From NCBI RefSeq assembly GCF_020091585.1, contig NZ_CP083582.1:6954536-7018535 (forward strand): a stretch of 64,000 bases of DNA, written 5' to 3'. The position numbers and the translations under genes were made by a program. The notes beneath the pieces are model-generated. The model was given only the letters and a program-made list of their open reading frames with translations. It was not told the origin of the DNA and made no database searches. The DNA comes from Kovacikia minuta CCNUW1 (GTDB lineage Bacteria; Cyanobacteriota; Cyanobacteriia; Leptolyngbyales; Leptolyngbyaceae). Below, one piece after another: positions 1-64,000 of this stretch. How positions within the stretch are numbered: the stretch's first letter is position 1; each line of letters opens with the position of its first letter.

Positions 1-123
1 ATTTTACGCACGATCTAAGCTGTAGCGATAGCCATAATGATTAGGACGATCGGCAGGTGCATCTTCAAGCACACAAACCTTTCTCATCCTTTCACCTAAC
101 ATCTATCACCCGACGCCTGCTAT

Positions 124-429
124 ATGTATACCCAAATCTGCTACCTGATGCGCTCTAAAACTGATGGAAGTTACCTGGTTGCCCATTTGAGCCAGGATTC
201 TGACAGAGCAGAGCGAACCGCAGATACGGGTCACCTGCTGATATTTCGTGAGCATTTTGATGCACTCAGTTACATCAACACTCACGGTTCAGGTGTTGCC
301 GATCGCTTTGCGGTAGAATCAATTCCTGGTAGCCAACTAGAAGGGCTACTCAAGCGGTGGGGATTTTTGGGAATTGGGATTGTCCAAGATCCGCTCATCC
401 CCAAAATAGAATTTTTGACCCGAAAATAA
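124..429 (+). CDS. Hypothetical protein, 101 aa
   Basis: Small soluble protein with no signal peptide or membrane segment. It contains a segment reading HLLIFREHFDALSYIN near residues 38-53, suggesting a compact alpha/beta fold. I do not recognise the family. It converges on rpsU, whose minus-strand stop lies 7 bases beyond this stop. The ATG at 124 has no strong Shine-Dalgarno sequence. Composition is like its neighbours, so I take it as a real gene of unknown role. Confidence 0.55.
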   Translation: MYTQICYLMRSKTDGSYLVAHLSQDSDRAERTADTGHLLIFREHFDALSYINTHGSGVADRFAVESIPGSQLEGLLKRWGFLGIGIVQDPLIPKIEFLTRK

Positions 430-435
430 AAAAGA

Positions 436-615
436 TTAGCTATACCGCCGTTTCCGACGAGCTACAATTGCCTTCCGCTTTTTCTTCTCAAGGGGGGTTT
501 CAAAATGCCGATGTGACCTCAGGTCAGCTAGAATTCCCGCCTTAGAAACCTGACGCTTAAACCGTCGCAGTGCTGAATCAATGCCTTCATTTTCGCCAAG
601 AACTACCTGGGTCAT
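436..615 (-). CDS. rpsU: 30S ribosomal protein S21
   Basis: Protein of 59 aa beginning [19 protein letters not shown] and ending in a very basic tail ([16 protein letters not shown]). This is the S21 signature: the conserved acidic [15 protein letters not shown]-terminus, the AGILADLR and HRHFETP segments, and a lysine/arginine-rich C-terminus. S21 joins the 30S subunit near the anti-Shine-Dalgarno region of 16S rRNA and helps initiation. Length is typical for cyanobacteria. An AGAGAG motif precedes the ATG. The gene is intact and monocistronic here. Confidence 0.93.
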
Positions 616-956
616 TCGTACTACTCTCTCTTACAAGACAATTTCGTGGGTGGGCTACCTTAACGCCCGCAAAAAGGTGTCTCTGCTTAAGACAGATTTT
701 ACCGCAACAGTACCATCTAGGGTATTGTCCATCGCTGACAAATCTAGAAAAGCTTCTCACTTAATGGCTTGGATTTGATAGGGTTTGAACTCAATCCAGA
801 ACACACTCGAAGTAGACTTTGCTCAACTAATTGACAAGCGAACCAATCCTATTAAAGGTAAACTAGCATAAAATCTCCCTTTATCTTCTCCTATAGAAAC
901 TTTCTTTTGCCGGATTTAGAAGCAATGTAAACACTCCAATCCGACAACAGAATGAA
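616..956. other. Intergenic region upstream of rpsU
   Basis: Non-coding spacer between the rpsU start (leftward) and the stop of the next leftward gene. It should hold the rpsU promoter and 5' leader. I see no long hairpin, repeat or convincing ORF; short frames here are not coding-like. Confidence 0.4.
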
Positions 957-2246
957 CTATGCGATCTGGTTAATGAATGAAAGATCGATCGTACTGAAAT
1001 TTGTGCTGAGGGCGATATTTAAGTTTTCCATCGCATGCACTAACCACTGCACCGCATCTCTCTGGCTTAACTCATAGTGATTAAACAAAATTGAGAACCG
1101 CTTCTCAAGATAGGGTTTAACTTTGCGGCAAATCAGAACAATCTTCAGCAGTAACCCCGTCGTGAGCGTCGGACCGATATTAGAAATCAAATCCACAAAA
1201 ACATAGTGGCTTGGCTTCTGGGGACTTTCAACAACGAGAAAATTGAGTAATTGGCTACAAGTTCTGACCAGCAGGAAATCATTAATTCTTTGCAGGTTGC
1301 TCTCCGGAAGCGTATTCTGCAACTGATTGAACAGCTGATTGTTGAACTGCCTGCTGCCATACTCTGGATCTACGGACGCTGTAATGTATTCGTACAAATC
1401 GTCCTTAAAGGACTGGAAAGATTGAGTATGGCTGCTGTGGGTCATAAAACGCTGGGCCATGTCTCGATAGGTACAGGACGCCTGAGACTTACCCGCAAAC
1501 TGCTTCAGCGCCATGCACAATTCTTGATCACTCAATAAGGTTGGATTTTTGACCGGTTGTAATATTCGACTGGCAGCCTGCGGAGAGGCACTCCGCGCAA
1601 GTTGGGAGCGCCGAACTTGATACGTCACATACTGAGACAGGTCAACCTCATATTGATGCTGCGCCTTTGCCTGAATCTGCCGGATGGTTTGCTGATGTTC
1701 ATAGGAGCTGCCCTCAGACAGGAGGCAATGTTCGTACAGGTATGGATAGCGCCGGATCAGGGAACCAATGGGTTCGCTACCCGCAAGATGAACTGACTCA
1801 GATTGAGCCATTACCTGGGCAAACCGCCGCAAAACGAGATACTGCTCACTATCAACAAATTTCTTGACAAGCTCTCTCAGCCTTCGGACAGAACGCGAGC
1901 GAGAGTATTCTTTAACAGGGCGGGAAGGGGAAGATTCAAATACCCCAATCAACTCTGGAATGGCTCCCTGCAACTGCGGTCGAGCTAACCATCGATTAAT
2001 AAGAATGTGACAGCAGCGGTTGAGGACGTATTGAAACTCTTGATCAGCAGATTTGGAAGAGGCAATGGCATCCAGTGCTGCTGAAATTTCTGCATCTGGA
2101 TAGCCCACTCCATCCACAAATAGGGCATGAAAACGGCTAATTAGCTGGCTGGGTAGCTCAGATTGAACCACCTGTAGCAAGTGGTCGTAGAGTAGTTGTT
2201 CCTCTAGGTCAACCTGTCGATTGTAGTGGGCTGTCCAGGTACTCAC
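957..2246 (-). CDS. Conserved hypothetical protein, 429 aa
   Basis: Helix-rich soluble protein without signal peptide or membrane segment. The N-terminus (YNRQVDLEEQLLYDHLLQVV) and the LINRWLARPQLQGAIPELI segment near residues 84-103 look like a cyanobacterial family of alpha-solenoid-like proteins, but I cannot name a domain. Start: ATG at 2246, just inside a non-coding spacer. Stands alone, no operon partner on its strand within 500 bases upstream. Function unknown. Confidence 0.6.
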   Translation of the reverse strand: MSTWTAHYNRQVDLEEQLLYDHLLQVVQSELPSQLISRFHALFVDGVGYPDAEISAALDAIASSKSADQEFQYVLNRCCHILINRWLARPQLQGAIPELIGVFESSPSRPVKEYSRSRSVRRLRELVKKFVDSEQYLVLRRFAQVMAQSESVHLAGSEPIGSLIRRYPYLYEHCLLSEGSSYEHQQTIRQIQAKAQHQYEVDLSQYVTYQVRRSQLARSASPQAASRILQPVKNPTLLSDQELCMALKQFAGKSQASCTYRDMAQRFMTHSSHTQSFQSFKDDLYEYITASVDPEYGSRQFNNQLFNQLQNTLPESNLQRINDFLLVRTCSQLLNFLVVESPQKPSHYVFVDLISNIGPTLTTGLLLKIVLICRKVKPYLEKRFSILFNHYELSQRDAVQWLVHAMENLNIALSTNFSTIDLSFINQIA

Positions 2247-2765
2247 GGCATTCGAACTCCAAGCCCAGAGACGATTTTAAGGCTCCGATTCAGGTACTTT
2301 ACAATACCAGAAAAGTTAGGAAACTTTCCTGAACTCTGGTTGGGGACTAATCGAAGCATCAAATATTTAATCCCCATACAGACAGATGTATAGCCAATAC
2401 TACCAGCGTTACTGAGCCACTAACTGTGACCTGAGTCACCAAGATAGGTTGATGACCTCATCCCAATGCTGATAGATCTTTGACCGTATTTCTATACCTT
2501 TCTAGACCTTGGGCGAAACTTCGCAAAGGATAAAATACACCTTACATCACACCAGCTGTTTCTGTAAACAGACTGACTGCTTTAAAGGAACAATGTAAAA
2601 AAAATTACAATCGCCTACGGTTATCCTGGTAGACTTCTGCGTAAGTTCGGCACCCTTTTCTAGGGGGGTGAGGGCTGAGGGCTGAGGAAGAACAGGAGGC
2701 GTATTTCCGCCGTGTCCTACCAGGCGCTACCCCCTACACCCGAATTCCTTATAGGAGCACTCATA
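2247..2765. other. Intergenic spacer with degenerate heptamer repeats
   Basis: Spacer between two leftward genes. Near 2660-2690 it carries short tandem GGGCTGA-type heptamers of the kind common between cyanobacterial genes. No coding frame or stable terminator recognised. The promoter of the 957-2246 gene should lie near 2250-2400. Confidence 0.4.
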
Positions 2766-5045
2766 CTATCCTTCAACTTGATTAAGACGACGCAGGTTAA
2801 GAACATCACTCAGTTTCTTGATCTGGGTGAAGGTGCGCTCAAGCTGTTCGTGATCCCGAATGTCAATGCCTAAATCAATCATTGCTGTCTGGTCTGGATA
2901 GGTTTTGACCTGGGCATTCCGCACGTTAATGTTGTTATCGGTTAACCGGGACAGGATGTCTTTTAATACACCGACTCGATCGATTACTTCAATTTGAATA
3001 TCGACCGGATAGGTTTGGGGCCGACCACTGTCATGATCGGTGGAATTCCAGTTAACAGGAACAAGGCGATCTCCGGGGACTGGTTCCACATTGGGGCAAC
3101 CCTGGCGGTGGATGGAGATCCCACGGCTGCCTCGAGTCACGACACCAATAATCGGTTCACCAGGAACTGGCGTACAACACCCGGCAACGTGATAGAGCAA
3201 CCCTTCGACCCCAATGATGGGAGACTTACTAGAGGGAAGCAAGGGGGGTGCTTTAGTGGGCGCGGGAAGCAGTGGCAATGCCTGGGGATCGATGCCCCCC
3301 CAGCCCTCACTCGCTTTCGCGATCGATTGTTGCACCTTCACGGCTTCTCGTAACCGATTCAGCACAAGGTTGAGGGTGATTTCACCGTAACCCAGGGCTG
3401 CCAGCAGATCTTCAACACTGTGGTAGTTACAGCGCTCAGCTGCGGTCTGCATCGGGGCGGATTTTAACAGGGCTTCAAGCCCATTTTTGCCCAGTTCCCG
3501 CTCCAGCATTTCGCGACCACGGGCAATGTTTTCTTCTCGGTTGGATCGTTTATACCACTGGCGAATGCGGTTACGAGCACCCGGAGTGACCACAAAATTC
3601 AGCCAATCCAGACTGGGACGAGAATTCTTCTGAGTCAGAATTTCGACAATATCCCCATTTTTTAGCAGGGTATCCAACGTCACCATCCGCTCGTTGACCC
3701 TTGCTCCAGCACAATGATTTCCAATCTCAGTGTGAATTCGGTAAGCAAAATCTACAGGTGTTGCCCCCCGACTTAGCGACACCACATCTCCATTGGGAGT
3801 GAAGACATAGACATCGCCATCAAACAAGCCGTCCTTGATATGTTCCAGGTATTCCTGGGCGTCTTTGAGATCGCTCTGCCAATCTAACAATTGACGCAAC
3901 CAGGTAAATTTCTCATCGGTCGGCGTCATCTGGTGATGGGAGTTGCCCGTTTCTTTGTACTTCCAGTGGGCAGCGATCCCATACTCCGCGATATGGTGCA
4001 TTTCTAAGGTGCGGATTTGAACTTCCAGGGGCTTGCCCGATGGACCAATTACAACGGTGTGAAGTGACTGGTATCGGTTTGGTTTCGGTAGCCCAATATA
4101 GTCTTTGAACCTGCCCGGAATTGGGCGAAACATGTCATGAACAACTGCGAGGGCACGATAGCACTCGTCATTGGTGTTGACGATAATCCGAATTGCAGCT
4201 ACATCATAAATTTCGTTGTAGCCTTTTTGCTGGCGCTGCATTTTTTGCAGGATGCCATACAGATGTTTGGGGCGACCGCTAATTTCGTTGTAAGGAATAC
4301 CAACCTGCTGAAGCCGATGTTTCAGACTCTCCGCAATTTTCGTTAAGCGGGCTTCGCGATCGGCTCGCTTTTCGGCAACCAGTTCTTGGATTTCGCGATA
4401 GGATTCGGGTTCAAGGTACTTAAACGACAGGTCTTCCAGTTCCCACTTAAAGCGCCCAATCCCCAATCGATTTGCCAGGGGGGCAAAGATTTCCCGCGTT
4501 TCAAGGGCAATCTGCCGCCGTTTCTGGTCGGGTAAATATTCCAGCGTCCGCATGTTATGCAAACGATCTGCCAGTTTTACTACAATCACTCGAATGTCCT
4601 GTGCCATTGCCAGGAACATGCGGCGGAAGTTTTCTGCCTGCCGTTCGGTTTTACTGGAGAAATTAAATTTAGATAGCTTGGTTACGCCTTCCACCAGAAG
4701 CCGAACTTCCTTACCAAACCGTTGCTCTAACTCTTCAGAGGTGACATCGGTATCTTCGACGATATCATGCAAAAAACCAGCGGCAATCATCGCACTGCCG
4801 CCGCCCAAATCCCGTAACAACCCTGCAACAGCCACCGGATGGATGATGTAGGGTTCGCCGGACGCTCGATATTGCCCTTCGTGAAGGCTGTAGGCAAATT
4901 CAAAAGCTCGACAAATCAAATCGGCTTCTCCAGGAGCCTCGTGTGAAGCATCTGACTTATGGGATAAATGGCGCGTGTTGAGGCATTCCCGAAGCCATTC
5001 AGGAATCACAAATTCAATCGTCGAAGTGGGAGCCGTCAGGTTCAT
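2766..5045 (-). CDS. Bifunctional (p)ppGpp synthase/hydrolase, RelA/SpoT homologue
   Basis: Long RSH enzyme, 759 aa, that makes and degrades the stringent-response alarmones pppGpp and ppGpp. Domains in order: HD hydrolase (about 45-200; metal-binding HD at residues 93-94 in FLHDIVEDTDV, plus KLADRLHNMRTLEY), synthetase (about 240-360; GRPKHLYGILQKM, then the PNRYQSLHTVV segment), TGS (about 410-470; VYVFTPNGDVVSL), a zinc-finger/RIS-like segment (VAGCCTPVPGEPIIG) and a C-terminal ACT domain (about 680-755). Both catalytic domains look intact, so a bifunctional enzyme is likely, as expected for the single long RSH of cyanobacteria. Full length for the family. Confidence 0.95.
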   Translation of the reverse strand: MNLTAPTSTIEFVIPEWLRECLNTRHLSHKSDASHEAPGEADLICRAFEFAYSLHEGQYRASGEPYIIHPVAVAGLLRDLGGGSAMIAAGFLHDIVEDTDVTSEELEQRFGKEVRLLVEGVTKLSKFNFSSKTERQAENFRRMFLAMAQDIRVIVVKLADRLHNMRTLEYLPDQKRRQIALETREIFAPLANRLGIGRFKWELEDLSFKYLEPESYREIQELVAEKRADREARLTKIAESLKHRLQQVGIPYNEISGRPKHLYGILQKMQRQQKGYNEIYDVAAIRIIVNTNDECYRALAVVHDMFRPIPGRFKDYIGLPKPNRYQSLHTVVIGPSGKPLEVQIRTLEMHHIAEYGIAAHWKYKETGNSHHQMTPTDEKFTWLRQLLDWQSDLKDAQEYLEHIKDGLFDGDVYVFTPNGDVVSLSRGATPVDFAYRIHTEIGNHCAGARVNERMVTLDTLLKNGDIVEILTQKNSRPSLDWLNFVVTPGARNRIRQWYKRSNREENIARGREMLERELGKNGLEALLKSAPMQTAAERCNYHSVEDLLAALGYGEITLNLVLNRLREAVKVQQSIAKASEGWGGIDPQALPLLPAPTKAPPLLPSSKSPIIGVEGLLYHVAGCCTPVPGEPIIGVVTRGSRGISIHRQGCPNVEPVPGDRLVPVNWNSTDHDSGRPQTYPVDIQIEVIDRVGVLKDILSRLTDNNINVRNAQVKTYPDQTAMIDLGIDIRDHEQLERTFTQIKKLSDVLNLRRLNQVEG

Positions 5046-5514
5046 GCTAATGGGCTGGGAATTAAAGGCTCGAAGGTTGTACTGGATTCTACTGCACTGT
5101 GTGCCCGGAATTGAAATAATGGAGCAATTGATCGATTAGGGAGTGATTCAAGAGCCAGGTTCGATCGCTGCCTTTGGAATTTTGCGGACCAACTGCCCCG
5201 ATTCAGGTTTTAGGGATTTAAACTTTGACTAGAGAATACAGTGAAATCTTTATATAGGAACGGATGGAAACGGTCAGGAACTTATCTTTAAAAAATCTGA
5301 ACGAAAGTAAAAGTTTACCACTAGCTAAATCTTCCAGAGTAATCTCTATCTTACCTAAGATGATAAACTTCTTTACAAATTTATCAGATTTGATTGATTA
5401 ACCTTTAACAAAACGGCGAATGGTAGCCAGGTTTAGTGCAAGTGGTCGATCCATTTTGAGTCCTGCTACCTTAACCTCTCACCTTCCACCCTTTGCTCTG
5501 GCGTTCATTCTTTC
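5046..5514. promoter_or_regulatory. Divergent promoter region between RSH gene and patD-like gene
   Basis: AT-rich spacer of about 470 bases between a leftward and a rightward gene, so it must hold promoters for both. The stretch 5290-5400 is especially AT-rich. I could not pick out confident -10/-35 boxes or a named operator. Confidence 0.4.
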
Positions 5515-5880
5515 ATGTTACCTTTATTGCACCGAGAGTGTTACGAAGCGTTTAAGCAGACTTTGGAGCAGGCAAGCACTGCGGTAGTTCAAACAAACTC
5601 TGATGGGTCAGATTTGAAGAGAATGGTGACTGAACTTCAGCAATTTTTTCAGGAGCGAATTTTAAGTCTAAATGCCAATGAATTGAACCCTGAAATTGAG
5701 CAACGGGTGCAGTCTTATCAGGTGGAAATTAATAAGCAACTGCGGTTGTTGGGGATGGATGTCCTGTTTTTACAAGCAGCCCGTCAGGCAACAACCAGCG
5801 AACAACGCCGCAGCCAGGTGAGCGATCGCCTCATGATTCTGATTCGCTACTGCGAAGCGATGCTGGAGGGTGAGGAGTGA
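5515..5880 (+). CDS. patD: PatD-like heterocyst frequency control protein
   Basis: Small helical protein of 121 aa. The opening MLPLLHRECYEAFKQTLEQ, the middle LNPEIEQRVQSYQVEINKQLRLLGMDVLFLQAAR and the closing LMILIRYCEAMLEG resemble the PatD family as I remember it, including the invariant-looking INKQLRLL..DV.FLQA.R core. PatD modulates heterocyst frequency in Anabaena and binds FtsZ; homologues also occur in non-heterocystous strains, so its presence does not prove heterocyst formation. Length fits. The family call rests on remembered similarity. Confidence 0.6.
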   Translation: MLPLLHRECYEAFKQTLEQASTAVVQTNSDGSDLKRMVTELQQFFQERILSLNANELNPEIEQRVQSYQVEINKQLRLLGMDVLFLQAARQATTSEQRRSQVSDRLMILIRYCEAMLEGEE

Positions 5881-6031
5881 GTTGGGGAAGGGTGAACAGT
5901 AACCCGTAGGGAATTACTAACAAATAGTGTCTGAATAACTGATGACTGATAACTGACACCGGACACCGACACCTAGCCCACTGTTACCGAACTTGATTTA
6001 ATAGAGAGTTGACCAATCAGGGAGATGGGCT

Positions 6032-6589
6032 GTGGAGTGTCCTAAGGATAGAAAGGAGTTGATTGATGGCAGGTTGATGGGTGAGATCCCTGTCAAACAT
6101 TGTCCTGGTTGTGAGGGCACATGGATTCCGCCGGAGGAGTATGCGAACTGGCAGGAAAAGCAACCCCAGGTGGAGTTATCTGCGGCACTGGTTGACCACG
6201 TTTTGGACATGGACAGTGTGCCTTCTCCATTCGATACCAGGGCTGCTTTGTGCCCAGATTGTAATTGTTATTTAGCAAGGGGAAAGGTAAATACCAGAAA
6301 ACCTTTCTATGTCGAGCGGTGCCCAAACTGTAAGGGGGTCTGGTGCGATCGCGGCGAATGGGAAGTGCTGGAGAAAATGGGACTGCATCAAATGATTGGG
6401 CGGCTCTTTTCTCCTGACTGGCAAAGCCTGATGCGGGAACGGGAACAGTTTGTTCAGGAACGGCGTGCAACCACTGATAAATTGGGACCAGAACTAGCTA
6501 ATCGGATTTTTGAACTAGCTGAACTGCTGGAACAACATCCCAATGGAGATTTTGGAGTGGCGTATTTGATGCGGAGATTTGATAAGTAA
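6032..6589 (+). CDS. Zinc-ribbon (zf-TFIIB-like) protein
   Basis: Protein of 185 aa with two zinc ribbons: the first uses CPKD near residue 3 with CPGCEGTWIPPEEY near 25; the second uses CPDCNCYL near 74 with CPNCKGVWCDRGEWE near 96. The paired CPxC / CPxCxGxWxxxxE pattern is that of zf-TFIIB-type bacterial proteins of unknown role. The GTG at 6032 places the first zinc ligand at residue 3; the nearby ATG at 6025 is out of frame. A helical, charged C-terminal half follows. Confidence 0.7.
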   Translation: MECPKDRKELIDGRLMGEIPVKHCPGCEGTWIPPEEYANWQEKQPQVELSAALVDHVLDMDSVPSPFDTRAALCPDCNCYLARGKVNTRKPFYVERCPNCKGVWCDRGEWEVLEKMGLHQMIGRLFSPDWQSLMREREQFVQERRATTDKLGPELANRIFELAELLEQHPNGDFGVAYLMRRFDK

Positions 6590-6687
6590 GGATTGGGGCT
6601 AGACGGGTACCTGTATCCCAATTACTGACAATTTAGGCGACTCAATCTAAAATCAGAAGTCTACAATCTTCCGTTTCTATTTCCCCT

Positions 6688-7662
6688 ATGAGCCAACCAT
6701 CCGTTAGTTTGATTCGTGCTCAGTCCTACGATCGCCCTCGGCTGCGGGCATCTCTGGAAAACCTGTTGGAACCGTTGGGTGGAATGGCAGCGTTTGTGAA
6801 ACCGGGCGATCGTGTTCTGTTGAAACCGAATCTATTGACGGGATCACGTCCTGGTAAGGAATGTGTTACCCGTCCAGAACTGGTTTATTGCGTGGCACAA
6901 ATGATTCAGGAAGTGGGAGGTCAACCATTTTTAGGAGATGGCCCCGCCTTTGGGAGTGCTTTGGGGGTTGCGAAAGCCAATGGTTATTTACCCATCATGG
7001 CGGAACTGGGTTTGCCGATCATAGAGTTTCATGGCAAGCGCTACCAAACGGTGAGTGATGAGTTTAACCATTTGCTTTTATCTAAAGAAGCAATGGATGC
7101 AGATGTAATTATCAATCTGCCCAAGGTCAAATCCCATTGTCAACTGACCTTGACGATGGGCGTGAAGAATTTGTTTGGCTGTGTTCCCGGCAAGATGAAA
7201 GCCTGGTGGCACATGGAAGCTGGGAAAGACCGGGATCGCTTTGGCTCCATGCTAGTTGAAACGGCACGGGCGATCGCCCCAGACCTGACGATTCTAGATG
7301 GCATCATCGGACACGAAGGGAACGGACCCAGTGGTGGCGAACCTCGACCATTAAATCTTCTCGCAGCTTCCACCGATGTGTTTGCACTCGATCGAGCTAT
7401 TGTCGAAATCCTTAAAGTTGATCCCACAACCATTCCAACCGTTGTTGCCTCACAAAAGTTAGGGCTTTGCCCTGATTTAGACGCGATCGACTTCCCCCAA
7501 TGCCATCCCCAGGATCTCCAGATTGAGGACTGGCAACTTCCTGAGAACCTGATTCCGATCGATTTTGGGCTCCCTCGCGTCCTTAAATCTACCTTCAGAC
7601 ATCTCTATATTCGGTTCATTAAGGAGCCAATGCAGGTCTGGACGGTGGTGGGGAAAGGATAA
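6688..7662 (+). CDS. DUF362 domain-containing protein
   Basis: Protein of 324 aa matching DUF362: VKPGDRVLLKPNLL near residue 37, TRPELVYCVAQMIQEVGG near 60, INLPKVKSHCQLTLTMGVKNLFG near 142, and an HEGNGPSGG loop near 209. DUF362 proteins are cytoplasmic and functionally uncharacterised; many carry ferredoxin-type clusters, but this one has no CxxCxxCxxxC motif, so it is the cluster-free form. Intact and of usual length. Confidence 0.8.
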   Translation: MSQPSVSLIRAQSYDRPRLRASLENLLEPLGGMAAFVKPGDRVLLKPNLLTGSRPGKECVTRPELVYCVAQMIQEVGGQPFLGDGPAFGSALGVAKANGYLPIMAELGLPIIEFHGKRYQTVSDEFNHLLLSKEAMDADVIINLPKVKSHCQLTLTMGVKNLFGCVPGKMKAWWHMEAGKDRDRFGSMLVETARAIAPDLTILDGIIGHEGNGPSGGEPRPLNLLAASTDVFALDRAIVEILKVDPTTIPTVVASQKLGLCPDLDAIDFPQCHPQDLQIEDWQLPENLIPIDFGLPRVLKSTFRHLYIRFIKEPMQVWTVVGKG

Positions 7663-7959
7663 ATGATGAAGGATGAAGGATGAAGGATGAGGGGATGGGA
7701 AAGGTGAGGGAAATGGGGGAGATGAAAAGATGGGGAAGCGTAAACATGGTTCCTGACACCTACCACCTATCACCTACCACCTATCCAGATGAGTTCTGTA
7801 TCAAGATATAAATCAGAAGATTAAGCCTTTTGTAACTCTTGTTTCGTCTTATATGATCTCCGAGAGAACTTAGTTAGATTGGCTATGGTTGAGCGTATAG
7901 AGGGAAGCATCGTTATGCTTCTCTTTTGCATATCCCTAAGCCTGTTTGGAAGAGGTTGA
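7663..7959. repeat. Short tandem repeats in spacer
   Basis: The spacer starts with tandem GGATGAA heptamers (7670-7700) and continues with ACCACCTATC-type decamers (7755-7795). These degenerate short tandem repeats are typical of filamentous cyanobacterial spacers. The rest is AT-rich and ends in the hairpin listed at 7899. Confidence 0.6.
7899..7927 (+). terminator. Hairpin followed by T-run, terminator-like
   Basis: Arms of about 10 bases (AGAGGGAAGCAT / ATGCTTCTCT, one bulged G) around a CGTT loop, followed by TTTT. It lies 33 bases before the small ORF at 7960, so it could end an unseen short transcript or attenuate that ORF. Confidence 0.5.
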
Positions 7960-8184
7960 ATGTCTCCTCTAATGTTGCGCCAACTCTGGTCGCTGGTAGA
8001 AACGACCCAATCTCAGATTCTGCTTAATCTGGACGACACCACTCTGGTGCAGTGGTTACTCAAGCAGCTCACCGCCCAGCGATCGATTAACCGTGATGAA
8101 GCCGTTATCTTCAGCACCTATATCCAATCTAGACTTCCCCTGATTCGGGATCTGGCAGGAAGCCGAATCGTTGTTCATTCATAA
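7960..8184 (+). CDS. Small hypothetical protein, 74 aa
   Basis: Helical small protein (LRQLWSLVETTQSQILLNLDD at residues 6-26, then a VQWLLKQL segment). No membrane segment or named domain. Clean ATG start; the ORF sits alone between repeat-rich spacers and is coding-like in codon choice. Probably a cyanobacterial orphan of unknown function. Confidence 0.55.
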   Translation: MSPLMLRQLWSLVETTQSQILLNLDDTTLVQWLLKQLTAQRSINRDEAVIFSTYIQSRLPLIRDLAGSRIVVHS

Positions 8185-8315
8185 AGGGGGTAGGGGGTAA
8201 GAAAAGGATAAAGGCTGAAGGATAAAGGATAAAACACTCTCATCCTCTCTTGACCTCATCCTCTCTTCATCTCACCTATCTTTAATCTCCATCTCCCTCA
8301 TCTCCCCCGTCCTCC

Positions 8316-9089
8316 CTACGCCAGGGCTGATGAGTCAAAGTCCGGTGGAACATCTTGCCAACGCCCTGGACCCACTGCCCGTAATGCCTCCTTTAAGGAA
8401 ATATCTCCGGTATAAAGGGCACGACCGACGATCGCCCCGGTTACCCCGATCGGTTCTAGTGCCAACAAACTCAATAAATCCGTGATTGAGCTAACCCCCC
8501 CCGATGCAACTACAGGCACCTCAACACTGTCCGCCAGTTCTCGCAGTGCTTCCAGGTTTGGCCCCTGGAGGGTGCCATCCCGATGAATATCGGTATAAAT
8601 GATCGCTGCGACACCAAAAGTGGTCATCCGCTGTGCCAGGTCTGTTGCCATCACTTCTGAAGTTTCCAGCCAACCTCGCGTTGCGACTTTGCCATTGCGG
8701 GCATCGATCCCAACCACGATTTGTCCTGGGAACTCCTGGCACAGTTGGTTGACAAGATCGGGCTGCTCAACTGCAATGGTGCCCAGGATAATGCGCTGCA
8801 CCCCCCGATGGAGTAAATCAGCGGCACTTTGACGATCGCGCAGACCTCCGCCCACCTGAACAGGTACATCCACCGCTCGTACAATTGCCTCGATCGCCTG
8901 CACATTGACAGGATGCCCTGCCTTTGCGCCATCTAGATCGACCACATGCAGCCGGGATGCTCCTGCTGCAACCCACTGACGGGCAACTGCTACCGGATTC
9001 TCATCAAATGTTTGCGCCTGGTCGTAATCACCCTGATATAAACGAACACAGCGTCCCTCTAGCAAATCGATCGCTGGAATAACCTCCAT
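8316..9089 (-). CDS. hisA: Phosphoribosylformimino-5-aminoimidazole carboxamide ribotide isomerase
   Basis: HisA, 257 aa, a TIM-barrel enzyme that isomerises ProFAR to PRFAR in histidine biosynthesis. Starts [20 protein letters not shown] with catalytic Asp8; the second catalytic Asp lies in [16 protein letters not shown] near residue 129. Phosphate-binding loops VQVGGGLRD and VVASGGVSS are present. Full length. Not in a his operon here, which is usual in cyanobacteria. Confidence 0.95.
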
Positions 9090-9274
9090 TCACCATGACC
9101 TCATAAGCCAAATAACCCAACTCACAGTAACCCATGACTCGGTGAAGATCAATGAAGGACTGTTTGAATTGATATTACTAGAGAAAAACAGCCTATGATT
9201 AGGGTTTAAAATTCAGAAAGTTTTCTGATGGTTCCTATTCGCTTCAGACTCAAACTGAGTTACGAGAGGGCAGC

Positions 9275-11467
9275 ATGATGGATGTTTGGGTAGACGATTT
9301 TTGGAAAGACCAAATGATTGATGGTCAGCCGCAAAGAGTGCATAGTTTCTTTGTGCAAAGTACCGCACCAACCAATATTGAAGACAGCGAACGGAAACCA
9401 GACAGAATTTTGCCCACAATTTCTGATGTGGTTGAGAGCCTATACCACAATAGCCAAACAAACGAGAGCTATACGGGATTGGTAATTCAAATTCATGGCT
9501 ACAACACGGGAGTCAAGAAAGTCGGAAATGAAGAAAAAGATTACACCCGTGAAGGCTGGGCAGAAATATGCAGGTATATCAATAACATTAATGCAAAAGA
9601 TAAAGGGGATCTAGCAATTTCTGAGAAGCAAAATAGTTTTGTTTTCCTGGGCTTTCGCTGGCCCTCGGAAAGGGTTCCCTCAGACTTATACACTTCTGCA
9701 ACATCGTTACCAATTATTCTTAAAATTCTGTTTCGATCGGGATTAGTTTTTACTGCAATTGGGCTTGTTTTACTGCTGGTGCTTTCATCAACAAGCGCTC
9801 ATATTCTATCCATACTGTTAGTCATCACTGGGGTTGCTTTATCTACGTTGGTTGCCAGCTTGTTTATTCTGAGATCGATTGTCTATTTTAGAGATGCTTA
9901 CCGGGCGACCAATTTTGGTGTAACAGATTTGGTTGAATTTATCCGACAACTGGATCTGGGATTAGTGAAGCGGAGAATCAACGAGCCATTCTTTCAAGCG
10001 GTGATTCAAGATATTAGTCAGAGTGTAGAAATCGATCCCGATTTGCTGGCAAAAGCGGTTAGAAAAACCTGGGAATCGATTGAGAATGAGCGGGATCTGT
10101 TGGACGATCGCAACGATGAAAAATTTTGTTTATTGCTCCCCAGACTCAAGCAAGGTGATCTGGTAAAACTCGAAGATACCCTTTTTCTTCAGATCTACAC
10201 CAGCCTGCTACAGGCTAAAAAACCAACATACAGTGCAGAAGAATTTCAAGCCGCAGCTAATTATTGGAATAAAGATAAGCCAAGGATACGGTTATCGTTT
10301 ATTGCCCATAGCATGGGAGCATTTGTCACTAGCCAGGTCATTCGGATTCTTTCTGATGTGTTTGATCCTCGAGCAATTGGCGATCGGGAAAGTTTGGAAA
10401 AATTACCGCCTTCTAATGTGGGTCGTGTTTTTCGTTTAGGGCGCTTAATTCTTGTTTCTCCAGATATTCCTCTCATCACCATTACATCAGGTCGGACTAA
10501 TTTTTTGCGCTCAGCCTTACGGCGATTTGAAGAAGCCTATCTGTTCAGTAATGAAGGAGATTTAGCCCTGCGGCTTGCCTCAACCGCAGCGAATTACTTC
10601 TCCTTTCCAGCAAAAACCCGCACTCAGGGATACCGACTTGGCAATTTAAGTGTGAGTCCTAAGAATTCCACCACCCTCAAATCAAAAGAGTTAGCTTCCT
10701 CTTCTACCTATGGAATTTTGAATCTGCAAGAATTGCCCGATCCGGATAGCCATTTATTACCCTATCTGGAAGTGAATGTTTTGAGCAAAGATCGAAACCA
10801 GCGTTTAGACCCGGATAGCCAATGGGAAGAGATTCAGGACAGCGCAGAAGCTGTTGCCACTGTTCAAAAAGACAAGGAAGCGATCGCTGATTTGTTTACC
10901 TTTTTTGATTGCACGGAGTACAAGGATTGGATGAATTTTGATGGCAAGAGGAAAGAGTCCTATGTGCTAATTTTGGACAACCAAAAATCTCCGCTCAAGC
11001 TCCGTGGATACATCCGTTTATTTATTGCCTATGTTTGCGGTAAACGAGATGTTCATGGTGGTTATTTTAAGGGTCCCTTCACTAAATTGCTGATCTATCG
11101 GTTAGCATTTCTTGGCTTTTCGGGGCTGCTCGATTCCCTTATACTTACCCCCCCCGAAGATTTTGGTATCAAAGAGCCTTTACCTGATGATTTGAGCGAT
11201 GAGATAAACCGCCTGCGAGAGATGGCGCAGACAAATTCGACCTCCTTTGAAACTCCCTCCATTCCCCCTTATTTGCTCCCCTCAGAACAACTCGATCGGC
11301 TTCAGGAAAAACGCCGAATTGCTCTCAGCTATCTGTCCTGGCTCTGTGTCCAGCGCCAAATCCAGGTAGCCGTCTCACCAGAGCGATATCAGGTTGATAT
11401 CAAAGGGCTAAATCGCGGCGAAATTCGGAAAGTGATGTTGGTGGAAAAAGTGAGGAGTGAGGGGTGA
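9275..11467 (+). CDS. Membrane-anchored alpha/beta hydrolase-like protein
   Basis: Large protein of 730 aa. The first part has a hydrolase-like strand, GLVIQIHGYNTG (residues 68-79), resembling the oxyanion region of DUF900/lipase-type proteins. Two adjacent membrane segments follow (about 150-170 and 177-200). A nucleophile elbow is seen at RLSFIAHSMGAFV, with Ser346 in AHSMG, inside a conserved-looking VTSQVIRIL helix. The C-terminal 200 residues are charged and of unknown function. The stop is followed at once by a repeat-rich junction with a leftward gene. The hydrolase fold is inferred; the substrate is unknown. Confidence 0.6.
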   Translation: MMDVWVDDFWKDQMIDGQPQRVHSFFVQSTAPTNIEDSERKPDRILPTISDVVESLYHNSQTNESYTGLVIQIHGYNTGVKKVGNEEKDYTREGWAEICRYINNINAKDKGDLAISEKQNSFVFLGFRWPSERVPSDLYTSATSLPIILKILFRSGLVFTAIGLVLLLVLSSTSAHILSILLVITGVALSTLVASLFILRSIVYFRDAYRATNFGVTDLVEFIRQLDLGLVKRRINEPFFQAVIQDISQSVEIDPDLLAKAVRKTWESIENERDLLDDRNDEKFCLLLPRLKQGDLVKLEDTLFLQIYTSLLQAKKPTYSAEEFQAAANYWNKDKPRIRLSFIAHSMGAFVTSQVIRILSDVFDPRAIGDRESLEKLPPSNVGRVFRLGRLILVSPDIPLITITSGRTNFLRSALRRFEEAYLFSNEGDLALRLASTAANYFSFPAKTRTQGYRLGNLSVSPKNSTTLKSKELASSSTYGILNLQELPDPDSHLLPYLEVNVLSKDRNQRLDPDSQWEEIQDSAEAVATVQKDKEAIADLFTFFDCTEYKDWMNFDGKRKESYVLILDNQKSPLKLRGYIRLFIAYVCGKRDVHGGYFKGPFTKLLIYRLAFLGFSGLLDSLILTPPEDFGIKEPLPDDLSDEINRLREMAQTNSTSFETPSIPPYLLPSEQLDRLQEKRRIALSYLSWLCVQRQIQVAVSPERYQVDIKGLNRGEIRKVMLVEKVRSEG

Positions 11468-11531
11468 GGTAATAGGGGGGCAGGGATAAGGATAAAAATT
11501 ATCTCATCACTTCCTCATCTCCCCATCTTCG

Positions 11532-13241
11532 TCACCCAATTCCCGGCGGCAGCTCTCCCAAAATCGTGAATCGAACATGATTGATGGCAAGTTCGCCGAT
11601 CGAAACATCAACGGTATCATCGGCGGTTTGCAACGTTTCGAAGGCAATCCCCTTGCCAATCTCGGCATGGTACCAGGGTAGCCCCATAAAAAAGCGGGTT
11701 GGGTACGGTCCCCGTTCGATAATGTCGTCTGGATTGGACTCCATTGGTAGCCAGCCATACCCTGGAACGTAAAACTCCAACCAAACGTGGTTATAGTCGG
11801 GTTCCAGGGGGATATCCCGCTGATTTGCTTTGGGTGGGCATTTGTAGCGGCCAACGGTACGACAGGCGATGCCATTCAACCGGGACAAAGCCAATAAAAC
11901 GCCGACATACTCCCCGCAGGAACCAATTCCGCGATCGAGGACAATATCTGGCGTCTCAATCTTAGGCGTGAGGCTATAGGAGAGGCGATCGTAGACGTAA
12001 TTGCGAATTTTCAGGATTTTTCGGAGCAGGTTTGTTTCGGTGCCAATTGCCTCCTGTGCTGCTTCTTGAATCACCGATGTATCCATTGATAATTCGTCGT
12101 CGTCCACGAGATAACGAGTCTGGAACTCTGGAGGCAAGGCAGGAATCCGATCGACATCATCGGGAGCCAGTAGATACTTGATGCCACGCACCTCTAGTAG
12201 CGCTTTCCAGCCAAACAGGTGACGTTCGCTAGATTGCAGTCGATCGAATTTAAACACCGCAACCCGTTGACCATCCACAACTTCTTCGGTGAAAGGTAAG
12301 CCGATGGGTTCTACCTTCAGCACCTTTTGGCGATGGGTTTCTGTCGGTAAAGCAATCCGCCACTCAACATTTTTCAGGTCAACTTCCTCCAGCGGCAGCA
12401 TCTCCTCGGCATAGGACATCTCAATCAAGAAACCGTTGGAGAGGGCGTAGCGCTCCTTGGGATTGTGATAGATGTAAAGGGGGTGAATGAAGGTGCGATC
12501 GCGGTAGGTCAACTCAAACGACCCCTCCGGGTTGTTGGGGTTATCCCGAATGTAGGGTTCTTCCCCGGCGTAGGAAACATAGAGGGTATCCTGCCCCGTT
12601 TGAGGGTTTGGATAAAATGCTAAGCCCGTTGGAAACTCATAGGGAGTGAGGACACAAAACTGCTGTTCACCTGTTGCCCGATCGAGGCAGTAAACGGTTT
12701 GTTCCGTGCGATCGCAAACCCAAAGCTCCTCCCCTCGCACCACCAGATTTTCTGGACCAACACCCGGCATGGGCAAGCGCGTAATCAACCGCTGCGGATT
12801 AAACTCAAAAATGGAAATGTAACCCTCTTTCTGGCTGGCAACATAAATCGTAGATTGCCACACCCCGACACCATCAACCTCATAAGGCATGGCGACAAAA
12901 AGTTGGGGCTTTAGATCCTGTAAGTTACAAAAATAAACATGATTATCACGGGCAAACCAAATCCTGCCGCCCCCGATCGCTAGCCCGGTAGCATCAATGA
13001 AGTCATCCACATTGCGGGGGTTGATAATGGTGGTATTGTCTGTTGCTGGATCAACCCGCAGCAGGTACCCTCGAATTGAATCAAGCGCAATCAAAGCATC
13101 ATCCAAAACGGCGACCCCTTGAAGGGCATAAGCTCCGAGTGGATAAATCGTGCGCGGTTGGGAATTTTGTTCAGAAGCAAGGGGAGATGCAGAAACGGGC
13201 ATCTGGACAGAAGCTGGAGCGTGGTCAAGTTGCATGATCAC
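11532..13241 (-). CDS. Beta-propeller / transglutaminase-like protein
   Basis: Protein of 569 aa. Residues about 30-230 show repeated ALDSIRGYLLRVDPAT / LWVCDRTEQTVYCLDRAT units, like NHL/SMP-30 propeller blades. The C-terminus has a transglutaminase-like fold with all three catalytic positions: Cys442 in GIGSCGEYVG, His in YNHVWLEFYVPG, and Asp in MESNPDD. Such proteins are proteases or cross-linkers of uncertain role. No signal peptide. Full and intact; the propeller-plus-transglutaminase order is uncommon. Confidence 0.75.
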   Translation of the reverse strand: MIMQLDHAPASVQMPVSASPLASEQNSQPRTIYPLGAYALQGVAVLDDALIALDSIRGYLLRVDPATDNTTIINPRNVDDFIDATGLAIGGGRIWFARDNHVYFCNLQDLKPQLFVAMPYEVDGVGVWQSTIYVASQKEGYISIFEFNPQRLITRLPMPGVGPENLVVRGEELWVCDRTEQTVYCLDRATGEQQFCVLTPYEFPTGLAFYPNPQTGQDTLYVSYAGEEPYIRDNPNNPEGSFELTYRDRTFIHPLYIYHNPKERYALSNGFLIEMSYAEEMLPLEEVDLKNVEWRIALPTETHRQKVLKVEPIGLPFTEEVVDGQRVAVFKFDRLQSSERHLFGWKALLEVRGIKYLLAPDDVDRIPALPPEFQTRYLVDDDELSMDTSVIQEAAQEAIGTETNLLRKILKIRNYVYDRLSYSLTPKIETPDIVLDRGIGSCGEYVGVLLALSRLNGIACRTVGRYKCPPKANQRDIPLEPDYNHVWLEFYVPGYGWLPMESNPDDIIERGPYPTRFFMGLPWYHAEIGKGIAFETLQTADDTVDVSIGELAINHVRFTILGELPPGIG

Positions 13242-13625
13242 AAAATCACTATCAGACTCTCAGATCATAAACAGATTTTCCTCGTGACATCTGTATCTAA
13301 GAAGAGATATTGGAGCAATTTAGCTCAGGAAGAATTAAGACTTAGAAGTTAAGGCAAGGAAAACTGAGGAAATATTTTGTAATATCAAGAGACGCCAAGT
13401 GGAGTTGCCTGTGAATCCTGGGTTCAACCCTGCCAGATATAGCAGTCTTGAATCATTTGTGAACAAGGGGAGTTGTGAAAGTCTTTCCCTCCGGAAAAGT
13501 CCTTTCACAATCCAAATAGGATCGCCATAGCCGTCCCGGTTATCTGGCACCAGGCAAAATTGCTGACCCACGGGTTCGAGAAGTAAGCAACTCTTTATTC
13601 CTTAGAAATCGGTTAAATAATCCTC
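13242..13625. other. Spacer with a dispersed hairpin repeat
   Basis: Divergent spacer between the transglutaminase-like gene (leftward) and the ABC permease (rightward). It contains one copy (13475-13530) of a hairpin-plus-tail repeat that recurs near 56272-56324. The remainder shows nothing recognisable. Confidence 0.45.
13475..13530. repeat. Dispersed hairpin repeat, copy 1
   Basis: An imperfect hairpin (GTGAAAG...CTTTCAC arms) followed by a tail reading ATCCAAATAGGATCGCCATAG. The last 30 bases match copy 2 (56295-56324) at 27 of 30 positions. Confidence 0.6.
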
Positions 13626-14453
13626 GTGACCCTCCAATCACCCCTGACTTTTAACAAACCTCCTCAGCGTTCTGTCCTCCAATCCCTGTGGAACGATTCG
13701 CTGACAATATTTTGGGGAGATTGGTTAGACTTGCGGGTTCGCATTACCCAGGTGGTTGCCTCCGGACTCGTCTCTCCCCTAATCTACATTCTTGGCTTTG
13801 GGCTGGGGCTGGGAAGTGCTCTGGATCGGGCAATGAAGCCAGCTGCCGGAGATACCTACTTGCAATTCATCCTGCCGGGAATGGTGGCGCTCTCCTCAAT
13901 GGTCATTAGTTTTGGGGGAACGACCTTTTCAATTTGTGGCGATCGCCTCTTCACTAAAACCTTTGAGGAGCTGATGTTAGCCCCGATTCATCCCCTGGCA
14001 TTACACATCGGCAAAATGTCAGCGGGCGTTGTGCGAGGGTTGCTAACTGCTGGTTCCGTTATTCTGGTTGCAATTGTATTCACAGGCAAGATCTGGAGTT
14101 TTTTGAATCCCCTATTTCTGCTTATCCTGATACTCAATTGTGCTGTGTTTGCAGGATTAGGGGTGATTGTTGGCTTAAATGTGAAATCTCTGGAAAGTGT
14201 GGGTATCTACAACAATTTTGTGATTGTGCCAATGTCCTTTCTGGGAGCCACCTTTTTTGACCCGGCAAGCCTGCCCCCTGTGCTGAAGGTAATCGTTTAT
14301 CTCCTGCCCCTTACCTATACGAGTCTGGGTCTGCGTGCTGCCGCTTATCTGCCCCTTGCTCAGTTTCCCTGGTATTCAATTCCAATTTTGCTCGCGATCG
14401 CCGTCCTACTGGCCGCGATCGGAGCGTACCAATTTTCCCACCAGCAGGATTAG
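13626..14453 (+). CDS. ABC-2 type transporter permease
   Basis: Integral membrane protein of 275 aa with about six hydrophobic helices, starting at GTG. The pattern VASGLVSPLIYILGFGLGLG, LQFILPGMVALSSM and FEELMLAPIHPLALHIGKM is that of ABC-2/NodJ-type permeases exporting polysaccharide, lipid or drug. The partner ATPase is not in this window, so it is either elsewhere or lost. Convergent with the next gene. Confidence 0.82.
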   Translation: MTLQSPLTFNKPPQRSVLQSLWNDSLTIFWGDWLDLRVRITQVVASGLVSPLIYILGFGLGLGSALDRAMKPAAGDTYLQFILPGMVALSSMVISFGGTTFSICGDRLFTKTFEELMLAPIHPLALHIGKMSAGVVRGLLTAGSVILVAIVFTGKIWSFLNPLFLLILILNCAVFAGLGVIVGLNVKSLESVGIYNNFVIVPMSFLGATFFDPASLPPVLKVIVYLLPLTYTSLGLRAAAYLPLAQFPWYSIPILLAIAVLLAAIGAYQFSHQQD

Positions 14454-14558
14454 TTCCATCAATCCCGATGATGAAAATAGAGACGATCTGTTAGAGCGTC
14501 TCTACTGGATGGGAAAGTTGGAATTGGAAAAGTCGGACTTAAAATTTGCAGGTGTGAT

Positions 14559-15134
14559 TTACAAGCGAACCCCAAAATTGGCTTTGCAGGTGGACAAAAT
14601 TCGTTTCTCATTGCCACCCAACTGGCTAATCGGCTGGTAGCCATCCAACCCGGTTGGAACAACCGAACTGCCAACCGACGCCGAGGTTGCTTCTGTTTTG
14701 AGTGCGACTTCGTAGGGATAGCTGGTTTTTTCGTAACTGTTGACAATGGTCAGTGCCAACTCATCCTGGTTCAAATTGCCGTGAAAACAATCGAAAGAAG
14801 ACTGGGGCATGTAAAACGCACCAACGACCTTATTCTTGCTGACTTCAAAAACCAGGTATGCCATTCCGATTTGATTGACCCTGGCAGATTGACCGTAGAG
14901 GTAGGTGCCATCGGGAAGTGGTTGGCGGTTGCTGGTGGTTGCGGCAGGGGCTTCAACCTGTTTTAACGCAGCAGTTTGTGGCAAAGGGGAGGTTGCTGGA
15001 ACTTCCAAACCGTGGGCAGCGGGATGCCCAACCCCCTGTAACCCCAGGCTCAATACAACCGTCAATGCAACTCCAGTCAATAGTCTTTCAATGTTGCCAG
15101 AGTGAATAGTGGAAACCGGGGTGGTAGATTTCAT
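14559..15134 (-). CDS. Hypothetical exported protein, 191 aa
   Basis: The N-terminus has a hydrophobic stretch (LLTGVALTVVLSLGLQGVG, residues 18-36) preceded by few charges, fitting a signal peptide or anchor. A PLPDGTYLYGQS motif near 73 opens a compact domain with two cysteines (SFDCFHG and STCKANF), possibly a disulfide. I do not know the family; it looks like a conserved cyanobacterial extracytoplasmic protein. Confidence 0.55.
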   Translation of the reverse strand: MKSTTPVSTIHSGNIERLLTGVALTVVLSLGLQGVGHPAAHGLEVPATSPLPQTAALKQVEAPAATTSNRQPLPDGTYLYGQSARVNQIGMAYLVFEVSKNKVVGAFYMPQSSFDCFHGNLNQDELALTIVNSYEKTSYPYEVALKTEATSASVGSSVVPTGLDGYQPISQLGGNEKRILSTCKANFGVRL

Positions 15135-15778
15135 GACAGCAACCTCAGTGAAGGGGGCTTGGATATTCAGTAATATCCCGGTTTTTACGATCGCACCAGG
15201 TGACTGAAAACCCGGTAAGTCCGTGATTAATCGGGGTTCTTTAAGTGACCCGGATCACTTCGCGATCGACGGGAAAAAGCGTTCTTTGTAGAAAAGGGCA
15301 GAAGCCGAATAAAATCGTTCTGCCCTAATTAATGAGAGGAGCCAATGGCAAATGGCATTTAAATGTCAATAAAAGTAAAGAACTTTATCAAGAACCTTTA
15401 ATTCTTAGAGACGATGAAGATTGAAGCTAGAAGGATGACATCATCCAGATCGCTCCAGCACAAGCTGCAACCAGCAGAAAAACCATTGAAACGGACTGCC
15501 CAAGATGTTTTTGTGAAGTATTCATTTTCATTTGAATTTTGTAGATTTGTATTAAAGAATACCAATTTCCCTTAAGAGAGAGAAGAAAAAGCCCCTTAAA
15601 CTTAAAATTGCTTAATCTTTCTTAAGATATTCCCAGATTGATTTGGGTACCCAAGTCGTCCCTCGATTACCTTTTTAGAAACTGTCAGCCTGAGAGTTGT
15701 TGCACCACGTTAGTTTGTAGGTGTCAACCCAGTTCTTTCTCCATTTCTTAAGCAGAAAAACGTCATCCAGAAACTGAT
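15135..15778. other. Long spacer, possible tiny membrane ORF inside
   Basis: About 640 bases between divergent genes. AT-rich, with several HIP1-like sites. Apart from the 32-aa frame at 15427-15525 I see no gene, RNA or repeat. It should hold promoters for both flanking genes. Confidence 0.4.
15427..15525 (-). CDS. Possible 32-aa single-pass membrane peptide
   Basis: A short frame starting MNTSQKHLGQSVSM and continuing with one hydrophobic stretch (VFLLVAACAGAIWMM). The layout resembles small cyanobacterial membrane subunits, but I recognise no known one and the ribosome-binding site is weak. An in-frame ATG 6 bases upstream is an alternative start. Treat as tentative. Confidence 0.25.
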   Translation of the reverse strand: MNTSQKHLGQSVSMVFLLVAACAGAIWMMSSF

Positions 15779-16276
15779 ATGAATTGCTTCAAACAACGTC
15801 CTGCCATAATGGGGCTGTTATCAATGCTGGTGCTCTCCTTGCCGATGCCCACCCAGGCCCAACCAAAACCAGCAATCCCAGACGGTGAGCCAAATTTAAC
15901 CCTTAAGGTTATTCGCCAGTCAGGCAATTGCCCGCAGGAGGTGAGACTGTGGACAGCGATTCGGCAGTACGAAGGGGGAGGCGAACATACCGTGATTGCA
16001 GACACTTTGCCGATCGTAGCGACTGCCGTTAAATTAACCACGTCCTATCCCCAATTGATTGAGTACAGTGCTCCCCTGAAACAGGATTTTGCTTCCTGCC
16101 TGGCACGCACAAATCCTGATGCAGATTTACCCTATTATTTCCGTCTTCAGCAGGGGAGGCTTTTCTTTCGAATCGATCTAAGATCCATTAACCGGAATCC
16201 TAGTACGCCTGCCGCGATTACCTACAAAGCTGTTTTGACTTCACGCCCCTATGTGCGTTGGGCGATCGCAGACTAA
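15779..16276 (+). CDS. Hypothetical secreted protein, 165 aa
   Basis: Classical signal peptide: MNCFKQRP, a hydrophobic core (IMGLLSMLVLSLPMP) and a likely cut after TQAQ near residue 28. The mature part (LKVIRQSGNCPQEVRLWTAIRQYEGGGEH) has two cysteines that could pair. No named domain. Likely periplasmic; role unknown. Confidence 0.6.
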   Translation: MNCFKQRPAIMGLLSMLVLSLPMPTQAQPKPAIPDGEPNLTLKVIRQSGNCPQEVRLWTAIRQYEGGGEHTVIADTLPIVATAVKLTTSYPQLIEYSAPLKQDFASCLARTNPDADLPYYFRLQQGRLFFRIDLRSINRNPSTPAAITYKAVLTSRPYVRWAIAD

Positions 16277-16393
16277 CCAGCTATTAAAATATTCCTTTGA
16301 TATCGATAGAAATCGTCAGGTTTTATTCTATAAACGAGAAGGTGAAGCTCCATACCTCCAACTGTAGTCAGGGAATTAGGGAGATTTTTATAG

Positions 16394-16852
16394 ATGAGTA
16401 AGCAAATTCAAACCCAGGCAGACAAGCTGTTGAAGATTGTTACAGATCAATCAACCGCGGCAACCTATCAGCAAGCCCTGGCAGTGACCTGGACCATTCT
16501 AAAAGAAACCGGCTACTTACTTTGGTTGGTGGTGTGTCTGGGTCTTGTGTTTGGCGATTGGGTCTGGAAAACCGGATATCGCACCGGCTGGAATTTTCGA
16601 GGTTGGCTCAATAGTTTTGAACAACCGAGTGCGGATCAAGTTCTCAGTGAAACGGGTAAATCGATTCTGGAAGTCGGCAAAAGTACGGCGGCGAATGCGA
16701 TCGCCGCCGCGAAGGAACAATTGGGCATCGAAAACAAACCTGAACCCCCGCTAGTAGCGAGTCCTCCTCGCCCCCCCAAACCCGCACCTGCTCCGGAGAA
16801 AGTTCCTGTTGCTACGCCTGAACCTCCAGTGGTTTCTACTGAGGAAGAGTAG
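16394..16852 (+). CDS. Hypothetical single-pass membrane protein, 152 aa
   Basis: An amphipathic N-terminus is followed by one membrane helix (ETGYLLWLVVCLGLVFGDWVW, about 37-57). After a charged segment the tail from about residue 116 is rich in proline and alanine (PPRPPKPAPAPEKVPV), like cell-envelope linker tails. Function unknown. It follows the secreted protein by 117 bases on the same strand and could be co-transcribed. Confidence 0.55.
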   Translation: MSKQIQTQADKLLKIVTDQSTAATYQQALAVTWTILKETGYLLWLVVCLGLVFGDWVWKTGYRTGWNFRGWLNSFEQPSADQVLSETGKSILEVGKSTAANAIAAAKEQLGIENKPEPPLVASPPRPPKPAPAPEKVPVATPEPPVVSTEEE

Positions 16853-17220
16853 GTGAGAAAGGATAAAGGATAAGGGATAAGGGATAAAGGAGGAGAGGGC
16901 AGGAGGCAGGAGGTAGGAGGTAGGAAGTAGGAAGCAGAGAGCAGACGGGAACAGGGAACAGCGAATAACTGACACCTGATACCTGACACCTGATAAGTAG
17001 GTGGGACTAATTAAATATAAAACTTGCGTAGGTTGGGTTGAGGCACGAAACCCATCACCTGCATGGGTTACGCTACCGCTAACCCATCCTACGTTTGATT
17101 CCACCCAGCTACTTACCTTTTATCCTTTATCCTTAGCCCTTAGTGTGCTGCCCTCTACCTGCATCTAACCGATGAATGCGATAGACTGACAATTCGTAGG
17201 AATTGTGAGGCTCCAGAAAG
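16853..17220. repeat. Spacer with short tandem repeats and a mini-element
   Basis: Begins with tandem GGATAAG and GGAGGTA-type heptamers (16860-16930) and then holds the palindromic mini-element listed at 16996-17113. The speA promoter should lie after it. Confidence 0.55.
16996..17113. mobile_element. Palindromic mini-element (MITE-like), TA-flanked
   Basis: Ends AGTAGGTGGG and CCCAGCTACT are near-perfect inverted repeats flanked by TA on both sides (16994-16995 and 17114-17115). The core carries the TAGGTTGGGTTGAG...AACCCATCCTAC hairpin. A related element of the same design splits a gene at 60767-60895. It has no ORF, so it would move only with a transposase in trans (IS630/Tc1-type by TA target). 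Confidence 0.6.
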
Positions 17221-19365
17221 ATGGGTGGAAAGGCAGCAGCATCGAAGATAGCAGGTGAGAAAAAGGCGGCAAATTCACAGCCAGATGAAATGCCGAAGAG
17301 CCAGGTTCAGAATGGTTCCTCTACTCAGAATTCTGGATCATCTGCAACGGAGTCTCCAAAGACCTGGACGATCGAGGACAGCGAAGAACTCTATCGGATT
17401 ACGGGCTGGGGGGAGCCTTACTTTTCAATTAATGCGGCGGGGCATGTGACAGTTTCTCCCCAGGGCGATCGGGGTGGTTCCCTCGACCTGTTTGAACTGG
17501 TCAATGCCTTAAAGCAGCGCAATCTCAACCTACCCCTCCTGATCCGGTTTTCCGATATCCTGGAAGACCGGATCGAGCGCTTGAATGCGGCTTTTTCGAG
17601 GGCGATCGCCCGCTACAGCTACCCTGGTGACTATCGGGGTGTATTTCCCACCAAATGTAATCAACAACGTCATCTCATCGAAGCCCTGGTCAATTTTGGT
17701 AAGCCCTACCAGTTTGGGCTGGAAGCTGGCTCAAAACCGGAATTGATGATTGCCCTGGCAACGCTAAAAACTCCGGGGGCACTCCTTATTTGCAATGGGT
17801 ATAAGGATCGGGAATATGTGGAGATGGCAATCCTGGCGCAACAGTTGGGACAAACCCCGATCATCGTGCTGGAGCAAATTGAGGAAGTGTCGCTGGTGAT
17901 TGAGGCGGGCCAAAAATTGGGGATTCGTCCGATTCTGGGAGTCCGTGCCAAGTTGAGTTCCAAAGGAAGTGGGCATTGGGGTATCTCAGCGGGAGATCGG
18001 GCAAAATTTGGACTCACGATCCCCGAAATTCTGGATACCGTAGAACAACTCCGAGCAGCCAATATGCTGGATTCCCTGCAACTGCTGCATCATCACATCG
18101 GCTCCCAAATTTCCTCGATCGCGGTGATTAAAGACGCCATTCGGGAATCCAGTCAAATTTATGTTGAACTGGCAAAACTGGGTGCAGCCATGAAGTATCT
18201 GGATGTGGGGGGTGGCTTGGGCGTAGACTACGACGGTTCTAAGACCAACTTCTATGCGTCCAAGAACTACAACATGCAGAATTACGCGAATGACCTTGTA
18301 GCGGAAGTCAAAGAAGCCTGTGTCGAGCGCAATGTCCCCGTGCCCACCCTGATTAGCGAAAGTGGACGGGCGATCGCCTCCCACCAGTCTGTCCTGGTGT
18401 TTAATGTACTTGGCACCAGTGATGTTCCCTCCGGTTCCCCCGAACCCCTTCAGGAAAAGGAACATCTGATCATCCGTAACCTTTACGAAACCTACGAGTC
18501 GATTACCGAAGAGAACTATCAGGAGGCGTACCACGACGCGACCCAGTTTAAGGAAGAAGCCATCAGTTTATTCAATTTTGGTTATGTCAGCCTGCCCGAA
18601 CGTGCCCGGGCAGAGCGGCTCTACTGGGCTTGCTGTGAGAAGATTCTGGGGATTGTCCGGCAGCAAGAATACGTCCCTGACGATCTAGAAGATCTGGAAA
18701 AGATCATGGCATCGATTTACTACATCAATCTATCGGTGTTCCAGTCAGCACCAGATAGCTGGGCGATCGATCAGCTGTTCCCGATCATGCCGATTCACCG
18801 CCTGGATGAGGAACCGACCTGCCGCGCTACCCTTGCCGACCTTACCTGCGACAGTGATGGCAAAATCGACCAATTCATCGATCTCCGTGATGTGAAGCAT
18901 GTGCTGGAACTGCATGCACTTAAGCCAGTGGAAGAAAGGCAGAGGGCAGAAGACAGAGGGCAGAAGGCAGAGAGTACCCTTCAGTCCTCAACTCATCCCT
19001 CATCCCCCATCCCTCATCCCTCATCCTCCATCCCTACACCCTCCCACGAACCCTATTACCTGGGCATGTTCCTCAACGGTGCCTATCAGGAAATTATGGG
19101 AAACTTACACAACCTGTTTGGAGACACAAACGCCGTTCACATTACCCTGACCCCCAAAGGTTATCAAATTGATCACGTGGTGAAAGGGGACACCATGACG
19201 GAGGTGCTTGGCTACGTTCAGTACGACGCAGAAGATATGATCGAAAGCATTCGCCAGCAAACCGAACTGGCATTGCAGGAAAAACGGATCACACTACAAG
19301 AGTCTCAACTGCTACTGCAAAACTACGAACGTAGCTTGAGTCGGTATACGTATCTGTCTCCGTAG
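17221..19365 (+). CDS. speA: Biosynthetic arginine decarboxylase
   Basis: SpeA, 714 aa, a PLP enzyme that converts arginine to agmatine for polyamine synthesis. Seen: the N-terminal WTIEDSEELYRITGWGEPYF motif, the PLP-lysine region GVFPTKCNQQRHLIEAL (Lys near residue 144), LLHHHIGSQISS, YLDVGGGLGVDYDGS and LISESGRAIASHQ. All active-site blocks are present. Oddity: residues about 571-612 are a serine/proline-rich insert (THPSSPIPHPSSSIP) whose DNA is the heptamer-type spacer repeat of this genome, in frame between HALKP and EPYYLGMFLNG. The first 40 residues are also low-complexity. Confidence 0.94.
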   Translation: MGGKAAASKIAGEKKAANSQPDEMPKSQVQNGSSTQNSGSSATESPKTWTIEDSEELYRITGWGEPYFSINAAGHVTVSPQGDRGGSLDLFELVNALKQRNLNLPLLIRFSDILEDRIERLNAAFSRAIARYSYPGDYRGVFPTKCNQQRHLIEALVNFGKPYQFGLEAGSKPELMIALATLKTPGALLICNGYKDREYVEMAILAQQLGQTPIIVLEQIEEVSLVIEAGQKLGIRPILGVRAKLSSKGSGHWGISAGDRAKFGLTIPEILDTVEQLRAANMLDSLQLLHHHIGSQISSIAVIKDAIRESSQIYVELAKLGAAMKYLDVGGGLGVDYDGSKTNFYASKNYNMQNYANDLVAEVKEACVERNVPVPTLISESGRAIASHQSVLVFNVLGTSDVPSGSPEPLQEKEHLIIRNLYETYESITEENYQEAYHDATQFKEEAISLFNFGYVSLPERARAERLYWACCEKILGIVRQQEYVPDDLEDLEKIMASIYYINLSVFQSAPDSWAIDQLFPIMPIHRLDEEPTCRATLADLTCDSDGKIDQFIDLRDVKHVLELHALKPVEERQRAEDRGQKAESTLQSSTHPSSPIPHPSSSIPTPSHEPYYLGMFLNGAYQEIMGNLHNLFGDTNAVHITLTPKGYQIDHVVKGDTMTEVLGYVQYDAEDMIESIRQQTELALQEKRITLQESQLLLQNYERSLSRYTYLSP

Positions 19366-19480
19366 GAACTGCCCCATGCCCCCTTCTAAGTCCTACCATC
19401 ACGACCGGGCAGAAGGTTGAGGGTAGGCTCTACCACGTATTACCTACTGCCTATTTTCTCCTGGTCTCTGCCGTCAACCC

Positions 19481-20872
19481 TTAAAACTCCACTTCCAGGG
19501 GCGCACGGGGGAAGGGGATCACATCCCGGATGTTGCCCATCCCTGTCATGAACTGAACCAGCCGCTCAAAACCTAAGCCAAAGCCTGCATGGGGCACTGT
19601 GCCAAATCGGCGCAGATCCAGATACCACCAGTAGGGAGCCGGGTCGAGTCCCTGAGCTTGAATCCGTTTCTCCAGAACGTCGAGGCGTTCTTCACGTTGA
19701 GACCCACCAATAATTTCACCAATTTTGGGAGCCAGAATATCCATTGCCCGAACAGTTTTTTCGTCGTCGTTGAGGCGCATGTAGAAAGCTTTGATTTGGG
19801 CGGGGTAGTCGGTCACGATCGTCGGTTTCTTGAAGTATTCCTCCGCCAGATAGCGCTCGTGTTCAGATTGCAAATCCGAACCCCATTGATAGGGATACTC
19901 GAAGGTTTTGCCAGATTTTTCCAGGATGGCGATCGCTTCTGTGTAGGTTACCCGCGCAAATTCATTATCAATAATGTTATTAGCAGTTGCCAGAACCGAG
20001 TTATCAATACGCTGATTAAAGAACTCCATATCTTCTGGGCAAGACTCTAGAACCTGTTTAAAAATGTGCTTGAGAAATGCTTCCGCCAGATCCATATCCC
20101 CTTCTAAATCACAAAATGCCATCTCCGGTTCCACCATCCAAAACTCTGCCAAATGGCGAGAGGTGTTGGAATTTTCTGCCCGAAAGGTAGGACCGAAGGT
20201 ATAGACATTGCTGAACGCCATTGCCATAATCTCAGCTTCCAGTTGCCCACTCACGGTGAGGTAGGACTGCCTGCCAAAAAAGTCCTTGCTGAAATCCACC
20301 GCCTGATTTTCGGTTAACGGCACCCGTTTCAAATCAAAGCCCGTAACCGTAAACATTTCACCTGCCCCTTCACAATCACTTGCACTGATAATGGGGGTAT
20401 GAACCCAGAGAAAGCCCCGCTCCTGGAAAAACTGGTGAATCGCTGTTGCTGCCGCATTACGCACCCGGAAGACAGCCCCCAGGGTATTCGTCCGCGATCG
20501 CAAATGTCCAATGGTTCGCAAAAATTCAAAGGAATGGCGCTTTTTCTGTAACGGGTAGGTTTCGGGGTCGGCCTCTCCATAAACGGTAATCGAACTTGCC
20601 CTTAGCTCAATCCGCTGTCCCTTGGCTGGAGACTCCACTAACATTCCATCAACCTCCACTGAAGCACCCGTATTGACTCGCTTCATGGTTTCGGCGTAAC
20701 CCGGCACATCCTGATTCACGACCACTTGCAGCCCTGCCATTGAGGAGCCATCATTTACCTCCAAAAAGGTAAATTCCTTCTGTTCTCGCTTAGTCCGAAC
20801 CCAACCTTTGACAATAACAGTTTCGTTGGGTTGCCCGTTGCGGAGGAGGTCGATAATACGGCGAGTTGTCAT
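19481..20872 (-). CDS. asnS: Asparagine--tRNA ligase
   Basis: Class IIb aminoacyl-tRNA synthetase, 463 aa. OB-fold anticodon domain at about 18-115 ([23 protein letters not shown]), then the class II core with motif 2 ([22 protein letters not shown]) and motif 3 ([15 protein letters not shown]). The motif 2 wording and lack of an insertion domain identify AsnRS rather than AspRS. Cytoplasmic; charges tRNA-Asn. Intact, full length, ATG start. Confidence 0.96.
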
Positions 20873-21370
20873 GGGAATAGGAAATAGAGTTTGGGGTGGG
20901 TGGTGGGGTGATGAAAAATTGAAGGCGCTGAATAGCCCTAATTAAAGCAGCGGATACCTGAGAGAGTCCATTGTGCTGAATTTGAGTTTAGCGCCGTTTG
21001 CGGAAATCGGGCGATCGCACCCCCTCAGTGAACAAACCTGTGTACAGGGTGTGTAGATCCCTGGCTTCTGGCAGAAACCCATGATTCACAGCATACCTTG
21101 CAGTCACAACTGGGGGTCTGGTGTAAGTTCTGTCTAAGCTTCCACAGGTTTCTCTTCAAGAACGAAAATCCTTTCCGCCAGAAATTTCAAAAATGCTGAA
21201 AAATTCATGCATCGCCATCAGGAAACGATAACGATAGCACTAGGTTCCCAATTATGCTAATTTAATAAAGCTGAGTAACGTTCAGGTCAGTAGCTATACG
21301 TTTTAGCTCGGTTCACCTAAAAATTAGGGCTTCGTTGTCCAGTATCAATTAGTCAAGCCTCAGCAACTAA
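20873..21370. other. Spacer between asnS and tRNA
   Basis: About 500 bases. Should hold the asnS promoter (leftward) and the tRNA promoter (rightward). Nothing else recognised; one short CGATAACGATAGC repeat near 21225. Confidence 0.35.
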
Positions 21371-21443
21371 GGCTCAGTAGCTCAGTGGTTAGAGCAGGGG
21401 ACTCATAAGCCCAAGGTCGCAGGTTCAAATCCCGCCTGAGCCA
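21371..21443 (+). tRNA. tRNA with CAT anticodon (annotate Met; Ile2-like)
   Basis: Complete cloverleaf of 73 bases: acceptor GGCTCAG / CTGAGCC with discriminator A, D arm GCTC...GAGC, anticodon loop CTCATAA, T loop TTCAAAT. The 3' CCA is partly present (CCA is followed by TT). The anticodon stem is weak at its outer and inner pairs (GGGGA / GCCCA). The D-arm to variable-loop sequence resembles the E. coli tRNA-Ile with lysidine-modified CAT, so the identity may be Ile2 rather than elongator Met. Confidence 0.85.
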
Positions 21444-21551
21444 TTAAAAACTCAATTTTTGCAAGGGTTTCAGCCGATAGTCAAATTTAGGACTATGTGG
21501 CTTTTTGCTTTAAATCCTAGATTTCGACTATGAAATGACTATTCCTGTAGA

Positions 21552-21587
21552 GATCGAAATGGATTGACATCTCAGACCATTTCGATC
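21552..21587. repeat. 36-bp imperfect palindrome
   Basis: Begins GATCGAAATGG and ends CCATTTCGATC; the middle is diverged. Degenerate sibling of the perfect palindrome at 21695-21730. Confidence 0.65.
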
Positions 21588-21694
21588 CTAGACTTCTGAA
21601 ACGCTTGTTATCACTGGCTTCTAGAAACGCTCTTTTAGTAAACTTTTTCTCAAAATCCGTGAAACATAAGCAGAATGCGGGATTGAGAGAAATA

Positions 21695-21730
21695 GATCGA
21701 AATGGTTTGACATGTCAAACCATTTCGATC
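21695..21730. repeat. 36-bp perfect palindrome
   Basis: GATCGAAATGGTTTGACA is followed immediately by its exact reverse complement. Together with the copy at 21552 it frames about 107 bases. It could be a strong cruciform, a mini-element or a regulator site. Confidence 0.75.
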
Positions 21731-21854
21731 CTAGAGCGGTTCAAAAATCCGTTTCACAGCCAAGTGACTAACTCGCCAACTAAAGAAGTTGGGGCCTCAT
21801 AAGATAGGATGAATTCAATATGACAGTAGAAAATTTAGGAGGGGATCAACTTGG

Positions 21855-22412
21855 TTGTCCTTGGCTATGCTGTGTCTGTCAGACTAATTGAAGCCCTGTA
21901 GCGGGAAAGGGGCGAGGGACGTTGCGGTTGTTGGCAGATCAGATGGTCGAGTTGGAGTATGTTGAACAACTGAGCCATGAGAGTGTGCGGTAAACACTAA
22001 AAAGACGAACTGCAACCCTGGCGACAAGAGTGCTGGGCAATTCCGCTTGAACAATCCGCCGAGTTTGTCTGGCGGATGGAAAGTGTGTTGGAGGTGTATC
22101 AAACGGCTTACAATCCCAAGATTCCTGTGATTTGCATTGATGAAGCAACCAAGCAATTAGTCACAGAAACCCAGGTTTCCATTCCTGCTGAACGGGGACA
22201 ACCCGAACGCTTCGATTATGAATATGAAGGGATGGCGGCGGGTGGAAGTAACGCAGCAACGCATGGCCCTCGATTATGCTCACTGGCTCAAAACGTTGGT
22301 CGATTCAGATTATGTTCAGGCAGAAAAACTGATTGTGATTCAAGCTAATCTCAATACCCATTCACCACATCGCTCTACAAGGCGTTTGAGCCACAAGAAG
22401 CACTGAACCAGA
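21855..22412 (+). pseudogene. IS630-family transposase remnant
   Basis: Translation across frames gives ELQPWRQECWAIPLEQSAEF, then VYQTAYNPKIPVICIDEATKQLV and IPAERGQPERFDYEYEG, then YAHWLKTLVDSDYVQAEKL and NLNTHSP. These are the conserved DDE blocks of IS630-type transposases, with several frameshifts and loss of the segment between DYEYEG and the next block. Not functional. Confidence 0.75.
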
Positions 22413-22424
22413 GACATGAGACCT

Positions 22425-22700
22425 ATGACCTTTCAACCCGAACTGCTTGACCAACTGCTGCACAGCTACGAGAAACCTGAAGACCTGCTGGGCGAAGGTG
22501 GGATTTGAAACAATTGACCTAAGCCTTAGTGGAACCCTGTTTAGAGGCAGAGATGAAGACGCACTTGGACGTTCAATGATTTCTAACGGCACCAATGCAG
22601 TCGAAGAGGAGCGTAAGCTGTGGCAGAATCACCCCCCTGGAGCAAATGTATCCAATCGTCTACTTCGATGCTCTGGTGGTCAAAGAGGGTAGTGTTATAG
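22425..22700 (+). pseudogene. IS256-family transposase remnant
   Basis: The fragments MTFQPELLDQLLHSYEKPEDLLGE and LWQNHPPGANVSNRL (originally PLEQMYPIVYFDALVVK in another frame) match IS256/mutator-type transposase landmarks. Large internal deletions and frameshifts; the catalytic domain is mostly gone. It directly follows the IS630 remnant. Confidence 0.65.
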
Positions 22701-22759
22701 ACATGTGGGTCTTGCCATAAGATAGTAGAATTTGCAAATGAGATTCTAGAGGTAGAAAA

Positions 22760-23310
22760 ATGCCAGTGGTGCTAGAACCTCTACACTGCCCGAGTTGTGA
22801 CGGAACTCAGATCGTAAAACATGGAAAATCAGCCGCAAGCAAACAACGCTACAAGTGTTGCAATTCAAATTGCACTCGCCAAAGTTTTATTCGAGATTAT
22901 ACCTATCAAGGCTATTGACCAACAGTAAAGCAACAGATTAGTGGTATAGCAGTTAATGGAAGCGGTATTCGAGATACTACTCGTGTATTGAAAATTAGTC
23001 CAACGACCGTCATAGAAGAACTTAAAAAAAGAACGAGCATTAGTACAAGTGAATGAACTGTTAATCCAGCAGCTAAAGCCAGCTTCAGTTGCCATTGTTC
23101 AACGTGTCGAAGCAGCTGAACTTGACGAGATGTGGAGCTTTGTAGGTTCCAAAAAGTCCCAACGATGGTTGTGGCACGCGATTGACCATCAAACGGGACA
23201 AATTTTAGCCTTGACGTTGCGAACTCGGATTAAGCGACTTACACGCGAAACGATTTGCTTTTCCAAGTCTGTCAGAATGCATGACATTGTTTTGGGGTTA
23301 TTTATTAATT
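22760..23310 (+). pseudogene. IS1-family transposase remnant
   Basis: An InsA-like zinc finger (LHCPSCDGTQIVKHGKS, then KQRYKCCNSNCTRQSFI) precedes an InsB-like DDE start (AELDEMWSFVGSKKSQRWLWHAIDHQTG). There is an in-frame TGA after GY, an A7 run near 23024 where IS1 elements normally shift frame, and the C-terminus is scrambled after LRTRI. Inactive. Confidence 0.75.
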
Positions 23311-23491
23311 GATTTGAGTTTGGAAGGGTGGTCTAAAATTGAGAACCACACGCCCAGAACATCACCATTTATCCCAACACACCCCAGAAGATTATATTCA
23401 ATAATGAAGTTGCATGGATTGGGCGCGGCGTAACTTTGAAAGTTTTCCGAATGTCGTAGAACCTGATCTTTCTAGTTAAATCTCAGTTGCT

Positions 23492-23839
23492 TTACTGACT
23501 ACACTTCAAGTGATTTTCTCCCCAATTACAAAGTACTTGCAGGACAGGTTTGAGCGTCAGACCATACTCTGTAAACGAATACTCCACTTTTGGTGGCATC
23601 TCTGAATAAACATTTCGGTGGACAATGCCATCTTTTTCTAACTCTCGCAATTGTTGAATCAACATTTTCTCTGTAATCTCCGGCATCAACCGTTTGAGTT
23701 CACTAAATCGTTTTTTCTCATCTTTAAGATGCCACAGAATCAAAATCTTCCATTTTCCACCTAACACTCTTAAGGTGGTTTGTACAAAGACAGTCCCTTG
23801 AGTGGGTTCATTGGTCATGTACGTTACTTTCCTATTCAT
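23492..23839 (-). CDS. HxlR-family transcriptional regulator
   Basis: Winged-helix protein of 115 aa: TTLRVLGGKWKILILWHLKDEKKRFSEL near residue 22, then LIQQLRELEKDGIVHR and VEYSFTEYGLTLKPVL. This is the HxlR/MarR-like DNA-binding fold. It is divergent from the SDR/MFS pair and probably represses or activates it, sensing aldehydes or quinones as HxlR proteins often do. The start may be the ATG at 23818 (MTNEPTQ), which gives the more usual length. Confidence 0.85.
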   Translation of the reverse strand: MNRKVTYMTNEPTQGTVFVQTTLRVLGGKWKILILWHLKDEKKRFSELKRLMPEITEKMLIQQLRELEKDGIVHRNVYSEMPPKVEYSFTEYGLTLKPVLQVLCNWGENHLKCSQ

Positions 23840-23900
23840 TGAGAGAGCTTACAAAAAAGTAAGTACTTCCGAAAAGGTTAGTAGGAGTATACCCTGTTCT

Positions 23901-23974
23901 TTGTTATTGGTCATGAGTCAATGGTCACTGGTTGTGTGCATTACAAACGACCAATGACCCATGACCAATGACAA
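23901..23974. promoter_or_regulatory. Long imperfect inverted repeat in divergent promoter
   Basis: Arms of about 32 bases (TTGTTATTGGTCATGAGTC... and its near-reverse complement) separated by a short loop, between the HxlR gene and the SDR gene. Built of repeated ATTGGTCA / TGACCAAT units. Could be a regulator site or a mini-element. Confidence 0.55.
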
Positions 23975-23995
23975 ACCCTACAAGGACAAAACATA

Positions 23996-24733
23996 ATGCA
24001 GGTTCAAGGTTCAATCGCATTAGTCACAGGCGCAAACGGTGGGATTGGGCAATACTACATTCAAGGCTTACAAGCGGCTGGAGCCACTCGCATTTATGCA
24101 GGGGCACGTAACCCGGATAGCCTGAAGGAGATTGCAGCAACCGATCCCGATCGCATCATTCCCATTTCCCTCGATATCACCGATGAAGCGTCAGTCAAGG
24201 CAGCATCTGAAGCGTATTCAGATGTGAATCTTCTCATCAATAATGCTGGAGTGGGGTTCAATCAACGATTGGTTCCAGATATCAATTTTGACAAGGTGCG
24301 ATCGGAAATTGAGGTCAATTACCTCGGTATGGTGCAGATGTGTTTGGCATTTGCTCCAGTCCTCAAAGCCAATGGAGGAGGGGTGATTGTCAATATGCTC
24401 ACCATTCTGGCAAAGGTGAATTTCCCGCTGAATGCCTCCTACTGTGCGTCTAAGGCAGCGGCTTTACTGGCAACTCAGGGACTTCGGGCTGAGCTTGCCT
24501 CTCAAAAAACGCTGGTCGTTGGGGTGATGCCTGGAACGGTGGACACTGGAATGAGCAAGGATTTTCCACCGCCCAAAGTCGCCCCTGAAGAGGTTGTACG
24601 GGCAGCACTTCAAGCGGTGATTGATGACGTTGAGGATGTCTATCCTGGCGAACAAGCGCAGGCGATGCAAGCTCAGATCCTTCAAAACCCCAAAGCGGTT
24701 GAAAAGTGGATGGCAGGAATTTTAGCAAGTTAA
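23996..24733 (+). CDS. Short-chain dehydrogenase/reductase
   Basis: Classical SDR of 245 aa. Cofactor loop TGANGGIG at residues 11-18, NNAG (LLINNAGVGF) near 82, active-site Tyr149 and Lys153 in SYCASKAAA. The DPDR region after strand 2 with an acidic/basic mix leaves NAD versus NADP open. Substrate unknown. An MFS gene begins 6 bases after its stop, so the two are very likely one operon under the divergent HxlR regulator. Confidence 0.88.
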   Translation: MQVQGSIALVTGANGGIGQYYIQGLQAAGATRIYAGARNPDSLKEIAATDPDRIIPISLDITDEASVKAASEAYSDVNLLINNAGVGFNQRLVPDINFDKVRSEIEVNYLGMVQMCLAFAPVLKANGGGVIVNMLTILAKVNFPLNASYCASKAAALLATQGLRAELASQKTLVVGVMPGTVDTGMSKDFPPPKVAPEEVVRAALQAVIDDVEDVYPGEQAQAMQAQILQNPKAVEKWMAGILAS

Positions 24734-24738
24734 TCTCT

Positions 24739-25905
24739 ATGCCTCTCAAAACAAGCTCCCTTCTTGTCAAAGCAACATTGCTTTTGAGTAGTAGCCTGAC
24801 CGTCATGGCAGGTGCAACGATCGCCCCCTCGCTGCCTGCCATGCGCGATTACTTTGCAGCCACACCCAATGCCGACTATTGGGTACGCCTCGTGCTGACG
24901 ATTCCCGCCCTGTTCATTGCGATCGCTGCGCCTTTTGTGGGTACGATGATCGATCGCTTCGGACGGAAACCCCTGCTGGCATTTGCTGTGTTGTTGTACG
25001 GGATTGCAGGCACTTCAGGGGCTGTACTAAACGATATTGGCATGATCCTGGTCGGGCGAGTGCTGCTGGGTTTGAGTGTGGCAGGTATCATGACCACCGC
25101 AACTGCCCTGATTGCCGATTACTATACCGGGGCAGCCCGTGCCCAGTTTCTCGGCTTTCAGGCAGGCTTCATGGGCTTAGGCGGTGTATTGTTCCTATCT
25201 CTGGGTGGTTTTCTGGCAGATGTGAATTGGCGAATGCCATTTCTGATCTATCTCCTGGCATTGCTCATCTTGCCGCTCGTGGTGCTGGTCTTACCCGAAC
25301 CCGATCGCACTGAAGCCGCTCAAAACTTGGGAGTCGATGCAACGGAAGTTTTTCCCTGGCAGATTGCAGGCTTGACGTATTTAGCCGCTCTCCTGTCGCA
25401 GATTGTGTTTTATCTGATTCCGGTACAGTTGCCGTTTTATTTGAAGCAACTGGTGAATGCAACGGCATCGCAGAGTGGGTTGGCGATCGCCCTTGCAACC
25501 TTATTCAGTGCTGCCAGTGCGATCGCTTACAAACAAATCAAAGCACGGGTGTCATTCATCGGCATTTACGCGATCGCATTTCTATCAATGGCAGTTGGCT
25601 ATCTCGTCATCAGCATTTCGCCCACCTATGCAATGGTTTTAGTGGGATTAGCGATCGCTGGAGCAGGGCTAGGTTTACTGATGCCAAACATGAATGTTTG
25701 CTTAACCTCAGTGACTCCGATCAGTCTCAGAGGACGAGTGTTGGGTGGATTAACAACCGCATTTTTCCTGGGACAATTTGTTTCACCCATTCTCAGCCAA
25801 CCGTTGAGTAGTGTTGTTGGTTTAGATGGGACCTATCGGTTGGCAGGTGGATTGATGGTTGGAATGGGAGCGATCGCACTGGGATTAGGATGGCGTTGGC
25901 GGTAA
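24739..25905 (+). CDS. Major facilitator superfamily transporter
   Basis: About 388 aa with 12 hydrophobic helices. Motif A is seen as GTMIDRFGRKPLL between helices 2 and 3, and GATIAPSLPAMRDYF after helix 1, as in drug/H+ antiporters (DHA1 type). I choose the ATG at 24739 (MPLKTSSLL), 6 bases after the SDR stop, over an upstream in-frame ATG that overlaps the SDR. Likely exports the substrate or product of the SDR. Confidence 0.87.
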   Translation: MPLKTSSLLVKATLLLSSSLTVMAGATIAPSLPAMRDYFAATPNADYWVRLVLTIPALFIAIAAPFVGTMIDRFGRKPLLAFAVLLYGIAGTSGAVLNDIGMILVGRVLLGLSVAGIMTTATALIADYYTGAARAQFLGFQAGFMGLGGVLFLSLGGFLADVNWRMPFLIYLLALLILPLVVLVLPEPDRTEAAQNLGVDATEVFPWQIAGLTYLAALLSQIVFYLIPVQLPFYLKQLVNATASQSGLAIALATLFSAASAIAYKQIKARVSFIGIYAIAFLSMAVGYLVISISPTYAMVLVGLAIAGAGLGLLMPNMNVCLTSVTPISLRGRVLGGLTTAFFLGQFVSPILSQPLSSVVGLDGTYRLAGGLMVGMGAIALGLGWRWR

Positions 25906-25941
25906 ACTTTGGTCACTTTACCTACTGTACCGGGACTTTGT

Positions 25942-26085
25942 ATGCTCACCTTGCGCCGTCCAGTCGCGATCGGGATTGGTAGTGCCATTCTATTTCTCTG
26001 CATCCCATCGTTTGTACTGGATCTGACGGCTTTTATGCGAGATATGGTTTATATCGCTCAATGGATGAAGTTCGGGCAATCGTAA
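25942..26085 (+). CDS. Possible small membrane protein, 47 aa
   Basis: A frame reading MLTLRRPVAIGIGSAILFLCIPSF with one hydrophobic stretch, 37 bases after the MFS gene. May be a degenerate end of a larger membrane gene or a real small protein. Weak support. Confidence 0.25.
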   Translation: MLTLRRPVAIGIGSAILFLCIPSFVLDLTAFMRDMVYIAQWMKFGQS

Positions 26086-26246
26086 GTTTCGCAGATCATT
26101 TAAAACTGCTTACACTTCAGCAATTAAAAACTATGAAAGCTTGTGTCACAGGTGGTTTTGGATTTGTGCTTCTAGCCAATTTGTTGCATAATTTGTCACT
26201 GTTCATTCTGTGTTTCTAAGTTAGCCAGATTTACAGAATGAACGGT

Positions 26247-26876
26247 TTATTGCTGAACATAACTTTGCAGATAGCTGAGGGTGAGCCGTTTCGTTTCTGT
26301 TACAAGTCGTTGACGAAAAGATTTTTCCTGACTCAAAGAGAGCCACAGCAGCGTTCCGATCACTTTGACCAACACAAAAGCGATCGCCTCACAGTCCGCA
26401 AGATCTAATCCACGCTGAGTAAGAGACGTGGCAAAATCTCGAATTAACAACGCATCGGCAGCCTCTTCAATTTCTTCTAATTCAGGCATTGTTCCCTGTA
26501 CTTCCATAAAGATGGCATAGTAACCAGGATGCTCAGAAAAGAATTGATCAGAAACATCAATTAACTGGTCTACATAAGCAGGAAGCGGTAGTTTTGCCAG
26601 TTCGGCATTGTCGAGCATCGCTAACCGTTGATGAAGCAACTCGCCATAGCGAACGGCTAATGCTCGCAGAATTGCCGCCTTGTCTGGAAAAAACTGATAG
26701 AGCGACCCGATCGGCACATTGGCACGAGTGGCGATCGCGTTCGTCGTGGTTGCGTTATAGCCTTCCGCAATAAACAGCGCTTCTGCCATATCCAGAATGC
26801 GGTTGACTCGCTCCTGGCTGCGGGCCTGCTGGGGTTTGCGCCGCATTCCCGCAGGACTTGATGAATTTTCAGCCAT
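26247..26876 (-). CDS. TetR-family transcriptional regulator
   Basis: 209 aa. N-terminal helix-turn-helix typical of TetR: QERVNRILDMAEALFIAEGYNATTTNAIATRANVPIGSLYQFFPDKAAILRA (residues about 22-72). The C-terminal ligand domain is helical. ATG start. Divergent from a truncated gene at 27009, with two palindromic sites between them, so it probably autoregulates and represses that transcript. Confidence 0.9.
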   Translation of the reverse strand: MAENSSSPAGMRRKPQQARSQERVNRILDMAEALFIAEGYNATTTNAIATRANVPIGSLYQFFPDKAAILRALAVRYGELLHQRLAMLDNAELAKLPLPAYVDQLIDVSDQFFSEHPGYYAIFMEVQGTMPELEEIEEAADALLIRDFATSLTQRGLDLADCEAIAFVLVKVIGTLLWLSLSQEKSFRQRLVTETKRLTLSYLQSYVQQ

Positions 26877-26904
26877 TGACTCTACTGCTTCCCTCCAGAA
26901 ATAA

Positions 26905-26976
26905 GTGAGGATTGCTCACGTTTTCCTTGACAAAACATGATTAGTGCTCATATCTTGAAAAGTGAGCGTTGCTCAT
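26905..26976. promoter_or_regulatory. Putative TetR operators, two palindromes
   Basis: GTGAGGATTGCTCAC (26905-26919) and GTGAGCGTTGCTCAT (26962-26976) share the pattern TGAGNNTTGCTCA, with a further half site TGCTCAT near 26945. They lie between the TetR gene and the 27009 ORF, the normal place for a TetR operator. Confidence 0.65.
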
Positions 26977-27008
26977 ATTTTAGTCTGTTTCAGCGTGGAG
27001 AGATAGCG

Positions 27009-27095
27009 ATGAGCCTGAATTTGCAAATCCCACCGCCTCCGAACGTCCGAACTACGATCGCTGACTACAGCCGCGATCACATTGAGTCTTGTTGA
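27009..27095 (+). pseudogene. Truncated 5' end of a TetR-controlled gene
   Basis: Good ribosome-binding site (GGAGAG, 7 bases before the ATG) followed by 28 codons (MSLNLQIPPPPNVRTTIADY) and then a TGA. The position behind the operators suggests the start of a once longer gene. The following 300 bases are not clearly coding. Confidence 0.4.
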
Positions 27096-27459
27096 GTTCG
27101 CTGCCTCTCGTTCCGAACACTTGAAGTTTTCATTCTGCGATCGGCGGAAGTTGTTTATGAGTTCTCTTTGTTTGATCCAGTGTAGTTATGTCGCATTAAG
27201 ATTTTTGCGCTATAAGGCTTCTCCCTGGCTAACACTGGCGATCTCACCCATCAAACTGCTTGCTTCATCTAAAGTGCAACGTACCCATGAACAAATTCGC
27301 TGCATGAGGGCAATTAGCCGAATTAATTTTGTCAGTGTTTATGGATTGCTAAATGATTTGCTTTGGTAGAAGTCTTTGAGTGTCTTTAGGGTATTCCATT
27401 GGTCAACGTTTAAGCGCTTTTGGAGTCATTTCCTATGCAACTGTTTAATTCAGCGACAT
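27096..27459. other. Degenerate stretch between truncated gene and coq4
   Basis: An open frame exists here but its composition does not look like protein. I see no repeat, RNA or domain; probably the decayed remainder of the gene that began at 27009. Confidence 0.35.
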
Positions 27460-27461
27460 CC

Positions 27462-28169
27462 AATTAATCTGCGATCGCTCCGACTCAGCAGCAACCGCAA
27501 AATCCTATTCTCCAGGGGGTTAAGTCAGTTCTGTCAAAGTTGTTGATCGTTAAGTCCTTCACCTCAATGCTGTTGGGAGACAATAGCCTGGAAACAGTTG
27601 GTGAGTTGACTTACGGTTTGTTGGAAACTCCTGCCTACGATCGAGTAGCTCACTATCTCAACCAAGATCCGGCTTGTGCTGCCCTGATCCGCGATCGCTA
27701 CATTCCGCCTGCTCACGACCTGGATGCTTTACTGACCTTGCCTGCTGATTCTTTGGGATACATCTACGCCGCCCAGATGAAGCAAACGGGATTTGATCCC
27801 AATCTCCATGCTGGAATGAGCGCAAAATCGGATGCCGAATATGTTGAGTTGCGCCTGAGCCAGACCCACGATCTCTGGCATATCATCACTGGATTTGACA
27901 CCTCTGTCGTCGGTGAAATTGGCTTACAGGCATTCCATTTGCCCCAATTTCCCTACCCACTGGCAACCCTGTTAGTTGCGAATAGTCTCATCTCCACCAC
28001 GTTGAAGGAGCCAGAAATGTTGCCCCAGTTGTTGGCGGCGATCGCCCAGGGATTTCAAATGGGTAAAGCGGCTAAACCCCTCTTTGCCCAAAAGTGGGAA
28101 GAGGCGTGGGAAAAACCTTTAACTCAATGGCAAGCGGAATTAAATATTCACCCGATGCAGCCACAGTAA
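27462..28169 (+). CDS. Coq4-family protein
   Basis: About 209 aa from the TTG at 27540. The Coq4 signature HDLWHIITGFDTSVVGE (HDxxH-x11-E, metal ligands) is intact, and GELTYGLLETPAY and QTGFDPNLHAGM fit. Coq4 proteins act in ubiquinone C1 decarboxylation-hydroxylation in proteobacteria and eukaryotes; in cyanobacteria the role is open. In-frame codons upstream of 27540 (PTQQQPQNPILQGVKSVLSKLL) look like a genuine N-terminus but contain no ATG back to the TAA before 27462, so the true start is unclear or lost. Confidence 0.72.
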
Positions 28170-28299
28170 TTGTTAATTTGACAGGTCTGTTTGTGTTAGC
28201 AGGTAGCACCATGTTAGGGACTGCTTCCGTTGCGTTTTTGGCTGGCACTGGTCTGCTAAAGAGTGATATGTAAAATAGTTGCATCGAGAGACAGCAGAC

Positions 28300-28560
28300 C
28301 TCACGATCGAAGGCGATGAGGTTTACACTCGGGTAGGCGAGAACCTTCCCCCTGTCCTTTACCTGGTTCACCAAAACTCGTTCTAAAGCTGCCTTCTCAT
28401 CGGCAGCGTACTGTCGGATGGATCTCTCAAACAGAGGAAACTTCGCTAGAGCTTCTCGTGCTTGCTCTCCAGTTTTGCAAGGGGCATGACGCGCGATCGA
28501 TTCAGCACTATCTGGAGCATAAGAACATTCAGCATACAGGGCGCTACAGGGAGTTGTCCC
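28300..28560 (-). pseudogene. Degenerate coding remnant, unknown family
   Basis: On the minus strand an open frame reads ESIARHAPCKTGEQAREAL and then FPLFERSIRQYAADEKAALERVL and VKDRGKVLAYPSVNLIAFD. It has strong coding character but no start codon; upstream it meets a TGA and another frame (starting MAQRFRLFLERGENG at 28676) seems to continue it after a shift. Family not recognised. Confidence 0.35.
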
Positions 28561-28627
28561 CAGACTGTTTCAATGCCTTCTGGCAGGACTGATTTCCTTA
28601 ACGACCCAAATTTTTCCGCTGCTAAAA

Positions 28628-28843
28628 CTAAGCCATTTTCACCTCTTTCGAGGAATAATCGAAACCTTTGGGCCATCTAGTTGTATCGGTTGCAGTGGCA
28701 CCTTCCAGGTCGGCACCTTCCAGGTTGGCACCGCTCAGGTCGGCACGGTTCAGGATGGCACGCCTCAGGCTGGCACCGCTCAGGTCGGCAGCGCGCAGGT
28801 CGGCACCGGGACCCACTTTTGCCAAATCTTCTGGATCAGCCAT
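28628..28843 (-). CDS. Pentapeptide-repeat protein, 71 aa
   Basis: Residues 14-50 are pentapeptide repeats of the A(D/N)LxX type: ADLRAADLSGASLRRAIL, then ADLSGANLEGADLEGA. The C-terminus TTRWPKGFDYSS is a common cap after such repeats. They fold as a short right-handed beta helix. Small but complete; role unknown. Confidence 0.8.
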   Translation of the reverse strand: MADPEDLAKVGPGADLRAADLSGASLRRAILNRADLSGANLEGADLEGATATDTTRWPKGFDYSSKEVKMA

Positions 28844-28983
28844 GTTGATTCTCCTTCAGTGAATACGATGAATATCGAGCAGTGTTTTACGATCGCGGTT
28901 GGAGAAGTCTCCCAGAATTGGGAAATTCAGGGTGCTAGCAGGGTTTGTATGCGTGACGTACTCGTCTGAAAATTGCTGAGACA

Positions 28984-29027
28984 GTACGGTTTTAAATCCA
29001 GTACTTTTACTGGATTTAAAACCGTAC
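28984..29027. terminator. Perfect 20-bp stem hairpin
   Basis: GTACGGTTTTAAATCCAGTA, loop CTTT, then the exact reverse complement. No T-run follows on either strand, so it is either a bidirectional terminator-like structure or a small palindromic element. Confidence 0.6.
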
Positions 29028-29078
29028 CATAGGGATTCTGTTATTCCCCTTAAAGAAGCATTAAATCAACGATATTGC

Positions 29079-29507
29079 TTAATCTAGGGGTAATTGAAGC
29101 GGCGCGATGTAGAAAGTCGAGTGTTTTGGCTTTCCATTTGGCGAAATTGAGCACGCCCAACGCATCTCCAGTTTCTCTGCAACCAGTGACATTGCGATTA
29201 CGCCTTCCCCTGAGAAGATAAAGTCTGCTCCTTTGGTAACGTTGAGCAGGTCAGTATACATTTCGCGCAAACTGGGAGTTGCCCGCTGCCGCACCATGTA
29301 TTCCTGCCCTGTTTTGAGATCCATCATGCGTGCCATTTCCTGCGGATCATTCATGGCAGTGAAATCGGGGCGCATGGGATGAAACTCAAAGTTCAATGCT
29401 GCCAGTTTGGATTGATAGACCTGATGTGTGACAAACACCACATCATGCCCGCGTTGTCGCAGTTCCAGGACGTTGCCTCTGGCATCAACTTTGCTGTAGC
29501 TCAACAT
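29079..29507 (-). pseudogene. Glycosyltransferase fragment (MGT/UGT-like)
   Basis: A 142-aa frame containing LELRQRGHDVVFVTHQVYQSKLAALNF and ADFIFSGEGVIAMSLVAEKLEM, which match the N-terminal acceptor domain of GT1/MGT glycosyltransferases. The normal first beta strand with its glycine-rich loop is missing, and the whole C-terminal nucleotide-sugar domain is absent, so this is a decayed fragment. Confidence 0.6.
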
Positions 29508-29562
29508 CGCTGTTCCATCCTCTTAAGGTTTTTCTCTCGGATTACCTTATTTCCGGTCAAGT

Positions 29563-29673
29563 CTAATGCTCACTCGTTGCCCAATGCAACTCATCCAGCA
29601 CGAAACCATGCGCTGAGAAATTAGAGAAGCAACCGTAGGGCTTTTCTCGCTCGACGTAGAAGTAAATTGTCAT
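29563..29673 (-). pseudogene. Truncated NADAR-family gene
   Basis: 36 codons: MTIYFYVEREKPYGCFSNF, then SAHGFVLDELHWATSEH and a TAG. This is the N-terminus of NADAR domains (YFY...PYGCFSNFS..F..DG..W.TSEH), which cleave N-glycosidic bonds of ADP-ribose or riboflavin intermediates. The stop falls where a Tyr (YFQAQKF) is expected. Its ATG overlaps the GNAT TGA by ATGA, evidence of translational coupling in an operon with the next two genes. Confidence 0.6.
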
Positions 29674-30515
29674 GGGTGCTCCTTTGGCTTAAATGAATAT
29701 TCATGCCAGTCACAAACGGGGCGATAACCGATTTTTTGGTAGATAGCGTTTGAGGTGGAATTTGCTAAATCAGTGAATAAAAAACAGCGATCGCACCCCT
29801 GCTCTAAAAGCTTCTGGCTTAAGGCAGCAACCCCAGCCGTTGCATACCCTTTGCGGCGGTATTCAGGGGGAGTGTAAACGGGGGCAATTCGAGCCGCTGT
29901 TGCGGAAAATTGCCGACCGCCAACCATTGAAACGGGAATGCTATCCTCCCACAAATAGGTACTCTGCCGCTTCAACTCAACATCTACTCTCCGTTCAATT
30001 TCGTCATCGCTGATCAGGTCAATTTCAGCATTAAATGCAGCAAACCACTTTAATAACAAGGGGCGATCGCCGGGTATCGCAAGCCGGAGATGCCCTTTAA
30101 CCGTTGTTACAGGTTCTACCTGGGTTAACTGATAGATTCTTGACTCAACTCCTTGTTGATAGGATTGTCTAGTGAGGGATTGCCAAATCTGCGCAAACGT
30201 TTTAGTCTCAGCGACCAAGCCCTCAACCCCTGGTAGTTGCTCGTGTTGTAAATCTTGAGAAATGAGGTTTAAGGCATTCAAATCCTGTACGTGAGACAGC
30301 AGTAAATTGTTTGGAGGTGTGCGGATGGCGATCGCTAGAATCTGATCATTTGTCTGAACAAGTACCAGATAGGGTAGTTCGGGATAACGCTCCGGATAAT
30401 GCAACAGCGTGTGCAGAACACCCAGTAACGCATTGTGTTCTGCCTCGTATTGCAGCAGATAATTTTGAGCGCACTGCCAAAACTCTTTAACGCTATCAAA
30501 TCTTTGGAATTGCAT
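29670..30515 (-). CDS. GNAT-family N-acetyltransferase
   Basis: 281 aa. The C-terminal half is a GNAT fold: IAPVYTPPEYRRKGYATAGVAALSQKLL carries the acetyl-CoA-binding R/QxxGxG/A loop (RRKGYA, near residue 226), and FLFTDLANSTSNAIYQKIGYRPV is the last conserved block. The N-terminal half is a second, degenerate GNAT-like domain. Acceptor unknown. It lies 25 bases after kptA and overlaps the NADAR start, so the three form one leftward operon. Confidence 0.8.
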   Translation of the reverse strand: MQFQRFDSVKEFWQCAQNYLLQYEAEHNALLGVLHTLLHYPERYPELPYLVLVQTNDQILAIAIRTPPNNLLLSHVQDLNALNLISQDLQHEQLPGVEGLVAETKTFAQIWQSLTRQSYQQGVESRIYQLTQVEPVTTVKGHLRLAIPGDRPLLLKWFAAFNAEIDLISDDEIERRVDVELKRQSTYLWEDSIPVSMVGGRQFSATAARIAPVYTPPEYRRKGYATAGVAALSQKLLEQGCDRCFLFTDLANSTSNAIYQKIGYRPVCDWHEYSFKPKEHP

Positions 30516-30540
30516 TTTCGATATCCTCTTTTCGATATCC

Positions 30541-31098
30541 TCAGTTTTGAAGACTCATCACCTCTAAATACTGCGGCGGAACCTCATCCACGAGCCAGAC
30601 CCCATTATCGGAGCAGTAAAACGTGCCCCCAACCTGGTGCATATTTGCAGCCGCGATCGCAAAAATTACAGGACGACCATGCCGCATTCCGACTTTTCGA
30701 GCCGTTTCCACATCTTTAGACAAATGCACGTGATGCCGTGCCATCTTGCGTAACCCTGATTGTAAAATTGCAGGTACCGATCGTTCACCTGTTCCGTGAT
30801 ACAGCACATCCGGTGGGGTTTGCGGTTGTAGTTCCAGATCAACGTCAACACTATGTCCTTGATTGGCTCGAATCCGAGTTCTGGTTTCATCAAATGAAAA
30901 TCGCTGTTTATCATTGTTAGCAACGACTTCTTCTAACTCAGCACGAGTGATGGGAAATTGATGGGCAGCACAAGCAGATAACAGATCATCGACGTTCACC
31001 CAACCCCCGATCGCCAGCGTCAGTCCCAATCGTTCTGGTGCGTGTCGCAGATGTTTGCTGAGGTATTTGCTAATTTTGATCTGCCGCGTTTTGTCCAT
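30541..31098 (-). CDS. kptA: RNA 2'-phosphotransferase (Tpt1/KptA family)
   Basis: 185 aa. Conserved KISKYLSKHLRHAPERLGL (residues 7-25; Arg-His catalytic block), LYHGTGERSVPAILQSGL and HHVHLSKDVETARKVGMRHG motifs. The family removes an RNA 2'-phosphate using NAD+, releasing ADP-ribose 1'',2''-cyclic phosphate and nicotinamide; some members ADP-ribosylate nucleic acid ends. I choose ATG 31098 (MDKTRQ) because GGAGG lies 7 bases before it; an in-frame TTG 18 bases upstream is less likely. Confidence 0.9.
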   Translation of the reverse strand: MDKTRQIKISKYLSKHLRHAPERLGLTLAIGGWVNVDDLLSACAAHQFPITRAELEEVVANNDKQRFSFDETRTRIRANQGHSVDVDLELQPQTPPDVLYHGTGERSVPAILQSGLRKMARHHVHLSKDVETARKVGMRHGRPVIFAIAAANMHQVGGTFYCSDNGVWLVDEVPPQYLEVMSLQN

Positions 31099-31469
31099 AA
31101 CGTTCCTCCACTTCAATCAATCTCCTGCGTGCAAGTTTTGAGAGCATTGCGCTTTCTCAATTACTTGGGGCGCTCCGCTGATGGGTTATTACACACTCTT
31201 AAGGATGGCTACTTCTAAGCCCACCACCCTATTTGCACTCTCCGTTCACAAGCGCCCACTGCTTGCAGTGGCATGGTTCCTCTCGTACTCGTATGTATGC
31301 TCCACAAGTTAGGGTACTCAGAAGATCTATACTACAATATACTACAATTGGGTTGATAGCTTTTCGGCAAATTCTCCCGATGTCGTAGTTTTCACATTAA
31401 TGGAGGATGTTCGCCCATCTTGACCCACATTCGTCGTACCCGAAGTAGATATAGTTAAGCAATTATCCA
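31099..31469. other. Spacer containing rRNA-like segment
   Basis: No gene on either strand. Includes the rRNA-like stretch listed at 31170-31292. The kptA promoter should lie near 31100-31150. The rest (31300-31460) is AT-rich with no recognised feature. Confidence 0.45.
31170..31292 (-). ncRNA. 23S-rRNA-like fragments in permuted order
   Basis: Read on the minus strand, 31273-31292 gives GAGTACGAGAGGAACC (sarcin-ricin loop type, domain VI), followed about 45 bases later by GGCTTAGAAGTAGCCATC and GAGTGTGTAATA (31176-31228), which match the L11/thiostrepton region (helices 43-44, domain II; E. coli GGCTTAGAAGCAGCCATC). In a normal 23S the order is reversed. No intact rRNA surrounds it. Whether it is transcribed is unknown. 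Confidence 0.5.
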
Positions 31470-31637
31470 CAATTGTGCCAACGACTTAAAGAATGAGTTG
31501 AATCAGGAGTGACAACTGAGGAAATTGCTCAGAGCCTGAATCAAGAAGGGTTCTATCCTCCCAAACGGCGCAAAACCTTTAACGCAGAAGAAGTGTGGGC
31601 ATTAATAACGTTCTCATCCTATGCCACCTCTGCATGA
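31470..31637 (+). pseudogene. Recombinase C-terminal remnant
   Basis: The frame reads QLCQRLKE, TGA, then VESGVTTEEIAQSLNQEGF and YPPKRRKTFNAEEVWALI. This resembles the helix-turn-helix near the end of large serine-recombinase-type proteins. One internal stop and no upstream domain: a small relic. Confidence 0.45.
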
Positions 31638-32374
31638 AATCTCACAGGACTATGGGGGCGTTGAGGCTGGCTTATCTCACAGGGTAAGCGTAAGCAGTAG
31701 TGCCACCGACTCGCTTGTAACCACCCCATCAACTCATGATTGGCAAATCCCCGGTCTGCCAACAACATCACATCGGGTGCTCTCGCAACAACCACCGAGC
31801 TTTTCGCAGCAACGGTTGATACGCCTCAAAGGCAACGGTCGCACTGCCATGCTCCAGGACTCGCCATAGCAAGGGCACGGCACGCCCACAACACACTACA
31901 GACAGGTGAATCATGCAATATCGGTTCCACAAGACGGTGGTGTCTAGGGCAAGATACAGACGATGATGACTCCATCCACTCAGTGCTGCCATCACTAAGG
32001 ATCGCGAATTAAATAACCTGCGTAGGTTGGGTTGAGTCTGCGAAACCCAACACCCCCGCAGATGTTGGGTTTCGCAGACTCAACCCAACCTACAAAAGTC
32101 GATGTTATTTAATTCTTGTTCCTAAGGGCAGATACAGATGGCTGACCCGCACTCGTGCATTCCCCAGCCACCGTCGCCATCGCCGTTCTACCCTTTGTGC
32201 TTGGGTTGCCCGACTCGGCACATACGGTTCCCAAGCAGGTAAACTGAGTTATCCGCTATAGAGTAAAGCACTCACCATCCATGCCAATGCTTTCAGGTGA
32301 CGTAAATCTTGAGCACGGCAATATTGACGCAGGCAGCCGAATAATTGACCATACAGTTGGGTAGGGGATGACAT
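31615..32374 (-). pseudogene. IS4-like transposase gene split by a mini-element
   Basis: Starts MSSPTQLYGQLFGCLRQYCR at 32374. After removal of the 32000-32121 element it continues HLYLPL-VMAALSGW...LALDTTVLWNRYCMIHLSV, then GRAVPLLWRVLEHGSATVAF and, in another frame, LADRGFANHELMGWLQ. The DT..LW, RAVP and LADRGF blocks are IS4-type (DDE_Tnp_1). One TAA near the start and at least one frameshift add to the damage. Confidence 0.7.
32000..32121. mobile_element. 122-bp palindromic mini-element with CTAAG duplication
   Basis: Ends GATCGCGAATTAAATAAC and (reverse) GAACAAGAATTAAATAAC are inverted repeats. CTAAG flanks both sides (31995-31999 and 32122-32126). Core: TAGGTTGGGTTGAGTCTGCG hairpin. 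Removing it with one CTAAG restores the transposase frame. The 5-bp target suits IS5-type transposases. Confidence 0.75.
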
Positions 32375-32409
32375 AGTAGATCGCTGTTGTGTGGTAACTC
32401 CAGCCTCTC

Positions 32410-33237
32410 ATGTCTCTCTACCCTTCTCTCTACATCCCATCCCTATTGGCTTTCATTTATTTCTGTCAGGCAGTCACGGACAGCACTTTACTCTCAGAGC
32501 GACAGGCAAAGGAAGAGTTGGCGGCAGCGCACGAGCAGTTGCGTCAGTATGCGTTGCAGATTGAAGAGTTAGCAGCCGTACAGGAACGAAACCATATTGC
32601 CCGTGAAATTCACGATTCACTGGGACATACGCTAACGGCACAAAATATCCAATTACAAACAGCAGCAAAACTCTGGCAGCGCGACCCCAATAAAGCCCAC
32701 TCATTTTTGCAACAGGCACAACCGTTAGCAGCAACCGCGATGCAGGAGGACAGACGATCGGTGAGAGCATTGCGAGAGGATTCAGAAGAACCACCATTGG
32801 AGGAGGCGATCGCCCATTTAGTCAAGGATTTCCAACAGGGAACAGGAATTGCAATCTCAACCTCGATTACAGGACACACCATCATCTGTCCGAGAATGAG
32901 AAAGACGCTTTATCGAATTGTGCAAGAAGCATTAACCAATATCAGAAAATATGCCCAAGCGACCCAAGTCAATATTCAACTCAGTACCACTGCAACCGAC
33001 GTGAATTTAGTGATTGAAGATAACGGTCAGGGATTTGATGCAAGTCAACAAAGCAATGGATTTGGATTGCAGGGAATGCGAGAACGAGTCGCAGCCAGTA
33101 GCGGTACTCTGCAATTGGAAACAGAGCCAGGACGTGGGTGCCACATCATTGTCAAAATTCCCTTTCAGCATCATTCTGCGCGAACGGAGAGAAATCTCAG
33201 TAATGCTCAATCTCTAACGCTGGAGTCTTATTCATAA
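32410..33237 (+). CDS. NarL-type sensor histidine kinase, N-terminally truncated
   Basis: 275 aa. HisKA_3 phospho-acceptor helix AVQERNHIAREIHDSLGHTLTA (His near residue 73), then the HATPase segment with YRIVQEALTNIRKYAQA (N box), VIEDNGQGFD (G1) and GFGLQGMRERV (G2). This is the kinase class that pairs with NarL/LuxR response regulators. Only one possible membrane helix remains (YIPSLLAFIYFCQAV), so the sensor domain is missing; the transposase relic just upstream probably caused this. No cognate regulator follows. Confidence 0.75.
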   Translation: MSLYPSLYIPSLLAFIYFCQAVTDSTLLSERQAKEELAAAHEQLRQYALQIEELAAVQERNHIAREIHDSLGHTLTAQNIQLQTAAKLWQRDPNKAHSFLQQAQPLAATAMQEDRRSVRALREDSEEPPLEEAIAHLVKDFQQGTGIAISTSITGHTIICPRMRKTLYRIVQEALTNIRKYAQATQVNIQLSTTATDVNLVIEDNGQGFDASQQSNGFGLQGMRERVAASSGTLQLETEPGRGCHIIVKIPFQHHSARTERNLSNAQSLTLESYS

Positions 33238-33240
33238 CCT

Positions 33241-33669
33241 ATGAACTATTCCAAGTCTCTCAAGCAAGTTTTCAATCGTGTGATTCCCTTCGTGCTATCG
33301 CTAGTTGTTCCAGGCTTTCTGATTGCCGCTGTCTCTGCTCAACCCATAGAACCAACGGAAGAAACTGCGGTTGAGTAGCTTAAATTTCAAGTTCCAGCGC
33401 AACAGCAAGCCCAGTTCATTGAGCAAGATGCAGCCATTTGGACCCCCGTTTTGGCAAGTTATCCAGGGTTTCAAAGTAAAGAAATTTGGACAAACCCAGA
33501 CAGCCCAAACGAGCTTGTGATTGTCACTCATTGGGCAAGTTTTGACCAGTAGCAAGCCATTCCTAAAGATGTTCTTGATCGCACTACCTGGCGCTTTCAT
33601 CGCGCAATGGAAGCAGAATATACTCCGGAAGTCATGGAATTTCGCTTGGCTTGGCATTCTAATCTATAA
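33241..33669 (+). pseudogene. TIGR03792-type protein with two in-frame TAG codons
   Basis: Signal-like N-terminus (VIPFVLSLVVPGFLIAAVSAQ), then VE-TAG-LKFQVPAQQQAQFI, EQDAAIWTPVLASYPGFQSKEIW, and WASFDQ-TAG-QAIPKDVLDRT. In family members both TAG positions (codons 46 and 104) are Trp (VEWLKF, WASFDQWQAIP), so each is TGG to TAG. The rest of the 143-codon frame is uninterrupted. Small dimeric ferredoxin-fold monooxygenase-like protein; role unknown. Confidence 0.7.
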
Positions 33670-33740
33670 GTCTTAGAGGGTGTTTGAAAAGTCCTACTGT
33701 CGGTAGCAAAGATGCGATCCCCCTCAGTCCCCCTTATTAA

Positions 33741-33932
33741 GGCTACGGTGTACACACAAGTCGATCGCTGATTCGTTTTCCGAAAACCTGATCCTCCACA
33801 ACCTTGATTTCTCGTTGCCGGTTCTCAATAAGCCGAGATTATTGAGATTTCAGCCAATTTCCAAAGTTGAGGCAGAGCAAGGGTTTCAGGACTTGTGTTC
33901 ACAGATTTCCGACTTGTGTGTACACGGTAGCT
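33741..33932. mobile_element. 192-bp element, copy 1
   Basis: Starts GGCTACGGTGTACACACAAG and ends with its near reverse complement. Flanked by TTATTAA on both sides. Nearly identical to copy 2 (differences only near the right end, CGGTAGCT versus CCGTAGCC). No complete ORF; possibly a non-autonomous element. Confidence 0.7.
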
Positions 33933-33968
33933 TATTAAGGGGGATAAGCCTGTTTCCCCCCTTGTTAA

Positions 33969-34160
33969 GGCTACGGTGTACACACAAGTCGATCGCTGAT
34001 TCGTTTTCCGAAAACCTGATCCTCCACAACCTTGATTTCTCGTTGCCGGTTCTCAATAAGCCGAGATTATTGAGATTTCAGCCAATTTCCAAAGTTGAGG
34101 CAGAGCAAGGGTTTCAGGACTTGTGTTCACAGATTTCCGACTTGTGTGTACACCGTAGCC
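33969..34160. mobile_element. 192-bp element, copy 2
   Basis: Perfect 23-base terminal inverted repeats beginning GGCTACGGTGTACACACAAG; flanked by TTGTTAA on both sides (target duplication). Same internal sequence as copy 1, so the two inserted recently or one was copied from the other. Confidence 0.72.
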
Positions 34161-34221
34161 TTGTTAAGGGGGGTTAGGGGGGATCTCTGAGTGTTGCATC
34201 TTACAGTCCATATCTTTTCAA

Positions 34222-34440
34222 ACATCCTCTAAGTAACTCGTGAACGGATGGCTTGTAAACTGACTGCCCTGGTCGGAATTAAAGGATTGCGGTTGCCCAA
34301 TTTGCAACGCTTGTTCCAGAGCGACCAGACAGAAGTGGACATTCATCCTGTTTTCTCCAAGAACATGTGTGGCATGACGATCGAGTTAACCGCACCAGAT
34401 CAATCCCGCTAGTGTCGAAAAGCACTGACTTAGTGGATTT
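34222..34440 (-). pseudogene. IS3-family transposase (OrfB) remnant
   Basis: Reverse frame MNVHFCLVALEQALQIGQP followed by QSFNSDQGSQFTSHPFTSYLE, which is the second catalytic block (NSDQGSQFTS) of IS3 integrase-type transposases. Only about 50 codons remain. Confidence 0.65.
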
Positions 34441-34442
34441 AA

Positions 34443-34473
34443 GATCCCTGGATTTTTAAAGAATCCGGGGATC
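34443..34473. repeat. Hairpin of 12-bp stem
   Basis: GATCCCTGGATT, short loop, AATCCGGGGATC. Lies in the transposon-rich stretch between IS3 remnant and IS5 element; role unknown. The remaining 34474-34711 shows nothing I can name. Confidence 0.5.
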
Positions 34474-34716
34474 TAGGCACCTGATTTTTGCTTGTTTCAG
34501 TGCCGTTCCATTAGTGTCTAACTTTAGTTGGCAGTGCGGTAAACCTGTTTACGATACTCCACGGGTTAGTTCCAACACGTTTGTTCTGCAAGAACTGGAT
34601 ACTCAGATTCTATGCGAGAAAACGCGTGCAGCGCAGAGATGGGTAGGGTGATTGAATTTTAAGGGATGCTTATTTGGGCTAGATTGGGAATACTACGATC
34701 TGTCAATCTATCTTAG

Positions 34717-35649
34717 AGACTGTTTGTAAATAGATGTAAAGAGATGATGCACTAGGAAATGAAATGAGCCATACCTAAGAAATTCATCTCAACTAATCGA
34801 AGTCAATGAGCGAACGCTTCTACGATAGCGACCTGACGGATGAGGAATGGCAACGGATTGAACCGTTGTTGCCGCTTGCCAAGTCGCTGGGTAAACACCG
34901 AGAAGTCAGCTTACGGGACATCTTAAATGCAATTTTCTACCGTGCTGACAATGGGATTAAATGGCGCAATCTACCTTGCGACTTTCCAGTCTGGCAAACG
35001 GTCTACGGCTATTACCGCTTATGGGTCAGATTGGGCATTTGGGAACAGATTAATATTGCCCTGGTACAGCAAGTGCGAATCAGTGAAGGACGAGCGGCTC
35101 AACCCAGTTTAGCCATCATTGACAGCCAGTCCGTCAAACTGGGGCAAAAAGGGGGAGGAACACGGAGTTGATGGCAACAAGCAGATAAAAGGACGGAAGC
35201 GTCATATTGTAGTCGATGTGCTGGGATTAGTTTTAGGGTGTTATGTCACAGCTGCCAATACGGCTGATGTAAAAGCCGCTCCAGCGGTTCTGGTCTGGGT
35301 CTTAGAAATGTATGAACGGATTGCTAAAGTCTTGGCAGACAAAGGCTATCGAGGCGCATTGGCAACCTTGATTGAGCAAGCGTTTGAAAATCGTCAAGTG
35401 AAGCTAGAAATTAGTCAACGTCCAGACGAGACAAAAGGATTTCAGCTTGAACCGAAACGATGGATTGTTGAGCGGACTTGGACTTGGCTTGAGAATGCTC
35501 GCAGTTTGACTCGTGACTATGAACGCTTGCCTGAAAATCATGAAGGGATGATCTATGTCGTCATGATTCGGTTAATGCTCCGACGATTAACCAAGAATCG
35601 TCGAACGTGGCAATCAAAAGCTGTTTAACGATCATTTACAAACACTTTC
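34717..35649 (+). mobile_element. IS5-family insertion sequence, 933 bp
   Basis: Inverted ends AGACTGTTTGTAAAT (left) and ATTTACAAACACTTT (right). Flanked by CTTAG direct repeats (34712-34716 and 35650-35654), the CTNAG-type target. Contains the two overlapping transposase frames listed next. It looks complete and could be active if frameshifting works. Confidence 0.85.
34806..35628 (+). CDS. IS5-family transposase, two overlapping frames
   Basis: First frame (34806-35171, 121 aa): MSERFYDSDLTDEEWQRIEPLLP, then LRDILNAIFYRADNGIKWRNLP and SLAIIDSQSVKLG, the N-terminal DUF4096 and first catalytic Asp. Second frame (35119-35628, 169 aa): GNKQIKGRKRHIVVDVLGLVL, LADKGYRGA and WIVERTWTWLENARSLTRDYER with the second Asp and the Glu. 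The frames overlap around a GGGGCAAAAAGGGGGAGG stretch, a likely programmed frameshift site as in IS427-type members. Together they make one DDE transposase. Confidence 0.88.
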
Positions 35650-35751
35650 TTAGGATATACAAAGAAAATTACATCCTAAGCTGATTAAGTGTGGTGTCAA
35701 TTAATACATCAGTGGTAACCGAATCCATCACTCGATTTAGAGAGTAGAACC

Positions 35752-36291
35752 ATGAGTAAACCTGTCATTGTTTGTGTGGATGACGAACCAACTGTTTTAG
35801 AAAGTTTAAAGATAGAACTCAAGCGAGTGCTAGGAGATTTCTGTTTGGTTGAGACGGCTGATGGTGGTGAGGAAGCACTCGAGTTGATTGCTGAGTTGCA
35901 GGAAGAAGAGTATGAGGTTGCCCTGGTGCTGGTTGATTACATCATGCCAGACATTAAAGGCGATGAGTTACTCCGCGAGATTCATGCTCGATCGCCCCAT
36001 ACCCTCAATATTATGATCAGTGGGCAAGCTGACCTGGAAGCTGTGAGTAATGCCATTCGAGAAGCCAAGCTGTTTCGCTACATTGCGAAGCCCTGGCAAC
36101 CTGAAGACCTCAAATCTAGCGTAATTGAGGCGATTCAAAGCTTTTTGCAAGACCGTAAACTAGAAGCTCAAACGACTCAATTGCAACAACTTTACCAGCA
36201 AGTACAGGCGTTTAACGTTGAGTTGGAACATAAGGTAGAAGAGCGCACTGCCCAACTCCAACGGTTGCTAGAGTTTGACAGCCTTGCTTAA
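35752..36291 (+). CDS. Response regulator with C-terminal coiled coil
   Basis: 179 aa. Receiver domain: acidic pair in CVDDEPTV, phospho-acceptor Asp62 in LVLVDYIMPD, and the Lys in RYIAKPW. Residues about 130-175 form a coiled coil (TTQLQQLYQQVQAFNVELEHKVEERTAQLQ) that normally leads into a GAF or kinase domain. The last residues LLEFDSLA and the next frame (LLKRITDKVRESL) fit together as one protein after removing one base near 36286, so this is probably the N-terminal half of a receiver-GAF-kinase protein. Confidence 0.8.
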   Translation: MSKPVIVCVDDEPTVLESLKIELKRVLGDFCLVETADGGEEALELIAELQEEEYEVALVLVDYIMPDIKGDELLREIHARSPHTLNIMISGQADLEAVSNAIREAKLFRYIAKPWQPEDLKSSVIEAIQSFLQDRKLEAQTTQLQQLYQQVQAFNVELEHKVEERTAQLQRLLEFDSLA

Positions 36292-37492
36292 GCGCATTAC
36301 AGACAAAGTGCGGGAAAGCCTTGATGAGAGCCAAATGCTTCAAACAGTTGTGCAAGAGTTGGTGACTGAATTGAGTTTAAGTTGTTGTGCCGCTACTTTG
36401 TATGACCTAAATCACCGTACCGCCACGATTTGCTATGAGGCAATTCGAGTAAACGCTGATTCTGCCCAGGGGACAGTTATTCAATGGGATGATTCACTGA
36501 ACCTTTATACTCAAGTTCTTCAGGGCAACTCAATTCAGTGTTGTATTCTACCGCTGTCGTCTGAACCCTACTACGAGTTAAAGCGTCGATCGACGCTGCT
36601 CATTTGTCCACTGCGGGATGAAAGGGAAGTCATTGGTGACATTTGGCTATTTAAGTCCGTATCCGATGTATTTGATGAGGTAGCGGTGAGGATTGTGGAA
36701 CATGTGGCTGACCAATGTGCGATCGCCCTGCGCCAATCTCGCCTTTATCAACTTTCGCAAGCTCAGGTAGAAGAGCTAAAACGATTGAGCCAGGTCAAAG
36801 ATGATTTTCTCAGCAGCATTTCCCATGAACTGCGATCGCCGATGGCAACGATGCGTATGGCAATCCAGATGTTAGAGATCATGTTAAAGTCTGTTGCTGG
36901 AGTAAACCCAGAAATAGACACTGCGAATCGATACATTCAAATCTTGAAAGATGAGTGTCAGCGCGAAACGAACTTAATCAACGATTTGCTTGATATAGCG
37001 CGGTTAGAAGCCGGTGCTGCCCCCCTCAATGTGACCACGATCAACCTCCCACTCTGGTTACCCGTCATTACCGATCCATTTATTGAACGGGCACGCAATC
37101 AGCAGCAACAACTGATGTTGGAGATTGCGTCCAATATTGCAGACTTAAATACCGATCCATCTTATTTAGAACGGGCATTGAGCGAGCTTTTACACAATGC
37201 CTGTAAATACACGCCGATCGGGGAAACAATTCTATTGACTGTTGATAGGAACGGAACAAAATTCGAAATTAAGATTAAAAATTCTGGGGTCGAGATCCCT
37301 GCCAGTGAATACGATCGCATTTTTGATAAGTTTTACCGGATTAGTAATAGCGATTTACGAAAACAGGGAGGCACGGGACTGGGGCTTGCCCTGGTTAAGA
37401 AGCAGGTTGAGTGTCTTCACGGCACAATCGAAGTTAGCAGTGATTCGGGTTGGACGATGTTCACCGTTCACGTTCCAAGTCTTAACCTGTGA
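36275..37492 (+). CDS. GAF-domain sensor histidine kinase
   Basis: 405 aa from a TTG start that overlaps the upstream stop. GAF domain about 10-155 (LLKRITDKVRESLDESQ, LICPLRDEREVIGDIWLF), HisKA at DDFLSSISHELRSPMATM (His near 185), HATPase with LLHNACKYTP (N box), YDRIFDKFYRI (F box) and GGTGLGLALVKKQVE (G2). No membrane segment, so a soluble kinase. It likely forms one polypeptide, or a coupled pair, with the preceding receiver. Confidence 0.85.
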   Translation: MTALLKRITDKVRESLDESQMLQTVVQELVTELSLSCCAATLYDLNHRTATICYEAIRVNADSAQGTVIQWDDSLNLYTQVLQGNSIQCCILPLSSEPYYELKRRSTLLICPLRDEREVIGDIWLFKSVSDVFDEVAVRIVEHVADQCAIALRQSRLYQLSQAQVEELKRLSQVKDDFLSSISHELRSPMATMRMAIQMLEIMLKSVAGVNPEIDTANRYIQILKDECQRETNLINDLLDIARLEAGAAPLNVTTINLPLWLPVITDPFIERARNQQQQLMLEIASNIADLNTDPSYLERALSELLHNACKYTPIGETILLTVDRNGTKFEIKIKNSGVEIPASEYDRIFDKFYRISNSDLRKQGGTGLGLALVKKQVECLHGTIEVSSDSGWTMFTVHVPSLNL

Positions 37493-37497
37493 TGGTA

Positions 37498-38409
37498 AGG
37501 AATAACGAGATGGGTATGCAGCAGAGCCAACCATCGAGTCATTCAAATGCAAGGCGAAGCGGATATCAATTCCCATTGCAATCGATTCTGATTGCGTCTT
37601 TTGTCATCCCTGTTGTCGGTGCGATCGCCTTAACTGGTTATCTCTCCTACAAGAATGGACAACAGGCGATCGAAGATTTAGCCCAGCAGTTAATGGGTGA
37701 AGTCAGCCAGCGTGTGCAGAATCAGCTCTCGACCTACTTGAGCAACGCTCAGGTGATCAATCGGCTCAATGCCAATGAACTTCAAACGGGGCAACTCAAT
37801 TCTCAAGATCCAAATGCCCTGATCCGCCATTTCTGGGAACAACGCTTTTTATTCGACAATGTGTGTGGTGCCGCCATGTATTTTGGCAACCCTCAGGGAG
37901 AATTTACGGGGTTCAGTTGGCATCGTCCCAGCAGTACCTGGCGAATTGGGCGATCGGGACAGCGTACTCAAGGGCACTATTTCAGCTATGCCACGGATGC
38001 TCAAGGGCGAGCCAGCAAATTGCTAAAAAAGGATATTCCATTTGATCCGAGAGTTCGTCCCTGGTATCGAGCGGCAACTCAGGCTAGGACGACAACCTGG
38101 AGTCAGGTTTACCCCGATCCCAGCCAACAAGACCTCAAAATTGCCCTCAGTCAACCTGTATATGATGCAACTGGCAAATTGCAAGGCGTTTTAGGCGTTG
38201 ATTGTCTGTTTTCCAAGATTGACGACTTACTCCGACAAACGAAAGTGGGGCAGTCTGGTGTGATTTTCATCACGGAGCGATCGAATGCATTAATTGCCAC
38301 ATCGACCGATCGCCCTCCCTTTAATCCCAAAAAACTGCGTTTGAATATTTCGGAACTGAATCATCCTCTGATTCCAGCGCTCTGCCACTCTGCTGCAAGA
38401 CGCTCATAG
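37498..38409 (+). pseudogene. Hybrid kinase part 1: Cache sensor domain
   Basis: Membrane helix 1 (LIASFVIPVVGAIALTGYL), then an extracytoplasmic dCache domain (WEQRFLFDNVCGAAMYFGNP, DPRVRPWYRAATQARTTTWSQVY, VLGVDCLFSKID). The frame ends at 38409, but the next frame starts DAHSLAG and continues the Cache domain after removal of one base near 38390. Reads as the first third of a transmembrane hybrid kinase. Confidence 0.75.
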
Positions 38410-38908
38410 TCTGGCTGGAATGCAGCAGAATCAAGCATTGAAGTTTGATCACAAGGGACAGGTGTACTTTCTCCGTGTGACTTCCCTGCTCAAGGATATT
38501 GGGCTAGATTGGCAGATCGTGGTCGTGGTCCCCGAAGCCGATTTTATGGCACGCGTGAATGCCAACATGAGAACAACCCTCTGGCTATGCTTAGCGGCAT
38601 CGAGTCTCGCCATTGCAGTGGGGGTGTTTACGGCCCGTCGAGTCACCCGCCCCATTATTCAGATGAGTGCTGCCACCCATAAAATTGTCAGTGGAGAACT
38701 AGAGCAACCGATCGCAGGCTCTGCTATTCAAGAAGTCGAAAATTTAGCCGATACCTTTAATTGGATGAGCCAGCAAATCAAAGCCTCTCGTCAGCAACTC
38801 CGAGACTATGCCCGATCTCTGGAAGCAAACGTGTCAGAACGCACACAAGCGTTAGAGCTTGAAATTCAACAACACAAGCAAACCGAAACCGCATTACAAC
38901 ACAGTTAA
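38390..38908 (+). pseudogene. Hybrid kinase part 2: Cache end, membrane helix, HAMP
   Basis: Frame 38390-38908: LQDAHSLAGMQQNQALKF, IGLDWQIVVVVPEADFM, then membrane helix 2 (LWLCLAASSLAIAVGVF), HAMP (TRPIIQMSAATHKIVSGELEQPI) and a coiled coil (LRDYARSLEANVSERTQAL). It ends at TAA 38906, but the same frame continues without another stop into part 3: HS-TAA-EALNLIVEGTA, so TAA most likely replaced GAA. Confidence 0.72.
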
Positions 38909-41230
38909 GAGGCATTAAATCTCATTGTCGAGGGAACGGCAGCCCAAACTGGAGATAACTTCTTCCGAGCCTGTGTGCGTTACTTAGCGGAGGTATTACA
39001 GGTTCAGTATGCGATCGTGTCTGAGTTTGCCAATGCGGAAAAAACGCGCGTGCGTTCCCTGGCGTATTGGACGGGGAGCGACTGGAGTGAACCCGTTGAA
39101 TATCCCATTCGAGCCACCCCCTGTGAAACGGTGCTGGCGGGTCAAATGCGTTACTACCCGAATGATGTCCAAACTCGGTTTGCGGATGACCACGACCTGA
39201 TTGAGATGGGTGTGGTGAGTTATCTGGGCATGCCGTTGATGAACTCCGCTGATCAAATCCTGGGGCATCTGGCGGTTCTGGATACCAAACCGATGAGCAC
39301 CGATCGCGATCACGAACTCATCCTCAAAATCTTTGCTGCCCGAGCGGGAGCCGAGTTGGAGCGAAAACACGCAGAAGCAGCGCAACGCCAGAGTGAGAAA
39401 AAATTCCGCGGCATTATTGAAAATGTCAATGATGTGATTTATATCCTCAATCCTGATGGTACATTTGCTTACCTTTCCCCCAGTTTGATCCATGCCCTCC
39501 ACTATGAACCAACCGAAACTATCGGCACCCATTTCGCCCCCATGATTCATCCTGATCATCTTCAGCGTTGTATGGATGCGGTTCAGCGATTGGTAGAAAC
39601 GGGTGAAACCATTTGGGGATTGGAGTATTTAATCAAAACAAGACAAAATGATTGGCGCTGGTATATCTCCAACATTTCCGCTGTGTATGACGATGCTGGC
39701 AGGGTGCAGTACTGTGTGGGCGTTGCTCGTGATGTAACTGAGCGCAAGTTGATGGAAGAGGAACTCCGGCGGGCGAAAGAAGCAGCAGATGCAGCCAGTA
39801 AAGCCAAGAGTGAGTTCTTAGCGAATATGAGCCACGAGTTACGATCGCCCCTGAACGCAATTCTTGGGTTTTCTCAACTTCTCTACCGTGGTCAAACGTT
39901 GAACGTTGAACAACAGGAAAATGTTGACACCATTATTCGCAGTGGGGAGCATTTGTTGACCTTAATTAACAACGTTCTAGATTTATCTAAAATCGAAGCT
40001 GGACAGACAACTTTAAACGAACATAACGTCGATCTGCATCAACTGCTGCTTGATGTAGAAACCATGTTTACGTTGAGGGCAAAGGAAAAGAACCTACAGC
40101 TTGTGTGCGATCGTCATCCTCAAGTACCCCAATACATTCGCACCGATCCAGTCAAACTGCGTCAAGTGCTGATTAATCTTTTGAGTAATGCCGTCAAGTT
40201 CACAGAGCAGGGCAGAATTACGCTACGGGTCATGCCTGTGGAAGATGCAAACAGCAGAATCTCAAAAGCGGAACCATCCCCTATAACAAAATCCCAAATC
40301 TCCATTCTGTTTGAGGTTGAAGATACAGGTATCGGCATCGAACCTGAGGGAGTCAATGATTTATTTACCGCCTTTTCCCAAACCCAATCGGGTAAAGCCC
40401 AAGAGGGGACAGGTTTAGGGTTAGCCATTAGTCGGCAGTTTGTTGAGCTAATGGGCGGTACGATTTCAGTGAGTAGTGTATTGCACCAGGGGACAACCTT
40501 TCGCTTCAACATTTACGCTGAGATCGTCGCATCCGTTGATGAACACCATCCGGTTCGCCAGGTGGTTGGGTTAGAACCCGGTCAATCCGACTACCGCATT
40601 CTCGTGGTTGATGATAAACCCGCAAATCGCCAGTTGCTCATCAAGCTATTGTCGCCTTTCGGGTTTGAACTTCGAGAAGCCAGCAATGGTCAAGCCGCGA
40701 TCGCGATTTTCCAGGAATGGGAACCGCACCTGATCTGGATGGATATGCGAATGCCGATTATGGATGGCTATGAAGCCACAAAGCAGATTAAAGCCACAAC
40801 GAAAGGACAGGCTACGGCGGTCATTGCCCTGACGGCGAGCGCGTTGGAGGAGCAAAAAGCGATCGTTCTGTCGGCGGGATGCGATGGCTTTATCCGTAAA
40901 CCATTCCAGCAAGCCGAGATTTTTGCCGCTATGCAAGAACATATTGGCGTGCGTTACATCTATGCAGATTCAGAAGCAAGTCGTCTCCAACCTGAGAACA
41001 ACAGTCAACCAACGCTCTCCAGCGAATCCTTATCAGAACAACTTAGATCGCTACCGACCCATCTCATTAATGAGTTACACACGTCTCTTCACAACGTCGA
41101 TTTAGAATCTCTCTCAGACTTAATCAAAGAAATAAACAACACGAATTCTGAACTTGCTTCTACCTTGAAAAAACAAATTGACAACTTTGAATATGAGCAA
41201 ATTTTAGCTGCCATTCAAATGCTCCATTAA
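38909..41230 (+). pseudogene. Hybrid kinase part 3: GAF, PAS, kinase, receiver
   Basis: In frame with part 2 after the TAA (EALNLIVEGTAAQTGDNFF); the first usable internal start is at 38975. Domains: GAF (FRACVRYLAEVLQVQYAIV to LELIFAA region), PAS with PAC (IIENVNDVIYILNPDGTFAYLSPS, WRWYISNISAVYDDAG), HisKA (EFLANMSHELRSPLNAILG), HATPase (LINLLSNAVKFTEQG, GTGLGLAISRQFVELMGG), then a receiver (ILVVDDKPANR; Asp in LIWMDMRMPIMDG; Lys in FIRKPFQQ). The C-terminal kinase and receiver could still be made separately. Confidence 0.8.
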
Positions 41231-41257
41231 ATCATCTATTTGAGAGATAAAGTCGCG

Positions 41258-42691
41258 ATGACTACCAGCGAGACACATCAATCCAGCTTCAGCATCTTGG
41301 TTGTCGATGATACTCCAGATAATTTGCGCTTGCTAGTGGGATTACTCACCGAGCAGGGCTACAAAATTCGTCCCGTGACGAGTGGCAAAATGGCACTGTC
41401 AGCAGCGCAAGGAATGCCCCCCGACTTGATTCTACTCGACATTAATATGCCCGAAATGGATGGCTACCAGGTTTGTGAGCAGCTTAAAGCGGATGAGCGA
41501 ACGCGGGATATTCCAGTGATCTTTTTAAGCGCTTTAAATGATGTGTTTGATAAAGTCAAAGCGTTTGCGATCGGAGGTGTTGATTACATCACAAAACCCT
41601 TCCAAATTGAGGAGGTTTTAGCGCGAATTAATACTCACCTGGCAATGAAAACGCTGCAAAACGATCTACAGCAAAAAAATCATGATTTAGAACAAACGCT
41701 CCATGAACTGCAAACGACGCAAACGCAACTGATTCAATCTGAGAAAATGGCGGTTTTAGGCCAACTCGTTGCCAACGTTGCCCACGAAATCAACACACCG
41801 TTAGGAGCCATTCGATCGTCCGCTGGTAATATTGCCACGTTCCTCCATCACAGCTTAGAAGCATTGCCCCAGTTTCTACAATCGCTCTCCCCGGAGCGGA
41901 AACAGGATTTCTTCACCCTACTCAATCGCTCAACCCAGATTAATAGCCACTTTTTGACGCTTTCCAACAAGGAAAAACGTCATCATAAGCGCAATTTAAT
42001 TCAACAACTTGAAGTATTTGGAATTACTGATGCTGACACGATCGCGGATACGTTGATTGATATTGGAATTTATGACGACATTGGCTCACTTCTGCCTCTA
42101 TTACAGGCTGAAGATAACCGTGTCATTCTCAATACGGCCTATGAGCTAGTTAGTATTCAGAGGAGTACGCAGACCATTATTACAGCCAGCGATCGGGCAA
42201 CGAAAGTGGTGTTGGCATTAAAGAGTTATGCCCACCAAGACTCCACAGGTATAAAGATAAAAACCAACTTGATTGATAGCATCGAAACTGCGCTAACGCT
42301 CTACCATAATCAAATCAAACATCATGTTGAAGTCATTCGGCAATATGCCGAATTACCGCCAGTGCCTTGCTTTCCTGATGATCTCAACCAGGTCTGGGCA
42401 AACTTGATTCAGAACGCCTTGCAAGCCATGAATTACAAAGGAGTTCTCACAATTTCTACAGCTCATTTGGGTGACCAGGCTCAAATTAGCATCGCTGACA
42501 CAGGAAGTGGTATTCCCCAAGATATTCAATCAAAAATCTTCGAACCCTTCTTCACCACAAAACCAATGGGAGAAGGCAGCGGTTTGGGCCTGAGCATTGT
42601 TCAAAAAGTGATTGAAAAGCATGGGGGTAGTATCACGATAGAGAGCACCCCCGGTAAAACACAATTTACTGTATCCTTGCCGCTGTTGTGA
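41258..42691 (+). CDS. Receiver-histidine kinase hybrid
   Basis: About 477 aa from ATG 41258 (MTTSETHQS). N-terminal receiver: ILVVDDTPDN, phospho-Asp in LILLDINMPEMDG, Lys in YITKPFQ. A coiled coil (LQQKNHDLEQTLHELQTTQTQL) leads to an atypical HisKA (GQLVANVAHEINTPLGAIRSS) and HATPase (QVWANLIQNALQAMNYKG, ADTGSGIP, GEGSGLGLSIVQKVIEKHGG). Soluble. Follows the broken hybrid kinase by 27 bases; receiver of one protein may take phosphate from another in this set. An in-frame TTG at 41240 is less likely as start. Confidence 0.87.
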   Translation: MTTSETHQSSFSILVVDDTPDNLRLLVGLLTEQGYKIRPVTSGKMALSAAQGMPPDLILLDINMPEMDGYQVCEQLKADERTRDIPVIFLSALNDVFDKVKAFAIGGVDYITKPFQIEEVLARINTHLAMKTLQNDLQQKNHDLEQTLHELQTTQTQLIQSEKMAVLGQLVANVAHEINTPLGAIRSSAGNIATFLHHSLEALPQFLQSLSPERKQDFFTLLNRSTQINSHFLTLSNKEKRHHKRNLIQQLEVFGITDADTIADTLIDIGIYDDIGSLLPLLQAEDNRVILNTAYELVSIQRSTQTIITASDRATKVVLALKSYAHQDSTGIKIKTNLIDSIETALTLYHNQIKHHVEVIRQYAELPPVPCFPDDLNQVWANLIQNALQAMNYKGVLTISTAHLGDQAQISIADTGSGIPQDIQSKIFEPFFTTKPMGEGSGLGLSIVQKVIEKHGGSITIESTPGKTQFTVSLPLL

Positions 42692-42717
42692 AGAAGTAGG
42701 GAATTTGGTTATCTCAC

Positions 42718-42828
42718 ATCTTGCAGCAGTGTCAGAAACCGGGTTTTTCAACCCTGGCTCAACCTGAAAACCCCAATTTTTCGTTGAGAAACCCGGTTTC
42801 TCAAGGTTTGTTGAGAATGGTGCAAGAT
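42718..42828. mobile_element. Mini-element with GAAACCGGGTTT hairpin
   Basis: Outer inverted ends ATCTTGCA and TGCAAGAT; inner arms AGAAACCGGGTTTTTCA and TGAGAAACCCGGTTTCT. A related hairpin occurs at 63139-63236. No ORF. The remainder of the spacer to 42962 shows nothing. Confidence 0.6.
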
Positions 42829-42962
42829 TTAAGTTATGTCGCAACGATTTCTGCTTGTGTAACGAAACTCACCCCTACGATGGTTCGCATTTGCCCAGAA
42901 GTTCATTATAAATCGGTATTAGTCGTTAGGAATGGGCAGACAGGGTAGCATCGCCGAATTTC

Positions 42963-43376
42963 TCAACGCGTTTCAGAGGCTGTAATCACGACCGAAGGAG
43001 CCGATCGCTCTGCCGCCCCGTGGTAAACCGCTTCGATATTATTGCCATCAGGGTCAAGCAAAAAAGCAGCATAATATCCCGGATGGTAGTGCCGTTCACC
43101 GGGCGCACCATTGTCCCGTCCGCCTGCTGCCAGTCCTGCCTGATAGAACTGCTGCACGGTGGCTTCATCATTAGCCTGGAAGGCAAGATGAACTTTTGAT
43201 GGTGTAGTGTCTGCCTGATCAACAAACAACTCATCCGCAAAAAAGTAGCCATCCCCTTCACCATCAATATCTCGCCCTAGCGCTTGCAACACCGCCTGAT
43301 AGAACTGTTTGCTGGCAGCAACATCAGCAACCCGAAGATGGACATGATCAATCAGGCGACCGCGATGGAATTCCAT
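42963..43376 (-). CDS. VOC-family (glyoxalase-like) protein
   Basis: 137 aa, one betaalphabetabetabeta pair: LIDHVHLRVADVAASKQFYQAVL at the start, KVHLAFQANDEATVQQFY in the middle and GYYAAFLLDPDGNNIEAVYHG at the end. The metal-site positions His (DHVHLRV), His (VHLAF) and Glu (NIEAVY) are present. Could be a glyoxalase, dioxygenase or resistance protein; substrate unknown. Intact. Confidence 0.85.
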   Translation of the reverse strand: MEFHRGRLIDHVHLRVADVAASKQFYQAVLQALGRDIDGEGDGYFFADELFVDQADTTPSKVHLAFQANDEATVQQFYQAGLAAGGRDNGAPGERHYHPGYYAAFLLDPDGNNIEAVYHGAAERSAPSVVITASETR

Positions 43377-43562
43377 AGTGTTATCTTGCCTCTAAAAACA
43401 ACTCATTAGGATCGCGAGTTCAATCTGTCCGGACGAAACATGCGGTCCTGGACCCTGGAACCCTTTCCCAGATTTTGCCTGTATGCCTCGCCCCGCCCCA
43501 ATCTCAAACTGATTTAATTTCCATTCCATACTCGGTCAACCATTGTTGTGATTGAGTTTTGC
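43377..43562. other. Short spacer
   Basis: Nothing recognised besides CG-rich non-coding sequence between the VOC gene start and the sigma-factor remnant. Confidence 0.3.
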
Positions 43563-43751
43563 TCAAGCTGCCCATCCCAGAAGGCAGCTTCTATGGTGGG
43601 TCCATTCGGATCTCGCGTACAAAGCAGCTGCAATACGAAAATCTTCCACTAACCGAATTAGGGTAGCGACAATGTGCCCCCATTGAGCGCGATGAAGCTC
43701 AGAATTTGCTTGAGTAATATCTGATTTTGGAGTTGAAGCCATACCCGTCAT
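43563..43751 (-). pseudogene. ECF sigma factor N-terminal remnant
   Basis: The frame starts MTGMASTPKSDITQANSEL and continues HRAQWGHIVATLIRLVEDFRIA, which matches region 2.1 of SigI/DUF6596-type ECF sigma factors (RxxWGRxLATLIRLxGDFDLAE). After DFRIA the frame is unrelated and soon stops. Such sigma genes commonly sit next to YciI-like genes, and a YciI gene follows at 44117, which supports the call. Confidence 0.45.
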
Positions 43752-43763
43752 GAAACGACAAAA

Positions 43764-43911
43764 AAAATTGGCAAGGTGTCGATTTGAGCGATCGCTGTTC
43801 GACTGACTTACAAAAGAGGTAAAGCCCGATCGTACTCAATAAAAAAAAATTCAGGGAGGTGTCGATTTGAGCAATTCCCATTCGACTGAATCATAAAGGA
43901 GGTAAACCAAT
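43764..43911. repeat. Two diverged tandem copies of a 66-base segment
   Basis: 43764-43830 and 43844-43911 share AAAAAAATT..., GGTGTCGATTTGAGC..., TTCGACTGA.TTA..AAAGAGGTAAA. Both end in an AGAGGTAAA / GGAGGTAAA motif like a ribosome-binding site; after copy 2 follows ATG at 43912. A leader duplication. Confidence 0.55.
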
Positions 43912-44004
43912 GAAATACAGCGGTCTTCAGATCAGTAAACCACAGTCTCGTGAAGTGGGGTGGTGGGGTGTGGGGTGTGCAAATGCAGAAGATCGAGATT
44001 GATG
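43912..44004 (+). CDS. Possible 30-aa peptide after duplicated leader
   Basis: ATG preceded by GGAGGT at good spacing; reads MKYSGLQISKPQSREVGWWG and stops at TGA. No known family. Either a leader peptide or a decayed start of a longer gene. Confidence 0.25.
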
Positions 44005-44116
44005 AACTCAAGCGGGTCGCTGCTAATTAACGGTTCCTTCCGAGTTGCGCTTTGCGCTAAGCAGCACACCAAACCCCGACAATCCAACCCAAAACGACTC
44101 AACAGGAGATTTCACA

Positions 44117-44548
44117 ATGAAAGTCATGGTCTTTGTTAAAGCAACCCAGGACTCCGAAACGGGGGTCATGCCAAGCGAACAGCTTTTGACTGAAATGGGA
44201 CAGTACAACGAAGAATTAGCGAAGGCGGGTATCTTGCTCGCGGCTGAGGGGCTTCATCCTAGCTCAAAAGGGGTGCGGGTAAAATTCTCAGGAACGGATC
44301 GCACCGTCACCCAGGGACCCTTCACCCCAGAACAGGATCTCGTTGCCGGGTACTGGCTGTGGCAGGTGGACTCAATTGAAGAGGCGATCGCCTGGGTGAA
44401 GCGTTGCCCCAACCCAATGCCCGGAGAATCCGAGATTGAGATCCGTCCCGTATTTGAGGCAGAGGATTTTGGGGAAGCCCTGACACCCAAATTAAGGGAG
44501 CAGGAAGACCGCATTCGCGCCCAGGTAGAAACGCGACAGCAAGATTGA
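44117..44548 (+). CDS. YciI-family (DGPF-type) protein
   Basis: 143 aa, start MKVMVFVKATQDSETGVMPS; the ATG at 44117 is preceded by AGGAGA 9 bases upstream, so I use it and not the ORF start at 44045. Core seen: QYNEELAKAGILLAAEGLHPS, QGPFTPEQDLVAGYWLWQVDSIEEAIAWVKRCPNP. This is the PhnB/YciI-like fold encoded beside ECF sigma factors; catalytic role unproven. Intact while its likely sigma partner is only a remnant. Confidence 0.82.
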   Translation: MKVMVFVKATQDSETGVMPSEQLLTEMGQYNEELAKAGILLAAEGLHPSSKGVRVKFSGTDRTVTQGPFTPEQDLVAGYWLWQVDSIEEAIAWVKRCPNPMPGESEIEIRPVFEAEDFGEALTPKLREQEDRIRAQVETRQQD

Positions 44549-44611
44549 GGGACTCGATGAGAAATCACATCCCGCTTTCATCCACTCTCCCACCCATCCA
44601 CCCCCTTCAAC

Positions 44612-44760
44612 CCAGGCAGTGTTTTAAAACCCTTGATCCTCCCCAACTTTCCTTAAACAGGAGGGAGCAAACCATTCAAAGTCCCCCTTTTTAAGGGGGA
44701 TTTAGGGGGATCACCAAGCGTCAAGGAAACGAACCCGAAGGTTTTAAAACACGCCCTAGG
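44612..44760. mobile_element. Mini-element with GTGTTTTAAAACC ends
   Basis: Inverted ends CAGTGTTTTAAAACCC and GGTTTTAAAACACGCC (about 44618-44633 and 44740-44756). Inside is a CCCCCTTTTTAAGGGGGATTTAGGGGGAT palindrome. Cyanobacterial MITE-like design. No ORF. Confidence 0.55.
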
Positions 44761-44805
44761 GTTTTATTTGTACGCTCATCCCTAACTTCATTAACTGCCG
44801 CGCGA

Positions 44806-45018
44806 ATGATATTCACTGGCAACCGATTAGCTCATCAAAAATGGGCGATCGCAGCAAATCAAACCAACGTTTTCCGCAAACTCAGCCAAACCTATGCCAG
44901 GGCATCAGCAAACGGAGTAGCGGAACGAAAGCTTGATGCGTTTATGCCGCGCTATCGTGCTCAGATGGGGGCATCCACTGAACCAGTTGAATATCGAGTG
45001 TTTATTTGCCGCAGATAA
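44806..45018 (+). CDS. Hypothetical protein, 70 aa, doubtful
   Basis: Frame reading MIFTGNRLAHQKWAIAANQ and then a mixed charged tail. I recognise no family. It may be a fragment. No clear ribosome-binding site. Confidence 0.25.
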   Translation: MIFTGNRLAHQKWAIAANQTNVFRKLSQTYARASANGVAERKLDAFMPRYRAQMGASTEPVEYRVFICRR

Positions 45019-45484
45019 AGCGACAGAACAAAATTGGAAACAAGTTAAATAGAAGCGGTAAAAATTGACCACACCAAAAGCTCTGGCAATAACCATCTGT
45101 CAAAAGATAGAAAAATACCAGCCTCACCTGATTGGGTGAAGTGGAAAGCAACCGCGATCGCTACGCTGAAAAAGCTGTACCAGGTAGAGGAACCACAATT
45201 TTTTACCTCTTTATTTTGAGTCAACCGCAAAGCCAGAAACCTGGCCTTAAGAATCCCTGACACAACACAACTACCGAAGCAGGGAATACAGATACTTAGC
45301 ATTCGGACCGGAACCTTTGCCATCGCTGAAAGCATCTCTACCGAGTGCTAAGCCCTTACGTCTGAAATTACCGATATTATTTAATTCCCATCCTTAAAGA
45401 GTGTAGAAGGATAGGCAATCCATTGCCATTTATGATGGGCGAAAATCGTGTAATCACCAGCCAAAAAGTGAATCAAGCGTTTCA
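45019..45484. other. Spacer before MFS gene
   Basis: About 465 bases of AT-rich DNA. Short frames are not coding-like. I see no repeat or RNA; it may carry the promoter of the MFS gene. Confidence 0.3.
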
Positions 45485-46793
45485 ATGACCAAAACATTAT
45501 TATGCCGTCTTAGCCAACTCACTGGTGGCTGCGCTGACCAATACCTTTGTCTGGTTTGCAGTCACTTTCTGGGTTTTTCTGCAAACTCAATCGGTACTGG
45601 CAACCTCGGTGATGGCGGGGGTATACGTTGGGACGGTTGCCCTCTCTGGATTTTTTCTCGGATCACTGGTTGATCGCTACCGGAAGAAAACGGCGATGCT
45701 ACTGTCCAGCATTTTTTCTCTTATTCTTTATCTGCTGGCTCAAATCATTTTTAGTTCTACTTCAGCTTCTGTTTTTACGGATGTATCCAGCCTTCCACTG
45801 TGGATTTTTATTGTGCTAACGCTGGTGGGGGCGATCGCTGGAAACATTCGCACCATCGCCCTCCCAACCCTCGTCACCCTGCTAATTCCGGAAGCAGAGC
45901 GAGACAAAGCCAATGGGCTGGTGGGCACCGCGAACGGAGTGTCCTTTCTCATCGCTTCCATCTTTAGCGGATTGGCGATCGGGTTTCTGGGTGTCTATTG
46001 GGTGATGGTGTTTGCGATCGCTCTGACGGTTGCTGCCATTCTGCATCTCGTCACCCTCTCCATTCCTGAACAAAAGATTACTCACCCGGAACATCACAGC
46101 CAAAATATCGATATTCGCGGGACAATCCAGGCGATTTCGCTCGTTCCCGGATTATTTGGACTAATTTTCTTTAACTGCTTCAACAACTTTCTGGGCGGTG
46201 TCTTCATGTCTCTGATGGATGCCTATGGTCTATCCCTGGTGTCAGTGCAGGTTTGGGGAATTTTGTGGGGAATTTTAAGCCTGGGATTTATTGTGGGAGG
46301 ACTGGTTGTTGCCAAACGAGGTTTAGGGAATCGCCCATTGCAAACCCTATTTCTGGCAAATATTGTCATGTGGGTGATTGCCACTGGCTTTACGATTCAA
46401 GCCTCTGTCGTGTTGTTAGCCGTTGGAATGTTCATTTATCTTTGTTTAATTCCGGTAGTTGAAGCCGCAGAACAAACCATCCTCCAAGCCGTCATTCCAC
46501 TGGAACGTCAAGGGCGTGTGTTCGGCTTTGCTCAGAGCATTGAACAGGCAGCATCACCCCTCACAGCGTTCATGATCGGTCCGATCGCCCAGTTCATTTT
46601 CATCCCATTTATGACCACAGGCGCAGGGGTTGATCTGATCGGCAGTTGGTTTGGTACGGGAGCCGATCGCGGCATTGCCCTTTTGTTTGCAGCAACCGGA
46701 TTAATTGGGTTAATGGTAACGTTACTGGCAATGCGATCCCGCGCCTACAAAAAATTATCTGCAAAGTATCAAGAACACTGGTTAGTCAATTGA
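45485..46793 (+). CDS. MFS transporter with one-base shift near N-terminus
   Basis: About 430 aa, 12 helices. Helix 1: LANSLVAALTNTFVWFAVTF; motif A-like LVDRYRKKTAMLLSS; VEAAEQTILQAVIP and IGPIAQFIFIPF near the end. The ATG at 45485 opens MTKTLL and then leaves the frame; removing one T near 45501 joins it to AVLANSLVAALTNTF, giving a normal N-terminus. Otherwise translation must begin at GTG 45525, removing part of helix 1. The family includes enterobactin/macrolide-type exporters (MFS_3). Confidence 0.78.
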
Positions 46794-46876
46794 GTGATTA
46801 AGGAACAAGAACAACATAAAGTCAGTAATGTTTTGAACAATCCCTGATCTGATGAGAATAACCAGGAGGTCAATTT

Positions 46877-47559
46877 GTGAGTTCCTATGGGATTGGTTTT
46901 CAGGAGATTGACAAAACCCAAATCGGGGTTGTTGGGAGTAAAGGCGCAAATCTGGGCGAGTTATCCAGGATTGAAGGAATGGGTGCATGTCACCTTTACG
47001 CCCTCACCCTAAATCCCGCTCCCCAAAGAGAGGGACTTTGAATTCTGCTCCCTTCTTCTTGGGGAGAAGGGTTGGGGATGAGGGCAAATCAGGAACTTGC
47101 AAAAGTGACATGCTCCCGAAGGAATCCTCGTAACCGAAGGCTTTTGTATTTCTACGATCTCCTTTCAAAAAAATTATTAGTGAAATACCGTCGATTCACG
47201 AATTACTGGATTAGTTAGCACTTCTGAAGGTAGATGATCGGCATCAAATCCGTGAAGTGAGTAGTGAGATTCGCAAGATGATTGAAGGGATAGCGATTCC
47301 TGAAGATATTGCTGAAGCGATCGTCCGCTTTCTCTCCAACTTGGGTGAACGAGATGCCGATGCTGTGAGATCGATCGCAACCGCCGAAGATTTACCGACC
47401 GCCTTCTTTGCAGGACACAAAACACTGGCGATTTATGCCCTAAAAGAGGGCGGCACAACAGCACAGAAGATTGAACCTGAGCAGCAGAATCAACGAGTGT
47501 TGACGGATGATCAGATTGTGTCGCTTGAGCGGCTGCCTCCTGGATCAATGAAAAAATGA
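46877..47559 (+). pseudogene. PEP-synthase-like gene, interrupted and truncated
   Basis: GTG start with AGGAGGT ribosome-binding site. Reads SSYGIGFQEIDKTQIGVVGS and KGANLGELSRIEG; after removing the 46981-47117 element it continues ILVTEGFCIS, then VDDRHQIREVSSEIRKMIEG, IPEDIAEAIV and AVRSIATAEDLPTAFFAG. This is the ATP-grasp domain of PEP synthase / rifampicin phosphotransferase. It then jumps to QKIEPEQQNQRVLTDDQI and ends, so both an internal deletion and loss of the swivel and PEP domains are visible. Confidence 0.75.
46981..47117. mobile_element. 137-bp mini-element with 8-bp duplication
   Basis: Ends GGGTGCATGTCAC and GTGACATGCTCCC (inverted). The target GAAGGAAT is duplicated at 46973-46980 and 47118-47125. 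Inner arms GCCCTCACCC and GGGATGAGGGC. Removal restores I-E-G-I-L-V-T-E-G in the host gene. Confidence 0.8.
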
Positions 47560-47797
47560 ACGAGTGGTTAGGCAAAAAAACGCAGCCGATACGCTGGCGC
47601 AATTCGCACCCAACAAAATTACGTGGGAAATGGGTCTGGCACTCTTGGATGTGCCTCCTCTCCCTCATCTCCTCTTCAACTTCCCCCTTCCACTCTTCAT
47701 CATTTCTTAGCTAACTTAACTGAAGCGATGGTGTTAGACAGCAAATTCAGGGCACTCTACAGGTAGATCAGACCTTCCGCTGTAATCAGTAACCGCC

Positions 47798-48589
47798 ATG
47801 TCAACCCCTATCCTGTTTGTAGAACCCCGGTTGGCTCAAACTTCTAGCAAACCCACCAAACCCAAGCCCATCACCACGGAACCTGCCAAATCGCCAGGTT
47901 CTGATTCCGGCCAAATGTGGATGATGGCTTCCGGCGGGCTGTTTGTACTGCTGATTGCGCTGGGTGTTCTTTCTAAACTCAGCGTAGATAGGCTAGGAAA
48001 ACAACTCAAATTTGAAACATTTAAGAACCGAGAACTTCAGAAGAAGCTGAAGTATGCCGTTGAGACGATCGGCAAAATGGAGCGTAACCCCGACCTGATC
48101 CACTCGCGGGAATTTAACCTTGACTACCTGAGAATGCGGATGGATGAAGAGGTGTTCCACTTTGCCATCCTGAACCAGATTAAGATTAGGGTCAAGGAAA
48201 AAATTAGTGTGGCTCTGCGACCAACCCAGGGCAATCAAGGAGAAATTGGAATTGCCAGTACCGGACGGCAGGTCGATGAAGTCTTCGATGTGGAATATGA
48301 ACCGGGGGATTTACCTAAAGGCACAAAACGGGTGCTATTCCGGATTCAAATTAAAATCCTCAAGCTCCCAACTCAGCCTACTTCTGTCACAATCAGCCAG
48401 ATTATTGACTGTATGGAAACGTTCCTTAGCCCCGCGGGTGAAAACGACACCTGGCAACCCACAATTCAGGGACGCATTGCCAATATGCATTGGGATCAGA
48501 AAGCAAAGCCCACCCCCCTTCTGGTATTGGAGCAAACCCAGGAAGGCACCAATGTCACCTTCAGAACCACACGGATGACGCAGACCTAA
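47798..48589 (+). CDS. Conserved hypothetical membrane protein, 263 aa
   Basis: A proline-rich N-terminus, one membrane helix (MWMMASGGLFVLLIALGVLS, about 46-65), a coiled coil (FKNRELQKKLKYAVETIGKM) and a soluble C-terminal domain (VEYEPGDLPKGTKRVLFRIQIKIL) of unknown family. Anchored in the membrane with its C-terminus probably in the cytoplasm. Ends just before a strong terminator, so it is the last gene of its transcript. Confidence 0.6.
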   Translation: MSTPILFVEPRLAQTSSKPTKPKPITTEPAKSPGSDSGQMWMMASGGLFVLLIALGVLSKLSVDRLGKQLKFETFKNRELQKKLKYAVETIGKMERNPDLIHSREFNLDYLRMRMDEEVFHFAILNQIKIRVKEKISVALRPTQGNQGEIGIASTGRQVDEVFDVEYEPGDLPKGTKRVLFRIQIKILKLPTQPTSVTISQIIDCMETFLSPAGENDTWQPTIQGRIANMHWDQKAKPTPLLVLEQTQEGTNVTFRTTRMTQT

Positions 48590-48620
48590 AAAGGCAATTG
48601 GATTGTAAGTATTGGATAGA

Positions 48621-48648
48621 GGACTCTGAGCTGTCAGAGTCCTTTTTT
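48621..48648 (+). terminator. Rho-independent terminator
   Basis: GGACTCTGA, loop GCTG, TCAGAGTCC then TTTTTT. Nine-pair GC-containing stem followed by six T, 32 bases after the stop of the 47798 gene. Confidence 0.88.
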
Positions 48649-49012
48649 GTGGGGCGAGTCAGACAATACAAGCCAGAAGCCAGAAATCATACCGATTTAA
48701 ATGAACTTCTGGGCAAATGGAAACAATCGTAGGGGCAGATTTTGTTAAATTGTTGATTTAGCTGAATCGGTATGGACTAAACCCGTCCCTACAGGCATCT
48801 GCCCTATTCTCAATTTAATTGGGTATCAGAATGATTTTCTCTTCCTAACTCTTAACCCCTAACTTCTGACTCCTGACTCCTGATGCCCACTTTGCCCAAA
48901 CTGCAAAGTATGAATCGAACCGCTATAGAATCAATTAGAATTCATTCAAGATTCCTGATGGAAACCCTTTCCTGTGGGATGAGTTGATCTGCGTTGTGTG
49001 CCGGACTTTCCT
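48649..49012. repeat. Spacer with inverted repeat
   Basis: Arms CATACCGATTTAAAT (about 48689) and ATTTAGCTGAATCGGTATG (about 48755) form an inverted repeat; inside are GTAGGGGCAGATTTTG and CATCTGCCC, a common cyanobacterial GTAGGGGCAG-type repeat. The devB promoter may lie after it. Confidence 0.5.
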
Positions 49013-50120
49013 ATGAAATCGCCTGGAAAATTGCTCGCGGGGGTTGTGGTTGCTGCTTTAGCTTTGGCTGGCTTCGGAATCTTTCTGGCTTTGCGCTCCC
49101 CCAGCAGCCAGGAAAATGCAACGACTTCTACCTCAACTTCCCTAGCCACTGATCGATCGCCTAATACGATTTCAGCCTTAGGACTTTTGAAACCTGGTGG
49201 AGAGGTGTTTTGTGTGGCGGCGCCTTCCTCCAATAATGGTCCCAATCGTGTGGTCAGAAAGTGGATGGTGAAGGAGGGCGATCGGGTTCAAAAAAATCAG
49301 GTAATCGCTGTTCTGGATACCTACGATCGCCTCTATACCAATGCGCTAGAAGCACAGGCAAAGGCGAGAGAGGCGCAAATTCGCGTCAACCAGGCACAAA
49401 CGGGTGCGAAAATGGCAGAAATGGGCGCTCAACAATCCCAGGTGGAAGCCAAACAGGCAGAGGTGAATCGCCGGATGGCAGAACTGCAAAGTGCTGAAAG
49501 TGAGTATCAGCGCTATGTTCGGTTAGCAAAAGATGGAGCAATTTCTGCATCTAACCTGGAGCAACGGCGTCCTGGCACGGGATGCTGCAAATGCTGCCTC
49601 CCAACAGGCGGTAAAAGAACTAGAACAACTTAAAAGAATGCAAATTGGACTGGCACAGGAGCGCCCAATGGACGTGCAACGGGCACAGGCAGAATTTCAG
49701 GTGGCGATCGCCAATTTGCAAAAGGCAAAAGCAGATTTGGAAACCTCTGCAACTCGCTCTCCGATCGCAGGACAGGTACTCAAGGTTCACATCAAGGAAG
49801 GAGAGCAGCTTGGTAGCAATCCATCTAGCGATGCTTCCAAGGGATGCAATGGGATTGCTGAAATTGGAAAGACCGACCAAATGTACGCCGTCGCCGATAT
49901 CGGCGAATACTCGATTGCAAAAGTTCAACCTGGGCAAAGAGCAAAAATTAGCAGCCCCACTAATACTTTTCCAGGAGAGATTGCCGGAACGGTTGAATCG
50001 ATCGGTTTACAAAGCAAAAGCGATCGAGGCGCGGTTGAAGTCAAAGTTCGTTTGGACGACAGTAGACCTGTTGCCAAACTGACCAACTCAGCGGTAAACG
50101 TCAAGATTGCCTCACCCTGA
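49013..50120 (+). CDS. devB: DevB-like ABC exporter membrane fusion protein, one-base shift
   Basis: About 369 aa if the shift is corrected. Signal anchor (LLAGVVVAALALAGFGIFLAL), then SALGLLKPGGEVFCVAAP, RKWMVKEGDRVQKNQVIAVLD (first lipoyl half), a long coiled coil (RVNQAQTGAKMAEMGAQQ..), then after the shift VAIANLQKAKADLETSATRSPIAGQVLKVHIKEGEQLG and the beta-barrel end. Removing one C at 49571-49572 joins SNLEQRRLARDAANAAS. DevB works with DevC and DevA and TolC in heterocyst glycolipid-type export; neither follows here. Start: ATG 49013 rather than GTG 48998. Confidence 0.78.
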
Positions 50121-50184
50121 TATTGCCAAGCTCCCCAACTTTTATAAAGCCGAGGAGCTTGCTGTCGCACCAATCGAAAACCTA

Positions 50185-50875
50185 CTAAACCCGGTTCACC
50201 TGGTGCTTGTCTGAAGCAGAATACCCGTTCTGGCTTTCGTGTTCACCGTGGGTGGTTTTCCCATTTTTCCCATTGTGGGTATGTCCGTTACCCTTGCGGG
50301 GTTGGATTACACCATACCCCCCATGATTCCGTTCATACACCACGTTAATCTCCTCTGTCTCAGCATTCAGGAACATATAAAAATCATGATCAATCATTTC
50401 CAACTGCTCCAACGCTTCCTGAACAGTCATGGGAGGCATGGCAAAGTACTTAGTGCGAACAACCTGCGCGGGCAATTCAGGCTCCCGATGCTGCAACAAA
50501 TCAGCAACGACTGGCTGATCATCCAGAGCTTCAGCCGTTTTGACCGAAGTAAAATTCTTGTCTCGCCGTTTTTCCTTATATTTACGGAGCTTGCGCGCTA
50601 TCTTATCTGCAACTAAATCAATACTGGCATACAAATTCTCAGAACTCTCTTCAGCACGAACAACAGCACCATTCACACTAAATTGTTACCTCTGCGGTTT
50701 GCTTGGAATTTATCCGGGGGTTACGGGCTACAGACAGGTGGACATCAACTTCAGTCGTTAAATTTTGAAAGTGGTTAACCGCCTTTTCAATTTTCTGAGT
50801 CACGTACTCATGGAGAGCGTCAGTGATCTCGATATTTTTTCCCTGGATAACAAGCTTCATGGAGCTTCCTCCCAC
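50185..50875 (-). CDS. lrtA: Ribosome hibernation promoting factor, one-base shift
   Basis: Long-type HPF. N-terminal domain [20 protein letters not shown], then [23 protein letters not shown]; a stop follows because of an extra base at about 50678. Without it the frame reads [36 protein letters not shown] and the C-terminal dimerisation domain ([33 protein letters not shown]). The long form makes 100S ribosome dimers in stationary or dark-adapted cells; in cyanobacteria it is the light-repressed lrtA product. Starting ATG probably at 50860 (MKLVIQG), with GGAGG just before it. Confidence 0.88.
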
Positions 50876-51054
50876 TAAGAATTAGGGTATTAACATCACC
50901 CTAGCACTTTGTATTCTGGCGAACAGTAGCCTTCAAGATGTTTTGCAAGCTGTGACAATTCTTGATTTGAGCGCCCTGGATTTGCTGTAAATTTGCGTTT
51001 GATCCCTCTTGATTTTTTAATGAATTTGGATAGAGGAATTAAGGGGTAGGGGTC

Positions 51055-51135
51055 AGCGAGATGGGGGAGATGGGGAAATGGGGGAGATGGGGGAGATGGG
51101 GGAGATGGGGAAAGGGGGAGATGGGGAAGACAGGG
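51055..51135. repeat. Tandem GGGGGAGAT repeats
   Basis: Ten or so copies of ATGGGGGAG-type nonamers/heptamers. They precede lipB and inflate the apparent N-terminus of its frame ([11 protein letters not shown]), which I regard as non-coding. Confidence 0.7.
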
Positions 51136-51146
51136 GAGATATATCT

Positions 51147-51843
51147 TTGTCTTCCCCTCCTACCCCCTATCCCCTCGATCGCCGCCCTTGCCATCTCTAT
51201 GTGAAAGGCATCACCCCCTATGAGGTTGCCCATGCCTGGCAAAAATCTTTAGTTGCTGAACGACGCCAGAACCCTAACCTGGAAGACATCCTGATTTTGC
51301 TAGAACATCCTCCAGTCTATACACTAGGACAGGGGGCAAACCCTGGGTTTCTCAAGTTTGACCCGTCTCAAACAGAATACGAATTGTACCGGGTTGAACG
51401 GGGAGGAGAGGTAACGTACCACTGCCCCGGTCAACTGGTGGGCTATCCCATTTTGAACTTGAACTATTACCAGAAGGATCTGCACTGGTATTTGCGCCAG
51501 TTGGAGGAGGTGTTGATCCAGGTGCTGGCGGAGTATGGACTGGAAGGGGAAAGGTTGCAGGGTTTAACAGGGGTGTGGGTATCAGGGAAAAAAGTGGGCG
51601 CGATCGGCATCAAGGTAAGTCGCTGGATTACGATGCACGGCGTTTTCCTTGAATGTTTGCCCTGACCTGAGTGGTTTTGAACGCATCGTTCCCTGCGGTA
51701 TTACTGACAAGCCCGTAGGGAGCCTCGCACAGTTCATTTCAGGAATTACGCTGGCGGAAGTTCGAGCAAGGGTGGCGATCTCATTTGCGGAGGTATTTGG
51801 CGTTACGCTGGTAACCGCACCTCCCTATTCATTCAAGTTTTGA
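51147..51843 (+). CDS. lipB: Octanoyltransferase LipB, one-base shift
   Basis: Transfers octanoate from acyl carrier protein to lipoyl domains. Seen: [85 protein letters not shown] (catalytic Lys in [12 protein letters not shown]) and, after the shift, [21 protein letters not shown] with the catalytic Cys in VPCGI. Removing one base near 51642 joins [12 protein letters not shown]. Start uncertain: TTG 51147 or GTG 51201; no good ATG, because the frame runs into a tandem repeat. Confidence 0.82.
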
Positions 51844-52019
51844 CCGGATGGGTCGGGGCTTTCATTTGAAGGATTGGTTTCAGGTGGGCTATCTGCTTTC
51901 TCCCCATCGGGAGCAGCACTTGTATCCTGTTTAGCACGTTGAGCACGCCTCGCCAGAATCGTCAGAATTGCTTGAATATCAGTTAGACTCCGGCGGTTCG
52001 TAGGCTGCTCTTCACTCAT
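51825..52019 (-). CDS. Small hypothetical protein, 64 aa
   Basis: Start at ATG 52019 ([19 protein letters not shown]) rather than at 52073. Helical and basic first half ([14 protein letters not shown]), acidic serine/proline tail. No known family. Follows a small exported ORF on the same strand by 29 bases. Confidence 0.45.
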
Positions 52020-52048
52020 ATTAAAAAGGTGTTCCTGGGAAAGCCGTA

Positions 52049-52180
52049 CTATCGGCATCTGATAGATCTGCATTTTGGAGGAGGCTGCTTAGAAAAAGCA
52101 GGGGTTATGTCAATAATGGTGATTGCACCCAGTAGTGAAAGTGCGATCGCAACGGCTAATTTTTTGGAGAGATTCGTCAT
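52049..52180 (-). CDS. Small exported peptide, 43 aa
   Basis: MTNLSKKLAVAIALSLLG and ITIIDITPAFSKQ look like a signal peptide with a cut after AFS; the mature part would be only about 13 residues with two cysteines (PKCRSIRCR). AGGAAA precedes the ATG. Could be a truncated or a genuine tiny secreted peptide. Confidence 0.35.
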   Translation of the reverse strand: MTNLSKKLAVAIALSLLGAITIIDITPAFSKQPPPKCRSIRCR

Positions 52181-52892
52181 AATTTCCTGCTTGTCCCAAT
52201 TGGTAAATGCTGCTTTAGCCGTTCCCCAAAAATAGAGAATAAGTACGATCAACGGTCACACAAAAATTCCAATCAGCGGATAGATGCAAACAATTCTGTT
52301 GCATTACCATTGATGAGGAAGGGAAAAATCTGTTGGCGTTTCCGAATGACAAAGATGATTTCCTCATCGGGCATGCCCCTGTGCTTATCCCCCCAACATT
52401 GGGGGCAACCAGATAGGGATTTCCTTACGAATCGATCACCATATCCGCCATTGGCTACAACTTTTGTAAGCAGCCCAATCAAACGGTGAAATCATAAGCA
52501 TTGCATTCACCCATCTCGACCGGGCTGCTATTTTGAAAATAAGCTAATTTTTGCAGTCAGCCTAGCGTTTTACGGTAGCCTAACCAAATCAACACTATCA
52601 GGGTTAGACCGTTACACCAGGGAAATAGCCTAAACAGTTGATTTTATGAGCAATTTGACCGCTCCCTTAAAAAAAACCATGTGAAGCGAATGTAAAAAAG
52701 ATAACATTTGCCCACGCCACGAACTCCGTCCGATAGCTGGTAAGCGTTCTTAATTTTCTATATGGGCACTACAAGCAGCGTTTTGGGGCAATCGCTCTAA
52801 TCGGTGCCAGCCTGAGTGTCATTTCCTGTAATTATACGTAAATAATAAGCGACCTACGTGGATTCACGGGAACCACATACTTTCTTTAAATG
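52181..52892. other. Spacer without recognised gene
   Basis: About 710 bases. A 69-codon minus frame at 52273-52482 has no family resemblance and is doubtful. The rest is AT-rich with no repeat I can name. Confidence 0.35.
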
Positions 52893-54602
52893 TTACTCAA
52901 TATTTTGCTGAGGGAGCTGAACACAGAAAGTTGTGCCCTTGTTTTCTTGGCTAATAAATGTAATTTTTCCGTGGTGTATCTCTACACACTGTTTAACGAT
53001 CGCTAATCCTAACCCTGTACCGCGTATCGTGTCGGTATTTCTAGCCCGATGAAACAACTCAAATAATTGGGGTTGATCTTCTAAGGGAATACCAATTCCC
53101 TGATCTTGAATTTCAAAATGAACGGTTTGATTAAGACAAGAGAGTGTAAATTTGACTGCGCTACCGGAAGGAGAATATTTAATCGCATTAGATAGGAGAT
53201 TCGACAGAATTGATCGCAATAGCTTTGGGTCTAAATAGGCTCGCTGACAGTTGCCCTGGCTGGTAAAGGAGATGGGATGACTGGTCCCCATTCCCAGTTG
53301 AATTTCCCCAAGAATTTCCTGGCAGAATGCCTCTGGGTTTACCCAGGTTGGATTAAATTCCAGCTTGCCCGCATCTGATTTTCCAAGAACTAAAACATCT
53401 TCCATTAACTGATCAATATTCTGAATTGAGGTTCGAATGCGTTGAAAATATTCCTTCTTTTTCTCCTCACTTGCCACATCCCCAAATCGCTCTAGGATTT
53501 CAACTGCTGTTCTAATTGCAGTAAGAGGGGTACGAAATTCGTGGGATGCCATTGAGACAAAACGCGACTTGAGTTCGCTCAGTTCTTTTTCTTCTTGCAA
53601 TGCAATACGGATTTCATCTTCCGCCTGCTTCCCCTCTCGAATCATCTGTTCGCGAGTGCGAATGCTATCAATCATGACCTCAAATATTTGGGCAAGCGTA
53701 TTCATTTCATCGGGGAAACGGCTTTGGTTGGTAAAAGAGAGGGTCTGGTTATAATTACCTGCGGCGATTCGCTCAGCGGAACGGGTTAGCTCAGTTAGAT
53801 GTTTTGTCAGGATTTCAGACAGAATGTAAACCAGGATAAACAGGACTGCATAGGTCGCAACAAATGAGACCCAGACTTTATCGCGAATTTCCTGCTGAAC
53901 TTTGAGAACGTAATCCGCCTTGATATCAACGCCTAAAACTGCAACAACTTTACCTTTGGCATTCCTGAGGGGAGCGAAAGCAGACAGCCAGGTTCCCCAT
54001 TTATCGGTATAAATTTCAGTGGTTTCAGCGATCGCCCCCTGTTCAACGACCTCATGGGTAACGGAGCCAGGAACACCCGATTCTAAAAACTGGACAGATT
54101 TGGATGGATTGTAATTAGCCCACAGATCGACCAGGTAAATAATTTCCAATTGATCCAGGGGAACAGCAGGCTGACCCACGCGCCGATTGTACTTAGCGGT
54201 ACCAACCACGTAGGTATAGAGCCATGCCCGTGGTTCTACACTGTGAACCGTTTCAAACCAATTCAACTGCCGTCGAAAGCGCCAATCATCAGAAAAGCCA
54301 GCAGGATTTGGTTTCCCTTCGGCGTAGAGATCCAGCAATTCCTGGACATTGATGCCCTTGGCTGCGCCCATCAAAGTAGATTTCATGTCTGCTCGCAAAC
54401 GGGCGATCGTCTTCTCTGTCGTGAAGGTGTAGAACCAGTAGAAGGCTCCAGCAAAAACAATGGTGAATACCATGCTAAACCCAAGCAGAAGTTTGACTCG
54501 CAAGCTAACGAATTTGCCTGAGTTTTTCTTAACTACGGTTGGAACTGTCTGGGTTCTTTTACTTGATTGATGTTGTGGTAAATCCACCTTGAACAGCCTC
54601 AA
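52893..54602 (-). CDS. Transmembrane sensor histidine kinase
   Basis: 569 aa. Membrane helix 1 (KLLLGFSMVFTIVFAGAFYWF, about 38-58), an extracytoplasmic Cache-like domain (YVVGTAKYNRRVGQP; WGTWLSAFAPLRNAKGKVVAVLGVDI), helix 2 (VSFVATYAVLFILVYILSEIL), HAMP (TKHLTELTRSAERIAAGNYNQTL), HisKA (SRFVSMASHEFRTPLTAIRTAVE), HATPase (LLSNAIKYSPSGS, DQGIGIP, GTGLGLAIVKQCVEIHHG). Intact. No response regulator beside it, so its partner is elsewhere. Confidence 0.92.
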   Translation of the reverse strand: MRLFKVDLPQHQSSKRTQTVPTVVKKNSGKFVSLRVKLLLGFSMVFTIVFAGAFYWFYTFTTEKTIARLRADMKSTLMGAAKGINVQELLDLYAEGKPNPAGFSDDWRFRRQLNWFETVHSVEPRAWLYTYVVGTAKYNRRVGQPAVPLDQLEIIYLVDLWANYNPSKSVQFLESGVPGSVTHEVVEQGAIAETTEIYTDKWGTWLSAFAPLRNAKGKVVAVLGVDIKADYVLKVQQEIRDKVWVSFVATYAVLFILVYILSEILTKHLTELTRSAERIAAGNYNQTLSFTNQSRFPDEMNTLAQIFEVMIDSIRTREQMIREGKQAEDEIRIALQEEKELSELKSRFVSMASHEFRTPLTAIRTAVEILERFGDVASEEKKKEYFQRIRTSIQNIDQLMEDVLVLGKSDAGKLEFNPTWVNPEAFCQEILGEIQLGMGTSHPISFTSQGNCQRAYLDPKLLRSILSNLLSNAIKYSPSGSAVKFTLSCLNQTVHFEIQDQGIGIPLEDQPQLFELFHRARNTDTIRGTGLGLAIVKQCVEIHHGKITFISQENKGTTFCVQLPQQNIE

Positions 54603-55249
54603 TTGATAGGGTCGTTGCGACTGGGTATGTTGAAAAAGTAAATGAAAGCGAAAATGGCAACTCTCGCCAAAAGGACTTTTCGATCCTGGCGAGGCAAGAG
54701 AAGCGATATACGAGGAGATGGAAATTAACTAAAAGTACTAATTTGGCATCATAGATAACGGATGGAACTTAGCATTGCTCAGCAAAATGGCAAACTTCTT
54801 AAGTGATCTGAATGGTGTTTTAACGATTAGCCCAATCACACGAGGAGAACACTGAACGAATGGAGTAAACACAGAAATTAAGGGAACACTGAACGAATAG
54901 AGCGAAGGCAAAGATCGCCCTGGTGGGTTGACAATTATGCCAGAACTTTGGAAGCCAGCAAAGAGGAGCAAAATAATGACCTCTAAAAGCTACTATTTGT
55001 GATATAGGCTCTTTTCTTGCGTGACGGTTTTTTGAAGATTGCCAACTCGATTGATATCGTGAATTTCTTCGAGAGATACCTGGCAAATCCGGATTATTTT
55101 CATCAGAAAATACTCGATCAGGGAGTAAACCACATAAATTTAACGATTTGTATTAGTTCTTAAAAAGGCATAAAAAAAGGAAAAAACCTGGTTATTGAAA
55201 AATAACCAGTGATATAAAGCTAAATTTTCCTGAACACCCTGATATTCTA
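54603..55249. other. Spacer with 19-base direct repeat
   Basis: Contains GAACACTGAACGAAT..AG twice (54845-54864 and 54882-54901). Otherwise AT-rich. It should hold the kinase promoter (leftward). Confidence 0.4.
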
Positions 55250-55323
55250 CGGGACTGACGGGGCTCGAACCCGCAACTTCCGCCGTGACAGGGCGGTGCT
55301 CTAACCAATTGAACTACAGTCCC
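55250..55323 (-). tRNA. tRNA-Asp (GTC)
   Basis: 74 bases. Acceptor GGGACTG / CAGTCCC with discriminator G73, anticodon loop CTGTCAC (GTC), T loop TTCGAGC, D arm GTTC..GGTTAGAGC. All stems pair; G73 and GTC identify Asp. No encoded CCA. Confidence 0.95.
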
Positions 55324-55485
55324 TTGTTGATTCCTCAGTTCAGAGGCGATCTTTATTGTGGCGATCGTCGGTACATTTGTCAATTATTTTATGCAAATTC
55401 GCTGATTTTGGTGAATGATTCCCAAGAACTGATATGAATTCCACTTTGTGGTAGGTTCCAGCCAGGATAGAAAACAAAAGAGGGT

Positions 55486-55977
55486 ATGGATATTCGAGAT
55501 GCGGTAGAGGCGGATTTGCCCGAAATCGTTGAAATTTACAACACAACGATTCCTTATCAAACCGTGACAGCTGATTTGGAACCCGTTACGGTTGAGAGTC
55601 GGCGGGATTGGTTTCACTCCCATAAACCAGGTAAGCGCCCTCTGTGGGTGGTGGAGTCGGAGGGTAAGGTTGTAGCCTGGTTGGGGTTCAAGTCGTTCTA
55701 CGGACGCCCAGCCTATGAAACGACAGCAGAACTCAGCGTCTATGTCTCACCAGATTACCGGCATAAGGGAATTGGGAGGATGCTGGTGCAGGAGGCGATC
55801 GCCCACAGCCCCGCCTTTGGCATCAAGACGTTGTTGGGATTCATTTTTGCTGAAAACGTCCCCAGTTTGTGCCTGTTTGAGCGATTGGGCTTTCAGCGCT
55901 GGGGATATTTGCCCAAAGTAGCGGAGTTTGGCAAGATCGAGCGGGATCTGGTGATTCTGGGACTCCGGTTAAGCTAG
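55486..55977 (+). CDS. GNAT acetyltransferase (phosphinothricin-acetyltransferase-like)
   Basis: 163 aa. Starts MDIRDAVEADLPEIVEIYN; contains PVTVESRRDWFHSHKPGKRP, VYVSPDYRHKGIGRMLVQEAI (acetyl-CoA loop RHKGIG) and a final LCLFERLGFQRWGYLPKVAEF. This is the PAT/BAR-like branch of GNAT, which acetylates amino-acid amines such as phosphinothricin or methionine sulfoximine. Substrate not proven. Intact. Confidence 0.85.
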   Translation: MDIRDAVEADLPEIVEIYNTTIPYQTVTADLEPVTVESRRDWFHSHKPGKRPLWVVESEGKVVAWLGFKSFYGRPAYETTAELSVYVSPDYRHKGIGRMLVQEAIAHSPAFGIKTLLGFIFAENVPSLCLFERLGFQRWGYLPKVAEFGKIERDLVILGLRLS

Positions 55978-56846
55978 GAAACCTGCGATAAATTCAGTAA
56001 TTCCTTAGCCAGATAGAGCGGTCTTACATCAGTTGTGAGTGGAGCCTAACCATCGAGCAGCCAGCTATCGGCTATTAGTTTTTTGCTGACCGCTAATCTG
56101 AATTGACTGACGAAATTGCTAGAAGGCGCATTCTACTGTAGGGGCAGGTTTTGCCGAAATACTGACTGTAAGGCGATCTCAAACTGGCTAAACCTGCCCT
56201 TACAGAGATTTGTCAGCCAATCAGGACCGCTGATATGCAGACCTAAATCAGTTGTGAGATGGAGAGGCTTTGTGAGAAAGGATTCCGGTGGAATCCTTTC
56301 ACGATCCAAATAGGATTGCTATAGCTAACTGCTGATAGCAAGATGTTTCTCACCGTTTAGCAGGATCGCTCCAGGGTGAGGACTAAGGACTGAAAACTAT
56401 GGTAGATAAGCTAACAAACCTCTTCTTAAAGAGAGAGAGGATGTCGTAGTTTATCCTACTACCCAATCAGAAAATTAAGGTTATGATAGGACTTAAGAAA
56501 GGTGAGAGATTGGCTATCTACTCACACAATAATTGGTGAATGTTTTTACTTAAATATTTCCTAAAAAGGCGATACAAACCTTTGAGTTAACTGAATAGAA
56601 AATAGGTGGGAACTGCTTTTAGCTGAGTTTAACACAGGCGGTTGGATTGGTTGTTGGAACGCGCCCGATCGCAAAGATAGCTTTTGGAAAAGGATGCAGA
56701 GGATATAGACAAAATTGATTAAAACTTTTAATTACTTGACTGGTGCTTGAATATTATTTTGATTCTTGTGTCTGGTTGTAAAGGCAACTGAGAGTAGTTG
56801 GCTGCTCTTAAATTGAAGGTTATCTGTATATCAATGGGGAGAATTT
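55978..56846. repeat. Long repeat-bearing spacer
   Basis: About 870 bases without a gene. Carries a GTAGGGGCAGG...CCTGCCCTTAC inverted repeat (56136-56205) and copy 2 of a hairpin repeat (56272-56324: GAAAGGATTCC, loop, GGAATCCTTTC, then a tail). The last 250 bases are AT-rich and probably contain the promoter of the 56847 gene. Confidence 0.55.
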
Positions 56847-57545
56847 ATGAAGCGATCGCTCCTGGAAACAAAAGAGGCTAAATGTTCAATTAACTACATA
56901 TTGCAAAATCTTAACTCTATTAGGGTTGAAACTCTGGCACCCTATTTTCAAAACCTCCCGATTGACCCATATATTAAAGATAACTATCGGTTTAGACGGT
57001 TCTCAAACTTTAAAGTTTGTGATCAGCATCTGGTTCAACTTCCCCATGCCAAATTTTTCCAAAGTAAAACCTACAATCCTCTACTGGGCGATGTAACCAG
57101 AGAATATGGGGAACTCGACGATGGGTTGGTGCAACTGAAGGATTTTCAAACCCTTGTCCTGGAGTTTTTTGAATTCTGTAAGCGATGTTCAACCTTTACG
57201 GATATCGGCGTTCATCAAATTCGGATCACCGCAGATCCTCAACAAAAGGGGAATCCGGCACCTGAAGGAATTCATCGGGATGGGGTGGATCTGGTGGGAA
57301 TTTTTTGTGTAGGGCGACAGGATCTGGAAGGGGGAGAAACCGAGTTGTACAAATCTACCCACCTTCCACTCAACCGAACCAGGGATCTGGCATTCACTAA
57401 AATCCTCAATCCTGGGGAGCTGCTGACGTTTAGTGACCACCGATTCTTTCACTTTACAACTCCCGTGCATGCAGCATCGTCTGAGATCGGCAGTCGGGAT
57501 GTGTTTGTCTTGACCTGTCCAGCTTTGCCTTTTCTAAAGGAGTAA
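56847..57545 (+). CDS. 2-oxoglutarate/Fe(II) dioxygenase-like protein
   Basis: 232 aa. Iron ligands: HxD at His143 and Asp145 (EGIHRDGVD), distal His202 (HRFFHFTTPV); the 2OG-binding Arg is in GSRDVFVLTCP. The arrangement and GGETELY..H fit the BsmA/isoleucine-dioxygenase group, which hydroxylates free amino acids. Followed by a class V PLP enzyme 65 bases downstream on the same strand; the two could act on one amino-acid substrate. Confidence 0.78.
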   Translation: MKRSLLETKEAKCSINYILQNLNSIRVETLAPYFQNLPIDPYIKDNYRFRRFSNFKVCDQHLVQLPHAKFFQSKTYNPLLGDVTREYGELDDGLVQLKDFQTLVLEFFEFCKRCSTFTDIGVHQIRITADPQQKGNPAPEGIHRDGVDLVGIFCVGRQDLEGGETELYKSTHLPLNRTRDLAFTKILNPGELLTFSDHRFFHFTTPVHAASSEIGSRDVFVLTCPALPFLKE

Positions 57546-57610
57546 AGATATCCCTCCGACGACCCGCGCTCGCTCCTGGATTCTAGGTTTTTAACAAGGA
57601 GATTGTTGGG

Positions 57611-58870
57611 ATGGAATCGCTTGATCTCGGATGGATTCGTGCTCAGTTTCCGGCACTTTCACAAATGATGCATGGGCATCCGGTTATGTTTCTGGATGGT
57701 CCGGGTGGAACTCAAACACCAGGAACTGTGATTGAGGCGATCGCCCACTATTTGACCTCATTGAATGCCAATTTGCATGGTGCCTTTACCACCAGCATCC
57801 AAACAGAGGCAGTGATCGCAGAAGCACGGGCAGCAATGGGGGATTTTTTGGGGTGCGACCCCGATGAAGTGGTGTTTGGTGCCAACATGACGACCCTGAC
57901 CTTTGCCCTCAGTCGGGCGATCGGGCGGGAACTGCAACCGGGGGATGAAATTGTGGTAACCCGGCTTGACCACGATGCCAACATCACTCCCTGGCAGGTG
58001 TTGGAAGAACGGGGAGTCGGCGTTCGGATGGTAGATATTCATCCTGAGGACTGTACTTTGGATTGGGTTGATCTGGAACGGCAGATTACGGAAAGAACCA
58101 GAGTGGTGGCGGTTGGGTATGCTTCCAATGCGGTGGGTACAATTAATGACGTGGCAAAAGTGGTACGGCTTGCCCATGCGGTGGGAGCATTGGCATTTGT
58201 AGATGCGGTTCACTATGCCCCCCATGGTCCGATTAATGTGCGTTCCCTGGATTGTGATTTTCTGGCGTGTTCGGCATACAAGTTCTTCGGTCCGCACACC
58301 GGTATCCTCTATGGCAAACGGGAACACCTTACCCGGTTGCGCCCCTACAAATTGAAACCTGCCCCTGAGGAAATTCCGTTTCGCTGGGAGACGGGAACAC
58401 AAAATCATGAAAGTCTGGCAGGGGTGGTGGCAATGGTGAATTATCTGGCGGAATTGGGGCGTCGGATCTCGCCCGCTGTTGCTAATCGCCGAAATGCTCT
58501 GTTTACAGCGATGGCAGTCATTCAGCAGGAGGAAAGACACTTAAGCGAACAACTGATTCCCAGCCTGTTGCAAATTCCAGGGTTAAACCTGTATGGCATC
58601 AGGGAGCCAAGCCGATTTGCCTGGCGCACCCCAACCGTTGCCATTCGATTGGATGGATACACCCCCTATGAACTGGCAAAAGCGCTGGGCGATCGGGGAA
58701 TCTTTACCTGGAATGGCAACTTCTACGCCATTCATTTAACCGAAAAACTGGGAGTAGAGGCAAGTGGCGGTTTCCTGCGGATCGGGTTTGTGCATTACAA
58801 CACGATTGAAGAAGCCCATCGCTTGCTGAATGCGCTGCATGACCTGGCGGTGCGTCAGGTAGCGGTGTGA
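57611..58870 (+). CDS. Class V PLP enzyme, cysteine desulfurase-like
   Basis: 419 aa. Motifs: VMFLDGPGGTQTP, LGCDPDEVVFGANMTTLTFAL, DEIVVTRLDHDANITPWQ, AFVDAVHYAPHGPINV and CSAYKFFGPHTG with PLP-binding Lys224. The fold is aminotransferase class V. The long NHESLAG.. region and absence of the usual active-site Cys loop suggest the isopenicillin-N-epimerase/selenocysteine-lyase-like branch (TIGR01976), not a true IscS. AAGGAG precedes the ATG. Confidence 0.85.
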   Translation: MESLDLGWIRAQFPALSQMMHGHPVMFLDGPGGTQTPGTVIEAIAHYLTSLNANLHGAFTTSIQTEAVIAEARAAMGDFLGCDPDEVVFGANMTTLTFALSRAIGRELQPGDEIVVTRLDHDANITPWQVLEERGVGVRMVDIHPEDCTLDWVDLERQITERTRVVAVGYASNAVGTINDVAKVVRLAHAVGALAFVDAVHYAPHGPINVRSLDCDFLACSAYKFFGPHTGILYGKREHLTRLRPYKLKPAPEEIPFRWETGTQNHESLAGVVAMVNYLAELGRRISPAVANRRNALFTAMAVIQQEERHLSEQLIPSLLQIPGLNLYGIREPSRFAWRTPTVAIRLDGYTPYELAKALGDRGIFTWNGNFYAIHLTEKLGVEASGGFLRIGFVHYNTIEEAHRLLNALHDLAVRQVAV

Positions 58871-58894
58871 TCAGCAGGTGTCAGGTGTTAGGGA

Positions 58895-59149
58895 TTAAAC
58901 ATAGGTCTTATCGATGTAACACCAGCGCCATTGCTCGTTGGGTTCAAACGATTGCACGATTGGATGTTCTGTTGTTTGAAAATGCTTTGTGGCATGTTTA
59001 TTTTTTGAAGAGTCACAGCAACCAACATGGCCACAGGTCAGGCAGATGCGTAAATGAACCCAGCGATCGCCCATTGTCAGGCATTCTTCGCATCCTCTGG
59101 AACTGGGAGTCACTGGTTGAATGAAATCGGTGTGAGTGCAGGGTTTCAT
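58895..59149 (-). CDS. UBP-type zinc-finger protein
   Basis: 84 aa. Zinc ligands: CTH (residue 4), CEEC, CLTCGHVGCCDSS, HATKHFQTTEHP. The C/H spacing is that of zf-UBP domains, which in eukaryotes bind the ubiquitin C-terminus; bacterial single-domain forms are of unknown use. Full small protein. Confidence 0.85.
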   Translation of the reverse strand: MKPCTHTDFIQPVTPSSRGCEECLTMGDRWVHLRICLTCGHVGCCDSSKNKHATKHFQTTEHPIVQSFEPNEQWRWCYIDKTYV

Positions 59150-59182
59150 GAGAGTTCAAATTGTAATCAGCCAAAACAATCA

Positions 59183-59563
59183 CTACTTTTTTTCTTCTCG
59201 TTGAACTTTCCGTTGTTGAAGCTTCGCTCGAACAGCTTCATATCCAGGACGAGGGGGGGCAGCAGCAATCCGAGCAAAACGTTCGCGGTTCTGCTCTTCC
59301 CAATACTGCCAGGTTTCTGCCGCCGTTTTCAATATTTCCTGATACTCCGCTTCTACCTCGGTTTGGTGCGTCTCAATGTAGGAAAGGGCAGTACGGAGTT
59401 GCTCATCTGTCAAGTTGAATGAATCCCGAATAAACTTGGGTGGATAGTGAGCTTTGAGATGATCCATCACATCGTAGAGCGTGATGCGGGTGCCTGCGAT
59501 CGTCAGTCCGCGCTCTGTACGAAGAATCGCTGACTGTCCATTGAATGCTGGAGCCATACGCAT
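59183..59563 (-). CDS. DUF433 domain protein
   Basis: About 126 aa from ATG 59563 (MRMAPAFNGQSA). Contains ILRTERGLTIAGTRITLYDVMDHLKAHYPP and FNLTDEQLRTALSYIETHQ, the DUF433 core, a winged-helix-like fold often found as antitoxin or regulator. No PIN toxin adjoins it. The upstream extension of the frame to 59683 is not needed. Its C-terminus is a charged helix. Confidence 0.72.
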   Translation of the reverse strand: MRMAPAFNGQSAILRTERGLTIAGTRITLYDVMDHLKAHYPPKFIRDSFNLTDEQLRTALSYIETHQTEVEAEYQEILKTAAETWQYWEEQNRERFARIAAAPPRPGYEAVRAKLQQRKVQREEKK

Positions 59564-59679
59564 AACCTTCCAGAATTTGTTTCTATCGTACCCTACAGAA
59601 AAAAAAGGTGAGCAATTGCCATCCAACCCCTTGACAGCATAGGTTACGCGATCCCTAATCCATCCTACACTCGCTGCTG

Positions 59680-60414
59680 TCAAGCTTGATGCAACATCTT
59701 CCCCACTTGATGGAAGTATTCATTTTTTACTCCTTTTGCAACGGGGTGACGAGTAATAGCAAACAAAGTATGTTCGTTTTTAGCAATGTACAGTGGATCG
59801 CTAGCATCAATTTTCCTAAACTCAACCCCTGCAATTCTCTTCCACCAGTAAACATAACCCAGACTTATGCTGTAGAAAACAACGCATTTGGGTTTGTACT
59901 CGTGCATGTGTTGTCGTAAATGCTCTGCCCGATGTGGTGCGTAGTGTTTGGTGTAGTCTTCTCGGCTGATTAGGTACGGTAGTTGTGAATGCTGTGCATA
60001 GAGCCAGTGACCGAGTGAGGGCGACGGAAGCGGAAGTAACTCGACCAGACAATTTGTACTATTTTGTCGCCCAAAATGTTCTTTCTGGTATGCGCGGACG
60101 TTTTCCGTGTGAACATCCTTCCCTCTGGCACTCAATTCAATACGAATGAGTCGGTTCCATGTTGGCTGGAGTTTCGGATGTGAACCAAAGAATCTTTTTA
60201 CGCCTATTTCGGCATGGTATGTAACAATATCCTCGAGTTCTAATCTGCCGCGATGATCCCAATCTTGCAGTCGTCGGACAATATTTGTAAACGAGTTACC
60301 ACCTCCTTCTTCCATACCAACAAACCAGTAATCGCCCTTATAGTTGCCATACCCATAGAATGTGTTCATAAAATGTTGTAGCAATGGGTCGTCGAACATA
60401 GGCGATGAGGACAT
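59680..60414 (-). CDS. Hypothetical protein, uracil-glycosylase-like hints
   Basis: 244 aa. Conserved-looking blocks GDYWFVGMEEGGGNSF (residues 28-43), CLVELLPLPSPS and HTLFAITRHPVAKG. The order G-D-..-V-G..E, then a loop and an HP/RHP near the end recalls uracil-DNA-glycosylase-type folds, but the family is not certain. No membrane segment. May be nucleic-acid-related; tentative. Confidence 0.5.
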   Translation of the reverse strand: MSSSPMFDDPLLQHFMNTFYGYGNYKGDYWFVGMEEGGGNSFTNIVRRLQDWDHRGRLELEDIVTYHAEIGVKRFFGSHPKLQPTWNRLIRIELSARGKDVHTENVRAYQKEHFGRQNSTNCLVELLPLPSPSLGHWLYAQHSQLPYLISREDYTKHYAPHRAEHLRQHMHEYKPKCVVFYSISLGYVYWWKRIAGVEFRKIDASDPLYIAKNEHTLFAITRHPVAKGVKNEYFHQVGKMLHQA

Positions 60415-60641
60415 GTACGCTCTCCGATATAAACTAGCGAGTAAACTTATAGAGTACGAGATCGCCCCTCACCGTAGATTGGGTGAGGAACAAAACCCAA
60501 CATTCATAGGTATTACAACAATCAGCTAATTGGATGACAAGGTGCAAATCGTACAGTTGAATTGTTTTCTTCTGCTCGGTTGGTAATGTTGGGTTTCCTG
60601 TTGTCAACCCAACCTATGCGGCAGGTGAGTTAACAAGCAGT
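60415..60641. repeat. Spacer with AACCCAAC repeats
   Basis: Carries AACCCAACATT / AATGTTGGGTTTC arms (60488-60598), relatives of the core hairpin in the mini-elements at 16996 and 60767. No gene seen. Confidence 0.45.
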
Positions 60642-61258
60642 TTACTCACCTGCCGCATTCAAAACATCTACATACAATTGGCTGCTGATTCGGAAATTTG
60701 CTTGGGCTATTAGATCATCCATTATGGGTTTGACCTCCATGATTAAATCTTGACGTTTTGCTAGTAAGTGGGAGGGTGCCATTAAATATAAGACCCATGT
60801 CGGTTGGGTTGAGGCACGAAACCCAACGCCCGCATGGGTTACACTATCGCTAACCCATCCTACTTTTATTGCTACTTTTATTGCAACTACCTACTTAGAA
60901 GAATTCCCAGGACTCCAGTGATCCTTAACCCCAAATCTGTCGCGGCTTGTCTGCCCAGCCGCTCATCGATTAGCAATCGGGCTGCTTTTACTTCGACAGC
61001 AAGTGCAATTGCCTCAGCCTCTCCTACATTGACACGATCTCGTAACTGATTGACCAATTCTTGATTCTGTACTGAGTGGATCTCCAGCCAAACTGCTGAT
61101 TGAACTGCTGTAATCACAGTTTCGCCAGCCCTCTCATCCAACAATTCCTCATAAACTGCACTTGGAATCAGAATCACTCTGTATATTTGTTGCACCAGAT
61201 CTAGTTGCCCAACCTTCGCCAAATTTGAAATTGGTGAGGTGTTACTTACAATGGTCAC
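60642..61258 (-). pseudogene. DUF3368 (PIN-like) toxin gene, split by mini-element
   Basis: First part 60898-61258: MTIVSNTSPISNLAKVGQLD, IPSAVYEELLDERAG, VGEAEAIALAVEVKAARLLID, VTGVLGILL. Second part 60642-60764: LLAKRQDLIMEVKPIMDDLI then FRISSQLYVDVLNAAGE. The mini-element at 60767-60895 interrupts it and adds a stop. Removing it restores GILLLAKRQDLI exactly. The Asp/Glu PIN core is all in the first part, so the truncated product (123 aa) may or may not be toxic. Confidence 0.78.
60767..60895. mobile_element. 129-bp TA-flanked mini-element inside toxin gene
   Basis: TA at 60765-60766 and 60896-60897; ends AGTGGG... and ...CCTACT are imperfect inverted repeats. Core: GGTTGGGTTGAGGCACGAAACCC hairpin, as in the element at 16996. 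Excision with one TA restores the host frame. Confidence 0.75.
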
Positions 61259-61272
61259 TGCCAGTCCATTTC

Positions 61273-61500
61273 CTATAAAGTATTGAGGTCTTCTTGAAAC
61301 TCAGCTACATCATAGTGGACGCAGATACCTCGATCAGCCAGCAGTTTTTGAAACTGCATTCGATGCATCCCCGTCAGCTCACTCGCTTTGCCCAAACTAA
61401 TTTTGTCTTGGCGAAACAGCATAATCACAATTTCCAAAAATAATTCGCGCTCTGATAAGCCGCTTGCCCTTACAAGGTCATCTGAAATTACCAAACTCAT
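61273..61500 (-). CDS. UPF0175-family antitoxin
   Basis: 75 aa from ATG 61500 (MSLVISDDLVRASGL). Contains EIVIMLFRQDKISLGKASELTGMHRMQFQKLLADRGI, the UPF0175 helix-turn-helix core, and ends CVHYDVAEFQEDL. UPF0175 genes precede DUF3368 (PIN-like) toxins, exactly as here (14 bases between stop and toxin start), so this is the antitoxin of the pair. The upstream frame to 61548 is unlikely. Intact while the toxin is broken. Confidence 0.85.
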   Translation of the reverse strand: MSLVISDDLVRASGLSERELFLEIVIMLFRQDKISLGKASELTGMHRMQFQKLLADRGICVHYDVAEFQEDLNTL

Positions 61501-61610
61501 GGTTATCTCTCTAACTCTTAAATCTACTGCTTGGATCGTAGCAGCCAAAAGAAGCGTAGATTAGGCTATGTTATAAGTCTAGCCTTCGTAGCAGCGCGGC
61601 ATAATAATGC

Positions 61611-62996
61611 TTATTTTTGGGCGATCGGCAACCGAATTTGGAAGCAGGTGTGACCGGGTTGGGAGGTAACCCGAATATTGCCGTGGTGGTGTTGCACAAT
61701 GATGCGATGGGCAATGTCTAGCCCCAAACCGGAGCCTTCGCCAACTCCCTTAGTCGTGAAAAAGGGATCGTAGATGCGGGATTGAATTTCGGGAGGAATT
61801 CCAGTCCCCGTGTCGCTAATTTCTACCACAATTTCTTCGTCTTCCAGGGCGGTTCGAATGGTTAAATCTCCTTTACCATTCATGGCGTAGACGGCGTTAT
61901 CAATCAAATTTGTCCACACCTGATTCAATTCGCTGGCATAGACACAGATGCGCGGCAGATTGGGGGCGTACTTGCGGTGAACGGTAATGCCGTGTTTGAG
62001 TTTGTGGTTAAAGATAGTGAGGGTATTTTCCAATCCCTCCTGGATGTCGATCTCCTGTAGGGGTGCCTGATCCATATAGGAGTAGGATTTAATCGCTTTC
62101 ACCAGTTGGGAGATACGGCTGGTGCTGTGTTCGATTTCGTTAACCAATCCTGCCAGGGAGAGGGTTTCGGTGAGCCAATCGAGGGCTTCGGCAAGGGTTT
62201 CTGGGTCAAAGTGATCGGCAATCGCCGTGAGCTTCTCCGAATCGATCCCACCGGCAACCAGGGTAGAAGACAACTTCCAGGCGTCATCAACGCCTTGTTG
62301 CTCCAGCCAGTCAGTGAGGGTATCTTCTCGATCGCTCTGCTCCAGGGGATCGAGACGGGTGCAGGCTTGCATCTGGGCGATCGCAGCTTGTTGCAGCGAA
62401 ATTAACGATTGCCGTTGGGCTGCCGAAAATTGATCCTCACACAGTTTTAGCAGGCGAGATTGGACTCTTCCGATAGCTTCCCGGAGTTCCTGTGCCGCTC
62501 TGCGCCCCGCTGCTGCCGGATTATTAAGTTCGTGTGCCAACCCAGCAGAAAGCCGACCCAACGCCGCCAGCTTTTCCTGCTGTTGCAATTGCGCTTCCAC
62601 TTCCCGCGATCGCTTTGCCATTGCCGTAATGATCACGGTTGCCCCCTGAGAACACTCAGCCAGGATGCGTTTGAAGTGATCGGGATCAATTTCTAACACG
62701 CGCGTCGGCTCCAGGGCACGGGCTGTGGCGATCGCAGGAGCGCCCATAATCATCGACATCTCCCCGGTAAATTCGCTCGGATGATGAATCGTCAGCAGTT
62801 GTTCTTCAGCCCCCACCTTTTTCGTCACCTGCACCCGCCCTTCCAGCACGACAAAGAAGTGATAAAGCGGATCACCCTCATGGAACAAAACCTCACCTGA
62901 ATTAAACTGCACCTCCCGTCCATGCGGTTTCAGGCGTGCCAGTTCTTCCTCGGCAAGTTTGGGAAACAGTTCTATCTGATGGGGATCGTGGAGCAT
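61611..62996 (-). CDS. Cyclic-nucleotide-domain sensor histidine kinase
   Basis: 461 aa. N-terminal cNMP-binding fold (FNSGEVLFHEGDPLYHFFVVLEGRVQV; EFTGEMSMIMGAPAIATARALE, residues about 20-120), then atypical HisKA (GRLSAGLAHELNNPAAAG) and HATPase (QVWTNLIDNAVYAMNGKG, SDTGTGIPPE, GEGSGLGLDIAHRII). Soluble. It follows the flavoprotein gene by about 250 bases on the same strand; such kinases commonly adjoin receiver-thioredoxin-reductase genes in cyanobacteria, hinting at a redox-sensing pair. Confidence 0.9.
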   Translation of the reverse strand: MLHDPHQIELFPKLAEEELARLKPHGREVQFNSGEVLFHEGDPLYHFFVVLEGRVQVTKKVGAEEQLLTIHHPSEFTGEMSMIMGAPAIATARALEPTRVLEIDPDHFKRILAECSQGATVIITAMAKRSREVEAQLQQQEKLAALGRLSAGLAHELNNPAAAGRRAAQELREAIGRVQSRLLKLCEDQFSAAQRQSLISLQQAAIAQMQACTRLDPLEQSDREDTLTDWLEQQGVDDAWKLSSTLVAGGIDSEKLTAIADHFDPETLAEALDWLTETLSLAGLVNEIEHSTSRISQLVKAIKSYSYMDQAPLQEIDIQEGLENTLTIFNHKLKHGITVHRKYAPNLPRICVYASELNQVWTNLIDNAVYAMNGKGDLTIRTALEDEEIVVEISDTGTGIPPEIQSRIYDPFFTTKGVGEGSGLGLDIAHRIIVQHHHGNIRVTSQPGHTCFQIRLPIAQK

Positions 62997-62999
62997 AGG

Positions 63000-63100
63000 A
63001 GAAGGAGAGGGCAGAGGGCGGAACGAGGGCGGAACGAGGGCGGAGGGCGGAGGGCAGAGGAATGAAGGGGAGATAGGGGAGGGGGTGATGGAGTGATGGG
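63000..63100. repeat. Short tandem repeats
   Basis: GAGGGCGGA-type and TGATGAG-type heptamers repeated many times just upstream of the kinase gene. Confidence 0.6.
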
Positions 63101-63138
63101 ATGATGAGGTGATGAGTGTGTTTTATCTTTCATCCTTA

Positions 63139-63236
63139 GGACTTACGCAGAAACCGGGTTTCTGAACGAAAATCTGTCATTTAATCGTTTAGATTCTGTC
63201 TAGAAATCCGGTTTCTTTCAAACTGTGCGTAAGTCC
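63139..63236. mobile_element. 98-bp TA-flanked mini-element
   Basis: Perfect ends GGACTTACGCA and TGCGTAAGTCC, flanked by TA at 63137-63138 and 63237-63238. Interior: GAAACCGGGTTTCT hairpin as in the element at 42718. MITE-like; no ORF. Confidence 0.72.
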
Positions 63237-63251
63237 TAATCCTTTATCCTT

Positions 63252-64000
63252 TTACACCTTAGCAAGATAGCGGTGAATAAACTGAACTGCGATCGCCCCT
63301 TCCCCCACACCGGATGCGACCCGTTTGATAGAACCATAGCGCACATCTCCAGCCGCAAAGATACCAGGGACGTTGGTTTCCAGCAGGAAAGGGGCGCGAT
63401 CGAGCGTCCAACCGCGAGGAGGTTTGCCCTCTCGCATCAAGTCGGGACCCGTAAGAATGAAGCCCTGCGGGTCACGCTCAACCAGACCAGCAATCCAGTC
63501 GGTCTGGGGGCTGGCTCCAATAAAGATAAACAGGGATTTTGCGGGTACAGTTTCCTTGCTGCCCCTGTGGGAGTTGGCGATCGTAATTGCTTCCAAATGG
63601 CTCTCACCTACCACTTCCACCACGCTACAACAGGTGCAGACCTGGATATTAGGTGTTGCTGCAATCTGGTCAATCAGGTATTGGGACATGCTGGTAGTGA
63701 GGGACTCGCCCCGCACCAGCATGATCACCTTATTGGCATAGCGGGAGAAATACATGGCTGCCTGTCCAGCAGAGTTGGCACCCCCGACCAGATAAACATC
63801 TTCTCCACCAGCAGGCGATCGCTTCGGTCATCGCTGCCCCGTAGTAGACTCCAGCTCCGGTTAACTTCTCGGTTCCTGGAATATTGAGTCTGCGGTAGGA
63901 AACCCCAGTGGCAATCAGTAGCACATGGCAGCTAATTTCAGTGCCATCGCTCAGTTCCACAATTCGGTAGGAATCCTGCACCCGCACCCGCTTCACTTCC
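63252..64000 (-). CDS. Thioredoxin-reductase-like flavoprotein, partial, one-base shift
   Basis: Cut at the window edge (gene start lies beyond 64000). Visible: HVLLIATGVSYRRLNIPG, a second dinucleotide fold DVYLVGGANSAGQAAMYFSRY, and the closing GIFAAGDVRYGSIKRVASGVGEGAIAVQF. The FAD-site motif ATG and the NADPH-site GGxNSA fit TrxR-like proteins fused to a receiver or cNMP domain. Removing one base near 63813 joins EAIAAGGEDVYLVGG. The redox CxxC is not visible in this part. Confidence 0.8.

Follow-up and report, generated by a model that had tools for sequence, protein, structure and literature searches.

A short operon in the cyanobacterium Kovacikia minuta CCNUW1 brings together genes for an RNA 2'-phosphotransferase of the Tpt1 family (KptA), a GNAT acetyltransferase and the first part of a NADAR protein. 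This locus raises the question of whether such genes constitute an RNA-end or ADP-ribose repair module, as was suggested in the first-pass annotation, and of what the noncoding bases in front of kptA represent. The operon lies in a stretch of 64,000 nucleotides (NZ_CP083582.1, positions 6,954,536 to 7,018,535 of the forward strand), the whole of which is called here the window.

Protein Genes of the Operon

Open reading frames and Pfam profiles confirmed that kptA, a GNAT gene and a NADAR stub are encoded at this site (Table 1). KptA matched PF01885 over the whole domain (186.9 bits vs a cut-off of 26) and the GNAT is 57.7% identical to the one occupying the same position in locus L051. Against PF08719, for which the curated cut-off is 35.1, the stub reached 18.4 bits and covered only profile positions 1-42 of 163, evidencing that the complete domain is absent; the profile search detected this domain intact in loci L003 and L051. 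The 25 bases that separate kptA from the GNAT gene and the overlap of the GNAT stop by the NADAR ATG (ATGA), both pointed out in the first-pass annotation, were verified in the sequence, and this spacing suggests that the three genes may be co-translated.

Elsewhere in the genome another kptA is located directly before an intact NADAR gene and a KapD-like 3'-5' exonuclease, and the GNAT is absent from this intact paralogous locus. Up to codon 36 the stub shows 94% identity to the intact NADAR of the genome, and similarity to intact NADAR genes ends at its stop after that codon. Since both the stub before the cut (dN/dS 0.03 over 36 codons) and the window kptA (dN/dS 0.11 vs its paralogue, indicating purifying selection) look constrained, the NADAR break is probably recent.

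Table 1. Coordinates of the features discussed (positions in the window, except for the phage locus in the last row).
Feature	Positions	Strand	Remarks
NADAR stub	29563-29673	minus	36 codons, cut by rearrangement
GNAT acetyltransferase	29670-30515	minus	281 aa, intact; PF00583, E 3e-11
kptA (Tpt1 family RNA 2'-phosphotransferase)	30541-31098	minus	185 aa, intact; Pfam PF01885, E 4e-55
gac-RNA (name coined in this analysis), decayed copy	31122-31324	minus	181.8 bits; one of the 24 model sequences
Closing helix P1, 3' strand	31123-31132	minus	two pairs broken in the window copy
GTPase-associated-centre-like part (H42-H44)	31177-31229	minus	matches own 23S at E 5e-4
Sarcin-ricin-loop-like hairpin core	31275-31289	minus	AGTACGAGAGGAA in 24/24 sequences of alignment A2
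TGTAGTAT box 2 (TrcR-type operator/-10)	31329-31336	minus	exact copy
TGTAGTAT box 1 (TrcR-type operator)	31339-31346	minus	exact copy
Remnant similar to the 3' terminus of an HNH gene (in the intact locus this gene lies ahead of the RNA)	31402-31447	minus	alignment A1 with L003
GAC mimic of Pseudomonas phage pf16	KU873925 29562-29600 (L105 4001-4039)		

A Structured RNA Upstream of kptA

Upstream of kptA, the window and the paralogous locus share a noncoding stretch of about 200 bases, with 186 of 203 aligned bases identical; the kptA paralogues, by contrast, differ at 43% of their synonymous sites. Searching the genome with this stretch revealed a third copy on contig C2, located before a gene encoding a 285-aa protein and a ThiF-like gene, as well as weak matches to both 23S genes.

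An alignment of 24 cyanobacterial copies supports a structure composed of helices P1 to P5 plus H42-H44, in which 92.6% of the pair cells are standard and 22 of the 47 pairs show changes on both sides (12.5 in shuffled alignments and 5-10 in slid structures). None of 500 shuffles reached any of the measures obtained for the 24 copies, and slid structures paired at 33-49%. When the structure was applied to 98 copies kept out of the model, which may include close relatives of the 24 model copies, 92.0% of the pairs were formed (34-48% in slid structures) and double changes occurred in 32 of the 47 pairs (13-19 in slid structures). Minimum free energy folding of single sequences gave no indication of the structure (z -0.05 and -0.60), so that it is the comparative pairing evidence that leads us to read the conserved upstream stretch as a structured RNA, designated gac-RNA.

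In 386 cyanobacterial genomes a DNA search and the covariance model agreed on 25 loci from 22 genomes with at least 162.9 bits, the next best model score being 62.4 bits; as 24 of these 25 hits are the sequences that built the model (the other one is an interrupted copy), the count of 22 genomes depends equally on the DNA search and on the model. Genuine 23S genes align with the model at positions around 87-167 only. When 84,980 species were scanned for the motif, 114 stretches were obtained, some of them from the same genomes again, all of which contain the sarcin-ricin motif by construction because they were chosen by it. Of the 80 listed loci, to which the covariance model was applied, 79 fit it at 139 bits or more; the counts by script covered all 114. 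A motif hit in Anaerofilum (L136), without a model match, was discarded as a chance occurrence. A description of gac-RNA was found neither in Rfam 15 nor in the open literature searched, a scope outside which the key Y-RNA papers lie.

Resemblance to 23S rRNA

The GTPase-associated centre (GAC) and the sarcin-ricin loop of 23S rRNA contact translational GTPases, and both sites are toxin targets. At the level of sequence, the folded parts of gac-RNA copy these two elements, and they are given here the helix names and residue numbering of 23S. The 3' half represents the GAC (H42-H44), as found by BLAST of the window copy against the 23S of the same genome, and in keeping with a GAC mimic the pairs of H42 and H43 covary and those of H44 hardly vary. 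The 5' part holds the sarcin-ricin core AGUACGAGAGGA, closed by a C-G pair and with a GAGA loop, which is unchanged in the 24 copies, as would be expected of a mimic of this loop; covariation is uninformative on the core because it is invariant. In the 23S of the genome both elements are about 1,580 nucleotides apart, and in gac-RNA they are adjacent within 210 nt.

In the 200-219-nt class of the RNA frames described below, 101 of 102 match the GAC of their own 23S by BLAST and 14 of 102 match its sarcin-ricin region at E <= 0.05, the low number in the latter case being due to the short length of the core. Among the eight loci scanned with Rfam, LSU_rRNA_archaea was detected in the C2 sister copy only (56 bits vs a cut-off of 50), with no LSU match on the other seven or on window positions 30500-32500.

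A Family of RNAs With a Common Frame

Weak hits of the model led to the recognition of a common frame consisting of P1, an internal loop with CC(C/U)(A/G)A opposite ACUU, P2 and the sequence UACAUAC, within which the inserts differ. A motif search without a pairing filter produced 204 candidates in the 114 named loci, and P1 pairs at 8-9 of its 9 positions in 146 of these 204 motif-selected cases compared to 38 expected with swapped windows. In 119 sources (the window, the 114 loci and four longer stretches) 199 distinct frames were distinguished, their insert classes being assigned by regular expression. Of these, 99 contain the GAC plus the sarcin-ricin core, 39 acceptor-linked tRNA bodies (two with Rfam tRNA scores of 57 and 48 bits), 20 permuted tRNAs, nine 23S H69-H71 (detected by BLAST) and 19 make up a short class. 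The 13 frames without a class or occurring singly include a single putative "23S GACCGATAGC" frame, and the 12 grouped as "other" include some that are interrupted and a probable false hit (L217). Three or more classes are present in 24 of the 119 sources; the window has one frame only. Judged from sequence, therefore, gac-RNA is one of several RNAs with a common closing frame and inserts that resemble tRNA and 23S rRNA. In Scytolyngbya (L057/L143, 4160-4435) a GAC RNA is split by about 70 nt of extra sequence and followed by a NADAR-like start.

Genomic Neighborhood of the RNA

Nine of the 25 loci, and 21 of 51 loci of a second set (51 of the 80 listed motif-scan loci), have eight or more tRNAs on the strand of the RNA; the other loci have few or none. 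In the 114 loci, for which stretches of up to 8 kb were considered, the commonest neighbor tested on the strand of the RNA was the 285-aa protein (46 loci), followed by ThiF (37), a Ro-like protein (33), NADAR matches (15, of which 14 downstream), kptA (14), PARG (11), L7/L12 (9), GNAT (5), KapD (4) and EF-Tu (2). In L049 (1813-3466) paralogues of L7/L12 (TIGR00855, 106 bits) and EF-Tu (TIGR00485, 688 bits) are located between a tRNA array and the Ro-like gene. The recurrent 287-aa and 285-aa proteins, exemplified beside the RNA by L016 9140-10003 and 8049-8906, respectively, had no Pfam or NCBIfam match; for the 285-aa protein, structure prediction reached a pLDDT of only 44 and a PDB profile search gave only two matches with E 0.4.

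The order RNA-kptA-GNAT-NADAR, with the genes directly behind the RNA, was found besides the window in three of the 114 loci (L114, L152, and L164), and the NADAR reading frames of these three were inspected. All three genes are open in Scytolyngbya HA4215-MV1 (L152, on the same contig as L051) and in cyanobacterium FACHB-502 (L164), in both of which a KapD-like exonuclease comes next; in Pantanalinema GBBB05 (L114) the order is preserved with an interrupted NADAR. Hence, as the gene order recurs in other cyanobacteria, twice with an intact NADAR, the doubt that it might be confined to a single genome no longer holds. The repair module proposed in the first-pass annotation stands insofar as the order recurs and the role fits the enzyme families; on the other hand, the unit appears to be only the protein tail of an RNA-headed island, in which the GNAT is optional and of which the window holds a decaying duplicate. 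A kptA gene is located within tens of bases after the RNA in L017, L049, L051, and the window. It is present in 18 of the 22 RNA genomes vs 25 of the 364 others, in a Fisher comparison that ignores phylogeny and genome size, and lies within about 2 kb of the RNA in only four of the 18 genomes having both.

Outside cyanobacteria, a Blastocatellia MAG (L170/L228, a contig of 28,786 bases) combines a tRNA array with a GAC RNA and tRNA frames, and its Ro-like protein shares 70% identity with that of cyanobacteria. The RNA was detected in only one of the 147 genomes of this class, and the locus may reflect transfer or mis-binning.

TrcR-Type Operators

In Anabaena the repressor TrcR has been described (PMC10272220) to repress a tRNA array together with genes for RtcB, GNAT, TIGR02452 (PARG-like) and HNH proteins; TGTAGTAT is reported there as its operator, overlapping the -10 element, and translation inhibitors are reported to relieve the repression. 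The promoter of the window RNA carries a putative TrcR operator formed by two exact boxes (Table 1). In 33 of 112 RNA copies the motif is preceded at 20-100 nt by an exact box, compared to 0.9% of random 80-nt windows. The 79 copies without an exact box nearby would be expected if these are transcribed from further upstream in the array.

State and Origin of the Window Copy

In the window RNA two P1 pairs and one P5 pair are broken and two bases of the GAC are missing. Neither a tRNA nor a further frame adjoins the RNA (the two tRNAs of the window are about 10 and 24 kb away), and the other two RNA copies of the genome sit in islands with further frames. The window copy is thus read as a detached partial duplicate of islands present elsewhere in the genome, in which kptA would have been kept and the RNA and NADAR would be failing; as an RNA it is probably no longer functional.

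A Predicted Ro-Like Protein

The Ro-like protein is predicted to adopt the Ro60 fold, a helical-repeat ring plus a vWA domain. In a Foldseek comparison of the predicted structure with the PDB, the ten best matches were all Ro60 (E 7e-9 to 9.5e-7, the next one being 1.7e-3), for a model of modest confidence (pLDDT 68.8, pTM 0.41). The match to Rsr (2nvo) extends over 398 residues with Z 14.6 and an rmsd of 8.8, and other top matches cover the vWA domain only. Pfam detected VWA models and no TROVE match at E <= 0.01, and a profile of the protein had no match in a PDB sequence search.

Bacterial Y RNAs are encoded with a Ro orthologue, and the same association was found for gac-RNA, to the extent that the predicted Ro60 fold is taken as such, in 21 of the 22 RNA genomes vs 7 of the 364 others (Fisher 1e-27, phylogeny and genome size being ignored). 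The exception is genome G062, and several of the Ro-like matches are fragments or contain a stop. Rfam Y_RNA and YrlA had no match on window positions 30500-32500, on eight loci or on the L054 frames. The internal loop of the frame, compared by eye, differs from the vertebrate (not bacterial) Ro site published in PMC4726728, given there as a 7-bp helix with a bulged C and a three-nt bulge.

Putative GTPase-Center Mimics in Phages

The H43 sequence of 23S rRNA was detected in 64 stretches of viral contigs (L230-L293, e.g., L264, L262, L279), 63 of which do not continue as 23S; at least three tRNAs lie within 3 kb in 40 of these 63. H43 is intact in the viral mimics, an extra domain precedes H44, and H42 covaries, forming 6.37 of its 7 pairs vs 3.96 after shuffling in the 35 distinct stretches with a recognizable H44 strand. 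Since these H43 stretches are non-23S and often tRNA-adjacent, and their H42 pairs form beyond the shuffled expectation, phages seem to carry GTPase-center mimics of their own (one from phage pf16 is given in Table 1). The sarcin-ricin core was not found in the viral H43 stretches, neither the frame motif nor the GAC plus sarcin-ricin motif had hits in the viral contigs, and five viral loci scanned with Rfam contained tRNAs and sub-threshold hits only. A sub-threshold match to YrlA, a Y RNA-like family, was observed in the phage tRNA array near the GAC mimic of L262 (2270-2339, 31.6 bits vs a threshold of 69).

Possible Function and Alternative Explanations

The best explanation of the window operon, to which we assign a probability of roughly 45%, is that an island responding to translation stress, with a ribosome-mimicking RNA at its head, was copied in part and that this copy is now decaying. 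A role in translation defense is suggested because the RNAs copy translation sites and occur with a Ro-like protein, tRNA arrays, RNA-end/ADP-ribose enzymes and a stress operator. Translation stress would relieve a TrcR-like repressor, and the RNAs would be made and then released from the transcript; the Ro-like protein would bind the common frame, and agents directed at a copied site, such as ribonucleases, ADP-ribosyltransferases or docking factors, would meet in the respective insert a decoy or a damage sensor; KptA and NADAR would clear 2'-phosphates and ADP-ribose from damaged RNA. Among the functions considered, a decoy would be the likeliest, a sensor the next and a scaffold a further option. 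In PMC7790460 a tRNA-like Y RNA was proposed as a competitive inhibitor of an anticodon nuclease. Weighing against this explanation are the negative Rfam results for Y RNA and YrlA on the scanned frames, the LSU match in one of eight loci only, the difference of the internal loop from the vertebrate Ro site, the location of kptA near the RNA in just four of 18 genomes, genome G062 with its RNA but no Ro-like protein, the 79 copies lacking an exact TrcR box, the single-sequence folding and the modest confidence of the Ro-like model.

A more general formulation can be offered tentatively, with less confidence than the reading of the window itself: that the Ro-like protein carries interchangeable RNAs, each copying one vulnerable site of translation (GTPase center plus sarcin-ricin loop, H69-H71, anticodon arm, tRNA elbow/acceptor), which would be induced when translation is under stress, serve as decoys or sensors and be linked to repair by KptA and NADAR, and that phages with tRNA arrays carry their own GTPase-center mimics in the same conflict.

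Alternatively, the RNA could act in cis as a leader for kptA and further genes, in which the 23S mimic would sense free ribosomal proteins or factors and P1 would hide the Shine-Dalgarno sequence. This is suggested by the C2 copy, where the 3' strand of P1 continues into GCAGGAGATTACTATG, by the four loci with kptA immediately behind the RNA, and by the fact that rRNA mimicry in leaders is already a known principle, reportedly described by Meyer in 2018, a work cited in PMC11109978. A leader is, however, unlikely, given that the RNA often sits between tRNA genes, that the distance from the motif to the start of the 285-aa gene, among the listed loci with both, is 291-1235 nt and so reaches well past P1, and that the Shine-Dalgarno sequence of the window kptA lies outside P1. 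The L7/L12 and EF-Tu paralogues in the L049 island, together with the L12 and EF-Tu genes counted above among the 114 loci, would fit a scaffold for a spare ribosomal stalk, in which the RNA binds L10/L11 as a free GTPase-activating particle or backup part; yet most loci show neither protein within the 8 kb or less examined, and the tRNA and H69-H71 inserts on the same frame would be needless for a stalk, so that we regard this explanation as improbable.

It has also to be considered that the protein operon might serve RNA-end/ADP-ribose repair as an independent module, the adjoining RNA being incidental. In RNA-bearing genomes kptA is mostly located elsewhere, the NADAR gene is disrupted in both the window and L114, out of four loci with the order RNA-kptA-GNAT-NADAR, and KptA and NADAR fit known RNA-repair contexts (PMC9503650). 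Even so, an incidental RNA is countered by the recurrence of the whole order in three further genomes, by the NADAR match downstream of the RNA in 14 of the 114 loci and by the permanence of the RNA beside kptA even in the detached window copy, and this alternative seems to us rather unlikely. Finally, the decay of the window copy, the unremarkable folding of single sequences and the interruption of some frames (L057/L143) would agree with rRNA pseudogene fragments and dead tRNA genes beside an ordinary RNA-repair operon. Such an origin, already disfavored, is highly implausible in view of the compensatory changes in sequences outside the model, the joining of the GAC and the sarcin-ricin core, distant in 23S, in a fixed order in 22 genomes, and the presence of unrelated inserts within one common frame.

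Relation to Known Systems

The novelty of the translation-stress island favored here is the RNA class, and the enzymes belong to known families. Ribosomal-protein leaders that mimic rRNA are a known kind of element and share with gac-RNA the rRNA mimicry in an mRNA leader position; unlike them, the RNA described here has sites inside tRNA arrays, a conserved frame and the GAC together with the sarcin-ricin core. A close parallel in composition, as outlined in PMC7790460, is that of Ro60/Rsr with the bacterial Y RNAs (YrlA; rsr-yrlBA-rtcBA operon), which likewise combines a Ro-fold protein, small tRNA-mimicking RNAs and RNA-repair genes in a regulated operon. Here, in contrast, each island has several RNAs on one frame with 23S-like as well as tRNA-like inserts, tRNA arrays are included, the scanned frames had no Rfam Y/YrlA match and the internal loop is unlike the vertebrate Ro site.

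The trn array of Anabaena 7120 under TrcR resembles these islands in being a cyanobacterial tRNA array with the TGTAGTAT operator, a response to translation stress and GNAT, TIGR02452, and HNH genes in the regulon; an rRNA-mimic RNA is not among the elements described in the corresponding part of PMC10272220. In a search of plasmids only Dolichospermum matched among cyanobacteria, in a collection that may lack the Anabaena plasmid. Plasmid pAfl69 of the culturable strain Dolichospermum flos-aquae CCAP 1403/13F contains both the GAC and the H69 frames, for which RNAs of about 210 and 187 nt would be expected, and other frames would give RNAs of about 140, 126 and 80 nt in the strains that have them. 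The KptA/NADAR systems of RNA repair and NAD-ADP-ribose conflict have in common with the operon the enzyme families and the proposed clean-up of RNA ends and ADP-ribose (PMC9503650), but here a ribosome-mimic RNA stands at the head and a GNAT in between.

If the interpretation is correct, functional centers of the ribosome have free-standing RNA replicas in bacteria and, separately, in phages, a mimicry known for tRNA and not described, within the literature searched, for the GAC plus the sarcin-ricin loop. The role of tRNA arrays and bacterial Ro proteins would then become directly testable in culturable cyanobacteria, and small natural mimics of ribosomal sites might be used as tools.

Other Features of the Window

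Two further elements were observed in the window. A near-perfect inverted repeat at 32019-32096 (GGTTGGGTTGAGTCTGCG...), for which Rfam returned only sub-threshold miRNA and viral-element matches, is perhaps a small mobile hairpin element. In the open reading frame at 33815-34177 a segment (MPVLNKPRLLRFQPISKVEAEQGFQDLCSQISDLCVH...) occurs twice, and this duplicated stretch may be noncoding.
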